A stretch of 44,566 bases of DNA from positions 1-44,566 of the forward strand of contig QNYO01000089.1 of assembly GCA_003978765.1 (NCBI GenBank), written 5' to 3'. The notes beneath the pieces are model-generated. The model had not been told where the DNA came from and searched no databases. It saw only the letters and a list, made by a program, of their open reading frames with translations. Below, one piece after another: positions 1 through 44,566 of the stretch; position 1 is the first letter of the stretch; each line of letters starts with the position of its first letter. A program made the translations under genes and the position numbers. This stretch comes from Hydrogenimonas sp. Lineage in GTDB: Bacteria; Campylobacterota; Campylobacteria; Campylobacterales; Hydrogenimonadaceae.

Positions 1-1076
1 TGAATCGTTGCAAAAGGACCTTTGATATTTGAGACTGTTTTAGAGATCTCATAGTTAATTGTATTGGTTGACTTTTGATATTTCTGTTTGGTCGATGTCG
101 ATTCAATCCCTTGCACAGGACCTATATTACTAACAGCCCCTGGAACACCACCAATCTGTTGTGGCGTACCACCTTCGCGCTTCTCCTCCATATTCTGTTC
201 ACTACGAACAACATTTTCAGGATCATAACGCTCTTCAACACTATCGCGTCTTGCAAAATCAAAATCGATTGTCACTTTTGCAACGACACGATCCTTGCTT
301 CCAATAAATGGTGCAAGAACTTCAACAACTTTATCTTCATACGCATTTTCATAGCGATTTTTATACTCAATTTGTAGTTTGGCAAGATCCCCATCACTTC
401 CATCTTCTCCAGCATCACTCAGAGGCTCTCCAAACTCATTCACGAGTTTCACATTAGAAGGTTCTAAGTTAGCAACAGCGGCAGCTACAAGATTTTTAAT
501 CCCTAAAATCTGTTTACGAGAGAGACGCATTCCATCGACTGTTTGAATCACAACCGATGCACTTGGGGCAGACTGTTTTGCAACAAAGACACTCTCTTTA
601 GGGAGTGCCAAATGGACAGATGCCTGCTCAATAGGTTGCAGACTTTGAATTGTTCGTGCAAGTTCACCCTCAAGAGCACGTAAAAACTTCACTTTCTGAT
701 CAAAATCGGTTGCCCCAAACTGCTGTTGATCAAAAAGTTCAAAACCGACATGACTCTCTTCAGGAAAGCCTTTGGACGCAATATTAATACGCACTTTATA
801 GACACTATCTTGTGGAACCTCTATCACACCATCTTTTGGAATTTTATAGGGAATTCCTTCCTTCTCCAACTCCTGAATAATCAAACCTGCATCTTTAGAA
901 GAGAGGTGGTCAAACAAAACAGCATAGTTACTGTTTCGTTCGGCTGATGTATAGAGAACCAAAAAGATAATAAAACCGATCACTGCAAAGAGTGTACCGG
1001 CAATGACCAGTTTCTGCGCCCGATTGAGTCTTTCATAAAGACGTGTCAGCTGTATTGCTAAATCTTTGAAGTTCAT
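1..1076 (-). CDS. fliF: Flagellar MS-ring protein FliF (N-terminal part; runs off the window)
   Basis: FliF forms the membrane-embedded MS ring on which the flagellar rotor and export gate are built. The reading frame is open from the ATG at 1076 to the window edge, giving about 358 N-terminal residues. Visible features are a membrane segment near residues 25-45, then ring-building region sequence including a stretch reading SVHLALPKESVF and later a DGMRLSRKQI segment. The C-terminal FliG-binding part lies outside the window. The start codon overlaps the hisC stop (ATGA), so it is translationally coupled to amino-acid genes. The same hisC-fliF junction is known in Campylobacter jejuni. The family call is confident; only the 3' end is missing. 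Confidence 0.93.
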   Translation of the reverse strand, partial: MNFKDLAIQLTRLYERLNRAQKLVIAGTLFAVIGFIIFLVLYTSAERNSNYAVLFDHLSSKDAGLIIQELEKEGIPYKIPKDGVIEVPQDSVYKVRINIASKGFPEESHVGFELFDQQQFGATDFDQKVKFLRALEGELARTIQSLQPIEQASVHLALPKESVFVAKQSAPSASVVIQTVDGMRLSRKQILGIKNLVAAAVANLEPSNVKLVNEFGEPLSDAGEDGSDGDLAKLQIEYKNRYENAYEDKVVEVLAPFIGSKDRVVAKVTIDFDFARRDSVEERYDPENVVRSEQNMEEKREGGTPQQIGGVPGAVSNIGPVQGIESTSTKQKYQKSTNTINYEISKTVSNIKGPFATI

Positions 1077-2182
1077 TCTTGCCCACTATTGAGAAGTTGT
1101 TTCATAACATTGAAAAAGCGTTGATTCTCTTCCGCTTTTCCAATCGTAATACGTATGGCATTGAGACCATACCCCTTTAAGTCCCGAACAATAATCCCTT
1201 GACGCAAGAGTGCATCTGCGATATAGGTTGAATCGGTAATACCATCAAGCCGATAGGTGATAAAGTTTGTATAACTCTCAATCGCCTCAATCTGATGCTC
1301 TAAAGCAAATGCTTTATAATCCTCCATCTGCTTAAAACAATCTTCAATTGCCATCGTTACAAACTCTTGATCATTTAAAGCAACTTCTGCTGCCACTAGT
1401 GAGAGAGTGGTTACATTAAAAGGAGGACGAAGTTTATAAAGAGATCGGATAATCTCTGTTGAACCGATCCCATAACCGATACGCATACCACCTAAACCAT
1501 ACGCTTTTGAGAAGGTTCCAAGGTAGAGAACATGTGGAAACTTTTGAATCAGTGCAGCCGGATCGATCGCTTTATTAGGATCTTTAAAAGCGGCATACTC
1601 TTGATAGGCACCATCAACCACAACAAGTGTATCATGATCAATCCGTTCAATAAAGTTCTCAATATCGATACGATCGAGTGAGTCACCTGTTGGATTGTTC
1701 GGAGCACAAATAAAGATAATCTCTGGCTCATGCTCCTTATAGAGTGCATACATCGCATCCAGATCATGCGCAATACCTGGTGACTTAATAACTGTTGCTC
1801 CACACTGTGCTGCATAAATTTGATACATGGCAAAGGTGATTTCACTCTGCAAAATCTTAGCACCACCATAGAGCTTGGCATGGCACGCAAACTCTATAAC
1901 CTGGTCACTTCCAGCACCGATAATGAGTTGATCATCATCAATCCCAAAACGCTCACATAACCCCGCTTTGAGTGCCATCATCGAATCATCAGGGTATCGA
2001 TACATCAGATGGGCACTCTCTTGAACAGCTTGTGTCACCTTTGGACTACACCCATACGGGTTTTCATTAGAAGCCAGCTTGACAATATCTTTTGGATCAA
2101 TACCAAATTCTCGAACCACTAACTCAATCGGCTTACCCGGCTCATAAACCTTTAAATGCTCAATGACAGGATTAAACTTCAT
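1073..2182 (-). CDS. hisC: Histidinol-phosphate aminotransferase
   Basis: HisC is a PLP-dependent class I/II aminotransferase that converts imidazole-acetol phosphate to L-histidinol phosphate in cytosolic histidine synthesis. At 369 residues it has the normal family length. The PLP-binding lysine is K226 in the motif TFSKAYGLGGMRIGYG, and the substrate/cofactor motifs SNENPYG (residues 38-44) and PNNPTG (161-166) are present. The ATG has an upstream GGGTAGGG-type ribosome site. It sits 10 bases after pheA and overlaps fliF by 4 bases, so it is inside the lysA-HAD-pheA-hisC-fliF operon. HisC enzymes often also act on aromatic amino acids, which would fit its position directly after pheA; that second role is inference. 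Confidence 0.95.
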   Translation of the reverse strand: MKFNPVIEHLKVYEPGKPIELVVREFGIDPKDIVKLASNENPYGCSPKVTQAVQESAHLMYRYPDDSMMALKAGLCERFGIDDDQLIIGAGSDQVIEFACHAKLYGGAKILQSEITFAMYQIYAAQCGATVIKSPGIAHDLDAMYALYKEHEPEIIFICAPNNPTGDSLDRIDIENFIERIDHDTLVVVDGAYQEYAAFKDPNKAIDPAALIQKFPHVLYLGTFSKAYGLGGMRIGYGIGSTEIIRSLYKLRPPFNVTTLSLVAAEVALNDQEFVTMAIEDCFKQMEDYKAFALEHQIEAIESYTNFITYRLDGITDSTYIADALLRQGIIVRDLKGYGLNAIRITIGKAEENQRFFNVMKQLLNSGQE

Positions 2183-2192
2183 ACCCTACCCT

Positions 2193-3254
2193 TTATCCAT
2201 TTTGGACATAACTGCCCAAATATTTGATTTCATCACGATGTTTTTCAAAAAGTTTCTGCACATGAGGATCATTTTTGTGACCTTCAAAGTCGATATAGAA
2301 CCAATAATCAAACCCCGCCTCTTCAACAGCTGGACGACTCTCAATTTTTTTAAGATTGACATTGGCTTCATGAAAACTTCGTAGAAACTCATACAAACTT
2401 CCCGGTTGATCGGAGAGTTTTGCAAGGATTGATGTCTTATCAGCACCACTTGGGGCATTCTCAAAATCGCTCAAGATAATAAAGCGGGTTCTATTTTTGT
2501 GATTATCTTCAATATTGTCAAACATAATTGGAACATGGTAGAGTTTGGCAGCAATATGTGAACAGATCGCTGCACTTTCAGGGTCATTGGCTGCCATCTT
2601 CGCCGCTTTGGCAGTTGACTCTACCGGGATATACTCTACAGTATCAAGTTCATGATCCAATAAGAAGCTTCGACACTGGTTAAAGGCAATATCTTTGGAG
2701 TAGATTCTCTTAATCTCATTGAGATGCTGCGCTTTTGTCACAAATGAGTGGTGAATGGGCATATAGAGTTCAGCAACAATCTTTAAATCGGTTTTGGCCA
2801 ACTCATCGAGTGTTTCACCTACAAACCCATTGGTATTATTCTCAAGTGGTACCACAGCAAAACGTGCCCGTTTGGCATGTACCGCTTTAAAAACTGCTGC
2901 AATCGAGTGTAGTGGCATATACTCACTCAATGCTCCAAAACGATTCTCAGCAGCTTGATGGGTAAAGCTTCCTTCTGGCCCCAAATAGGCGATACGCTGA
3001 GGCTGTTCAAAGTTTCTTGCTACAGCAAAAATTTCAACAAAGATCGCTTCGATTGCCTCTTCAGTCAGTGGCCCATCATTCTGTTTCACCAAACGCTCAA
3101 TAATCGCCTTTTCTCGTTCAGGTCGATAGATCGCACCACCTGTCCGATGTTTTAACTCTCCAACTTTTTGAACAATTTCAATCCGTTGATTTAAAAGTTT
3201 TAAGAGTTGATCATCAATGGTATCAATCTGTTGGCGCAATTCATCCAGTGTCAT
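2193..3254 (-). CDS. pheA: Bifunctional chorismate mutase / prephenate dehydratase
   Basis: PheA makes prephenate from chorismate and then phenylpyruvate, the precursor of phenylalanine. Domain order in the 353 residues is: AroQ-type chorismate mutase (about 1-85), prephenate dehydratase (about 95-270, opening with IAYLGPEGSFTHQAA and containing NRTRFIIL), and a C-terminal ACT regulatory domain (about 275-353) with the ESRP motif that typically binds phenylalanine. Feedback inhibition by phenylalanine is therefore expected from family knowledge. The start overlaps the HAD gene stop by 4 bases. Length and architecture match the standard P-protein. Confidence 0.96.
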   Translation of the reverse strand: MTLDELRQQIDTIDDQLLKLLNQRIEIVQKVGELKHRTGGAIYRPEREKAIIERLVKQNDGPLTEEAIEAIFVEIFAVARNFEQPQRIAYLGPEGSFTHQAAENRFGALSEYMPLHSIAAVFKAVHAKRARFAVVPLENNTNGFVGETLDELAKTDLKIVAELYMPIHHSFVTKAQHLNEIKRIYSKDIAFNQCRSFLLDHELDTVEYIPVESTAKAAKMAANDPESAAICSHIAAKLYHVPIMFDNIEDNHKNRTRFIILSDFENAPSGADKTSILAKLSDQPGSLYEFLRSFHEANVNLKKIESRPAVEEAGFDYWFYIDFEGHKNDPHVQKLFEKHRDEIKYLGSYVQNG

Positions 3255-4048
3255 GCCGTTCGTCCTCTCCCAATATTGAATAGCGCAGCAATATCACTCG
3301 CTACACGATCTATATTTCCCGCAAGTAGCGGTTTTACTTCATCAACCGAAGAGATCTTTCCACTCAGCACCAATGAGGTCTTCATACCTAACCGCTTGGC
3401 ACCTATCAAGTCACCAATAAGATCATCACTAATCATCTCAACATCTGAAAAGGTGAGTTGTTCATCTTGATTTTGTAACTGCTTCAGTGCCTTTCTAAAA
3501 AAGGCTTCACTTGGCTTACCAACCACCTCATAATCCACTCCAGTAGCAAAAGAGATCATCTTCAAGATTGCCCCCACACCTGGATAGCGACGCCCTTTCT
3601 TGGCATAAATTGATGTCTCATGCATACCCACTAAGCGTGCACCCTTTAAGACCAACTCAATCATCTGTGCATACTCATCATTGGTAAAATCCTCTTTGAT
3701 CGCAATCAAAACAGCTTCAGGATTTTCAAAATTGAGTTGGTAACCGCGCTTTTGAAGAAGTTCCAAAAATGGCTTAGAGCCATAAGCAGCAATTGTGGTA
3801 GCAGGTAGAAGATCATCAAGTACCATTAAAGGGTCAAGGTAGTTCTCATCACCAAATAGAAAGCCCAAATCCCGTAGATAGGATTTAAATGCTTCACTCT
3901 CCTGCTTTGTATTATTGGTTACAAGTACATAAGGAGTGGATGCGTGCTGAATCTTTTTAAGAACATCAACAGCACCCGGTATGGGAAGTTTCTGCTTATC
4001 ATCGATCAATGTGCCCTGCACATCAATCATTAACCCTTTTAAAGACAC
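3251..4048 (-). CDS. HAD-superfamily subfamily IIA hydrolase with altered motif I
   Basis: This 265-residue protein has the HAD subfamily IIA layout: motif I DVQGTL at residues 9-14, motif II around LVTNNTKQ, and a late SDDLIGDLIGAKRLGMKT motif for metal binding. The second motif I aspartate, the usual general acid/base, is replaced by glutamine (Q11). Serine or glutamine at this position is known in some phosphatase relatives, so activity is not excluded. The gene overlaps lysA by 10 bases upstream and pheA by 4 bases downstream. A HAD gene at this exact position is conserved in Campylobacter. Substrate is unknown; a small sugar-phosphate or phospho-amino compound would be typical of the family. 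Confidence 0.88.
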   Translation of the reverse strand: MSLKGLMIDVQGTLIDDKQKLPIPGAVDVLKKIQHASTPYVLVTNNTKQESEAFKSYLRDLGFLFGDENYLDPLMVLDDLLPATTIAAYGSKPFLELLQKRGYQLNFENPEAVLIAIKEDFTNDEYAQMIELVLKGARLVGMHETSIYAKKGRRYPGVGAILKMISFATGVDYEVVGKPSEAFFRKALKQLQNQDEQLTFSDVEMISDDLIGDLIGAKRLGMKTSLVLSGKISSVDEVKPLLAGNIDRVASDIAALFNIGRGRTA

Positions 4049-5241
4049 ATTGTCTCCAGTTTAATTAAGTCTTCAAAGGTCTCTCGCTGACGAATACAGT
4101 GATCTTTTCCATCCAAAATTGCCACCTCTGCTGGTCTTGGACGCGTATTATAGTTACTTGCCATAACAAAACCGTAAGCACCTGCACTATAGACAACCAC
4201 CAGATCATTATGCTCTGTCGGTGGAAGCATACGCGACTTTGCAAAGAAGTCACCACTTTCACAAACAGGACCAACAATATCGGCTTCGCTCTCATTCCCC
4301 TCTTTACCAACCACTTCCACCTTATGGTAGGCATTGTAGAGGCTTGGACGTAGAAGATCATTCATGGCACCATCGACAATCACAAAGCGCTTACCCTCAT
4401 TCACCTTTTCATAGAGTACTTTGCTTAAGAAGTAGCCACTATTACCAACCATAAAGCGTCCTGGCTCACAGATGATTGTCAAGTCAAGACCATAGAGGGT
4501 TGAGAAGATTGCCTGCGCATAATCGTACGGTTCAATGGTGGTTTCATCATCATAGACGATACCGAGTCCACCACCCACATCAAAAAACTTAATATCAATT
4601 TTAATCGCTTTAAGACTTCGTACAAGATCGGCCACAATCCCTGCCGCCTCTTTGATGGGGTCTAACTCTGTTAACTGTGAGCCGATATGGAAGTGAATCC
4701 CAACAGGGTCGAGATGGTTTGAGTTGTGTGCTTTAACATACATCCGCTTGGCTGTCTCCAAATCAACACCAAACTTATTCTCATGCAATCCCGTTGAGAT
4801 ATAAGGGTGTGTCTTTGGATCGATATTCGGATTAACACGGATACTGATACGTGCCTCTTTACCAAGTTTGGCAGCGATCATCTCAACACGTTCCATCTCT
4901 GCTTCACTCTCAAGATTGAGAAGCAGAATATCCTCTTTCAATGCCTCTTCAATCTCATCATCACGCTTACCCACTCCACTAAAAATAATCTTATATTTTG
5001 GAATACCTGCAAGAAGTGCCCGCTTGACTTCGCCAATAGAGACACAATCGGCACCTGAACCAAGTTTTGCCAAATGTGAAATGACTGAGAGATTGGAGTT
5101 GGCTTTTACAGCATAACTAATGAGAGACTTTCGACCAGAGAAGGCCTTTTTTAATGCATCATACTGTTCACTAATCTTATTGAAATCATAAACATATAAA
5201 GGTGTACCATATTTATTTGAAAGTGCTTTGAAGTCGATCAA
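4039..5241 (-). CDS. lysA: Diaminopimelate decarboxylase
   Basis: LysA decarboxylates meso-diaminopimelate to L-lysine, the last step of the pathway, and uses PLP on an alanine-racemase-type barrel. The cofactor lysine is K46 in YAVKANSN. The phosphate-binding GGGLG, the CEPGRF motif and the active-site CESGDFF motif are all present. The length of 400 residues is normal. The start is a TTG at 5241 with an AAAAGG ribosome site about 8 bases upstream; no ATG fits better. It is the first gene of the lysA-HAD-pheA-hisC-fliF operon, and a good promoter lies just upstream. Confidence 0.96.
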   Translation of the reverse strand: MIDFKALSNKYGTPLYVYDFNKISEQYDALKKAFSGRKSLISYAVKANSNLSVISHLAKLGSGADCVSIGEVKRALLAGIPKYKIIFSGVGKRDDEIEEALKEDILLLNLESEAEMERVEMIAAKLGKEARISIRVNPNIDPKTHPYISTGLHENKFGVDLETAKRMYVKAHNSNHLDPVGIHFHIGSQLTELDPIKEAAGIVADLVRSLKAIKIDIKFFDVGGGLGIVYDDETTIEPYDYAQAIFSTLYGLDLTIICEPGRFMVGNSGYFLSKVLYEKVNEGKRFVIVDGAMNDLLRPSLYNAYHKVEVVGKEGNESEADIVGPVCESGDFFAKSRMLPPTEHNDLVVVYSAGAYGFVMASNYNTRPRPAEVAILDGKDHCIRQRETFEDLIKLETMCL

Positions 5242-5268
5242 CAGAAGACCTTTTAATGAAATTTTTCG

Positions 5269-5274
5269 ATTATA
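5269..5274 (-). promoter_or_regulatory. Predicted -10 box for the lysA-to-fliF operon
   Basis: A perfect TATAAT on the minus strand ends 27 bases before the lysA TTG start, which would give a leader of about 20 bases. No clear -35 box is seen. This is common in Campylobacterota, where the -10 element carries most of the signal. Confidence 0.6.
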
Positions 5275-5278
5275 CTGA

Positions 5279-5546
5279 TTGATGCACTGTATAGTACCAT
5301 ATCACAGATGAAAACATATATAATATAAAAGAAATATCTTCAAATTCTCTTGAGAGAATCATCATATGTTTTCATTTGCTACATCACACGCTATGGTTCT
5401 TGAACTCAACTGTGATAAATTACCACAGTGAAAGCCAAATATAGTGTCATACAGTGCTTGAAGTCAATATTTTATCAAAAAAAGATTAAAGTGTTTATGA
5501 TGATAAAAAGTCTCTCTTATCACATGATAAAAGTCTCAATGATCTC
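5279..5546. other. Gene-free AT-rich region with nested inverted repeats
   Basis: No credible gene is seen between lysA and lptG. The region holds a 12-base inverted repeat (ATGAAAACATAT at 5308-5319 with ATATGTTTTCAT at 5364-5375). Nested inside it is a 7-base stem (ATTCTCT/AGAGAAT, 5344-5359). A CTGTG/CACAG hairpin lies near 5410-5428 and a TTATCA/TGATAA dyad at about 5518-5531. The last could belong to termination after lptG, but it lacks a directly attached T run. Function is unknown. Confidence 0.45.
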
Positions 5547-6608
5547 TTACTGGTTGGTTCGGAAAAGATAACTATATAAAGCTCCCATACCGAGTAGTGT
5601 AACGGTTGCAATCATCCCAATTTCAGGAAGAATCACACCACTAAGACTAATGCGATAAAGAAGATAGATCACGCCCCATACAAAAAGGGTAATCCCTGTT
5701 AAAACGAATGAGACCCAAAGAAGATTGGTGCTTCGTGCATGGGGTGGAATAGAGAGGAAGAAGATAATGACAAGGAACATGGCAAAAAATGGTGAGATCA
5801 CCATGTAGTAGAAGATAGAACGGACTCTTGAGGTCTCAAGTTGTTGTGAAATGAGCAGATTCAACGCCTCAAAAGCATCTTGAATCGTATAGTAGCGTTT
5901 TCCTTCAAAGACCGAGGTAAGGATTTTTGGTTTAAATCCCTGCAGAGTCTTGATCTCATCTTGATAGAGAATCTTTAAACCATTATCCCCTAACCCTTGA
6001 AGTACAGGCTTTTTGATAATTTTAGCATGCTGGATAATCCAACTCTCACCATCAAACCGTGCTGTTTGTCCATAGATCATCTCTGATACTTCATGCCCCT
6101 TCATACGATAGACACGAATATCCCTCGCCTCTTTATTGGCAGGTATCAACTGCCCAATATAGATAAAACTATCGTTATATTTGACAAAGAGATTACGTGT
6201 CACACTCTGACTCTGTTTCCCTTCCAAAAGCCGTTTTGCAGAGAGTTCTGCATCAACAAAAGGGGTAAAGTGCATAATAATATAAAGAAGTGTCAAAAAG
6301 AAAGAGACCACAATAAAGGGACGCAATACCGCCTTTTTTGAATACCCTAGGGCATAAAAACTAACCAAAGCATTCGATCGAATGAGTGCCATTTTCGATA
6401 CGATCATTGAAAGAACTAAGGCAATGGGAAAAAGAAGATTGAGCGCATAGGCACCTTTATAGAAGAGATAAAGCACCTTGATGTTAAAACCATTAAGCTT
6501 AGAAGCGTTTTGCATATAGTCCAGCCCTGCAAAGAAAAAGGCCAATGCAAAAGCGATCAAAAAAAAGTGTTTCAGATAGAGCTGTGCTACATATCGAAAC
6601 ATCCTCAT
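5547..6608 (-). CDS. lptG: LptF/LptG-family lipopolysaccharide export permease
   Basis: This 353-residue membrane protein matches the YjgP/YjgQ (LptF/LptG) family, the transmembrane half of the ABC transporter that extracts lipopolysaccharide from the inner membrane and passes it to the periplasmic bridge. Visible are an N-terminal hydrophobic helix (about 12-30), further helices around residues 50-70 and 95-115, a large periplasmic middle region, and three C-terminal helices (about 265-350). The ATG overlaps the pth stop (TGATG). A permease of this family between pth and lysA is conserved in Campylobacter. LptG rather than LptF is a tentative assignment. Confidence 0.85.
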   Translation of the reverse strand: MRMFRYVAQLYLKHFFLIAFALAFFFAGLDYMQNASKLNGFNIKVLYLFYKGAYALNLLFPIALVLSMIVSKMALIRSNALVSFYALGYSKKAVLRPFIVVSFFLTLLYIIMHFTPFVDAELSAKRLLEGKQSQSVTRNLFVKYNDSFIYIGQLIPANKEARDIRVYRMKGHEVSEMIYGQTARFDGESWIIQHAKIIKKPVLQGLGDNGLKILYQDEIKTLQGFKPKILTSVFEGKRYYTIQDAFEALNLLISQQLETSRVRSIFYYMVISPFFAMFLVIIFFLSIPPHARSTNLLWVSFVLTGITLFVWGVIYLLYRISLSGVILPEIGMIATVTLLGMGALYSYLFRTNQ

Positions 6609-7177
6609 CAGAGATTCCAGTTTGGCTTTTTAACAGTGTAGTGTGACGCAACATAATCGAGAGGATGTCGCATTAACTCATCGACTGCCTTCACAGTATG
6701 TCTAATCCATTCTGGTAAAACTCTCTGCTCTTCTGAAGAGAAGTCACTTAAAACATAGTCTGCTACTTGCGACTTATAGGCGGGTTTTCCTATGCCCATG
6801 CGTACGCGAAGATAGTTATTGCCCACCATCGCATCAAGCGACTTTAAGCCATTGTGTCCACCACTACCGCCACCCTGTTTAAAACGAAGTGCACCAAATG
6901 GCAGATCCAAATCGTCATGAATCACAATGATATGGTCAATCTCAATTTTATAAAACTGCTTGACAGCTTGTACCGATATGCCCGATCGGTTCATATAGGT
7001 TGTAGGTTTTAGAAAGAGTCGATCCGACTTTTTAAAGAGTTCACCATGAAATGATGAAGAGGAAGTTTTGTGGGCTCCTGACGACTCGATCAAGTGATCG
7101 AGCGTCATAAAGCCAATATTGTGGCGTGTACGTTCGTACTCAGTTCCAGGATTTCCTAGACCGACAATGAGCCACAT
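6608..7177 (-). CDS. pth: Peptidyl-tRNA hydrolase
   Basis: Pth recycles tRNA by cleaving peptidyl-tRNA released from stalled ribosomes. The 189-residue sequence has the family hallmarks: VGLGNPG near the N-terminus (N10 in tRNA binding), the catalytic histidine H19 in TRHNIGF, PTTYMNRSG, and HDDLDLPFG with the catalytic-site aspartate. The glycine-rich GGGSGGHNGLKS loop follows. It starts 5 bases after rplY and overlaps lptG by one base, forming the rplY-pth-lptG operon. Pairing of L25/Ctc with Pth is common across bacteria. Confidence 0.96.
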   Translation of the reverse strand: MWLIVGLGNPGTEYERTRHNIGFMTLDHLIESSGAHKTSSSSFHGELFKKSDRLFLKPTTYMNRSGISVQAVKQFYKIEIDHIIVIHDDLDLPFGALRFKQGGGSGGHNGLKSLDAMVGNNYLRVRMGIGKPAYKSQVADYVLSDFSSEEQRVLPEWIRHTVKAVDELMRHPLDYVASHYTVKKPNWNL

Positions 7178-7182
7178 GGAGA

Positions 7183-7719
7183 TTACTTCGCTTTGATCAC
7201 TCCGACAACTGGAACGCGACCTGCAACCATGATCTTATACTTATCAGATTCAGGAATATCACGAACCAAAATTGCATCACCGACATCAAGATCAGAGACA
7301 TCAAGAACAAATGCTTCAGGAATATTTTCAATCGTTCCTTTAACTTTGATACGGCGCTTAGAAATTGCCAAAACACCCTTGTTTTTAAGACCTTTTGGTG
7401 TTCCAACAGTCTTCACTGGTACCATATAGTGTGTGACAACACCTGGTTGTGCAACCATCAAGTCAACATGAAGAATTTGATCCGTTACAGGATGGAGTTG
7501 ATACTCTTGAATAACAACGTCCATCTCTTTATCACCTACTTTGATAGGAAATGCCAACTTCTCTTTGTTGCGCACTGTACGAATAAAGTCACCCATCTTG
7601 AATGCGGCATGAATATTTTCAAGCCCTTTTCCATAGATGTTGGCGATTAGATAACCATCTCGGCGAAGTTTTTTCGCATCGCTTTTGCCGATACTCTCTC
7701 TAACGATTCCTTCCAACAT
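7183..7719 (-). CDS. rplY: 50S ribosomal protein L25 (Ctc/TL5 type)
   Basis: This 178-residue protein has the long bacterial L25 (TL5/CTC) architecture: an N-terminal 5S-rRNA-binding domain of about 90 residues ([26 protein letters not shown] region) followed by a C-terminal beta domain containing a [11 protein letters not shown] segment. It binds 5S rRNA in the large subunit. The long form is the one expected in Campylobacterota. The ATG at 7719 is preceded by a TAAGGAC ribosome site. First gene of the rplY-pth-lptG operon, with its own promoter upstream. Confidence 0.94.
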
Positions 7720-7744
7720 TGCTTTTGTCCTTACAAAAAATTTG

Positions 7745-7775
7745 GTGCATTTGCACTTTTAAGAGGCGAATTATA
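7745..7775 (-). promoter_or_regulatory. Predicted rplY promoter and small leader hairpin
   Basis: A perfect minus-strand TATAAT lies at 7770-7775, 50 bases before the rplY start. Between it and the gene is a short hairpin (GTGCA/TGCAC, 7745-7756) followed on the minus strand by CAAATTTTTTG. This resembles a weak terminator, either for pilT readthrough or as an attenuator in the rplY leader. The stem is only 5 bp, so the attenuator reading is tentative. Confidence 0.5.
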
Positions 7776-7787
7776 CTCTCTTAACGT

Positions 7788-8990
7788 TTAATCTTCTTTT
7801 AATCCAAAAATATCGGCTTCATAGTTTGTATCAGAGTGAGGGGTCGCTGACCCTCCTGACTGCCCCATATCAATCTCACTCTGCATCCCCTCAATACGTA
7901 GCTTAAGATCATTTGGACTTGAGGCATTACGTAACGCCTCATCCTCGGTAATTTTTCCTTCTCGGTAGAGCTTTAACAGTGCTGTATCAAAACTTTGGGT
8001 GCCATAAATCTGTGTTCCTTGATCAAGTGCCTCTTTAATCTCCAGATCACGCCCTTCTAAGATCAGCTTCTGAATATAGGAGGTATTAAAGAGGATTTCA
8101 ACGGCTGCCGTCTTTTTTCCATCTACCGTTTTGACAAGACGTTGAGAGATTACACCACCAAGTACTGATGCCAACGTATTTCGGATACGATTCTGATCTT
8201 CAGCAGGGAAGATACTAATAATACGATTAATGGTCTCTTTCGCATCGAGTGTATGAAGCGTTGAAAAGACAAGGTGTCCTGTCTCGGCTGCATGGAGTGC
8301 TGTATCGATCGTTTCAACATCACGCATTTCACCCACCAGAATAATATCGGGGTCTTCTCGAAGTGCTGAGCGGAGTGCATTGGCAAAACTGAGTGAATCT
8401 TGTCCAATACTTCGCTGATTAATCAAACATTTACGATCTTTATGGACAAACTCAATCGGATCTTCAATCGTAATAATATGTTTACGATGTTTTCGATTGA
8501 TCGCATCAATCAATGCCGCAAGGGTTGTCGATTTTCCTGACCCTGTGACACCTGTCACAAGCACCAATCCACGTGAGAGATCGGTAAATTTGTGAAGTGC
8601 TGAAGGGAGTTCGAGCTCATCAATCGTGACAATATCAACAGGAATCACCCGAAAGACAGCCGATACACCATCCATCTGAAAAAACATATTGCCACGAAAG
8701 CGTATCTTTTCATCATAGACATATAAAAAGTCTATCTCTTTCTTTTCGACAAACTCTTTAAAACGGCCACGTAACATCTCTTTCGCCAGTGTAAGGGCAT
8801 CCTCTTTGCTCATCTTCTCTTTGGTGACAGGTACGATTTCACCATTAATACGAGCACGCACCTGTGCATTGGCTTTGATATGCAAATCACTTCCACCATA
8901 CTCGATCAACCCCTTCATATACTGGCGTACACGATTTGTCACCTCAAATGTCAATGCGTTAATGTTGATACCATGATCGATATTGTCCAT
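7788..8990 (-). CDS. pilT: PilT-type secretion/retraction ATPase
   Basis: A 400-residue GspE/PilT-family ATPase. Motifs in order: Walker A GVTGSGKS (residues 147-154), Asp box IEDPIE (175-180), Walker B ILVGEMRD (217-224) and His box with TGHLVFSTLHT (about 237-247). GEMRD and the short N-terminal region favour PilT/PilU-like retraction ATPases over assembly ATPases. No other pilus gene is in the window. It starts 7 bases after the tal stop at the end of the clpS-clpA-aat-tal-pilT run. Symbol pilT is by family; PilU-like function or a role in DNA uptake cannot be excluded. Confidence 0.9.
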   Translation of the reverse strand: MDNIDHGININALTFEVTNRVRQYMKGLIEYGGSDLHIKANAQVRARINGEIVPVTKEKMSKEDALTLAKEMLRGRFKEFVEKKEIDFLYVYDEKIRFRGNMFFQMDGVSAVFRVIPVDIVTIDELELPSALHKFTDLSRGLVLVTGVTGSGKSTTLAALIDAINRKHRKHIITIEDPIEFVHKDRKCLINQRSIGQDSLSFANALRSALREDPDIILVGEMRDVETIDTALHAAETGHLVFSTLHTLDAKETINRIISIFPAEDQNRIRNTLASVLGGVISQRLVKTVDGKKTAAVEILFNTSYIQKLILEGRDLEIKEALDQGTQIYGTQSFDTALLKLYREGKITEDEALRNASSPNDLKLRIEGMQSEIDMGQSGGSATPHSDTNYEADIFGLKED

Positions 8991-8997
8991 CTCTTAT

Positions 8998-9996
8998 CTA
9001 CTCCAAATCTGTCAACAGTTTGACAAACGCCTCTTTAAAGGCTTTTAAACCATCATCCAACAACTTTGTATAGACCTGTTCCATATCGATACCAGCCTCT
9101 TGAACCGCACCAAAGAATGATGCAATCTCTGCCTCATCGATTGGAAGTTTTGGTTGGTGACTTGGAGACTCAATAAAGGCTTCAATCGTTCCAAGGGGTG
9201 CTGTATTGACACTATGTGGCGCCATAAGTTCTTTGATATAGTAGTCAGCTGGATAGGCATCACCCTTCACACCTGTACTGGCAAAGAGTGTTCGAATAGC
9301 AGCTTCTCCACTCGCTTCTACCATATTATAAATTTTTGCCGCATTGATAATCCCCAAACGCCCTGGCTGAACCCCTTTAGAGGCAAGCTCTTTATCAAGC
9401 ATGCGATCAAAACGGCTCACAAAAACACTCAATACACCCTGTACATCTTTTTGACCACCTGCTTTACGCCATAAGCTCAATCCCTCTTGCATCGCTTCAA
9501 GAGACTTTTGCGCCTGCTCTGGTGAGAAGATCAGCGTTGCATTGACATGAATCCCCTCTTGCATCAACTGCTTCATCGCCTCATAACCTGCTTCTGTAGC
9601 AGGTACTTTAATCATCACATTCTCCATGCCAATCGCTTCATAGAGTCGTTTCCCCTCTTGAATCGTACCCAATGTATCATCACACAATAGAGGATCGACT
9701 TCAATGCTAACAAAACCATCTTCACCGGCATCATACAGAGGTTTCAGAGCTTCAGCTGCCAACTTAATATCGGTCATTGCCAAAGCCTCATACTTGGCTT
9801 TAGGTTCATGGTTTTTCAATGCATGTAACTGTTCACTATAGGCAGACGATGTTGCAATCGACGATGCAAAAATCGCTGGGTTGCTTGTCGCACCATTAAT
9901 CACACCCTGATCAATTAACCGCTTAAATGTTGTCTGTAAAAAATCTCTCTCAATAAAATCAAGCCAAAGTGAAAATCCCAACTGCTTGTTTACCAT
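8998..9996 (-). CDS. tal: Transaldolase
   Basis: Transaldolase moves a dihydroxyacetone unit between sugar phosphates in the non-oxidative pentose phosphate pathway. The 332-residue protein has the conserved DGATSNP-like segment (GATSNPAIF, about 35-43) and the Schiff-base lysine K130 in VMIKVPATEAG. SVFVSRFDRMLD follows in the second half. It resembles the long TalB-like group with a C-terminal extension found in Campylobacter. The ATG overlaps the aat stop by 7 bases and has an AGGAG ribosome site, so it is co-transcribed with clpS-clpA-aat. Confidence 0.94.
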   Translation of the reverse strand: MVNKQLGFSLWLDFIERDFLQTTFKRLIDQGVINGATSNPAIFASSIATSSAYSEQLHALKNHEPKAKYEALAMTDIKLAAEALKPLYDAGEDGFVSIEVDPLLCDDTLGTIQEGKRLYEAIGMENVMIKVPATEAGYEAMKQLMQEGIHVNATLIFSPEQAQKSLEAMQEGLSLWRKAGGQKDVQGVLSVFVSRFDRMLDKELASKGVQPGRLGIINAAKIYNMVEASGEAAIRTLFASTGVKGDAYPADYYIKELMAPHSVNTAPLGTIEAFIESPSHQPKLPIDEAEIASFFGAVQEAGIDMEQVYTKLLDDGLKAFKEAFVKLLTDLE

Positions 9997-10715
9997 TGAA
10001 TCTCCTGTAATAGTTGTTCATACTCCTGCCAATTGCCAGGAACACCAAGGTGTTGTTGTGTCTCTTCCAACTCATCTAAGAATCTATCTCGTGAGACTTT
10101 AACCGCCCCTAAACGCTGAAGATGGTCTGAAGGAATTTGACAATCAATAAAGGCAAAATCCCACGCTTTAGCCAGCTCTACCATATGTGCCAATGCAACT
10201 TTGGAGGCATCCGACTTGAGTGAAAACATCGACTCACCAAAAAATGCCCGTCCTGTACTGATCCCATAGAGTCCACCCACCAACTCATCGGACTCGTCAT
10301 AGACTTCAACAGAGTGGGCAAATCCACGATAGTGAAGCATGGTATAGCACTCAATCACTTCAGGAAGAATCCAGCTCCCCTCTTGTCCACGACGTGGCAC
10401 TTTGGCACAGTGTTGCATCACTCTCTCAAAATTTCGGTCCAATTTTACTCTAAAGTGTTTTTGTCTAAGCTTTTTTCGCAGTGATCTATGAATTTTAAAT
10501 TGGTCTGGGTAGAGAACAAGGCGTGGGTCGGGAGACCACCAAAGAATGGGATCCCCTTCATTGTACCAAGGAAAGATCCCCTGCCGATAGGCCATTAAGA
10601 CCCGATCGGGATTGAGATCACCCCCATAGGCAAGTAACCCCTCTTTCATCGCACGACGGGGATTGGGAAAGATATAGTCAAACCCCAACCGAGGAATAAA
10701 GCGTTGGTTAGACAC
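9990..10715 (-). CDS. aat: Leucyl/phenylalanyl-tRNA--protein transferase
   Basis: Aat transfers Leu or Phe from tRNA to N-terminal Lys or Arg of proteins, creating N-degrons recognised by ClpS. The 241-residue sequence shows the family signatures: PNPRRAMKEGLLAYGGDLNP, YRQGIFPWYNEGDPILWWSPDPR (in part) and the later FAHSVEVYDESDELVGGLYG region with GRAFFGESMFS. The start is GTG at 10715, overlapping the clpA stop by 8 bases. Its position directly after clpA places the degron-writing enzyme with the degron-reading adaptor and the unfoldase in one transcription unit, which supports the function. Confidence 0.96.
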   Translation of the reverse strand: MSNQRFIPRLGFDYIFPNPRRAMKEGLLAYGGDLNPDRVLMAYRQGIFPWYNEGDPILWWSPDPRLVLYPDQFKIHRSLRKKLRQKHFRVKLDRNFERVMQHCAKVPRRGQEGSWILPEVIECYTMLHYRGFAHSVEVYDESDELVGGLYGISTGRAFFGESMFSLKSDASKVALAHMVELAKAWDFAFIDCQIPSDHLQRLGAVKVSRDRFLDELEETQQHLGVPGNWQEYEQLLQEIQW

Positions 10716-12894
10716 GCGACTTCACCTTAAAGTTAAGTTTACCCGCTTTTACCCCAAAGGTAACCTCTCCGCCATCTTTCAATGCCCCAAAGAGGATCTC
10801 TTCAGTCAGTGGTGCTTTAATCTGCTCTGCAATGACTCGGCTAAGAGGTCGCGCACCCATCGCCTCATCATACCCCTCTTTTGCCACATACTCTTTCGCA
10901 GCATCAGAGAGCTTAATGACAATCTTCTTATCAGCCATCTGAGCATTCAACTCATCAATAAACTTGTCAACAATCTTTTTCACATGCTCAAGCTTGAGAT
11001 GATCAAAGCGGATAATTGCATCCAGACGGTTTCTAAACTCTGGTGTAAATGCCGATTTGATAGCACTATCATGCTTCGCTTCATTCTTAGCACCAAAGCC
11101 CATCACATTGGCTTCTGTTGCACCCACATTTGAGGTCATAATGATAATGACATTTTTAAAATCGGCACGGTTCCCTGTATTATCAGTCAACATCGCATTA
11201 TCCATCACCTGAAGCAGTACCTGAATCAAATCAGGATGTGCTTTTTCGATCTCATCAAGCAATAAGACGGTATGCGGATGTTTACGAATCGCTTCGGTTA
11301 ATTGACCACCCTGCTCATAACCGACATACCCTGGAGGTGCACCGATAAGGCGACTCACCGCATGCTTCTCCATATACTCACTCATATCAAAGCGTTCAAA
11401 GTGGATACCGAGTGCATTCGCCAACTCAATAGCAAGTGCTGTTTTTCCGACACCTGTTGGTCCTGCAAAGAGGAATGAACCGACCGGTTTATTCGGTGCA
11501 CCCAACCCTGCACGCGATCGTTTGATTGCTGCGGCAACCTCTTCAACGGCACGATCTTGACCAATGACACGGCTTTTGAGTGTCGCTTCCAGATTCTTAA
11601 GTGTCGCCAAATCATCACTAGTCACACGTGCTGGTGGCAAGTTCAACATACGACTCACCGCCTCTTCAATATCTTTCTCATTTACATTGCGACGTTTGCG
11701 TGCCTTCAGTCGGAATGATGCCCCCACCTCATCGATAATATCGATCGCCTTATCGGGTAAGAAACGCTCATGCATATACTTAATTGAGAGGTCAATCGCT
11801 GTTTTAAGTGCCTTTTCACTGAAGCGGACACTGTGGTGTGTCTCATACTTATGCTTCAATCCCTTAAGAATCTTCAGCGTATCTTCAAAGCTTGGTTCAC
11901 TCACATCCACCTTTGCAAAACGGCGACTCAATGCCCGATCTTTTTCAAAGAAGTTCCGATACTCATCAAAGGTTGTTGCACCGATACACTTCAAGCTACC
12001 ATTGGCAAGGGCTGGCTTCAGAAGGTTGGAAGCATCCATACTCCCGCCATTGGTGGCACCTGCTCCAACAAGGTTATGGATCTCATCAATAAAGAGTACC
12101 GCATTCTTACGCTCTTCAAGCTCATGAAGAACCCCTTTGAGTCGCTTCTCAAAATCACCACGATACTTTGTACCAGCAATCAATGCCCCAATATCGAGTG
12201 CAAAGAGTTCGGTATCTGCCAACATATCTGGTACATTGCCTTCAGCAATCTCAAGAGCAAGCCCTTCAGCAATTGCGGTCTTTCCAACCCCTGGTTCCCC
12301 GACAAGGACAGGGTTATTCTTCTTACGACGACAGAGAATCTGCATTACCCGCTCAATCTCTTGATCGCGACCAATCACAGGGTCAATCTTTCCAGCTTTG
12401 GCACGTTCAACAAGGTTGACAGTATATTGACTTAAATACTCACTACCCGGCTCTTTTGTGCCTGTTTCACTCTTAGGTTCACTAATCACTTCAAGAATAC
12501 TCAAGCGGTTAATCCCCTGTGAATTCATCAAAGCAACCGCAAATGAGTGCTCTTCATGAAAGATCGATGCAAGCAGATCTCCAACACTCGCCTCTTTCTT
12601 ATCCGCATTTTGTGCATGACGAATCATCTGCTCAATCACACGTGAAAGGGCAACCGTCTCAAATGGTTCACGTGTCACCCCTTCAGGCAATGGACGGAGC
12701 GATGAGAGAAGATGCTGATTGATCCGTGCCTTCATCTGCTCGACATCGGCACCTGCCGCTTTAAGAATCTGTTCACCCTGCGGTGAAAGAAGTGCAGCAA
12801 GAAAAACATGCTCCACAGTTAAATATTCATGACGGTGCGTTTTTGCATACTTCACCGCCTCTTTAAAAATCTCATTTAAATCTTTACTTATCAT
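10708..12894 (-). CDS. clpA: ATP-dependent Clp protease ATP-binding subunit ClpA
   Basis: ClpA is the AAA+ unfoldase that feeds substrates to ClpP. The 728 residues contain a Clp_N domain (about 1-140), a first AAA module with Walker A GEPGVGKT (199-206) and [10 protein letters not shown], and a second module with Walker A GPTGVGKT and Walker [13 protein letters not shown]. An MGF tripeptide takes the place of the ClpP-docking IGL loop, just before a TPEFRNRLD motif. Together with the upstream clpS this is ClpA rather than ClpB or ClpC. The ATG at 12894 is separated from clpS by a structured 120-base gap. No clpP is in the window. Confidence 0.96.
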
Positions 12895-12919
12895 GGTCTC
12901 TTTTCCTTTGGAAAAATAG

Positions 12920-12975
12920 GCATGACACTCAAAAGTATCATGCTCTGCTTAGAGAAGTTCAACTTCATCATAAGC
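12920..12975 (-). terminator. Two hairpins between clpS and clpA (possible attenuator)
   Basis: Reading in the gene direction, a nested stem (GCTTA at 12947-12951 with TAAGC at 12971-12975, inside it GAAGTT/AACTTC) is followed by a 10-bp stem (12920-12929 with 12934-12943, one mismatch, 4-base loop) and then CTATTTTT. A strong hairpin plus a short T run looks like a partial intrinsic terminator. It could make clpA expression lower than clpS. Nothing else explains this gap. Confidence 0.45.
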
Positions 12976-13014
12976 CTCTGCGCAGATAAAAGCGCCTTAA
13001 CATCATGAAAAAAT

Positions 13015-13314
13015 CTACTCTTTTTCCATTGTGACCCGTAAAGGGAACTCATTGGCTCGGGCACGCTTGATTGTTTCATGAACCTTCATCTCTGCAATCT
13101 CATAGGTATAGGTTCCACAAACACCCTTGCCCTTCTCATGGATTTCAAGCATAATGGCTACCGCCTCTTCATAACTCTTATGAAATATATCATTCAGAAC
13201 CTCGACAACAAAGTCCATTGTTGTATAGTCATCGTTCCACATAATCACTTTGTACAGCTCTGGTTCTTCGAGGTCAACCTGATTTTCGCTTTCAACCCAC
13301 TCTTTCTGCGCCAA
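13015..13314 (-). CDS. clpS: ClpS adaptor protein
   Basis: ClpS binds N-degron substrates (N-terminal Leu, Phe, Tyr, Trp) and delivers them to ClpA. The 99-residue protein carries the conserved core: YKVIMWNDDYTTMDFVVEVL, where the ND and the D of TMDF form the amino-terminus pocket, then the H of EIHEKGKGVCG. There is no ATG in a usable place. The start is TTG at 13314 with an AAAGGA ribosome site at proper spacing. It is the first gene of the clpS-clpA-aat-tal-pilT run. Confidence 0.95.
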   Translation of the reverse strand: MAQKEWVESENQVDLEEPELYKVIMWNDDYTTMDFVVEVLNDIFHKSYEEAVAIMLEIHEKGKGVCGTYTYEIAEMKVHETIKRARANEFPLRVTMEKE

Positions 13315-13354
13315 TTCTATTCCTTTACCACTTAGCTTTTTTATATTATTTTAA

Positions 13355-13360
13355 AGTATA
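13355..13360 (-). promoter_or_regulatory. Predicted extended -10 box for clpS
   Basis: TGATATACT on the minus strand (TG-n plus TATACT) lies about 40 bases before the clpS TTG, in a very AT-rich gap between the PLP enzyme gene and clpS. It is a plausible start for the clpS-to-pilT run. Confidence 0.5.
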
Positions 13361-13378
13361 TCACATTTTAAAAATTTT

Positions 13379-14623
13379 TCAACGCATAGCGATCTGCCAC
13401 GCCTGCACCATATCATCAACCAATTTTTGGGGACTCTCTAAACCGATAGAGAGACGCACCAATCCATCGGTGATACCAAGAATCTTCTTATCCTCTTGTG
13501 AAAAGTCTCGATAGATGGTACTTGCCATATGAAGCCCCAGTGTTCTATTATCCCCAATATTTGCTGTTTGTGTCACCATGCGTGAGGCATTTAAAAAAGC
13601 AAACGCCTTTTGACGTGTTCCACACTCAATCGTTACCACAGGACCACACCCATCAGCAAAAAGCTCTTGATAACGCTGATGATGCTCATGATTTTTAAGA
13701 CTTGGGTGACGCACTTGGATACCTGCTTCATACAAAAGTTGTACCACTTTTTCTACATTTTCATTCACCCGCTTTACTCTTAATGGAAGGGTTTCAAGCC
13801 CTAAAAGGGTCAAAAAGGAGGCAAAGGCATTGGCACTCATTCCAAAATCTCGCATAGCACGCTTCTTTAAGATTGCCATCATCGCCCCTTTTCCCTTTTT
13901 TAAGAAGGGGTGAATGGAGGAGAATTTTGGATCCAAAAGCTTCTCATCACTCTCTTCAATGGCACGAAAGATCACAGCACCCCCCAAAGCGGCTGAGTGA
14001 CCAGAAATAATCTTCGTTGTCGAATAGATGACCAAATCTGCTCCCATACGCAGAGGCTGGACAATAAGTGGTGTTACGGTATTATCGACCATAAAAAGGG
14101 CACGATAGCGATTGCATAAATCAGCAATACGACGCAAATCAGGGAGTTTGAGATTGGGATTTCCAACACTTTCACAAAGCACCATCTTCACCCCCTGTTG
14201 CAAAGCCTCTTCGATCTTTCCAAAATCGTCAACCCCACAAAAGAGTCCTTCAATACCAAAACGTGGCATCGTCTCATGCATCAAGGCATAGGTTCCACCA
14301 AAGAATCCCCCAATACAAAGCACCTTATCACCATGCTCAAGCAGAGCGGTCAAGACCATTGTAATCGCCGCCATTCCCGAAGAGGTGACAACCGCACCAC
14401 CCCCCTCTTCCATCGTAGCCAGTACCGTTTCAAGCTTGGCACCTGTTGGGTTTCCCATGCGTGCATAGAGCGGTTTGGCCATCTCTCCTGAAAAGATCGC
14501 CTCCGCCTCTTCAGCTGATCCATAACCAAAAGCGGCCGATGGTGTAATTTGAGGAGCTATTGCTCCCTCTTTTTGACCAATCATTTGGGGTAACAATGTG
14601 TTAAAATATTCGTAATTTTTCAT
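13379..14623 (-). CDS. Cys/Met-metabolism PLP-dependent enzyme (O-acetylhomoserine sulfhydrylase-like)
   Basis: A 414-residue trans-sulfuration-family enzyme that probably acts on activated homoserine or on cystathionine/methionine-type thioethers. Family marks are TPSAAFGYGSAEEAE near the N-terminus, the YARMGNPTGAKLE motif, the SSGMAAI segment, VDNTVTPLIVQPL, and the PLP lysine in STTKIISGHSAALGG. Members of this family include MetB, MetC, MetZ, MetY and methionine gamma-lyase, and I cannot choose among them by eye. The ATG has an AAAGGA ribosome site. It is divergent from bioD across a 78-base gap. Direct sulfhydrylation would suit a sulfide-rich habitat, but that is inference. Confidence 0.87.
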   Translation of the reverse strand: MKNYEYFNTLLPQMIGQKEGAIAPQITPSAAFGYGSAEEAEAIFSGEMAKPLYARMGNPTGAKLETVLATMEEGGGAVVTSSGMAAITMVLTALLEHGDKVLCIGGFFGGTYALMHETMPRFGIEGLFCGVDDFGKIEEALQQGVKMVLCESVGNPNLKLPDLRRIADLCNRYRALFMVDNTVTPLIVQPLRMGADLVIYSTTKIISGHSAALGGAVIFRAIEESDEKLLDPKFSSIHPFLKKGKGAMMAILKKRAMRDFGMSANAFASFLTLLGLETLPLRVKRVNENVEKVVQLLYEAGIQVRHPSLKNHEHHQRYQELFADGCGPVVTIECGTRQKAFAFLNASRMVTQTANIGDNRTLGLHMASTIYRDFSQEDKKILGITDGLVRLSIGLESPQKLVDDMVQAWQIAMR

Positions 14624-14701
14624 CTAAGTCCTTTATGGCAGAGACATAACATACAATTGTTGCATAGCATATTTAAAATAATTATAACGAAAGAAGAGTG
14701 A

Positions 14702-15346
14702 ATGGCGATAAAAATTTTCGTTACAGCGACCAATACCAATATCGGAAAGACCTACACCACCCTTGCTCTGATGGAAGAGGCGGCAAAACAGGGATTACGT
14801 CCTGCAGCATTCAAACCGATCGAAACAGGAGTTATAAACCATCAACCCGCTGATGGTACGCAACTCCTTACCACCATGCACCGCCTCAATCCTTCGGCAA
14901 AAGAGGTGACGATTGATGACATTGTTCCGTTTCAGTTTGAACTGCCAGCAGCCCCCTATGTTGCCAAAGGTGAACAAGCGATCCCCTTTGAACCTATTAT
15001 AGAAAAACTCAAAAGGGTTGAAGAGGTTTGCGATATTCTCTTTATCGAGGGGGCTGGAGGTCTATTGGTTCCTATTGATGAAAGACACTTTATGATTGAC
15101 CTTCCTAAAATCTTTGATGCCCATACACTTCTCATTGCACCGAGTCGTCTCGGTTCGATTAACGATACCCTCTTAAGTATGGAGGCATTACAACATCGTG
15201 AAATCGACTTTACATTGGCGGTCAATCTTTATGAAGATAGAGAGAGTTTCTCATCAATTACAGAGCCCTACTATATTAACGCAGGGGTTAGCTACTATCT
15301 GCTACCCCGCGATATAAGTCATCTAATGAGTAAGCTCAGTAGTTGA
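14702..15346 (+). CDS. bioD: ATP-dependent dethiobiotin synthetase
   Basis: BioD closes the ureido ring of biotin by carboxylating diaminopelargonic acid. The 214-residue protein begins with a P-loop variant TATNTNIGKTY (K16), followed by the FKPIETG substrate motif and FIEGAGGLLVP with its conserved acidic residue. Length is normal. It stands alone on the plus strand; the other bio genes are not in the window. Its 3' end overlaps the end of the convergent glycine-zipper gene by 11 bases, and no terminator separates them. Confidence 0.94.
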   Translation: MAIKIFVTATNTNIGKTYTTLALMEEAAKQGLRPAAFKPIETGVINHQPADGTQLLTTMHRLNPSAKEVTIDDIVPFQFELPAAPYVAKGEQAIPFEPIIEKLKRVEEVCDILFIEGAGGLLVPIDERHFMIDLPKIFDAHTLLIAPSRLGSINDTLLSMEALQHREIDFTLAVNLYEDRESFSSITEPYYINAGVSYYLLPRDISHLMSKLSS

Positions 15347-15830
15347 CAGTGATGGTCAAGTCAATCTTTTTAAGCGGTTCATCGCTAAACTTGACAATTT
15401 CACGCCCTTTATAGCGTGCATAGTTTTTATAACCGACAAATCGATTTTCGGTGCGCTCTTTATAACGCACCTTACAGCGACGCTCAATCCGATAGGCAGG
15501 CTCATTACCACCACTCTGTTCTGAGAGGTTTTTACCAACCAATGTTCCAATAATCGCTCCACCAACGGTTGCAGCAGTCTTTCCACTTCCGCCACCCACT
15601 TGGTGACCAAGAATACCACCAGCGGCACCACCGATAATAGCACCAAGTGTTCCATCACTACTGCGTGAAACAGGCACCTCTTCATCCCAACACTCTTCAA
15701 TCGGTGTTCGAACCGTCACCGTACGATAGATCGGTTCACTGCGAATCACGGGTACAGAATCGTACCACGAAAAAGATTCTGCAAAAAGCATCGAAACTGT
15801 CACCAAACCCAACATTACAATCTTTTTCAT
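15336..15830 (-). CDS. Glycine-zipper (2TM) envelope protein
   Basis: A 164-residue exported protein with an N-terminal signal peptide (about 1-17, ending near LLFAES). Around residues 60-105 are two glycine-rich segments (GAIIGGAAGGILGHQVGGG and GGAIIGTLVGKNL) typical of the glycine-zipper 2TM / SlyB-17 kDa antigen family. The C-terminal part is rich in Arg and Tyr. There is no clear lipobox cysteine. The ATG has an AAGGAG ribosome site. It is last in the minus-strand envelope run and overlaps the bioD 3' end. A role in outer-membrane integrity is likely for the family; the exact function is unknown. Confidence 0.8.
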   Translation of the reverse strand: MKKIVMLGLVTVSMLFAESFSWYDSVPVIRSEPIYRTVTVRTPIEECWDEEVPVSRSSDGTLGAIIGGAAGGILGHQVGGGSGKTAATVGGAIIGTLVGKNLSEQSGGNEPAYRIERRCKVRYKERTENRFVGYKNYARYKGREIVKFSDEPLKKIDLTITVNY

Positions 15831-15887
15831 TGTTGACTCCTTTTTTCAATCATATCGTATCACTATGGAGTATTTGTGGAAAAGCTC

Positions 15888-16706
15888 TTAAAAATAGTAC
15901 CCTATACGCCACTCAAGATAGTGGTCACTCGCTGAGTTGCTCAAACCTTTGGCATAGTTGAGTGTTGTAAACCAGTGCTCATCAATGGTATAGAATGTGT
16001 AGAGTGATACACTTCTTGCCACATCAAGACTCTTATAGATAGGTTGTGAAGCATGATATGCGATACTACTATAGAGTTTCGCATCAAAGTAGTACCCCAC
16101 CCCAACACTATACGCACTGCTATTTTGATAAATCACTGTGGTATTGCCATCCTCTATATCATCATCACCAATAAGTGTATAGTTGTATCCCATAAATAGG
16201 TTATAGCTCTTGATCGCATAGCTCATATTAAGCGATGCTGTATAGTCGACTTGATGACTCCCATAGGCAGAAACACCTGTTGGAAGAATCATTCCTAACC
16301 CCATTTGTACACTCAAATCAGAATTAAAATACCACTGATAATATCCTGCAATGGTGGTATCATTTATTCCACTCTCATCACCTGTTGTACTACTATTCTG
16401 AAAATAGGATGTCACACACTGTAAAGAGAGATACCCTCGGTAGTAGTCAAATTGTACAGTTGTAGTATAGGTTTCACTCTTTTCATTAAGACGATAGTGG
16501 AGCTCACCAAAAGAGAGCCCAAAGATCAGATCGTAGTGTTGATCAATAATCACCGACTCGATTGAACACCCTTTGGCATCCACAAGATCGGTAATAGGTG
16601 TATTGGGACATTGATCGATACTATCATCAACACCATCAAGATCAAGGTCGCTATAAGCAAAAAGGAGTAAGGCACTCAAACTAAGAAGAAGAGACTTTTT
16701 TATCAT
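15888..16706 (-). CDS. Putative outer-membrane beta-barrel with thrombospondin type-3 repeat
   Basis: A 272-residue exported protein. A signal peptide (about 1-18) is followed directly by a calcium-binding type TSP3 motif, DLDGVDDSIDQCPNTP (about 22-37), and a second cysteine at GCSIE. The rest alternates hydrophobic and polar residues with many Tyr and Ser, ending in an aromatic C-terminus (RIGYYF), as in outer-membrane barrels of about ten to twelve strands. The two cysteines could form a disulfide. It lies 31 bases after the small His-rich gene. I do not recognise a named family; transport or adhesion are both possible. Confidence 0.7.
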   Translation of the reverse strand: MIKKSLLLSLSALLLFAYSDLDLDGVDDSIDQCPNTPITDLVDAKGCSIESVIIDQHYDLIFGLSFGELHYRLNEKSETYTTTVQFDYYRGYLSLQCVTSYFQNSSTTGDESGINDTTIAGYYQWYFNSDLSVQMGLGMILPTGVSAYGSHQVDYTASLNMSYAIKSYNLFMGYNYTLIGDDDIEDGNTTVIYQNSSAYSVGVGYYFDAKLYSSIAYHASQPIYKSLDVARSVSLYTFYTIDEHWFTTLNYAKGLSNSASDHYLEWRIGYYF

Positions 16707-16737
16707 CCTATCGATCCATCTTCATCAATCAACCATA

Positions 16738-17148
16738 CTACCGGTGCCCCTGATGTTGTGGTAACGTCGGTTTAGTAGGCTGAGTAATGCGTGTAGAGTT
16801 GGGTGGCTTAGAGTGCACCCAATTATCAATCGCCTGTTGCTGCTGTAAATGCTTAACAACATCGTGGCGAGGGGGTCGATGATGCCCTTGTGGTTGTATC
16901 ACACCACGACCATGCTTTGCTTGCATCTTTTCACGTAATCGATGAATCGCCACCATACGCTCCTCTCGATTCATCTCAGCCAACTGCTTTTTAAACTGAT
17001 TCATTAAGATCCGACGCTCTTTGGGATCAGCCTTTTGGATCTGTGCAATCTGTGCATCAATATCAATCGCCATAGTACGATCATCTGCAAAAAGAGAGAG
17101 GGTGGTTGTGATACAAACAAGGAACATCATGTGATAAAACTTTTTCAT
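16738..17148 (-). CDS. Small periplasmic protein with His/Gln-rich tail (Spy/CpxP-like in style)
   Basis: A 136-residue protein with a signal peptide (about 1-21, MKKFYHMMFLVCITTTLSLF), then a charged helical region (about 25-75) with repeated RRxxM and EMNREERM elements. The tail is rich in His, Pro and Gln (GHHRPPRHD and further His). The helical part and its place directly downstream of a sensor kinase recall Spy/CpxP-type periplasmic stress or metal sensors, but I cannot show homology. The ribosome site is AAAGGGAG. A candidate terminator separates it from the kinase gene, so it may have its own promoter (CATAAT at 17184-17189). Confidence 0.6.
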   Translation of the reverse strand: MKKFYHMMFLVCITTTLSLFADDRTMAIDIDAQIAQIQKADPKERRILMNQFKKQLAEMNREERMVAIHRLREKMQAKHGRGVIQPQGHHRPPRHDVVKHLQQQQAIDNWVHSKPPNSTRITQPTKPTLPQHQGHR

Positions 17149-17190
17149 AAAACTCCCTTTAAAAGAGACAATCGACAGATAGGATTATGA

Positions 17191-17220
17191 CAAAAAAGTG
17201 TTATTCTACCATTAGCACTC
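17191..17220 (-). terminator. Candidate terminator after the sensor kinase gene
   Basis: On the minus strand, five bases after the kinase stop, an imperfect stem (AGTGCTAAT paired with AATAACACT, 7 of 9 pairs, loop GGTAG) is followed by TTTTTTG. This fits a modest intrinsic terminator and suggests that the downstream small gene is partly independent. Confidence 0.4.
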
Positions 17221-17224
17221 ATGA

Positions 17225-18286
17225 TCAACCTGCAACAATCTCTTTGAGTCCAAGAATCACCGTCGTTCCCTCCCCTTTCTTACTATGAAGTGTAATGGTG
17301 ATTCCCACCTCATCACATAACTTTTTCACAATATGAAGCCCCAACCCTATTCCCCGTGCATGCTCTTTATAGAAACGATCAAAGACTTTATAGGGTTTTT
17401 CAATACCAACCCCTGTATCTTCAATAATTAACTGAGCTTGATTAGCAAGCAGTCGCACAATCACCTCTCCACCTTGCTTATTATATTTGGCAGCATTACT
17501 TAAAAGATTATCCAAAATACGAATCATCGCATCTCTATTGGTTTCAACCTTGAGTGGACTACTCTGTACCTCAAAGTGCAAATGCCCATACCCCTTTTCA
17601 ATCAAACTCACCCGATCTTGAAGTACTTCATCGAGTGCAAAGATCTCTTTTTGTAGGGCATGTCCACCAATATAGCTTCGCAAATTCTCCTGCAGACGCA
17701 AAAGGGTCTCCACCGCCTGTTCAATCCGTGCAATCTTTGTTGTTGCTGAACAATCTTTTTTCAGCATTCTCACATTGAGCCGTACAATCGATAGAGGGGT
17801 ATTAAAGTCATGCAAAATATCGCGAACAAACTCTTCTGTTAACTTGAGTGCTTGGCGTAGTGGGTGGAGAGCATAGAGTGAAAAGAGTGCCGACAGAAGC
17901 ACCAAAACCATAAAGATCACAATAAACTCAACCAAAAGCTCTTTTTGTATCACAAGAAGCTCTTGATGGTACTGCTCCATCGCATAGCTAAACTTCATCA
18001 CATAGCGTTGACTGCCAGGCACAGGAAAGTAGGCATAAAGAGCACTCTCATCTTTTGCCAATACATAGAGCTCTTTGGTTTTGGCATCAGCAAAATCGAT
18101 CTCAAACTTTTGACACTTCAGATCAAAACTGCAAAGACGCATCTCTGAAAATATCTGATGGTCAAGATGGAGTCTCTGTTTGGTATAGAGGTTATAAAAG
18201 AGAAGTATCATAAGAAGTGTTAAGGAGCTTAAAAAGAGTGAAAAACTCTTTAAGAAAGCTTCACGCTCAACACTTCTCAAGGACAT
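17225..18286 (-). CDS. Sensor histidine kinase without a HAMP domain
   Basis: A membrane kinase of about 353 residues. TM1 is at about 15-34 and TM2 at about 118-140, enclosing a periplasmic sensor of about 85 residues with two cysteines (C52, C58). There is no room for a HAMP domain. The phospho-acceptor box is HDFNTPLS with H159. An N box (ILDNLLSNAAKYN), G1 (EDTGVGIE) and G2 (GIGLGLHIV) complete the catalytic domain. It partners the overlapping regulator gene. The start is uncertain: ATG at 18286 is used here, and GTG at 18295 is the alternative. Both lie inside the regulator gene, implying translational coupling. The signal is unknown; paired cysteines could bind metal or sense redox state. 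Confidence 0.88.
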   Translation of the reverse strand: MSLRSVEREAFLKSFSLFLSSLTLLMILLFYNLYTKQRLHLDHQIFSEMRLCSFDLKCQKFEIDFADAKTKELYVLAKDESALYAYFPVPGSQRYVMKFSYAMEQYHQELLVIQKELLVEFIVIFMVLVLLSALFSLYALHPLRQALKLTEEFVRDILHDFNTPLSIVRLNVRMLKKDCSATTKIARIEQAVETLLRLQENLRSYIGGHALQKEIFALDEVLQDRVSLIEKGYGHLHFEVQSSPLKVETNRDAMIRILDNLLSNAAKYNKQGGEVIVRLLANQAQLIIEDTGVGIEKPYKVFDRFYKEHARGIGLGLHIVKKLCDEVGITITLHSKKGEGTTVILGLKEIVAG

Positions 18287-18905
18287 ATCCCACACCCCGA
18301 ATATTCTTAAATGTCAATCCCGTCTTCTCTTTGAGCTTATTGATCGCAACACGCAGGGCTGTGGCATTGGGGTGTTCTAAACACTCCATCAACACCTCTT
18401 TATCCATCACCTGCCCAATATTGGTCAAAAAGTGGTGCAAAAGACAGCGTTGTACCTCTCCAAGAGGAATCACCTCCTCCCCCTTTTTGAGCGTACCACT
18501 TGTTGGATCAAATGTGAAATCTCCACAGGTAATGAGTGGAGAAGCCTTGGAGAGTTTGGCATTGACACGAATCAGTAGCTCTTCAGGGAAAAAGGGCTTT
18601 TTGATGTAATCATCTGCCCCCAACTCAAACCCTTTGGCAATCGTTTTAAGATCGACAAGGGCACTAATGAAGATGGTTGGTGTCTGATCCTCGCTATTTC
18701 TCAGCCCCTCTAAAAGATCAAACCCATCAATTTCAGGCACATTGATATCAAAAATGTAGAGATCATACCGATTCTCAAAACTCTTCTCGGCTGCTTCAGC
18801 ACCATCCACAACCCAATCGACATCATAACCATCTTCACGCAACAGCTCTTCGAGTGTCTCTCCGAGCGCGCGATCATCTTCAAGAAGGAGAATTTTACGA
18901 CGCAA
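18267..18905 (-). CDS. OmpR-family response regulator
   Basis: A 212-residue transcription regulator with an N-terminal receiver domain (acidic pocket E9-D11, phospho-acceptor D53 in FDINVPEIDGFD, and K102 in YIKKPF) and a short C-terminal winged-helix DNA-binding domain. It starts at TTG 18905 with an AAGGA ribosome site, 8 bases after the ATP-grasp gene, so the regulator is in the same transcript as the ygiB/ygiC-like pair. It overlaps the kinase gene downstream. Targets are not visible, but the surrounding envelope genes are the obvious candidates (inference). Confidence 0.93.
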   Translation of the reverse strand: MRRKILLLEDDRALGETLEELLREDGYDVDWVVDGAEAAEKSFENRYDLYIFDINVPEIDGFDLLEGLRNSEDQTPTIFISALVDLKTIAKGFELGADDYIKKPFFPEELLIRVNAKLSKASPLITCGDFTFDPTSGTLKKGEEVIPLGEVQRCLLHHFLTNIGQVMDKEVLMECLEHPNATALRVAINKLKEKTGLTFKNIRGVGYVLEKC

Positions 18906-18913
18906 GCGATTCC

Positions 18914-20089
18914 TTATACAATGATGTGACTGACAAACTTACTCATGTTATCTAAAATCTCTCCACCACGGCGATACCCAAGCCCACACCCCTCATAGGC
19001 GAAGAAGACACCGGCTTGATAGTATCGACCTTGCTCATCTTGCGGAAGCTCTGCATAGGCTTGATAGATGGTGGGCTGATCGCCATAACTATCTTCAGCC
19101 GATGTGATAACACGCCCCTCTGCATCCAAAATCTTCACACTTCCCCCCTCTCGTCCCAAGAATGGCTTTTGTACCTGCTTCTGATTGAGTGGTTCAAAAG
19201 AGGTCTCCAAAAGGAGTGGATGGTTTGGATAGAGATCCCATAAGATTTTGAGCATCGCTTTAGATTGGAACATCAAAGTATAGGCAGGGTTGAGCATAAT
19301 CGCCTTCTGATTCTCCATAATCTTGGTCAAGATACGTGCCAAATCACTCTCTTCAATGGCAATCATCTCCCATGGAATCAGCTTAAACCAATACTCATAC
19401 TGCTCCTCTTGCCAAAAGATACCATCTTCATCACCAAACTCTACCTCATCCACATAGGCAAAGGCGGTATGGAAACCTGCATCGTCAGCCATCTTTTGAA
19501 GGAGTCGTGTTGTATTCTCATCTTCGATATTGCCACGAATCGAACTAAAGAGAATCTTCCACCCCTCATAGTAACGCTCAAAGTCGTTCAAATCACCATC
19601 AAGAACAATTAAGCGATTAAAGTTATCACGAATCGCTTCATAAACATTATTAAACTGTGCCGCCTCATCCAATCCATTGGCTTTGAGCAGTGCCCACTGC
19701 ACAATGGCTGTCTCAAAGAGTGCTGTTGGGGTATCGGCATTAAACTCTAAAAGCTTAATCGGTTTTCCATCAATCCCACCTGCTAAGTCGAAACGACCAT
19801 AGATATGCCAGTGGACATCATTCTCCCAACTCTTTTTCACCGCATCGACAAGGTTAAATGGGATACCAATCTCATGAAAGAGGTTATTCTCTATAACATA
19901 CTCCCCTGCTTCAACAAACATATCATAGAGTTCATTGACCGCTTCGTAGTAGGCATCCGCTTCAGCTTCAGAAACCTCCACAACTTCATCAGCGATATAG
20001 GGGGTTTCATCTTGGTCGGTATGCCAGTGGAACCCGATAGAGTCGAGAAACTCTGGGGTTAATGGCTCAACCTTTCGCAATCTCACCAT
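18914..20089 (-). CDS. Glutathionylspermidine synthase-family ATP-grasp protein (YgiC/YjfC-like)
   Basis: About 391 residues, matching the YgiC/YjfC branch of the glutathionylspermidine synthase ATP-grasp family. Seen are the FHWHT-type N-terminal segment, YGRFDLAGG, and the diagnostic LLEFNADTPTALFE, with acidic and basic ATP-grasp residues further on (KPFLGREGG near the end). The family forms an amide bond with ATP; the substrate of this branch is not established. A longer frame exists upstream, but the ATG at 20089 has a strong GGAGG site and starts two bases after the UPF0323 stop, so it is the real start. In E. coli the relative is paired with the lipoprotein-like ygiB, as here. Confidence 0.87.
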   Translation of the reverse strand: MVRLRKVEPLTPEFLDSIGFHWHTDQDETPYIADEVVEVSEAEADAYYEAVNELYDMFVEAGEYVIENNLFHEIGIPFNLVDAVKKSWENDVHWHIYGRFDLAGGIDGKPIKLLEFNADTPTALFETAIVQWALLKANGLDEAAQFNNVYEAIRDNFNRLIVLDGDLNDFERYYEGWKILFSSIRGNIEDENTTRLLQKMADDAGFHTAFAYVDEVEFGDEDGIFWQEEQYEYWFKLIPWEMIAIEESDLARILTKIMENQKAIMLNPAYTLMFQSKAMLKILWDLYPNHPLLLETSFEPLNQKQVQKPFLGREGGSVKILDAEGRVITSAEDSYGDQPTIYQAYAELPQDEQGRYYQAGVFFAYEGCGLGYRRGGEILDNMSKFVSHIIV

Positions 20090-20090
20090 A

Positions 20091-20705
20091 TCAACCTCCA
20101 CGACTTCCAAAGCTTGAACGTGACGTACCGGTGCCACCACCAAAGAATCCCGAACGTGTACGGGTTCGGGTCGCACTCGATGATGGTTTTACTTTATTGA
20201 AACTATTGACACTGCGTTGATAAGCAGATGGTGACTTATAACTGCGTTGACGATTCTGCTGGTAATTTGGGTTGTTAAAGAGTTTATTTCCAATCCAACT
20301 TCCAATAATCGCTCCAGCGGCTGATGCCAGAAGTGCTTCACCAAGTCCCAATCCACCACTACTCATCTGTGGTTGGGTCAATGCAGATTCACCACTCTCA
20401 ATACGCTTCGCCTCCTCAGCAACGAGTGCATCAAGCTCCTCTTTGGTAAGAATCTTCTCAGTTCCATCAAGTTTACGCAAAATGACACGTGTTTTCTCTG
20501 CTGGATACTCTTCTGCAATCTTATATTGTTTGGGGGCAACCTCTTCAATCACAACAAAAGCACCCTGCTTTTGACTCGCCTGTGTAAAAGCGTCACTCTG
20601 CCCCTCTTGCTGGTGCTGCTCACAACCACTCATTGCCACCATAGCAATCGCACCCAATGAACCGACCATTGCATAGGTTGAAATCTTCTTAATATAGTGT
20701 TTCAA
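20091..20705 (-). CDS. UPF0323 family lipoprotein
   Basis: A lipoprotein of 204 residues with signal peptide and lipobox VAMSGC (cysteine near residue 28). Then comes QGAFVVIEE, a charged region with EEYPAEKTRVILRKLDG, a glycine-rich segment (EALLASAAGAIIGSWIGNKL) and NPNYQQNRQRSYKSPSAYQRS. These match the UPF0323 family that I know from Helicobacter pylori HP0232 and Campylobacter. The tail is low-complexity Ser/Gly/Arg. The start chosen is TTG at 20705 with GGAG 8 bases upstream; it gives a proper signal peptide, while longer frames do not. Adjacent to the ATP-grasp gene, echoing ygiB-ygiC. Function unknown. Confidence 0.87.
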   Translation of the reverse strand: MKHYIKKISTYAMVGSLGAIAMVAMSGCEQHQQEGQSDAFTQASQKQGAFVVIEEVAPKQYKIAEEYPAEKTRVILRKLDGTEKILTKEELDALVAEEAKRIESGESALTQPQMSSGGLGLGEALLASAAGAIIGSWIGNKLFNNPNYQQNRQRSYKSPSAYQRSVNSFNKVKPSSSATRTRTRSGFFGGGTGTSRSSFGSRGG

Positions 20706-20742
20706 ATGCTCATCTCCATTATCGATTTGAAAATTTGAGTGC

Positions 20743-20748
20743 ATTTTA
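20743..20748 (-). promoter_or_regulatory. Predicted extended -10 box for the UPF0323 operon
   Basis: TTTGCTAAAAT on the minus strand (TG-n plus TAAAAT) lies 38 bases before the TTG start, giving a leader of about 30 bases. It would drive the lipoprotein, ATP-grasp, regulator and kinase genes. Confidence 0.45.
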
Positions 20749-20938
20749 GCAAATTCTATAACCAAATCAACTTGAAAGAGCGATTTAAATCAAAAAAGAG
20801 AAACTTCAAAATTACTATACCTTTCATTTAAGAAAACTTTCGCTAACATAACCATAGCTTAATTCTTTAATCATATTTTTTGAAAATCTTTATTCTTTAA
20901 GTTTAAGATATAAACAATGAAATTGGCTTTTTTAAGCG
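20749..20938. other. Divergent AT-rich intergenic region upstream of the first porin
   Basis: This part of the 309-base gap between the UPF0323 and porin genes has no credible gene. It holds a plus-strand TATAAA (20909-20914) that fits a -10 box for the porin, with a leader of about 95 bases. There is no recognisable -35 box. The remainder is plain AT-rich sequence. Confidence 0.4.
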
Positions 20939-20985
20939 ATTCAGGTCAGTTTTGTGTAAAAAGCTTACATAAAGCTGACCTGAAT
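20939..20985 (+). promoter_or_regulatory. Long leader hairpin upstream of the porin gene
   Basis: ATTCAGGTCAG (20939-20949) is perfectly repeated in inverse as CTGACCTGAAT (20975-20985). The stem extends inward through TTTT/AAAG with one mismatch and through TGTAA/TTACA, closing on a 5-base loop (AAAGC). No T run follows and the porin start is 29 bases downstream. It is therefore more likely an mRNA-stabilising or regulatory 5'-leader element, or a DNA operator, than a terminator. Confidence 0.55.
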
Positions 20986-21014
20986 GGTTAACTTTAATCC
21001 ACAAGGGAGAATGC

Positions 21015-22259
21015 ATGAAACAAATCAAAATGAGCCTTGTCGCAGCCATTGTAGCCGCTACTACTACAGGTGCCAATGCTGGTGCACTCGACACTGTTCT
21101 AAGCAATCCAAAACTTAGCATCGAACTTCGTCCACGCTATGAGTATGCCAATATTCACCAAGATGGTACCGATGCTGCAAGTGCATTGACAGTCCGTACA
21201 TCGATCGATGTTCAAGCAGGTTTGATGAATGTTGAAGGACTCAATGTTGAGTTGCAAGCAATCAGTGTTGATAACTTTGGATTGGTCACAGACTATACTC
21301 CAGAGAATGGTAGTTACGACAAAATTGCTGATCCGACACAAACACGTATGACACAAGCCAATATTAGCTATGCTAAAGATGGCTTTGTAGGTATTGTTGG
21401 TCGCAAAATGGTTGGACTCGATAACCATCGTTTTATCGGTACTGTTGGTTGGAGACAGATGCCACAAAGTTATGATTTGGCAGCAGCCATCTACAACTAC
21501 GATAAAATGAGCCTTCTTGCAGCCTATGTAACACGTGTTAATCGCGTAACCACAACAACGATTGATACTGGCTCTGTACTCCTTCACGCCGCTTATAACC
21601 TTATGCCAGAGCTTCAACTTACAGCCTATGATTACATGATCCAAAACTTTGCTGACCATGTTGGACTTCGTGCAACAGGTAAAATGACAATCGATGATAT
21701 TGCCCTTAAATATACGGCTGAGTTTGCTATGCAAAATGATCCAACCATGACTGATGACAATGATCCAATATTAGCAAATGCAACATCTGCAGGAAACATT
21801 ACACAAGATGCAACCTACTACAACCTTGCCGTTGATGCATCGTTCCAAAACTATACTGTTGGTGTCGGATATGAAGTCCTTGGTGAAAAAGGGAGTGGCA
21901 ACAATGCATTCTATACACCACTTGCAACCCTTCATGGTAAAAATGGATGGGCAGATAGATTTTTAACTGGTACACCTGATAATGGTTTGGTCGATATGAG
22001 CCTCAAAGTCGCTTACAATGCAGGTGCGTATGGCAAACTCGTCGGTGTCTATCATAACTTCTCAAGCGATGCAAGAAGCATTGATTATGGTACAGAGTTT
22101 GATGCTGCATACAAAATGAAAGTGAATAAAAATCTTGATCTACTTCTCAAAAGTGCATGGTACAACACAGATGCTTCTACCTCAACATCAGAAGCTTGGA
22201 CACATGACACCACAAAATATTGGGTACAGTTCGATTACAAATTCAACGCTCAACTCTAA
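21015..22259 (+). CDS. Outer-membrane porin
   Basis: A 414-residue exported beta-barrel protein. The signal peptide covers about residues 1-22 (ends GANA). The mature part begins with a strand rich in charged and aromatic residues (LSIELRPRYEYANI) and alternates throughout as in 16- to 18-stranded porins, ending in YWVQFDYKFNAQL. It resembles Campylobacterota major-porin/Opr-type sequences and a GRKMVGLDNHRFIG segment is typical of these. The ATG has a GGGAGA ribosome site. It has its own structured leader and a hairpin directly after the stop, so it is probably monocistronic. Substrate unknown. Confidence 0.82.
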   Translation: MKQIKMSLVAAIVAATTTGANAGALDTVLSNPKLSIELRPRYEYANIHQDGTDAASALTVRTSIDVQAGLMNVEGLNVELQAISVDNFGLVTDYTPENGSYDKIADPTQTRMTQANISYAKDGFVGIVGRKMVGLDNHRFIGTVGWRQMPQSYDLAAAIYNYDKMSLLAAYVTRVNRVTTTTIDTGSVLLHAAYNLMPELQLTAYDYMIQNFADHVGLRATGKMTIDDIALKYTAEFAMQNDPTMTDDNDPILANATSAGNITQDATYYNLAVDASFQNYTVGVGYEVLGEKGSGNNAFYTPLATLHGKNGWADRFLTGTPDNGLVDMSLKVAYNAGAYGKLVGVYHNFSSDARSIDYGTEFDAAYKMKVNKNLDLLLKSAWYNTDASTSTSEAWTHDTTKYWVQFDYKFNAQL

Positions 22260-22264
22260 TCTTA

Positions 22265-22286
22265 CAAACCGCCTTTGGGCGGTTTG
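22265..22286 (+). terminator. GC-rich hairpin after the porin
   Basis: CAAACCGCC (22265-22273) and GGCGGTTTG (22278-22286) form a perfect 9-bp stem with a TTTG loop, 5 bases after the porin stop. The T run is poor (GCTTC), so it may act as a terminator or as a 3'-end stability element. Confidence 0.65.
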
Positions 22287-22292
22287 CTTCAG

Positions 22293-22344
22293 CAGTACGC
22301 CATCTGTTCATTCCCACTCCTACTCCTACCCTATTGGCGTACTG
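22293..22344 (+). ncRNA. Hairpin with C/U-rich loop, copy 1 (candidate small RNA or repeat)
   Basis: A perfect 10-bp inverted repeat, CAGTACGCCA (22293-22302) with TGGCGTACTG (22335-22344), encloses a 32-base pyrimidine-rich loop starting TCTGTTCATTCCCACTCC. A loop of almost the same sequence, with an unrelated stem, occurs at 28851-28883 upstream of the second porin. In both cases the C/U-rich face is on the same strand as the adjacent porin mRNA. Typing as ncRNA is tentative. Confidence 0.35.
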
Positions 22345-22407
22345 TTGTAGCAAGCTATTTACAAAGATTCTCTTTTAAATTTCCATAGAGTATTACTCGC
22401 ATTTTGC

Positions 22408-22413
22408 TATAAT
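22408..22413 (+). promoter_or_regulatory. Predicted extended -10 box for pyrB-pabB
   Basis: TTGCTATAAT (TG-n plus a perfect TATAAT) ends 23 bases before the pyrB ATG, and AGGAG sits 6 bases before that start. This is the best-looking promoter in the window. Confidence 0.65.
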
Positions 22414-22436
22414 ATCGATAAAAAATAGGAGTATCA

Positions 22437-23318
22437 ATGCGGCATCTTATTACGACTGACGACCTCTCTGTTGAGGAGATTGAAGCACTTTTTCAAGATG
22501 CCGAATCGTACCTCAAAGCACCACCCCCAAAACTTCTGCAAAATCGTCTGATCATTACACTCTTCTTTGAAAACTCCACACGTACACGCAGTAGTTTTGA
22601 AATCGCCGCCAAAAAGCTTGGTGCCGATGTTGTCCATTTGGATGTGGCAAAAAGTTCAACCAAAAAGGGGGAGACACTCTACGATACGGCTGCCAACCTC
22701 AATGCGATGGGACCTGATGCGATTATCGTCCGCCATGCCCAAAGTGGTACCCCTTACCAAATATCACGCCATGTTAACTGTGCCATCTTCAATGCAGGTG
22801 ATGGAGCACATGCCCATCCAAGCCAAGCCCTGCTTGATCTTTTTACGATTCGTCAACACTTTGGTGGAGATATTGAAGGGAAACGGATCGCTATTGTGGG
22901 TGATATTAAAAACTCTCGTGTCGCCAACTCCAATATGCGACTTCTACCCCGTTTTGGGCTGAAAATCACTCTCGTTGCCCCACCACACTTTATGCCAAAA
23001 ACCGACTTCCCAACAACCACCAAACTCGACGATGTGCTTGATGAAGTCGATATTATCATGAGTCTGCGCACCCAAACCGAACGGCATGCCCACCCAATCT
23101 ATGCCAGCTTAAAAGATTATGCCAGCGACTACTGCATTACCAAAGAGCGTATCGGATCACGCAATATTTTGCTCCTCCATCCAGGACCTGTCCATCGAAA
23201 TATCGATATTGATGATGCAATGCTTGCTGATCCACGCTGTAAAGTGCTTGAACAGGTTAAAAATGGAGTCGCTGTCCGTATGGCGGCACTCAAAAAATTG
23301 ATTCTTGCCAATGGATAG
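22437..23318 (+). CDS. pyrB: Aspartate carbamoyltransferase catalytic subunit
   Basis: PyrB joins carbamoyl phosphate and aspartate in the first committed step of pyrimidine synthesis. The 293-residue protein has the carbamoyl-phosphate motif STRTRSS (47-53), the lid motif KSSTKKGE (72-79), the substrate histidine region HPSQALLDL (127-135), and LLHPGPVHR near the end. It lacks any regulatory-chain partner nearby. A strong promoter and AGGAG ribosome site precede the ATG. The stop overlaps the start of pabB, so the two genes are coupled. Confidence 0.97.
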
Positions 23319-24243
23319 AATCTCCCAACTCGCCTCTCAAAAAATCCCCTTTCTGTTTGTTATCTCCTATGACAAACAGAGTGTGATTGTCGAACCACTT
23401 GATGATTTGCAACACTTCAAAGTTGCAATGCATGCCAAACCGTCACAATGCATGTACCATCACCCCAAACTCCACAAAAACCCAATCGACTTTGCCACCT
23501 ACCAAAAAGCCTTTAACCGTGTGATTGAAGAGATTAAAGCGGGCAATACCTATCTGCTCAATCTCACCTTCTCAACACCAATTGAATGCTCCTTAGGGCT
23601 TGAAAAGATTTTTGAGATGGCTAATGCCCCTTACAAACTTCTTTACAAAGAGCACTTTGTCTGTTTTTCACCCGAACCCTTTATCAAAATTGAAAACAAT
23701 ACCATCTCCACCTACCCTATGAAAGGGACCATCGATGCCTCTATTCCCAATGCCAAAGAGAAGATTTTGGCCAATGAGAAGGAGATGGCAGAGCATGTGA
23801 TGGTCGTCGATCTGCTAAGAAATGATCTTGGTATCGTCGGACGTGAGGTTCGTGTGAAAAAGTTTCGCTATATCGATACCATAAAGAGTGCCGAAAAAAC
23901 ACTTCTGCAAGTAAGCTCCAAAATCGAAGCCAAACTCTCTTCCAACTGGCATGAACATCTTGGAGAGATTTTAGATGCAATGCTTCCAGCTGGCTCCATT
24001 ACAGGCACTCCCAAACAGAAGACATGCGAAATTATTGAAGCGGTTGAAACACATCAACGTGGCTTTTTCACAGGGGTTTTTGGTATCTTTGATGGTTGCA
24101 ACTTAGAGAGTGCTGTCATGATTCGCTTTATTGAACAGACTGATCAGGGGCTTATCTATAAGAGTGGAGGTGGCATCACCATCGATAGTGATGCCAAAGC
24201 AGAGTATCAAGAGATGCTTGATAAGGTCTATCTCCCTATCTAA
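23311..24243 (+). CDS. pabB: Aminodeoxychorismate synthase component I
   Basis: PabB converts chorismate plus ammonia to 4-amino-4-deoxychorismate for folate synthesis. About 310 residues cover only the chorismate-binding domain, shorter than E. coli PabB because the N-terminal region is reduced. Motifs seen are YPMKGT (with the lysine typical of PabB/TrpE-type chemistry), the [15 protein letters not shown] segment, [10 protein letters not shown] and [13 protein letters not shown]. No PabA or PabC domain is fused. The ATG at 23311 overlaps the pyrB end by 8 bases. A TTG at 23305 is an alternative. Convergent with the DUF302 gene, with only 10 bases between the stops. Confidence 0.9.
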
Positions 24244-24253
24244 GAAAGACTCT

Positions 24254-25177
24254 CTACTCATCTGTTTTTTGAAGCAGAGCCTCAATATCGGCTTGTGCCT
24301 TCTCAAGCACTTGAAGAGAGGTTGGATCATCAAGTGCTAAGGTTGCAATCCAGTTATAGACATTCGGATAAACAATCTTCATCCGATTGCTTCCCTTTTT
24401 TTGATAGATCGACATGGTACATGGTGCAAAGACACCCGCTTCAGGATGGGTTTGAGAAATGGTATAGATCACCTTCAACTTACAAAGTGAGTAATTATCA
24501 TAAAAGAGATAGGTATCGATACCCGCCTCTTGAAGAAAGAAGTTGTAATCAAGGAAGTTTGCCATGACAAAGCCAATCGGTTTAAGACCATCTTCGATGA
24601 CCATCTCAACCTCTTCTTTAAAATCTTCAATCTCCTCTTCATCCGACTCAAGCTCAAAACGGGTTAAAGGCTCTTTGGTAAGCGGTTTTGGTGTGTAGTT
24701 AAATGTCACACGCTTCGCCCCTGGCATCGCCTTAAGCAATGTTTGGACTGTTCGCTTCTCCAAATCTTGCAATATCTTATTATCAGAAGGAAGCCCAAGA
24801 ATCTTAGCTTGTGCTGAAGCACTCAAAACACCTGCATAGATGGTATCTTCACCCCTCTTTTGATAGATAACAATCGAAAATGGTGTAAAGACTCCAGCCT
24901 CTTCATATTGACTCAGCAGTGCTTGACTCGCTTTAGGGTAGTACACTGTCATTAGATTGTAGATGGAGAAGATGGTTTTACCAAACTGTTTGGTAAATGG
25001 TCCATTCATATCACGATTCCCTTCAACCTTATAACCTGCCGAGGTAAATGCCTCTTCAATCGACTGGGGTGTAATCTGATCACTCTTTTTCACCCCAAAC
25101 ATAATAATCTCTTTGTTATCTGCATAGGCACCTGTCACCATCAAAAGTGCCAAAAGCAGTCGCATTAGAATCTTCAT
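24254..25177 (-). CDS. Exported tandem DUF302 protein
   Basis: A 307-residue protein with a signal peptide (about 1-19) and two DUF302-like domains, about 22-150 and 185-300. The duplication is visible directly: AGVFTPFSIVIYQKRG in the first half and AGVFAPCTMSIYQKKG in the second, each after a stretch on a lipid- or ligand-binding-like fold (FSIYNLMTVYYPKA and LCKLKVIYTI). DUF302 proteins are often found in sulfur-oxidising bacteria; the function is unknown. The AAAGGAG site precedes the ATG. It is the last gene of the sox-linked accessory run, 19 bases after the DsrE-like gene. Confidence 0.82.
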   Translation of the reverse strand: MKILMRLLLALLMVTGAYADNKEIIMFGVKKSDQITPQSIEEAFTSAGYKVEGNRDMNGPFTKQFGKTIFSIYNLMTVYYPKASQALLSQYEEAGVFTPFSIVIYQKRGEDTIYAGVLSASAQAKILGLPSDNKILQDLEKRTVQTLLKAMPGAKRVTFNYTPKPLTKEPLTRFELESDEEEIEDFKEEVEMVIEDGLKPIGFVMANFLDYNFFLQEAGIDTYLFYDNYSLCKLKVIYTISQTHPEAGVFAPCTMSIYQKKGSNRMKIVYPNVYNWIATLALDDPTSLQVLEKAQADIEALLQKTDE

Positions 25178-25196
25178 AAGATCACTCCTTTCTTGA

Positions 25197-25631
25197 TTAT
25201 GGGCGGATATAGACCCACCCTTTTAGATCTCTTTCAACCAGTTCGACAATGCCAGCTGTCACAATCTCGACATCTTCAATTAAATCTTTGGGTTGAATCT
25301 TTAGAGTCCGCATCGTATTCCCACAGGCGATAAACTCAACATCATAGGTCTGCAATGCACGCACCCGTACAGCAATTTTTTTCTCTTTTTTCAGCAGTGC
25401 CCGAATCCCTTGTGAATAACAGACAATCGCAATCTGAACCTTTTCAGGACCGTAGAACTTCATGACATTATTGGCTGAACTCAAGACATGATTGATCGAT
25501 ACATCATCCCCTTTACTAATGGGAAAAACGATTTTTCGAGGGTTATCAATCGATGGTTTTGGATCTGCAAACTCTGTCTCAGCAAAGAGTAGCCCAACCA
25601 TCAAGAGTAAAGAGAGTAGTTGTCTCACCAC
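25197..25631 (-). CDS. Exported DsrE/DsrF-like protein
   Basis: A 144-residue protein with a signal peptide (about 1-18) and a DsrE-type fold. Seen are KIVFPISKGDDVSINHVLSSANNVMKFYG, the strand VQIAIVCYSQGIRALL, and VEFIACGNTMRTL, with cysteines in both strands. Cytosolic DsrE relatives carry persulfides; this one is predicted to be periplasmic, like other DsrE-like proteins near sox genes. The start is GTG, either 25631 or the adjacent GTG at 25628, which has better spacing to AAGGAG. It overlaps the cytochrome-thioredoxin gene by 7 bases. Sulfane-sulfur handling is a reasonable inference. Confidence 0.8.
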   Translation of the reverse strand: MVRQLLSLLLMVGLLFAETEFADPKPSIDNPRKIVFPISKGDDVSINHVLSSANNVMKFYGPEKVQIAIVCYSQGIRALLKKEKKIAVRVRALQTYDVEFIACGNTMRTLKIQPKDLIEDVEIVTAGIVELVERDLKGWVYIRP

Positions 25632-26392
25632 GCATCTCCTTTCACTTCCTCAAGTATCTTCAAAAAATCCTCCTTCATCCATGCTCCTGGTATCGATTTG
25701 ATTAAAGTGCCATCGTAGTCGATAAAGAGAAAGGTTGGTGTCATACGCCACTCTAAGTCATCTGGTAAGCTCTCTTGGCTCACATCGACACGTACAGGGA
25801 TAAAATCTTTCATAATGGCTGAAACCACCTCTGGATCAGAGAGTGTGGTTCGCTCCATTTTGATACAGTAGTGACATGTTGGACGGGTCACTTCAACCAT
25901 GATAATCTTTTTCTGTACTTTGGCTAAAGCCTTTGCCTCTTTAAAATCGATAAACTTTAATACCTTTGCCTCTTTGGTCGGAGGCATATAGAAGTAGATC
26001 CACTCTGACACTGCCTCAATCTCTTCATCACGAATCTTCCCCTTTAAAGAGGGCATCGTTTCAAAATGGGCAAGCACTTCTGGCACACAGATACTCTTTG
26101 CTCGATCAGGTTCAAGGATATAGTCGTGAATAAATGATGTCACCTCCATCAACTGTATCTCTTTATCCCCTTTGGGATCACCAATACGCTGTTTAAGGCG
26201 GTAGGCAAGCTGATTGATCGTTGGTGCTTTGAGATGAAGTAGCCTATTGTTCTGCTCCATGAAGTTCTTCATTAAGGTTTCAGCGGGAATATAACGTTGA
26301 TGACAGGAAGCACACTTCTGTTCATACACCCTCTCTCCATCCATTGCAAAGATAACCCAAGGAAGTATCAACCCTATCCATAAACCTCTCAT
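25625..26392 (-). CDS. Periplasmic cytochrome c / thioredoxin-fold fusion protein
   Basis: A 255-residue protein that combines two redox modules. After a signal peptide (about 1-16) comes a c-type haem site CASCH (C27, C30, H31), with M113 in MPSLKG as a possible axial ligand. The second half is a thioredoxin-like domain with the redox pair CHYC (C173, C176) in EVTRPTCHYCIKME and a cis-proline loop MTPTFLFIDYDG. SoxW/SoxS-type thioredoxins maintain Sox proteins in other bacteria; fusion to a cytochrome suggests electrons flow between thiols and the respiratory chain (inference). The start overlaps the hydrolase stop (ATGA). Confidence 0.87.
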   Translation of the reverse strand: MRGLWIGLILPWVIFAMDGERVYEQKCASCHQRYIPAETLMKNFMEQNNRLLHLKAPTINQLAYRLKQRIGDPKGDKEIQLMEVTSFIHDYILEPDRAKSICVPEVLAHFETMPSLKGKIRDEEIEAVSEWIYFYMPPTKEAKVLKFIDFKEAKALAKVQKKIIMVEVTRPTCHYCIKMERTTLSDPEVVSAIMKDFIPVRVDVSQESLPDDLEWRMTPTFLFIDYDGTLIKSIPGAWMKEDFLKILEEVKGDAW

Positions 26393-27297
26393 TCAATCTC
26401 CCACTCAAGCTCTTCATAGGCTTTGATCACATTTTTACCATGGAGCAGATCATAGAGTGCCATGGTGCGATACTCTGAAAGTCTCACCCTTTTGGTAATC
26501 TCTCCCATCTCTACATCCTCTTCCATCGCCTCTTTGACCTGACGATAGAGACGATGCAGGTAGGTGTCGATAAAATGCATCGCATCACGACCCGTTTTAT
26601 AGCCGTGACCACCAACCACCACATGCCATGACAAACGTTTAAGCCTCTCTAATGCCTTTAACCATCCTTTAAGCGAACCATCACGTAAAGAGGGCAATCG
26701 ATCATTAAAGATCAGATCCCCTGCCAGTAGCACCCCTTCACTCGGAATAAAGAGCACAAGATCGTTCGATGTATGTGCTGGGTCTGAAAAAGTAAGGAGT
26801 TGGAGCTTGATATGACCGATTGTTAGTGTCCGAGGTGCAGAGATCAGATAATCGGGTGCAACAGGCACTGTTCCTTGATAAAAGGTTGGCTGAATCGCCT
26901 CTTCAATACGTGTTGGGATGGCAAGATGATCGGCTGAAAAGTTTGCTGGACCATAGATTATCACACCTTTATCGTGATAGAAGCCGTTACCCAGCCAATG
27001 GTCATCATGGACATGGGAGTTAAAGAGGGCTAAAACGGGTTGTGATTTAATGCCCTGCATCGCATCAAATGCCTCTTTGGCATACAGGTAGGTTGGACCG
27101 CTATCAAAGACGATCCAACCCTCTCCTGCATCGATATAGCATGTGTTGACCATATTACCGTTATTTTTGGTATTGGGCACCTCTAAGTCACCAAAAAAGC
27201 AGTAGAGTTTGGGTGCCACCTGCTTAGGAGTTAAGCCATACCCCTGCCCCCAAAGTATCATACAGCTGACACACAGCAGAAGTAGGCTCTTTTGCAT
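26389..27297 (-). CDS. Exported metallo-beta-lactamase-fold hydrolase (SoxH-like)
   Basis: About 302 residues with a signal peptide (about 1-18) and the metallo-beta-lactamase metal-binding motif HVHDDH (H95, H97, D99, H100). Later ligands are in SDPAHTSND, LLAGDLIF and VVGGHGYKTG. Related proteins encoded near sox and quinoprotein genes (SoxH-type) act in the periplasm, with no settled substrate; thioester or sulfur-compound hydrolysis are candidates. ATG at 27297 gives 6-base spacing to GGAG; ATG at 27300 and TTG at 27303 are alternatives. It follows the second porin by 12 bases. Confidence 0.84.
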   Translation of the reverse strand: MQKSLLLLCVSCMILWGQGYGLTPKQVAPKLYCFFGDLEVPNTKNNGNMVNTCYIDAGEGWIVFDSGPTYLYAKEAFDAMQGIKSQPVLALFNSHVHDDHWLGNGFYHDKGVIIYGPANFSADHLAIPTRIEEAIQPTFYQGTVPVAPDYLISAPRTLTIGHIKLQLLTFSDPAHTSNDLVLFIPSEGVLLAGDLIFNDRLPSLRDGSLKGWLKALERLKRLSWHVVVGGHGYKTGRDAMHFIDTYLHRLYRQVKEAMEEDVEMGEITKRVRLSEYRTMALYDLLHGKNVIKAYEELEWEIE

Positions 27298-27309
27298 CAT
27301 CAACTCCGA

Positions 27310-28776
27310 TTAGAAGAGATAGTTCATCTCAAAGCGGTACTCATTGTATGAAGGATCGCTCTTCGTGACGGTACCTGTTTGAGGATCTCCACTCACAATA
27401 CCAACACGTACACGTGCTTCAAGTCCTGGGAAAGATGCAAACTTTTTAATCGCATCAAGGTGGAGAACTGTTGTATCTGCCTGTACACCTGGTTTGGTGT
27501 CATCAAAATCTTGAATCGCATAGCGGAACATTGCGGTTAACCCTGGTACCAAACCAGCCTTATCAAAGCTGTAATCACCACGAACCATATAGGTTTTGGT
27601 GTTGGCATACCAGTTATACTGTGCCATGGCACGTGTAAAGCCACCTGTTGGGAACCCACGCCAAGGAGCGATAATATCGGCTTCATCGGCAATTTGAGAG
27701 TAGCCCAAACGGAATTTCCATGGCTGTTTGCTCTTAATATCAAGACGTGCAGCAAAGAGCCAGCTATCAAGACTGTTAGGATCGGTATAAGCTGTTGGAT
27801 TCGCTTTGAGGTTTGCTACATTGGCAATCTTTCCATTCAGATCATCCATCTGCACCATATAGCGTACCCCTGGTACAACTTTAAAACTACCAACAGGAAT
27901 CGTATAGTGTGCCTCAACGGTTGCCGATGCAACCACATCAGGAACCGCTGTATAGTTGGCTTTGAGTTTAAGATTTTTAACCGACTTATTGGCCGCTTCC
28001 AAAACAATCAAGTCATGATTGGGATCTAACCCAGCGGCAATAAAAGCATTGTAGTTGAGGGCTTTATTGATTGCTGAGTCATCATTGTTTGCCCAACTCT
28101 CTCCACTTGCATCTTTAAAGGTGATCACATCATGAAAACGGGTATGGTCACGCAGTTTTTGACGTGTAAAGTAGGCTGCTTTCAGAGTTGTTTGAGAAAG
28201 ATCTTTAGAGACGATTGAGAAGCCTTCAAAGGTGTTAGGAATCATCTTTGTGTCATTACTTTTGGTCAAAAAGCTCTCAAAAATTTGGCGTCCCACACGA
28301 AGTTTGGTTTTGCTAAAACGGTACTGCAAATAGGCTTGTGCCAAAACGGTCATACCCCAATCACCCGTTGTTTTCACACCGAGTCGGCTGGTCGTATCTT
28401 TACCCGCTTTGATAAAGCCGACATCTGCATTATCCATATGCCATGGACTCTGTGATGTATAGAGTCCTGCCATACCGCTAAACCCTCTATATTCAGCCGA
28501 TTTATAGAGGAGACTTCCACCAACACCTGTTGCCCAGTTGTCTTTACTGCTTGATGTCTCGGTCTTCCAATCCCACTTGAATGTATTCAGACGCAAACGT
28601 CCATAAAAGACCCCTTTTGTTAACACTTCACTTAAACGATCAACTTGGGGAGGAAGCTGATTAAAGACAAGCGTACGGTTGGGTTTGAGAGTCACTTTGG
28701 GTTTATCTGCCGCATAGAGCGTCATACCTGCACCAACTGCCATCAAAGCCACCATGCTCAACTGAACTGTTTTCAT
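27310..28776 (-). CDS. Outer-membrane porin linked to the sox cluster (OprD-like)
   Basis: A 488-residue exported beta-barrel. After the signal peptide (about 1-23) and a short N-terminal extension come alternating strands (GVFYGRLRLNTFKWDW, then LGVKTTGDWGMTVLAQAYLQYRF in part) and a C-terminal strand ending in YRFEMNYLF. The terminal phenylalanine is the usual barrel-assembly signal. The RVGRQIFES motif is typical of OprD/Opr-type porins. It is the first gene after soxB and is followed closely by the hydrolase gene. Uptake or export of sulfur compounds is an inference from position only. Confidence 0.83.
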   Translation of the reverse strand: MKTVQLSMVALMAVGAGMTLYAADKPKVTLKPNRTLVFNQLPPQVDRLSEVLTKGVFYGRLRLNTFKWDWKTETSSSKDNWATGVGGSLLYKSAEYRGFSGMAGLYTSQSPWHMDNADVGFIKAGKDTTSRLGVKTTGDWGMTVLAQAYLQYRFSKTKLRVGRQIFESFLTKSNDTKMIPNTFEGFSIVSKDLSQTTLKAAYFTRQKLRDHTRFHDVITFKDASGESWANNDDSAINKALNYNAFIAAGLDPNHDLIVLEAANKSVKNLKLKANYTAVPDVVASATVEAHYTIPVGSFKVVPGVRYMVQMDDLNGKIANVANLKANPTAYTDPNSLDSWLFAARLDIKSKQPWKFRLGYSQIADEADIIAPWRGFPTGGFTRAMAQYNWYANTKTYMVRGDYSFDKAGLVPGLTAMFRYAIQDFDDTKPGVQADTTVLHLDAIKKFASFPGLEARVRVGIVSGDPQTGTVTKSDPSYNEYRFEMNYLF

Positions 28777-28799
28777 GATTTACCCTTTCATTCTTTTAT

Positions 28800-28813
28800 G
28801 TTATAATTTTATA
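28800..28813 (-). promoter_or_regulatory. Candidate -10 elements before the sox-linked porin
   Basis: Minus-strand TATAAC (28800-28805) and TATAAA (28808-28813) lie 24 to 37 bases before the porin ATG. Either could start a separate transcript for the porin and the four accessory genes, apart from the soxXYZAB transcript. Confidence 0.4.
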
Positions 28814-28834
28814 TACATCTTTTTATGACGTAGT

Positions 28835-28900
28835 GTGCCCCGCTTTTTGGTCCATTTTTATGTAGGAGTAGGAATGAACAGTGCCAAAAGGGCGAGGCAC
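28835..28900 (-). ncRNA. Hairpin with C/U-rich loop, copy 2 (candidate small RNA or repeat)
   Basis: GTGCCCCGCTTTTTGG (28835-28850) pairs imperfectly with CCAAAAGGGCGAGGCAC (28884-28900), enclosing 33 bases. On the minus strand the loop reads CACTGTTCATTCCTACTCCT and onward, almost the same as copy 1 at 22303-22334. It lies between soxB and the second porin, and may also shape transcription between them. The ncRNA label is tentative. Confidence 0.35.
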
Positions 28901-28910
28901 GGTTTACGAA

Positions 28911-30680
28911 TCATGAACAGATACCACCCGCTTTAGGACAACCACACCCTACATCCAAGATATTCACATTCGATTGACGTGATATATCGACTGTACCTTT
29001 TTTCTTGATATAGTCGGCCGTAATATCATAGACGGGACGAATCTTACTTTCACGCAGATTTTTGCCCACACTCTGAAGATTACCACCCCATGCTGAAACC
29101 ACATAATCTCTATTAGGATCGAGTGGCTTACCGTTGACTTTCAAATTGGAGATACGCTTACCACTTGGTGCACCAATTTTAATATCATAGGTCACGCCCG
29201 TCAGACGGCTCATATCACCACCTTGCTGATAGAGTGGATTGGCATTAAAGACATTATCGGCAATATCTTCAAGAAGCTGTGCAATCTTTGCCCCCTCCAG
29301 CTCAAAGGTATAAACCTCTGGATAGGTGATGGCTGTCATCTCATAGACATTGTCAAGCAAGATATCATCACCCGGCAGAAGCGTTGTTCCCCATCGATAC
29401 CCTGGTGTAAAGGTGATCTCATTATCCATCTCATCACGGATCGCTTCACCAATCAAAGCATCAAAAGTTGAGTAGAAGGTATCCCGTTTATAGAGCAATC
29501 CTTTGGTCTTACCAAGCACTTGGTTTAACTCTTGGTCATAGGGGCGATAGAGTGCATCAACCAATTCAATCCCCTGTTTGTCAGGTGTGATCAGATTGGA
29601 TGCAATGGGGATCAGTTTATAGTTGTAGTCAACCACCCTCTTGTTTCTAATGTCAATATCAAGACGACCCACATATTTACCGTGACTTCCAGCGATAATA
29701 ATCACCGTGCCATTAATCGTAATAGGTTTAGGTCCTGGATCGTGGGTGTGACCGCTGAGGATAAAGTCGATACCATGTACCTTACGTGCCACCTCTTGAT
29801 CGACACTGAAGCCATCATGGCTCAGTAAGACAACACAGTCAACCTTCTTATCATTACGCAGTTCATCGACATACTCTTGCAGGGTATCCAGACGCAATCC
29901 AAAGCTCCACCCTTCGGTAAAACGTTTTGGGTTGGCTGTCGAGGTGAATGGAAAGGATTGACCGATAATCCCGATCTTTGCACCACCCACCTCTTTGATC
30001 GTGTAAGGTTTGAATACCAGCTCTTCAAAGTCATCGCTGAATGGGTCATTGTCGATGATATTTTGAGAGATAAACTCTGCATCGAGCATATCAATCAACT
30101 CACGGACACGCTCTTTACCGTAGGTAAACTCCCAGTGCCCAACCATCACATCAACACCCAGATAGTTCTGTGCCTTAACAATCGCTTCACCATCGGTTTT
30201 GAGTGCAACAGCCGTCCCTTGCCATGTATCACCCGAATCGAGAAGAAGGACATTATCTTTCCCTCGATCTCGGCGTATCTCATCAACAACACTCTTAATG
30301 TAGGCAACCCCACCCATCTTTCCAAACTTCTTAGCAAGCTCTTCAAAGTTGAGATAGGTATCAAAATAGCCCTCAAGTGTGCCTGGTTTGACACCATAAA
30401 AGTCAGCAAAACTCTCTCCACATAGAAAACCTGGTGTACCAGTTAAGTTGGGTGCAGAGATGAGTGTCGAAGGCTCACGCCAATAGAGTGGTTTAATGTG
30501 TGCATGCAGGTCGCAAATATGGAGTAGCGACACCTTACCTACCGGTTTAAAGTCCATAATATCGGTTGCTGTAATCTCATCAACCCGTTTATGTGACCCT
30601 GCCATCAGATTTCCACCGACACCCAAAATTCCGAGTGCGGCCGCTATCTGTAAAAAATCCCTTCGGCTAATATCCATCAT
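28911..30680 (-). CDS. soxB: Thiosulfohydrolase SoxB
   Basis: SoxB hydrolyses the terminal sulfonate from sulfur bound to SoxY, releasing sulfate. The 589 residues begin with a Tat-type signal (SRRDFLQIAAALGILG). The 5'-nucleotidase-like metallophosphatase core follows, with metal ligands in ICDLHAH (D57, H59), the LLLDSGDTWQGT motif, GHWEFTYG and the HD-containing LSGHTHDPGP. A C-terminal 5'-nucleotidase domain completes it. The protein ends in VGCGCPKAGGICS, with three cysteines. Start is ATG 30680 or the adjacent ATG 30677. It lies 10 bases after soxA in the order soxX-Y-Z-A-B. Confidence 0.97.
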   Translation of the reverse strand: MMDISRRDFLQIAAALGILGVGGNLMAGSHKRVDEITATDIMDFKPVGKVSLLHICDLHAHIKPLYWREPSTLISAPNLTGTPGFLCGESFADFYGVKPGTLEGYFDTYLNFEELAKKFGKMGGVAYIKSVVDEIRRDRGKDNVLLLDSGDTWQGTAVALKTDGEAIVKAQNYLGVDVMVGHWEFTYGKERVRELIDMLDAEFISQNIIDNDPFSDDFEELVFKPYTIKEVGGAKIGIIGQSFPFTSTANPKRFTEGWSFGLRLDTLQEYVDELRNDKKVDCVVLLSHDGFSVDQEVARKVHGIDFILSGHTHDPGPKPITINGTVIIIAGSHGKYVGRLDIDIRNKRVVDYNYKLIPIASNLITPDKQGIELVDALYRPYDQELNQVLGKTKGLLYKRDTFYSTFDALIGEAIRDEMDNEITFTPGYRWGTTLLPGDDILLDNVYEMTAITYPEVYTFELEGAKIAQLLEDIADNVFNANPLYQQGGDMSRLTGVTYDIKIGAPSGKRISNLKVNGKPLDPNRDYVVSAWGGNLQSVGKNLRESKIRPVYDITADYIKKKGTVDISRQSNVNILDVGCGCPKAGGICS

Positions 30681-30690
30681 GCTATCCTTT

Positions 30691-31461
30691 TTATCGCTTC
30701 AATCCAGGGATGGCGATACTTTTTTTCTGCTCTTTGGCCAAATTGGTCACATAAACTTCCAACGCAACCATCTCTTTACTACCAATTGGCAAAACGGCTA
30801 AAAGGGCGTTCTTCATACAGCCTTGAAAACGGCGTTGCAGTGTTCTAAGCGATGATTTGGTCATACGATAGGCTGGCCATGTTCCACCTGCATTCACATA
30901 ACCAAGATCTGGAAGCGGTTGGGTCCGCAAAATGAGACCAACCACCTCTTTCGAGTGACAGCTATTGCACGAAAGACCACGCTTTCCTCGCTTGGTCATA
31001 AAGAGCTGTTCACCAAGCTTGTAAGCCTCTTCCATCTTCTTATTGGCATGAATATCGATCGCAATCGGCTCATCATTGGCCAAAGATTTGGCATAAGCAA
31101 GCATCTCAAACATTTCAGCACTTTTGAGCTTAAAGGGTTTATGCCCATTCAGATGCATCACAGCTTGCAATACCTGATCAAGCCCCAGCACCTCATCCAC
31201 TTGGGGAATATAGCGTGGGAAGGTTGCGATCACTTGGGGTAAATTATCCACATCCACACCCAAAAACTTTGCCAATGCCTCTTCTGTGACATACTCATCA
31301 AAGAGTTCACTCCCCTCTTCCACAAAAATATCAGCAGGGTTGTTTTCAAGCATCTCTTGATAAAGAGCACGGTCGGCATCCGACATACTAAACTGCTCCG
31401 AAGCCACTGCCAAAGAGAGTGTCAAGGTTGAAGCAGCTAAGAGTGACATGATCTTTTTCAT
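30691..31461 (-). CDS. soxA: SoxA, haem subunit of the SoxAX L-cysteine S-thiosulfotransferase
   Basis: SoxA with SoxX oxidatively attaches thiosulfate to the SoxY cysteine. The 256-residue protein has a signal peptide (about 1-20) and a single haem site CNSCH followed by the region LRTLQRRFQGCMKN, where the cysteine is the modified haem ligand and catalytic residue. Only one CxxCH is present, so this is the mono-haem SoxA type. The TWPAYR motif before the active cysteine is family-typical. It starts 3 bases after soxZ. Confidence 0.95.
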   Translation of the reverse strand: MKKIMSLLAASTLTLSLAVASEQFSMSDADRALYQEMLENNPADIFVEEGSELFDEYVTEEALAKFLGVDVDNLPQVIATFPRYIPQVDEVLGLDQVLQAVMHLNGHKPFKLKSAEMFEMLAYAKSLANDEPIAIDIHANKKMEEAYKLGEQLFMTKRGKRGLSCNSCHSKEVVGLILRTQPLPDLGYVNAGGTWPAYRMTKSSLRTLQRRFQGCMKNALLAVLPIGSKEMVALEVYVTNLAKEQKKSIAIPGLKR

Positions 31462-31464
31462 CGC

Positions 31465-31803
31465 TTATCCTTTTTTGGGCTTGACCTTTTTGGTCTTCTC
31501 ATTCACTTCACCCTGATTATCTTTATAGACCACCTTAATCTTTCCTGGCTCTGTAATCTTCATATTGATTGAGAAGTATGGGTTGGTTGAAACCGACTCC
31601 CAAACAACCATCTTTGTCACCAGTTGATCATTGTAAAAGAACTGTACATCATTGATGTAGTGTGCAGGAATGATCTTGCCTGTCTTTTTATCTTTACGCA
31701 TCCCTGTATCCATTGGGTGAATCACGATGAAATCGACTTTGACAATATCGCCAACTTTATACTTTTTGGGTTTGATCTTAATAAGTGATTTTCTTTTTGC
31801 CAT
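31465..31803 (-). CDS. soxZ: SoxZ, sulfur-carrier scaffold subunit
   Basis: SoxZ is the small partner of the sulfur carrier SoxY. The 112-residue protein has the usual immunoglobulin-like sequence, with KYKVGDIVKVDFIVIHPMDTG, then a lysine-rich KKTGKIIPAHYI and NPYFSINMKITEPGKIKV. There is no signal peptide, as expected, because it is exported with SoxY through the Tat route. The GAGGAG ribosome site is clear. It lies 18 bases after soxY. Confidence 0.96.
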   Translation of the reverse strand: MAKRKSLIKIKPKKYKVGDIVKVDFIVIHPMDTGMRKDKKTGKIIPAHYINDVQFFYNDQLVTKMVVWESVSTNPYFSINMKITEPGKIKVVYKDNQGEVNEKTKKVKPKKG

Positions 31804-31821
31804 GCTTTACTCCTCTTCCTA

Positions 31822-32289
31822 TCAACCACATCCGCCGATGGTTACTTTGACACTTTTGTGCGCCTTGATAAATGTTCCATCTGTCAACTCTGCCACAGCC
31901 ACAACCTCTTGCGTCCCACCAAGCTTAACCCGTGTTGCAAAATAGGCTTTACCATTGGCTGGTGTTAAAAAGATATCTGCACAACGGGCATTGGAGTTCT
32001 TTGTCGAAAGGATATGAATCGACTTCACATAGTTATTCGGCTCCATCGGATGATTCACAGTCACCTTCACAGGAACAACTGCACCATTCTCTGCAATTTC
32101 AGGTACGACAAGATGCACCTTATCCGAATCTTTTGCCCCTTTGCCATTGGTGATTACTTCAAGAGCCTTTTCATAAGAGATCTCATTTGGGCTTTTGGGC
32201 TTCTCTGCTCCCAGTGAGAGTGTTGGTGCACCTACAGCAGTCAGTGCGCAAGCACCTGCTAAACCTTTTAAAAATCCTCTTCGTTCCAT
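31822..32289 (-). CDS. soxY: SoxY, sulfur-carrier protein with C-terminal cysteine
   Basis: SoxY carries sulfur intermediates on a cysteine at a flexible C-terminus. The 155-residue protein begins with a Tat signal (ERRGFLKGLAGACALTAVG) and ends VTIGGCG, with the carrier cysteine at residue 154. Many SoxY proteins end GGCGG; this one is one glycine shorter. NHPMEPNNYV and the SNARCADIFLTPANG segment are family-typical. A GGAGG ribosome site precedes the ATG. It lies 11 bases after soxX. Confidence 0.96.
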   Translation of the reverse strand: MERRGFLKGLAGACALTAVGAPTLSLGAEKPKSPNEISYEKALEVITNGKGAKDSDKVHLVVPEIAENGAVVPVKVTVNHPMEPNNYVKSIHILSTKNSNARCADIFLTPANGKAYFATRVKLGGTQEVVAVAELTDGTFIKAHKSVKVTIGGCG

Positions 32290-32300
32290 ACATTCCTCCT

Positions 32301-32858
32301 TTATTTCTTCTCGCTGACAACATACGATGCAATGTCGCAGATTTCACGTGGTGTAAAGAGCCCTGTTGTCAGATTCACTGTCATGTGGGTATTGGGGTTA
32401 TGCACACGTGGATCAGCAATCTGCTGATAGACATAGGCGTAGCTTCGAACACCTGTATCGATAAAGTACTGTTTATAATGTGTTAAATCGGGACCCACAT
32501 TACCGCCCCCTTTAGCCCCCTCAATATTGTGACACGCCACACAGTTACCATACTGCTTGGGCTTCTTCTTACCATTGACCATGACAAACTTTGTCAACCC
32601 TTTGGGTGGCTCCTTCTTCGCTTTTTTGCCATTGAGGTTATGAAAGATATACTCCCCTCTTGCAATCGCAAGTGGATCGGTCGTAATACACTCTTTGGGC
32701 ATCGTATATTTTTTTGGCGGTGCAAGCCGATCTTTTTTTAAGATTTTGCTTGCATCGGGCATTTCGATGACGCTTTTGAGGTCAGCTGAATGGACTGCCT
32801 CAGAAAGAGAGAACGCCAGCAAGCCAGCGCCGAGCATCAACTTTCTGTTTCGATGCAT
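32301..32858 (-). CDS. soxX: SoxX, c-type cytochrome subunit of SoxAX
   Basis: SoxX is the mono-haem partner of SoxA and passes electrons to the respiratory chain. About 185 residues with a signal peptide (about 1-21) and one haem site CVACHN, followed by GGGNVGPDLTHY and NPNTHMTVN, whose methionine is the likely axial ligand. The ATG at 32858 has GGAG at 6-base spacing. A TTG six bases upstream is too close to the ribosome site. It is the first gene of soxXYZAB; SoxCD is not in the window, as expected where soxCD sits at a separate locus. Confidence 0.94.
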   Translation of the reverse strand: MHRNRKLMLGAGLLAFSLSEAVHSADLKSVIEMPDASKILKKDRLAPPKKYTMPKECITTDPLAIARGEYIFHNLNGKKAKKEPPKGLTKFVMVNGKKKPKQYGNCVACHNIEGAKGGGNVGPDLTHYKQYFIDTGVRSYAYVYQQIADPRVHNPNTHMTVNLTTGLFTPREICDIASYVVSEKK

Positions 32859-32900
32859 AGTCAACTCCTATGATTTAGTTCATCGCATCGTAACAGTCAT

Positions 32901-32929
32901 TTGTAAAATTTATGTAAATTTTCTTTACA
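32901..32929 (-). promoter_or_regulatory. Candidate operator/promoter of the sox operon
   Basis: TGTAAA-TTTTC-TTTACA (32913-32929) is a perfect 6-bp inverted repeat, preceded by another TGTAAAATTTA (32902-32912), 43 to 72 bases before the soxX start. Spaced palindromes like this are typical of dimeric regulators. No regulator gene is adjacent. No strong -10 box stands out nearby. Confidence 0.4.
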
Positions 32930-32990
32930 CTTCAAAGAAGTTTGCTCTAAAAAGATAGGTTGAAGATTCTATAGAAGAGAAGAGGTAATT

Positions 32991-33019
32991 CTGCACAAAG
33001 CCTATAAGACTTTGTACAG
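32991..33019 (-). terminator. Hairpin after mksB
   Basis: CTGCACAAAG (32991-33000) and CTTTGTACAG (33010-33019) form a 10-bp stem with one G-U pair and a 9-base loop, about 15 bases after the mksB-like stop. A pyrimidine-rich stretch rather than a T run follows. It may separate the condensin and sox transcripts. Confidence 0.45.
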
Positions 33020-33034
33020 ATAGGTTATAAAAGA

Positions 33035-36000
33035 CTAAATGCGTTGACTCAAAAGTGGACGAATCATCGTCTTATTTCTCTTATTGGTCAACAGATAGAT
33101 ACGTTTAAAGCGACTCACAAGCTGTTGGTTAGGGGCACCATTTAAGAATCGGATACGCTTAGCATTGGCAAATGCAATCAACTCTTTCAGATAGGTTGGG
33201 TGCAAGACACCAATCTCATCCAAAATACAGTGGAAATAGGTTGCATCCTCCTCATTATGGCTATGGCGTAATCCTAAAGCCGTCGCTAAAAGGGAGACAT
33301 TGACAATCGTTTTGATCATCACATCGGTACCATTTGAGCCAACCTCATCGAGTGAAACTTGCCACCCTGTATCGTTACCATTCTCAATGGCACGAATCTC
33401 TAAGGTATAGGTATCATCAAGCCTTAACTCCGACTTTCCAGAGCGATCAAGCTCATGACGAAGCTCTTTAATCAGCTGAATTGCACGGTAGTGTCCATCA
33501 AGTTTTGATCTATCATGGTTAAAGAGATTGTTACGCCCTGTAAAGTCATACTCTTCACTCACGGTTTGGAGCTGTTCAAGTTTTTGCAATATTTTGTTGG
33601 GACTATGTTGTACACGCAGATCGATCATATCGATGACACTAATCCCCTCAAGATCACGCAACATCAATTTGATCTTATCAACCACACGGTTCACTTCATC
33701 ACGTGCCTCAAGGAGATCTTCGGTCTGTTTACTTAGCTGATTAATGGTCAATGCAAAGAGGTTGGAGATCTCCTCTTTAAATTGATCGATCTTTCCATCA
33801 TCCACAAAGTTCTTCAGTTCATCAGCCGCATGTAGAACACTCTCTCTATCACTTCCATAACGTACTGACAAATCAAGGGTATTGGATGCACCAATATCAC
33901 GGTAGAGGAGATCTTGCTGGGTCCGTATTGTATCGATCATCTTTTGGGCCTGATTCTCATGGGCATGAATATGTTTGATCAGATCATGAAGCCTCTCATC
34001 GGTTGGTTTCACTGAACGCTTCTGATGCTTCTGTAAAAGTTCAGTAAGAATTGGGTCATCCACCTCTTTTAAATCATTACAAATGGCTTGATAGGCTGTT
34101 TCAGAGGCTTGAATCGATCGATAAAGCTCTTTATGCTGTGCCTCATACTCTACCTGCATCGTTTGTAGTGCCCGACTCTTCTCATCCAACTCCATCTGGT
34201 AGCGATGGAGGCGTAATCTCTTCTCTTCAAGCTGATCAAAATGGTCTTTCTTATGGACAATATATCTCTGAACAAGCTCTGAAATCTTCTCAATCTCTTG
34301 AAGCTTCTTATCAATCCCATCGATTTGACGCTTATAGTTTTCGACCAGAGCAACATCGACACCATCTTTTTGCAACGCCTCATACTCTTGCTTTTCGATC
34401 TCTTCAAGACGCTTCTTATAGGCTTGGCGTAGGCTCTCTTCTTTGGCTTGGAACTTCTGCTCTTCACTCTTCCGTTTTCTCTTTAACTCTGCAATCTTCT
34501 CTCGCTTCTTCTCTAAAAGTTGCTTCAGTGTACTCTCGATCTCACCTTTGCATGCTGTCACACGATCTTTAAGGGTTTGACATGCCATGCTTGCCTGTTC
34601 AAGAGCCTCTTTCTGCTTCTTAACCGCTTCCTCTTTGGTCTGTTCTGCCCGTTTTTGGAGTTCAAGATAGTTATCATCTGCTTTTAAGGACTCATTTTTG
34701 AGTTTTGGCAATGCAATCTCTTCAACACGTAGTGCCTCATCGATCTGACGTTGCCGACTTCTCTCCTCTTTTAAGCGGTTGCGAAAGCTCTTCTCTATCT
34801 CACTCTTCTCCTCTTCAAACCGCTTCTTAATTGAAGAGATTTGTGATGTCACCTCTTCAATCGCTGATTCGATAGAGGCTCGTGAGTAGTTCGACTTCTC
34901 CAACTCCTCACTATCGATTCGTATGCCATAGATTGAATCTGTTATTTCAGATAGGCGAGGATTCAACTGGGTATTGAGGAGTACCTCCTCTTTTAAGATT
35001 GTAGTCAGTGTCGCTTCATGTGGATGATCCACTTTTCGAATAAAGCTCAAAAGTGTCTCATCATCGACCGATAAAAGACTATGCAAACGATTAAGCTCCT
35101 CTTGTGGAGCTTTGAGTGCATGCTCATAGCGTATAGAGAGGTTTTCAAGTGCCAGTGCCTCTTCTCTCTCAATCGCCTCAATCGACTTAATCACCTGTTG
35201 AAGCTCGGCACGATACTTCTCAATCGCTTTTTGAGCCTGTTCATAAGCTGCTTTGGCCTGCGCTACTTCTTTAGAGGCACTCTCCAACTCCTCTTTGAAA
35301 AAGGTGCGGTTTTTCATCTCAATATAGGCTTTATAGGCTTGCTTCTCCGTCTCATCTGCCTGTTTTGCCTCAGCTTCAAGTTTTAAGAGCTCTTCCTGCT
35401 TCTTCTTTTCATACGCTTCACGTTCACGCTCATAGGTAGCATCGATCTCTTCAATCGCTGTCTGAAGTTCATCTTTAATCTTTCTTAGTGCATCACTGTC
35501 TGCCTGCAGCTGTGCTGTAAAGTTTGCCCTCTCCTCTTCTCGTAACGCTTGGAACTTCTCTTTAAGTGAGCGTTGGGCATCGGTCAACTCATCATAGAGC
35601 TTTTGCAGATGCACTTTTTCTCGCTCCAAATCACGCTTTGCATGATAGAGTTCAAGCTTTTTCTCAATATCTTGTGCCTGATACTCTTTGAGAAGCTTCT
35701 CAGCCTTTTTCACATCACTCTTTAACAGATTGGTCTGATCACGCAGTTGGTTGCGTTGACTCTCTAACGCCCCCTTTTTCTGAGCAAAACGCTTTTGGAA
35801 ATCATCCAGTGATGCCCTTTTATTCGCAATCTCCTTTTCTAACTGCTCTTTTTTCTGCTCAAACGCTTTTTGATTACTCAAAAATTGATCGATATAGGCC
35901 TGCTTCTCTTGCTCTATCGTGCGATACGCAACCAGTGCCCGTAAAATCGCATCAATCACCTCTTTATTCTCATCAAACTTGACCACATCTTCATAGCGTC

Positions 36001-36667
36001 CATTAAAGCTCTCAATCGTGCGGTTGATCTGATCAAGATCGATTGAATCGACAATCGGAATCGCATTGGAGATGGTCTTTTGTATGCTTGAGGCATCAAG
36101 TTTGGAGTTGATAAAGATGTTCGAGAGCACCTGAACAAAGTTACTATGCTCCTCTTTCATATCAAAGAAGGCATACTTTCTCCATCCAGGCCCTGCTTTA
36201 CCATAGAGAATATCGCGATACTCCGATAGGGTACTGACTGTTTCACTCATTTCATACCCCATCTGTCGCAAGTGTCGCCACACCTCATCGGGTGAGCGTG
36301 CGATCTGATCTTCAAAAAAGAGTACCTTATCATCAATCGGCTCTTGTTCTACGACAAACTTAAATTTCACACCACTATTGGCACTACGATACGCAATCAC
36401 TAAAATATGCCCATAACCGTTGGTATAACGATAGGCAATAAAGGCATTGCTCTCTTGAAAGTAGTACTCCCTAAAACCCCGTTTTTTACGAATGTTAATA
36501 CCTAATGCACTATCTTCATGGACACCATAAAAGTAGAGTACCGATCGCAAAACTGTCGTTTTACCCGCTCCATTAGCACCCACCATAAGGGTATTTCCAT
36601 CGACCTTAACCTTTGCAAATGGAATCGATGCGGCATTGACATAGGTAATAGATTCAAGCTGATACAT
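33035..36667 (-). CDS. MksB/JetC-like SMC condensin ATPase
   Basis: A 1210-residue SMC-like ATPase. Walker A is GANGAGKTT (30-38) near the N-terminus. Two very long coiled-coil arms (about 240-490 and 600-850) flank a small hinge-like region. At the C-terminus are the signature SLDEVGSNGTD (1105-1115) and Walker B HCILDEIG (1146-1153). The length and head layout fit MksB/MukB/JetC rather than canonical SMC or SbcC, and there is no zinc hook CxxC. It overlaps the MksE-like gene by 14 bases and follows the MksF-like gene, the standard Mks order. Mks complexes extrude DNA loops; Wadjet versions also cut plasmids with JetD. JetD is not seen here. Confidence 0.82.
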   Translation of the reverse strand: MYQLESITYVNAASIPFAKVKVDGNTLMVGANGAGKTTVLRSVLYFYGVHEDSALGINIRKKRGFREYYFQESNAFIAYRYTNGYGHILVIAYRSANSGVKFKFVVEQEPIDDKVLFFEDQIARSPDEVWRHLRQMGYEMSETVSTLSEYRDILYGKAGPGWRKYAFFDMKEEHSNFVQVLSNIFINSKLDASSIQKTISNAIPIVDSIDLDQINRTIESFNGRYEDVVKFDENKEVIDAILRALVAYRTIEQEKQAYIDQFLSNQKAFEQKKEQLEKEIANKRASLDDFQKRFAQKKGALESQRNQLRDQTNLLKSDVKKAEKLLKEYQAQDIEKKLELYHAKRDLEREKVHLQKLYDELTDAQRSLKEKFQALREEERANFTAQLQADSDALRKIKDELQTAIEEIDATYEREREAYEKKKQEELLKLEAEAKQADETEKQAYKAYIEMKNRTFFKEELESASKEVAQAKAAYEQAQKAIEKYRAELQQVIKSIEAIEREEALALENLSIRYEHALKAPQEELNRLHSLLSVDDETLLSFIRKVDHPHEATLTTILKEEVLLNTQLNPRLSEITDSIYGIRIDSEELEKSNYSRASIESAIEEVTSQISSIKKRFEEEKSEIEKSFRNRLKEERSRQRQIDEALRVEEIALPKLKNESLKADDNYLELQKRAEQTKEEAVKKQKEALEQASMACQTLKDRVTACKGEIESTLKQLLEKKREKIAELKRKRKSEEQKFQAKEESLRQAYKKRLEEIEKQEYEALQKDGVDVALVENYKRQIDGIDKKLQEIEKISELVQRYIVHKKDHFDQLEEKRLRLHRYQMELDEKSRALQTMQVEYEAQHKELYRSIQASETAYQAICNDLKEVDDPILTELLQKHQKRSVKPTDERLHDLIKHIHAHENQAQKMIDTIRTQQDLLYRDIGASNTLDLSVRYGSDRESVLHAADELKNFVDDGKIDQFKEEISNLFALTINQLSKQTEDLLEARDEVNRVVDKIKLMLRDLEGISVIDMIDLRVQHSPNKILQKLEQLQTVSEEYDFTGRNNLFNHDRSKLDGHYRAIQLIKELRHELDRSGKSELRLDDTYTLEIRAIENGNDTGWQVSLDEVGSNGTDVMIKTIVNVSLLATALGLRHSHNEEDATYFHCILDEIGVLHPTYLKELIAFANAKRIRFLNGAPNQQLVSRFKRIYLLTNKRNKTMIRPLLSQRI

Positions 36668-37208
36668 AACGATTCACCTCTTTGACACTCTTGAAAAAAT
36701 CGACCAGATAGTTGTATGACGTTAAGACCACATAGCGCTTCTCATACGGATCTTCAAGTGCCATAAAGCCATCTCTCTCCATCTTTTTAAAAATCTCTTC
36801 ACACTTTTGAAAGAGATCTTTCCCACCAACCCCGTTAATCTTCTCAATACGCTCTTTAATCGCAATATTATCGGTTGCTGCTTTGGCCAGATCGATTGGA
36901 CTTCCGCGCCAATTCACATTAAAATGCTCATCATATTGGTAGAAGATCTCAATATAGTCAAGGAGTTGCAAAATATTGGCCAATTTTGCTTCAACCTGCG
37001 ACTCTTGCAGCTCTTTAGAGAAGTAGTAGTAACCTGCTCCATACTGTAGCTCAAACCCTATCGGTTTAAAGTAGGCTTCAAGAGTCTCAATGTTTTGATC
37101 ACAAATCTCAAATAGCCGTCTTTCCACTCTATCGGGGCTATTTTGACAGATAAACTTCCCTTTACTGAGTCGCTCAAAAATCTCTCTGGTTTGACGTGGC
37201 AAATCCAT
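36654..37208 (-). CDS. MksE/JetB-like condensin subunit
   Basis: A 184-residue protein between the MksF-like and MksB-like genes. The sequence FICQNSPDRVERRLFEIC followed by YFKPIGFELQYGAGYYYFSKE resembles the winged-helix core of MksE/MukE proteins, with a GYYY-type segment. In the complex this subunit dimerises and bridges the kleisin. It starts 4 bases after the MksF-like stop and overlaps mksB. The family call relies mostly on gene order, size and this segment, so homology should be confirmed by profile search. No transmembrane or catalytic motif is visible. Confidence 0.7.
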   Translation of the reverse strand: MDLPRQTREIFERLSKGKFICQNSPDRVERRLFEICDQNIETLEAYFKPIGFELQYGAGYYYFSKELQESQVEAKLANILQLLDYIEIFYQYDEHFNVNWRGSPIDLAKAATDNIAIKERIEKINGVGGKDLFQKCEEIFKKMERDGFMALEDPYEKRYVVLTSYNYLVDFFKSVKEVNRYVSA

Positions 37209-37212
37209 TCTT

Positions 37213-38394
37213 TTACCTCTCTTTTGGATAGATCACAAGATATTCATAGTTATTGTAGATGCGATATTCATCGCTAAGGATATAGTCATGGGCATAGAGA
37301 CCTGCCATATCACAAAAGGCACCCAAACGCTCTTCAAAATCGACAGAAAAACTAAACTCTTTGTTTATGATAAAGGTAAAGAGATCGCTTTGACTCTCTT
37401 GAAACTCCAGATGCAGTGCATCAAGATCGAGCAGATAGGTTTCAACCGCTTCCTCATCAAAAAATTCAGCCTCAATCTCCTCATCCTCTTTCCGTGTTGG
37501 CAACGCTCTTCTTTGCTTCTCATACCACGATTCAACATACTCTCCAAACTCTATCGTCTGCCCATAGGTTGTCTCCAACTGCGATGAAAATTGAATCTTT
37601 GGCAAAAGTGCTAAAGGTGTGAGGCTCTTTCTAACACACATCTCAATATTGGTTAGCTCTCTAATCTCATAGGCATTTTTGAGCTCTTTAAGGCGGGTAA
37701 TATGCTTTACAAAGGTGACATCAGGGCTGACACGGTTGATATAGTCAACAACCTGTCGCTGAAGATCGACCAGTGAGATACGCATCTGTGTTAAGTAGGC
37801 TTTGAGGTGGTAGTAGAGCGTTGCAGTCGCTTGTGGAGCGATATGTTTAAAAAAATCGGCCTCTGCTGAGAGCATCGTCTCAATTCTCTGATCAATAGCC
37901 ATCAACTGTTCAAGCTTCTCTTTATAACGCTGAAGCTCGATCCGCTTAAGAGCAAAGGCATCGGCAGATTTGTAGGTAAGGTGAATATGCTGATGGAGTT
38001 TGATTAAACTCTTTGAGATTTTGAGAGGGATCTTCTTTAAGATACGATCGATACGTTTAATAAAACGTTGCCGCCTCTCATAGGTATCGGCGTTGTTATA
38101 AAGGAGGATATTATGGCTAATATCATCGATCCAATCACCGATATTGCCGATCTCAATCTCATCATTTGAATCCAAGACCGATTCAAGAAAGGTTCTGAAG
38201 TCCTCTTCCAACTCTACCAGCCCATCGTTGGCAACAAGCAATCCTATTTGAACCAACCGCTCAATTTTGCCATCTTTTGTCAACGATCTGGCATTTGCAA
38301 GTGTGACAGCACTGTCACGTTTTAAGAAGAGATATTCAATCAGATCACTGTTTGCTGAGAGGTTTTTCAACAAACGTTTGACGGTCAACTGCAT
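37213..38394 (-). CDS. MksF/JetA-like kleisin subunit
   Basis: A 393-residue mostly helical protein, first gene of the three-gene condensin operon. The N-terminal part (about 1-70) looks like a winged helix (SDLIEYLFLKRDSAVTLANA). The middle is helical with coiled-coil character (about 110-215), and an acidic linker follows (EDEEIEAEFFDEEAVE, about 302-317). The C-terminal part would contact the ATPase head. Size, order and composition fit MksF/JetA, but I see no single diagnostic motif. An AAAAGG ribosome site precedes the ATG, and a TACAAT -10 box is close by. Confidence 0.68.
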   Translation of the reverse strand: MQLTVKRLLKNLSANSDLIEYLFLKRDSAVTLANARSLTKDGKIERLVQIGLLVANDGLVELEEDFRTFLESVLDSNDEIEIGNIGDWIDDISHNILLYNNADTYERRQRFIKRIDRILKKIPLKISKSLIKLHQHIHLTYKSADAFALKRIELQRYKEKLEQLMAIDQRIETMLSAEADFFKHIAPQATATLYYHLKAYLTQMRISLVDLQRQVVDYINRVSPDVTFVKHITRLKELKNAYEIRELTNIEMCVRKSLTPLALLPKIQFSSQLETTYGQTIEFGEYVESWYEKQRRALPTRKEDEEIEAEFFDEEAVETYLLDLDALHLEFQESQSDLFTFIINKEFSFSVDFEERLGAFCDMAGLYAHDYILSDEYRIYNNYEYLVIYPKER

Positions 38395-38427
38395 GAGGTA
38401 CCTTTTCCCCTGAAAATCAAGGGTATA

Positions 38428-38433
38428 ATTGTA
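38428..38433 (-). promoter_or_regulatory. Predicted -10 box for the mksFEB-like operon
   Basis: TACAAT on the minus strand lies 33 bases before the MksF-like ATG and would give a leader of about 27 bases. The nearby GGTACC/GGTAC-type repeats form a weak dyad around it. Confidence 0.45.
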
Positions 38434-38471
38434 CCTTATTTACACACTATTTAATAAATCATTTCACACTA

Positions 38472-39380
38472 TTAACAGACCCGATTGCGTCCACTCTTCT
38501 TCGCTTCATAGAGTGCATCATCGGCACGTTTAAGAGCTGGTTCAATCTGATCCTCATGCTCAAAATCAACTTCTGCCACCCCAAGACTGATAGTAAAGCT
38601 CAATGTTTTACCCTCATCATATGGAATCTTACTCTTTTCTACCCGCTTTCTAATCTTCTCTGCCACCTTTTTGGCATCTTTATAGGCGGTATTGGGCAGA
38701 AGCAGTACAAACTCCTCACCACCAAGGCGACAGGCAACATCACTCTTTCGTTTGGCTTTTCTTAAGAGATTGCCCAAAGCAATAATCGCTTCATCACCAA
38801 CCTTATGCCCATAGGTATCATTAATGGTTTTAAACTTATCGATATCAAGCATAATCAATGAAAGAGGTCTATTCTCGCGTTTGGCAAGCGCAAAAAGCTC
38901 CATCGAGATCTCTGAAAAGTATCGTCTATTATAGAGCTTTGTCATGGAATCGGTAATCGCAAGCAATTTCAACTCCTCTTGCGACTTTTTCAACTCATCG
39001 ATCAACTTCTGCATTGCAAGCTCTCTTTGCACCCGTGCAAGGAGCTCTTTGGGACGGAAAGGTTTTGTCACATAATCAATCCCACCAATATCATACGCCT
39101 TCTCTATCGATGTTTCATCGGTTTTGGCAGTAATAAAGATAATCGGAATATCTTTTGTCTTTTGATTAGACTTCAAGTGTTGACATACATCATACCCATC
39201 CATCTCAGGCATCATAATATCAAGTAGAATGAGATCCACATGCTTCTTATTGGCAATCTCAATCGCACGCTCTCCATCAAGCGCAGTAATCACCTCATAA
39301 CGATCACGTAACAGTTCAACCAAAATATCGGTGTTCAACTCAGTATCATCAACCGCCAAAATGACCGGTTTTGTTTCCAT
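38472..39380 (-). CDS. REC-GGDEF response regulator (diguanylate cyclase)
   Basis: A 302-residue PleD-type regulator that makes cyclic di-GMP when phosphorylated. The receiver domain (about 5-120) has the phospho-acceptor D54 in LLDIMMPEMDGYD, K86 region FITAKTDE and K106 in YVTKPF. The GGDEF domain (about 140-302) has the catalytic motif GGEEF (220-224) and an intact inhibitory I-site RKSD (211-214) five residues upstream, so product feedback inhibition is expected. The cognate kinase is not adjacent. A good AAAGGA ribosome site precedes the ATG. It lies between the large helicase gene and the condensin operon on the same strand. Confidence 0.93.
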   Translation of the reverse strand: METKPVILAVDDTELNTDILVELLRDRYEVITALDGERAIEIANKKHVDLILLDIMMPEMDGYDVCQHLKSNQKTKDIPIIFITAKTDETSIEKAYDIGGIDYVTKPFRPKELLARVQRELAMQKLIDELKKSQEELKLLAITDSMTKLYNRRYFSEISMELFALAKRENRPLSLIMLDIDKFKTINDTYGHKVGDEAIIALGNLLRKAKRKSDVACRLGGEEFVLLLPNTAYKDAKKVAEKIRKRVEKSKIPYDEGKTLSFTISLGVAEVDFEHEDQIEPALKRADDALYEAKKSGRNRVC

Positions 39381-39427
39381 ACATTTCCTTTACGACAGAG
39401 CGCTTGATCCTTGTAGATGCTGTCAAA

Positions 39428-39433
39428 ATCATA
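39428..39433 (-). promoter_or_regulatory. Candidate extended -10 box for the GGDEF regulator
   Basis: GCTATGAT on the minus strand (TG-n plus TATGAT) lies 48 bases before the regulator ATG. The 208-base gap holding it contains no credible gene. Confidence 0.4.
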
Positions 39434-39577
39434 GCATGATACATTAAGATTATGCTTGTCATATTCTACTAATATAGCGTAAATTTTGTGTAAGTATAGA
39501 TCATTGATAGGCGTAGATTAGCTTATAGTCTCTTTTAAGTTTTGTGCATTCAAGATATAGATAGTGTGAAAATATAC

Positions 39578-39607
39578 GATGAGAAGCTTTACGATAACTT
39601 TCTCATC
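39578..39607 (-). terminator. Inverted repeat spanning the helicase stop codon
   Basis: GATGAGAA (39578-39585) and TTCTCATC (39600-39607) form a perfect 8-bp stem with a 14-base loop that includes the helicase stop codon. GTATATTTTC follows on the minus strand. It is a candidate terminator or 3'-end stabiliser. Confidence 0.4.
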
Positions 39608-42600
39608 ACAATCTTACAAAGAGCATGCTTAATCCGCTGATTCTTCTCTTTATTAAACCACACCACCACACTCTCCACCTCAATATCCTTAATCTCATAC
39701 CCTCTATTACGGTACTTTTGAATCTCTTTCTCAAATTTTCTAGAAATTTTTTCAAGAAGATAGTGATCTAAATAGATACAGAACTTTTCACACACATCAC
39801 ACCAATTCATCGTCACTTTAGTACCAGCAATCAACGCTTTAGAGGTACTGTTATGCCAACCTGAGACGCTAAGAACCACATTTTCAAGTGTCATAAGAAA
39901 GGTCTTTGTACCTATTGGAGGGTAGCGACGATAATCTTTGATGCGTGCTACATGGCTTGGTAAGATTGTCGGTAACTTTTGATCATTGGTTAAGACCATC
40001 AATGACTTTTTGGCTCTTGTCACTCCCACATAGTAGAGTCGTAAAAGCTCATCACTCATCGGACGGGATGGAATGAGAAGAATGACGGTATCAAACTCTT
40101 TCCCTTTGGCTTTATGGATCGTTGAAACGGTTACAGGTGCATTATTAGAAAAACCTTCAAGCTGAATCTCATCAAGGTAACTCTCCCAAAGAGAGAGGTA
40201 GTAGCGATCATATTCGCGTCGAAATCCATCGACCACCTGTTCAGCCAAAGATAGATGGGGTGAACCTTGAAAGTGACGGTGAAGCTCATCCAATGCACGG
40301 TCAAAATAGCTCTCTTCAATACGATGGCTCTGACCACACAACTGTTTGAGATAGATATCAATATAGTCAATCTCCTCCAAATTGCGTAGCCTAAAGCCTT
40401 TCCGATCCGATAGATAACGTGCTTGAATCCCTTGCTCATAGAGGGCTGAGTAGAGGTCGGAAGTCTCATCATTGGTATAGGCTAAGAGTGCAATGGAGTG
40501 GGTCGGATCGACCCGTTTGACCTGCTCAATGGCTGGAGCAGTCATATGAGGCGTTTCATACAGATAGAGCGTCACCTGCCCTCTCTCTTTTGCATAGGGA
40601 ATTAACGCCTCTGTTTTAAATCGTCGTTGCAGACGTTGCACCATATGGTTCGCCACATCCACAATAGAGGTTTGGCTTCTAAAGTTGGTGGTAAGGGCAT
40701 ACTCTTTATACCCCTCCTCATCATTGCCAAAACGCTCCCGATACTTCTCAAAAAAGATGACATCGGAGTGATTCACACCCTCTAAGATACACTGGTCATC
40801 ATCCCCTACAGCAATCATGCGTAGCTCCCCTTCATGCACCTCCCATATTGCTTCAACCAGTGCAAACCCATCGGGACTAATATCTTGAAACTCATCAAGG
40901 ACTAAGACCGATTTAAATGGCATCGTAATCTCACCATCACGCAGTTTTTGCGACGCTGTTCCTACCACTTTTTTTAAAAGATTATCATCCTGTCTCTCTT
41001 TATCATCCTGCACCTGCCGACCCATCAGCTGAAGTGCATAACTGTGAAAGGTGTAGATATCGACATCGTATGCTGTCGAACCAATCAGTTCATAAAGGCG
41101 GTTTTTAAACTCCGATACCGCTGTACGTGAGTAGGTGAGCATTAAAAATTGGTCGGGTTTAATATCCTCTTTGAGAATAAGTGAGGCGATTTTATGCACC
41201 AAAACTTTGGTTTTTCCACTACCAGGACCAGCCAAAACCATAATCGTTTTGCTCTCTTTATCCTCAATAATCGCCTTTTGCTCTTTAGAGAGTGCATTGA
41301 AAATCTTTTCATACCGTTTGCGTGTCATCGGTTGGGAAATCTGCTCTTTAAAGAGTTTATATTTGCGTTTGAAGCTATCATAGGGGGTGATGAAGTAGTC
41401 TTTCAAAAAGGTCATTGCATGTTCATAATTTTGTTGGAGTCGCTTCGCATACTCACCCATTATATGAATCGCCTCAATCTTGCGTTCATAGTGAGGCTTC
41501 ATCCGCTTTGCATACTCACTCTTGGTATATTTTCTCTTTTGATGAAACTTATCGGTCTTATAAATCTCCATCGGGGCATAGTAGATAAATCGCCCCTCTG
41601 CCAACTCCACCAACCCCATCACATGCAGATAGAAAAGCACCTTATCCACACTTTTCACAGGTTCAGAGATATGGAGGTTTTTGTGCAGTTCAAGCAGTGA
41701 AAAGGTGAGATGAACTTTGGTATCTTTACGCCCCGTATCGAGTTGTGTGACAAAGTAGTTGAGCACCTTATGAGCGATGGCATGTTTGCTCTCAAGTGAC
41801 TGCTTTAATGCCTCATAGTTTTTAATCTCTATATACCAACTATCATACTTCCGATTGACACGATAGAAGGAAAAAGAGTCCTTCAACTCTCTCCAAAGTT
41901 TCAAAATCTCTTTGACAAGCTCTGTTCGGTTCTCACCCTCCTTAATCTTTTTATGTTGAATCAACGCCTCATTGAGTGAGCGCATCGAGACAACCTCATC
42001 TTGAAGGTTTGCCAAATAATCGAGTAGAAAATACTCTATCTCTTTGATGGTCTGGTAGCGTCGTAAGGCACTCTTTTTGATATAGAGGCTTAAATCTTTA
42101 CCATCATTGATAATCCCCCACTCTTTTAACTGTAAAATCGCTGTGGCAATCTCCTCTTTTTTATAGCCAAGAATGTTTGAAATCTCATCCACCTGCACCG
42201 CTTTGGGTTTCCCTTTTCCCAAAATGGCACTAAGCACCAGTGTCAAACGCTGTTGCTTCTCTTCCTCAATCTGATACTTTTCACACATCTTATGCAAACG
42301 AGTAAAACTATCTTTTGCGACCGCATCGGCAAAGTAGCGTACCTTATTGCGATGACGCTCCAGATACCCCTCACGCTCCAGCTCCAATAGGGCTGTTTTT
42401 ACCTTCACCTCATAGCTCTTCTCACCATCTTCAACATCCCAATTTGCCGCTTTGGCAATCTCTAAAGCGGTCATTGTGACCTTTTTGGACTTCTGCTTTT
42501 TAAGCACCCTAAAGACAGCGTTAATTTCACTCGCACTCACTTTGTTTCTATTGAGCATTGCAAAGTGGTTATCTAAATCGTTCTCATCAAAGAGTAGTGG

Positions 42601-44424
42601 ACAGAATGCACGCAAACTTTTATCACGTGCACCACGCCCTGCCTCTTGTGCATAGCTCTCTAGAGAGTCTGATACTTCATAGTGGATCACCATTTGGATA
42701 TTGGGCTTATCGACCCCCATTCCAAAGGCGGTTGTTGCCACAACCACATCAATCTCATCATTCCTATAAGCCTGTACAATCTCCTGCTTTATCTCTGAAT
42801 CGAGCTTAGAGTGGAATGAGCAGACCCGCTTGGGGCTAAGGTCTTGACTCAACCTTTCAGCCACCATATCACACTCTTCTGTCGATGAAGGGATATAGAC
42901 GAGTGCTGGTCCTTGGCTCTCACTGAGCAGTTCCAAAAGGCTGAGATACTTCTGCTCTCTTTTCTCAATCGGCACTGCTTTATAGTCGAGGTTGGTGCGT
43001 TCGGGGCTGGCAAGATAGTATTGGAGTGTAAAACCGAGTGTTTGGCGGATGTAACTGCTAATATCCTCAATCACATTGGGTTTGGCTGTGGCAGTAAAAC
43101 AGGAGATGGGGATACGCTCTTGAAAGGGCTTCTCTTTTAACAAATCGTTGATAAACGCACCAATATAGAAGTAGTCGTGCCGAAAATCATGCCCCCATGT
43201 TGAAAGACAGTGCGCCTCATCAATCACAAAACGCTCAATCAGACGGTTTTTGAGCATCGAAAAGATGGTTTGTGAACGTAAACTCTCTGGTGCAAGATAG
43301 AGAATATCTGCCGTACCGTTAATCACCTTCTCAATCGCATCGGCACGCTCTAATGCATTCTGATACCCACTAATTGCCACCGCTGTAAAGTTTTCCACCT
43401 GGGCATTGAATGTTTCGATATGGTCACGTATGAGGGCTTGAAGAGGTGAAATGACAACTGTTAAGCTTTTGTAGTGTTTCGCCTTCACCAGTGCAGGAAG
43501 CCAAAAGGTAAAGGTCTTTCCTCCACCTGTCGGAAGCACTGCCAAAAACGACTCATCACGCAGTGTGGCTTCAACAATTTCACGCTGAGAGAGTGTTGCT
43601 CCACTCTCCAGTGTTGCATTGAGGCGTGGAAACTCTCTAAAGGAGTCAAAGCCAAAGGTATCTTTAGAGAACTCAATCAACCCATCAAGACTCTTTTGCA
43701 GATTAAAGCAGAGCATCTTTTGTACTGTCACAATATCGGGGTAGTCATAGAGAATCTTTGGTGGATGGGCTTTTATCTCAATATTGGGTGTTAAGAGTGC
43801 CAAAATATAGGCAAGTTCTACAGGGTGATTTTGAATGGCATAGAGAATCTTTTCGGGATTATTAATGTCCACATCTAAACACTTCTCAATCATCCTTTGT
43901 AAAAAATAATCACTATGTAAAACTTCAATCTTTGCTTCATCTTTTATCGTCTCAAAAAATCCGTGAAAAAGGGGTTTATCATGTAATAGTGAATAGAAGA
44001 TATTCTGCTGACTCTTTTTTAAGGATAGAAAGTTTTTCACACACTTCTCATACAACTCTCTTGAAAGCTTAGAGTCCTCCACAGGGTCATTGACAAAGAC
44101 ATCTTCACTTTTATACTCTTTGGGCAGGCTATGAAAGGTCTTTTCATTAAAGAGCAGAAGAGAGATAGGAAGTGTATCAACAACTACCCGCTTCTCAATC
44201 AGAGGAGAGAGTGATGTGTTTTTGAGAATCTTCCAGTCAAACTCGATAAAGTTATGACCAGCAATATAGGTCGGATCACACGCCTCTATAAACGCCTTCA
44301 CCTCTGCAAGCGATGAGGTCTTTAGTGTTTTATCACCATAAACAAGACCTATCTCTTTGATTTTAATCGGGTCGGTATCTTTGATGGCTTCAATATCTAA
44401 GAAGAGAATGTTTTGAGTGGACAC
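39589..44424 (-). CDS. Giant exonuclease / RecQ helicase / UvrD helicase fusion protein
   Basis: A 1611-residue DNA-repair-type enzyme with three catalytic modules. Residues about 1-130: DnaQ-like exonuclease with D10/E12 (LDIEA), N58/D63 (GHNFIEFDW) and D117 (NDPVEDS). Residues about 275-640: RecQ-type SF2 helicase with Walker A LPTGGGKT (297-304), DEAH (402-405), SCFTATAKP and YAQEAGRGARD. Residues about 1045-1480: UvrD-type SF1 helicase with AGPGSGKT (1065-1072), LDEFQD (1176-1181), GDDDQCIL (1207-1214), TNFRS, STIHKAKGKEFD and YVGVTRAKKSL. The RecQ zinc cysteines are not evident. The start is GTG 44424 with AGGAG 11 bases upstream. Roles in recombination repair or defence are both possible. 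Confidence 0.9.
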   Translation of the reverse strand: MSTQNILFLDIEAIKDTDPIKIKEIGLVYGDKTLKTSSLAEVKAFIEACDPTYIAGHNFIEFDWKILKNTSLSPLIEKRVVVDTLPISLLLFNEKTFHSLPKEYKSEDVFVNDPVEDSKLSRELYEKCVKNFLSLKKSQQNIFYSLLHDKPLFHGFFETIKDEAKIEVLHSDYFLQRMIEKCLDVDINNPEKILYAIQNHPVELAYILALLTPNIEIKAHPPKILYDYPDIVTVQKMLCFNLQKSLDGLIEFSKDTFGFDSFREFPRLNATLESGATLSQREIVEATLRDESFLAVLPTGGGKTFTFWLPALVKAKHYKSLTVVISPLQALIRDHIETFNAQVENFTAVAISGYQNALERADAIEKVINGTADILYLAPESLRSQTIFSMLKNRLIERFVIDEAHCLSTWGHDFRHDYFYIGAFINDLLKEKPFQERIPISCFTATAKPNVIEDISSYIRQTLGFTLQYYLASPERTNLDYKAVPIEKREQKYLSLLELLSESQGPALVYIPSSTEECDMVAERLSQDLSPKRVCSFHSKLDSEIKQEIVQAYRNDEIDVVVATTAFGMGVDKPNIQMVIHYEVSDSLESYAQEAGRGARDKSLRAFCPLLFDENDLDNHFAMLNRNKVSASEINAVFRVLKKQKSKKVTMTALEIAKAANWDVEDGEKSYEVKVKTALLELEREGYLERHRNKVRYFADAVAKDSFTRLHKMCEKYQIEEEKQQRLTLVLSAILGKGKPKAVQVDEISNILGYKKEEIATAILQLKEWGIINDGKDLSLYIKKSALRRYQTIKEIEYFLLDYLANLQDEVVSMRSLNEALIQHKKIKEGENRTELVKEILKLWRELKDSFSFYRVNRKYDSWYIEIKNYEALKQSLESKHAIAHKVLNYFVTQLDTGRKDTKVHLTFSLLELHKNLHISEPVKSVDKVLFYLHVMGLVELAEGRFIYYAPMEIYKTDKFHQKRKYTKSEYAKRMKPHYERKIEAIHIMGEYAKRLQQNYEHAMTFLKDYFITPYDSFKRKYKLFKEQISQPMTRKRYEKIFNALSKEQKAIIEDKESKTIMVLAGPGSGKTKVLVHKIASLILKEDIKPDQFLMLTYSRTAVSEFKNRLYELIGSTAYDVDIYTFHSYALQLMGRQVQDDKERQDDNLLKKVVGTASQKLRDGEITMPFKSVLVLDEFQDISPDGFALVEAIWEVHEGELRMIAVGDDDQCILEGVNHSDVIFFEKYRERFGNDEEGYKEYALTTNFRSQTSIVDVANHMVQRLQRRFKTEALIPYAKERGQVTLYLYETPHMTAPAIEQVKRVDPTHSIALLAYTNDETSDLYSALYEQGIQARYLSDRKGFRLRNLEEIDYIDIYLKQLCGQSHRIEESYFDRALDELHRHFQGSPHLSLAEQVVDGFRREYDRYYLSLWESYLDEIQLEGFSNNAPVTVSTIHKAKGKEFDTVILLIPSRPMSDELLRLYYVGVTRAKKSLMVLTNDQKLPTILPSHVARIKDYRRYPPIGTKTFLMTLENVVLSVSGWHNSTSKALIAGTKVTMNWCDVCEKFCIYLDHYLLEKISRKFEKEIQKYRNRGYEIKDIEVESVVVWFNKEKNQRIKHALCKIVMRKLS

Positions 44425-44566
44425 GGTGGGGTATGCTCCTAAAGTCTAATACACTTACTAAATAAAATTTCAAATGGTGTCAATCGAAATTCGAATCTAC
44501 CTCACACAATGTAGGGCTTGTCAGGCTTCGCCGACGGAAGAACTGTTTCCGTGCGCCGCAGCACAG
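44425..44566. other. Window-end region with closely spaced GC-rich hairpins
   Basis: Upstream of the helicase gene. The last 45 bases are GC-rich against an AT-rich background and contain three consecutive small hairpins: GGC-TTC-GCC (44524-44532), ACGGAA/TTCCGT (44534-44539 with 44547-44552) and GTGC/GCAC (44551-44554 with 44561-44564). A minus-strand frame is open from the edge to a TGA at 44480-44482 but has no recognisable protein. This may be the end of a structured RNA, repeat or mobile-element boundary cut by the window. Confidence 0.35.

Follow-up and report, generated by a model that had tools for sequence, protein, structure and literature searches.

Why should two hairpins with unrelated stems, one beside each of two porin genes, carry almost the same C/U-rich loop? 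A preliminary description of this locus took the pattern to be that of a structured RNA or repeat family rather than a simple duplication of DNA, and considered an antisense small RNA (sRNA) acting on ribosome sites conceivable. We analysed the window, i.e., the whole stretch of 44,566 nucleotides (contig C7 of our own genome, G000, which is 1.6 Mb and 80% complete), together with the genomes of 17 further species of the same genus. No other genus of the host family was present among the 100 relatives. The host is probably a free-living relative of Campylobacter.

Both hairpins were present at the places and with the arms that had been reported, and both folded much better than shuffled sequence (Table 1). 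The inner arms of copy 1, CAGTACGCCA and TGGCGTACTG (22293-22302 and 22335-22344), belong to a longer stem of 18 positions with one mismatch and one G-U pair. Predicted folding energies were -25.6 kcal/mol (z = -7.1 relative to shuffled sequence) for the + strand of copy 1 and -24.3 (z = -3.9) for the - strand of copy 2, which is the porin sense; the + strand of copy 2 folds too. Again as described, CTGTTCATTCC and ACTCCTAC occur in each loop, with an additional CTCCTA-like unit in copy 1. Both copies sit directly after a gene, copy 1 after porin1 (for which no Pfam match was obtained) and copy 2 after soxB. Simple scans called no intrinsic terminator with a U-run at either copy, and the loops are about 30 bases long. 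The short hairpin that lies ahead of copy 1 was not called by the terminator scan either and has no U-run on its 3' side.

Table 1. Coordinates of the features discussed, in positions of the window.
Feature	Position	Strand	Remarks
porin1 gene, 414 aa	21015..22259	+	Presumed host transcript of copy 1; name from the preliminary description and context
Short GC-rich hairpin, AAACCGCC-TTTG-GGCGGTTT	22266..22285	+	Located after the porin1 stop and before copy 1; relatives have it too
Hairpin copy 1	22285..22352	+	Downstream of porin1; arms 22285-22302 and 22335-22352, loop 22303-22334
Copy 1 loop stretch, TTCATTCCCACTCCTACTCCTA	22307..22328	+	Antisense to the translation start of porin3; carries 6 inserted bases when compared with the sox loop
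porin2 gene, OprD family	27310..28776	-	Pfam PF03573, 9.5e-17
Hairpin copy 2	28835..28900	- (strand of C/U-rich loop)	soxB-porin2 intergenic; arms 28835-28843 and 28892-28900
Copy 2 loop core, TTCATTCCTACTCCT	28864..28878	-	Perfect antisense match over 15 bases to the porin3 start, AGGAGTAGGAATGAA
soxB-like gene	28911..30680	-	5'-nucleotidase C-terminal and metallophosphatase domains; upstream of copy 2

Two other observations concern the surroundings of porin1. Upstream of the gene, at 20939-20985, there is a 20-bp palindrome-like hairpin (ATTCAGGTCAGTTTTGTG...CTGACCTGAAT), terminator-like by scan, with a TATAAA-like box on one side and the start codon on the other. In addition, the SD sequence of pyrB (TAGGAGTA) has 8 nt of complementarity to copy 1, which raised the question of a local action on this gene. 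We rejected this idea, since G001, G002, G010, and G017 retain the hairpin beside porin1 although pyrB is not the next gene there, and since pyrB has its own TGCTATAAT positioned after the hairpin.

To see how far the loop recurs, we searched our 1.6-Mb genome for its long form, CTGTTCATTCCNACTCC, allowing up to two mismatches. Three sites were returned: both loops exactly, and a third site with two mismatches. The one further match to the long loop was in a Synergistaceae MAG; because this site and the two-mismatch site both appear to be coding, we attribute them to chance. Nearly all the other sites in a 10-mer census were coding or lacked a hairpin, and none of the viral contigs held the 20-mer pattern. 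Within the genus, a census of TCCTACTCCT led to a third locus, outside the window: hairpins upstream of a TonB-dependent receptor gene (Pfam TonB barrel and plug) in G000 and G015.

Orthologous hairpins were then found in relatives at all three loci: 3' of porin1 in G000, G001, G002, G003, G008, G010, G013, and G017 (the last having two porin1 copies); between soxB and porin2 in G003, G010, G011, and G013; and in the receptor leader in G000, G001, G002, G003, G010, G013, and G015, with a degenerate form in G005. Given the incompleteness of the genomes, the absence of the porin1-locus hairpin in G011, G012, G016, and after the second porin1 copy of G013, and that of the receptor-leader hairpin in G007, G008, G012, and G016, is soft. 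The orthologous loops keep CCTACTCCT (CCTTACTCCC in G011) on stems of different types (CAGTACGC-, GTACCGCC-, GGCACTGC-, or GTGCCYCR-type). With the stems of four hairpin groups aligned by hand, we counted 14 positions at which a Watson-Crick pair had changed on both sides between species, and on the C/U-rich strand the pairs read as 8 G-U cells versus 2 A-C cells. Together, these changes indicate selection on the stem at the RNA level and, taken over all copies, in the orientation of the outer-membrane gene next to it. Since the loop persists at orthologous loci on stems that vary in a compensated manner, the hairpin and its loop go beyond chance. Thus, the proposal of a structured RNA, rather than a simple duplication, was borne out, as was the expectation that relatives would hold further copies with compensating stem changes.

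The preliminary description had also raised the possibility that the copies are the ends of an insertion element. We saw no sign of this or of a mobile repeat, because the copies are confined to the three orthologous loci and the orthologous copies are flanked by orthologous genes. Rfam covariance models gave no match in the window at the gathering score. We also ran the covariance search that had been suggested, applying a model built from the short hairpins of porin1 and the receptor to 120 genomes with strict filters. Matches were obtained in this genus alone, where the training sequences match by construction; the model misses the sox and the long porin1 forms even in G003, so that absence outside the genus is weakly tested.

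The receptor hairpin lies about 10-15 bases 3' of a TATAAT box, at the start of the predicted leader, and the porin1 hairpin lies on the 3' side of its gene. In the receptor leader of G000 (L205 about 2416-2510, G000:C2) and G003 (L213), a 5' UUCCUU stretch pairs with the receptor's own SD around the hairpin, which could constitute a separate control of the receptor. Judging from its sequence, the gene beside the receptor resembles carA.

What might such a loop recognize? Its complementarity to SD-like sequence, pointed out earlier, proved to extend further: reverse-complemented, the loop becomes AGGAGTAGGAATG(AA), an SD and a start codon. Apart from the hairpins themselves, a search for AGGAGTAGG-N0-9-ATG recovered an exact copy of this 13-mer at the beginning of a gene we call porin3, which lies outside the window (G000:C36:15014) and encodes an OprD-like porin of about 400 aa (MKFAKLSLAA...), with a sub-threshold Pfam OprD match (0.002). 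Except for the -1 base, the start region, AAGGAGUAGGAAUGAAAUUUGC, is common to the members of the genus holding the gene, giving the pattern AGGAGTAGG(A/G/T)ATGAAATTTGC. The exact 13-mer is found in G000, G001, G002, G003, G006, G008, G010, G015, G016, and G017, while the -1 base is G in G011 and T in G007 and G012; porin3 homologs of other families have different starts. Complementarity between the loops and the place where translation of another mRNA starts is thus conserved. Structure prediction left the loop bases mostly unpaired and the porin3 start partly open.

We compared this pairing with background in several ways. The copy 1 loop forms a predicted duplex of -20.7 kcal/mol with its own porin3 start, a value equalled by 0 of 500 shuffled loops. 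For 13 of the 18 loop/start pairs from the same genome, the natural loop beat all 500 shuffles, and in the other five, 1 to 15 shuffles were as good. In 1.6 Mb of G003, we ranked the 13,879 ATG starts that open an ORF of 100 aa or longer, which is an inflated background. The sox loop placed porin3 first, with an uninterrupted helix of 15 bp (-23.5 kcal/mol); a 195-aa Tll0287-like protein came second (-23.2), and the third-ranked start was at -17.8. In the reverse scan against the porin3 start, the sox and porin1 hairpins, which are the counterparts of the window pair, were the top two of 8,865 G003 hairpins (with stems of 8 bp or longer and loops of about 12-42 nt), and three of those ranked next, which we inspected, are in open frames. 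We used this porin3-centred part alone, as the counts of all hairpins against all starts were dominated by a duplicated stretch of the G003 assembly and by GC-rich coding noise. The duplicated stretches, at about 1,113,977 and 1,224,994 of G003:C1, are identical, lie ~111 kb apart, and carry the receptor gene, a Tll0287-like gene, and others; they represent either a large duplication or an assembly artefact.

Other loops were less selective. The G003 porin1 loop, which contains the inserted unit, ranked porin3 31st, and the G003 receptor loop ranked it 87th, indicating that single loops differ in strength. Among 1,490 G003 gene starts, 69 scored at least as well with the copy 1 loop as its own porin3 start did, and for the porin1 loops of G000, G003, and G008 the number of gene starts that beat or equalled porin3 ranged from 58 to 121. 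These values would fit hairpins that are general anti-SD devices, acting on many mRNAs with AGGAG-type sites or mimicking the tail of 16S rRNA, with porin3 as one of the strongest matches. The loop core, CCUACUCCU, is indeed SD-complementary, and when we listed genes with matching ribosome sites, as had been suggested, AAGGAGTAGG was present at the starts not only of porin3, but also of nuoM in most genomes, of a DUF3373 protein in G001, G002, and G006, and of the Tll0287-like protein in G003. Nevertheless, the sox loops and the G010 receptor loop are complementary past the SD, through AUG and into AAA; the latter pairs with ~18 bases of the porin3 start, including AUGAAA, with one G-U. With the first rank of porin3 for the G003 sox loop and the co-change described below, this leads us to consider a general anti-SD function unlikely.

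Two of the listed genes deserve mention in their own right. In most genomes of the genus, an NADH-dehydrogenase-like gene, probably nuoM (L140 1515), starts with AAGGAGTAGGTATG, of which 10 bases match the loops; this may be a further target or chance. The DUF3373 protein, which is outer-membrane-like, starts with AGGAGTAGGAATGAG in the three genomes named (L100 1501, L104 203, L135 468, and L136 459) and is a second candidate target.

Two events in the genus bear on whether loop and start evolve together. In G011, the -1 base of porin3 has changed from A to G, and the base opposite in the sox loop has changed from U to C. In G005, the receptor loop has lost the motif, and this genome, which is 99% complete, gave no close porin3 (best match 5e-12, with low identity). 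Being single events, these lend support to loop-target pairing and are not proof of it. Moreover, the porin3 start is kept in G007, G012, and G016, where the hairpin was not found, so the start is not maintained by the hairpins alone.

It is also conceivable that an RNA-binding protein recognizes the hairpins, or that they are ends that stabilise the mRNA, and that the match to porin3 is fortuitous or reflects binding of porin3 by the same machinery. Their location in a 3' UTR or in a leader directly after the promoter would suit the protection of mRNA. However, a protein site would be expected to show neither a match of 9-18 complementary bases to one gene across several species, nor wobble-type changes in the loop, nor the G011 co-change and the G005 loss, and there was no match to an Rfam family. 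We regard this explanation as very unlikely.

The strand that is transcribed bears on any such pairing. Simple scans called no promoter immediately 5' of either copy that would read the C/U-rich strand, and the hairpins are located in UTRs or intergenic stretches. Of the earlier suggestion of an antisense sRNA acting on ribosome sites, the complementarity to ribosome sites stood, with one conserved target in the porin3 start, and a free RNA of 50-70 nt is at best conjectural. At the sox copy, the opposite, G/A-rich strand folds equally or slightly better in 5 of 5 genomes, and a promoter-like TTTACC-17-TGTTATAAT at 28779-28807 (+), on the strand opposite porin2, reads into copy 2. Related boxes of the TGnTACAAT type (TGTTACAAT/TGCTACAAT) are discernible at the corresponding position in G003, G013, and G010. 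If the sox copy were transcribed from the box near 28800, the RNA would carry a copy of the porin3 start (GGAGUAGGAAUGAA) and might titrate, as a decoy or sponge, the C/U-rich loops at the porin1 and receptor loci. On the G/A strand, however, the motif is largely buried in a helix, two stem positions become C-A mismatches instead of U-G, and one promoter-like site is expected by chance in the copy 2 stretch. As a decoy would also leave the porin1 and receptor copies unexplained, we consider it very unlikely. For the sox copy, both the C/U-rich strand and its opposite are candidates for the transcribed strand.

Taken together, the conserved loops, the compensated stems, the loop-target complementarity, and the one co-change, all read from sequence, favour a mechanism that we think rather likely to be correct: transcripts of porin1, sox, and the TonB-dependent receptor would repress translation of porin3 through antisense hairpins, either embedded in the mRNA or processed from it. 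In this mechanism, the hairpins would be base-pairing RNA modules in the porin1 3' UTR, the soxB-porin2 intergenic stretch, and the receptor 5' UTR, each presenting a single-stranded C/U-rich loop with the core CCUACUCCU, often extended to UUCAUUCCUACUCCU. The loop would pair with the SD and start codon of porin3 mRNA, blocking translation, so that porin3 synthesis would fall whenever porin1, the sox genes, or the receptor is expressed, a form of porin cross-regulation. A short RNA might be released, as RNase III could cut long stems, for which copy 1 is suited in principle, or the whole mRNA might act. We infer that the C/U-rich strand is transcribed, that a short RNA may be released, and that the outcome is repression.

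If so, sulfur-oxidation, porin, and TonB-receptor transcripts would set the level of another porin, making this a directly testable RNA circuit. From the match of the loop to another porin's start, it follows that making one surface channel could shut down another, and one antisense loop would have been kept in several UTRs while the stems drifted freely. The predictions are exact: 15 bases, one main target, and one co-changing position. More tentatively, and with considerable doubt, one might envisage a dispersed post-transcriptional porin switch, in which unrelated outer-membrane mRNAs, each having independently gained or retained the shared antisense loop, jointly repress one porin by mRNA-mRNA pairing, with no dedicated sRNA gene and with loop and target co-evolving across the genus.

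A limited literature search, which is weak evidence of absence, found no sRNA work on this lineage or genus. The nearest parallels in loop design are RFM SmelA075 and SmelA099 of the Rhizobiales (PMC3927594), anti-SD-loop sRNAs in several copies per genome with a conserved CCUCCUCCC loop, variable stems, and a presumed block of ribosome sites. Our hairpins likewise have a conserved SD-complementary loop on variable stems in several copies. However, SmelA075 and SmelA099 stand alone, have three or four hairpins each, and carry a generic anti-SD loop, whereas here single hairpins in the UTRs of outer-membrane genes match one start over up to 15-18 bases; compared by description, single hairpins with the loop CCUACUCCU rather than CCUCCUCCC would fall outside that family. 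In Campylobacter jejuni, CJnc190 represses ptmG at a G-rich ribosome site and is processed by RNase III from an intramolecular duplex (PMC8687705), but it has its own locus with promoters, a cis-encoded antagonist, and a non-porin target. RepG of Helicobacter pylori, from the same phylum as the presumed host, also pairs with a G-rich leader stretch, the variable-length homopolymeric G repeat upstream of tlpB (PMC8322730, PMC8295292); unlike our hairpins, it is stand-alone, and its target is not an SD plus AUG. LhrC of Listeria monocytogenes is a multicopy sRNA acting on a surface-protein mRNA (PMC4132741) and is stand-alone, in contrast to the UTR-embedded copies here, whose stems are unrelated between loci. 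Finally, E. coli MalH, an RNA from the end of a transporter transcript (the malG 3' end), lowers general porins (PMC8081044), but MalH is a single copy in an Hfq organism, whereas here the same loop recurs in three transcripts.

Follow-up and report, generated by a model that had tools for sequence, protein, structure and literature searches.

A single bacterial protein joining a DEDD-type exonuclease domain to RecQ-type and UvrD-type helicase motors, possibly an accessory enzyme that degrades foreign or aberrant DNA

The window (the whole stretch of DNA analysed, 44,566 nucleotides from Hydrogenimonas sp.) belongs to a 1.6 Mb assembly of 94 contigs, 80% complete, in which it is contig C7. Close to its right-hand end, a complete coding sequence of 1,611 codons lies on the minus strand at 39589-44424. 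It begins with a GTG codon that has AGGAG just before it, and its open frame of 1,618 codons opens only 7 codons ahead of that GTG. Because the contig ends 142 bases beyond the start codon (at 44566), the upstream flank of the gene is out of view. The features of the coding sequence are as follows.

39589-44424, minus strand: whole coding sequence, in the order DEDD-type exonuclease, RecQ, winged-helix array, UvrD and C-terminal beta domain (open reading frame and Pfam)
44020-44424, minus strand: predicted DEDD-type exonuclease domain, residues 1-135 (conservation in 83 relatives, AlphaFold2 model, weak profile match)
43708-44019, minus strand: mostly helical connector, residues 136-239 (alignment and AlphaFold2 model)
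42535-43707, minus strand: RecQ-type SF2 helicase core, residues 240-630, with K303 and DEAH at 402-405 (TIGR00614, structural match to 1oyy)
41545-42534, minus strand: about four predicted tandem winged-helix domains, residues 631-960 (secondary structure of the model, profile match of one part)
41320-41544, minus strand: long helices joining both halves, residues 961-1035 (model)
39925-41319, minus strand: UvrD-type SF1 helicase, residues 1036-1500, with K1071, DE at 1177-1178, R1249 and R1470 (Pfam, structural match to 2is1_B)
39592-39924, minus strand: C-terminal beta-rich domain, residues 1501-1611 (model)

Four Pfam families score above their cut-offs in the protein, namely DEAD (279-453), Helicase_C (492-601), UvrD N (1045-1147) and UvrD_C (1417-1480), while residues 1-270, 640-1040 and 1490-1611 are without any Pfam family above its cut-off. 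AlphaFold2 models were confident for both residues 1-660 (mean pLDDT 88.7, pTM 0.85) and residues 600-1611 (mean pLDDT 87.5, pTM 0.84). Relatives were collected from named genomes (best 80 loci), IMG/VR, plasmids and further genomes, giving at least 92 loci. The 83 of 92 loci with a single open reading frame of 1,450-1,900 residues were aligned; at the other nine the frame is cut by contig ends, broken, or reduced to a UvrD half. All 83 full-length relatives have the same architecture, which rules out an assembly or frame artefact. That exonuclease-type, SF2 RecQ and SF1 UvrD modules share one chain, as the preliminary description had proposed, is close to certain. The residues that it had listed (D10/E12, DEAH at 402-405, LDEFQD at 1176-1181) all lie at those positions in the translation, and its statement that the motors keep their key residues holds across the family: K303, D402, E403, H405, K1071, D1177, E1178 and R1249, which include the Walker lysines and the DEAH and DE acids, are kept in 83/83 relatives, A404 in 81/83 and R1470 in 82/83.

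The first motor belongs to the broad RecQ family (TIGR00614, 239.8 bits against a cut-off of 219.8), and its core superposes on the structure 1oyy over 349 residues (Z 26.6, rmsd 2.2). It is not a canonical bacterial RecQ, with 246.9 bits against a cut-off of 640.2 for the TIGR01389 equivalog. The zinc-binding cysteines of RecQ, noticed earlier as absent, are indeed missing: past C608, the alignment of 83 relatives holds no column with more than 40% cysteine. The separate RecQ encoded elsewhere in the genome of the window has cysteines after its helicase core. A PADLOC family labelled as a possible alternative Cas3 (C3a193) aligns through its positions 191-662 of 983 with residues 216-684 of the fusion protein (E = 2e-52), an alignment that extends beyond the bare helicase core.

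Downstream of the RecQ core, residues 640-1045 had been described as having no recognisable domain, a view that the confident model and a profile match now revise. A profile of residues 625-1043 matched MntR/DtxR-type regulators, with a best E of 3e-4 across some 80 positions. Read by eye in the model, residues 631-960 form about four winged-helix units, the count of four being our own reading, and the region thus reads as a predicted winged-helix array. The second motor is of the UvrD/Rep SF1 type, with PF00580 at 99.4 bits (cut-off 23) and PF13361 at 59 bits (cut-off 25.6), and this half matches UvrD 2is1_B over 441 residues (Z 34.3, rmsd 4.5). The C-terminal domain is without a family match, and its profile found nothing better than E = 0.058 in the PDB. 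Pfam matches with E up to 1 included neither a PD-(D/E)XK nuclease nor a PRTase domain in the fusion protein; wHTH-PRTase_assc appeared at E = 0.008, below its cut-off.

The N-terminal region carries D10, E12, H57-N58, D63, D83-T-L, H98 and N112-x-P-x-x-D117. Its four acidic metal ligands, in the ExoI, II and III motifs, are conserved in nearly all of the 83 aligned relatives (D10 in 82, E12 in 81, D63 in 82 and D117 in 81). Position 112, five residues before the last aspartate, we take to be the general-base histidine site of DEDDh enzymes; it is Asn in 78 relatives, Ser in three, Lys in one and a gap in one, and His in none. The residue expected of the DEDDh (DnaQ/TREX) group is thus absent, and of the earlier label of DnaQ-type nuclease, the DEDD-type metal ligands stand and the DEDDh general base does not. 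Profile evidence for the fold is weak. The best PDB matches of the exonuclease region were chains named exodeoxyribonuclease III (E = 9e-4), over only the first 90 positions and first two motifs; the PolC exonuclease followed at E = 0.088, and WRN is missing from the 16 PDB matches. Pfam placed no family above its cut-off in the exonuclease regions of 32 relatives, with DNA_pol_B_exo1 as the best (E = 0.0057). The model of this region is confident and its order of strands and helices fits DEDD enzymes by eye. In fold searches with whole models, the matches went to the two motors, and for the exonuclease half to the RecQ core, with no exonuclease chain among the matches listed; the folds of the exonuclease, the winged-helix array and the C-terminus were thus barely probed. 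Together, the conserved motifs, the predicted model and the weak profile match indicate that residues 1-135 are a putative DEDD-type exonuclease domain.

The substituted general base raises the question of whether this domain has lost its catalytic activity and only binds DNA ends, which would make the protein purely a helicase. Asn at this position in 78/83 relatives favours such a view, which is compatible with the other readings discussed below, but a dead domain would have no need of the four metal ligands, each of which is retained in 81-82 of 83 proteins, and we regard the loss of activity as doubtful. Between the exonuclease and RecQ modules, a cluster of four cysteines (from aligned residue 188 to about 243) is complete in 58/83 relatives; the other 25, the protein of the window among them, lack it and coincide exactly with the Campylobacterota clade in the phylogeny.

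The fusion gene is found in a scattered minority of bacteria. Among Campylobacterota, 24/397 genomes and 15/68 genera carry it, counting one UvrD-only half form (genome G339) and one copy broken into three frames (G340). The genus of the window has five carriers in 18 genomes, two of them represented by pieces at contig ends. In Bacteroidota and Pseudomonadota, 13/295 and 13/298 genomes are carriers (about 4%), counts that leave out the centre genome, chosen as a carrier, and that take the phylum from the centre's named record. In a FastTree phylogeny of the relatives, which came with composition and long-branch warnings, the Campylobacterota members form one clade, so that spread between phyla appears limited. 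Genome G346 holds two copies from different subclades, and the free-standing UvrD half of G339 (L221:7328-9580, 750 aa) shares 60.8% identity with the corresponding stretch of the L211 protein of G346; tblastn found no exonuclease or RecQ remnant in G339. Broken copies also occur, as two open reading frames in L036 and L040 and as three in L210 (G340).

Canonical RecQ above cut-off was found in 108/397 Campylobacterota genomes, and the genome of the window has such a gene and a UvrD-like gene elsewhere. Carriers of the fusion have canonical RecQ in 12/24 genomes against 96/373 non-carriers (odds ratio 2.9, Fisher p = 0.016, uncorrected for relatedness), with G340, whose RecQ is in two pieces, counted as without. 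Nine named genomes were searched whole, and seven have a further RecQ-like match outside the fusion (E up to 1e-30); in G415 and G413 there is none among the matches listed, the second match in G413 being a piece of the split fusion. The fusion is thus not a general stand-in for housekeeping RecQ. Nor is it a common housekeeping RecQ form of the phylum, the finding that would have undone the preliminary description, given its presence in only 24/397 genomes. Since its relatives are confined to a scattered minority of bacteria, the gene looks like an optional DNA-processing enzyme, possibly defensive, rather than a standard repair gene.

Repair in a broader sense deserves consideration all the same. 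The protein could be an accessory repair or replication-fork enzyme like WRN, which would remodel stalled forks and trim 3′ ends under stress and have no role in immunity. Half of the Campylobacterota carriers (12/24) are without canonical RecQ above cut-off, and there the fusion could be the sole RecQ-type motor; the order of exonuclease and RecQ is that of WRN, most loci have no recurrent partner gene, and the neighbours in the window are not clearly defensive. The prevalence of only about 4-6% in three phyla and the excess of canonical RecQ among carriers weigh against a repair enzyme, and we consider it rather unlikely.

Mobile elements carry some of the copies. Of 322 plasmid records with a match, seven cover at least 80% of the query, and 13 IMG/VR contigs, taken by database membership, have matches that extend over more than 900 residues of the query. 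The gene adjoins ParA/ParB on the Aliarcobacter plasmid pACIB and lies about 6 kb from ParA on a Bacteroides plasmid. Such placements would suit a cargo gene that supports the replication, partitioning or survival of plasmids or integrative elements, but most copies found are on contigs other than demonstrated plasmids, and of 60 phage records with a match none reaches 80% coverage of the query, so a function for the element itself seems distinctly improbable.

Several known systems share parts of this architecture. WRN has an N-terminal DEDD-type 3′-5′ exonuclease followed by a RecQ motor; it is not known to have a second motor, and the fusion protein is without the RQC zinc site. RecBCD, AddAB and AdnAB are likewise helicase-nucleases with two motor modules, and the UvrD half matches the UvrD-like subunits of these machines with Z of about 21-27; however, they are built from several chains, with, as far as is known, SF1 motors only and a PD-(D/E)XK nuclease, whereas the fusion protein joins SF2 and SF1 motors and a DEDD-type nuclease in one chain. 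Gabija GajB is a UvrD-type defence helicase to which PADLOC matches the UvrD half, and the G339 half form lies beside a nuclease; the fusion protein differs by its added RecQ half and exonuclease, and no GajA (OLD/TOPRIM nuclease) was found among nine proteins of the window scanned with PADLOC. DpdF, also a RecQ-like helicase, is the best PADLOC match of the fusion protein, but membership is excluded, with NCBIfam NF041063 at 214.5 bits against a cut-off of 550 and confined to the helicase core. RqlH resembles the fusion protein as an accessory helicase of RecQ-like type joined to a further domain, and it is described as genotoxic in the absence of its partner RqlI (PMC4670107); assignment to RqlH/PsyrT is rejected on the missing PRTase domain and on an alignment with PADLOC PsyrT limited to its positions 25-415 of 689. 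In Bacillus subtilis DinG, a DEDD exonuclease and a helicase are described in one chain (PMC12525004), but the helicase is DinG/XPD-like and there is no UvrD or RecQ half. Among the open full-text matches listed, judged by title and start of abstract and with subscription journals and preprints outside this scope, no paper describes the architecture, which is weak evidence for its novelty.

Neighbouring genes were called with a simple longest-ORF script rather than taken from curated annotation. When 1,177 neighbour proteins from 92 loci were clustered, no universal partner emerged; the largest cluster, present at 17 loci, is a loose response-regulator and signalling group. It includes the GGDEF-domain response regulator of the window, whose gene (38472-39380, minus strand) comes immediately downstream of the fusion gene. 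The ten neighbours in the window that were scanned with Pfam look mostly metabolic or regulatory. The operon nearest to the fusion gene (33035-38394, minus strand) encodes MksE, as identified by Pfam, a DUF3584 SMC-like protein and a 393-residue open reading frame without a Pfam match, resembling an MksBEF condensin-like operon; we do not call it Wadjet because PADLOC JetC reached only E = 8e-4.

A location in defence islands, which had been put forward for checking, is suggested by particular loci and not by overall tallies. With E up to 1e-12 and 119 proteins per set, 60 PADLOC families were matched near the fusion gene, 47 farther away and 40 around ordinary RecQ genes, which is not clearly above the controls and gives no clear defence-island signal. 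The near set comprised 119 genes at ±1 (90-1,200 aa) from 78 loci, at least three of them pieces of broken fusion copies; the far set consisted of those 119 of 179 genes at ±6 or 7 that came first in the list, which leaves out most Campylobacterota loci; and the control was 119 random genes of 276 around ordinary RecQ matches at 20 loci. The tallies are counts of families, and one protein may match several. Among the first 25 families of each tally, the far set included Wadjet, MzaA and HEC-06, and the control a run of PDC-S05 and PDC-S23.

Among particular loci, an Allochromatium plasmid with the fusion gene carries type I restriction-modification hsdRMS genes, and a Thiothrix plasmid with it carries type I-D CRISPR genes. 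At 5/79 cellular or plasmid loci from three phyla, one of which holds the UvrD-only half form (G339), a small class-I SAM methyltransferase and an HNH or SauUSI-like endonuclease adjoin the gene. In L039 (Clostridiales) and L064 (Tropicibacter), the methyltransferase is one gene off and is accompanied by a PLD-DEAD protein that matches PADLOC mREase_IV and is presumably SauUSI-like, judging from the build of SauUSI. In L205 and L211 (both G346) and L221 (G339), the methyltransferase, again one gene off, is found with an HNH protein or fused to one (L205:12325-14038, L211:12710-14455, L221:5475-7217). A rough estimate puts the chance of such methyltransferase adjacency at 2e-10, a figure that is biased because the family was picked for its adjacency. 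The other 74/79 loci are without a methyltransferase-endonuclease neighbour, and a gene is visible on both sides at 68/79. Queried against the 397 Campylobacterota genomes, the methyltransferase-HNH protein was found in eight, counted as nine loci, three of which touch the fusion family. Elsewhere, a methyltransferase or HNH protein of this kind also occurs without the fusion gene, twice beside a DEAD-type helicase, itself related to the SauUSI-like protein, and once beside an HNH protein.

Taken as a whole, the protein is best explained as a DNA-processing enzyme with two motors in a single chain, encoded by an accessory gene. DEDD exonucleases, RecQ motors and UvrD motors generally work in the 3′-5′ direction. 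Both motors would thus be expected to move 3′-5′ on DNA, with the winged-helix array gripping the DNA between them, and the DEDD domain may trim an exposed 3′ end; given Asn at the general-base position, this trimming could be slow or subject to regulation. Acting from a DNA end, such a chain would track along the 3′ strand and shorten it, which runs opposite to resection for recombination. This polarity speaks against 5′-end resection and, together with Asn at the general-base position in 78/83 relatives, leaves the coupling to end resection that had been envisaged for this protein unsupported. Since trimming of the 3′ strand would give no 3′ overhang for recombination, a DNA-clearing role is preferred, in which foreign or aberrant DNA, from plasmids or phages or cut by restriction enzymes, would be unwound and degraded, either by the enzyme alone or after a cut by an associated endonuclease. 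We put the probability of this reading, an accessory 3′-5′ helicase-exonuclease that unwinds and degrades foreign or aberrant DNA, at roughly 0.45, and such DNA is somewhat more likely to be its target than the substrates of routine repair.

A more specific and speculative proposal, which we would not expect to hold in full, is that the family is an undescribed, widely scattered immune helicase-nuclease, in which motors of two superfamilies in one chain degrade invading DNA. It would plug into an interchangeable methyltransferase and HNH or SauUSI-like module, and the UvrD half alone would be sufficient in some loci. The fusion protein would solve the helicase-nuclease idea of RecBCD in another way, combining SF2 and SF1 motors in one chain with a DEDD-type nuclease whose active site is altered, and it may represent a novel type of defence effector that acts by degrading DNA. 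It would also permit a test of how two 3′-5′ motors of different superfamilies share one DNA.

Two further observations concern nearby genes. In L199 and L202, from two Campylobacterota genomes, related proteins of about 495 aa are encoded directly upstream of the fusion gene (gene -1). Farther away in the window, a 728-residue protein (10708-12894, minus strand) matches PADLOC PDC-M37B (5e-35) and DolB (6e-30).
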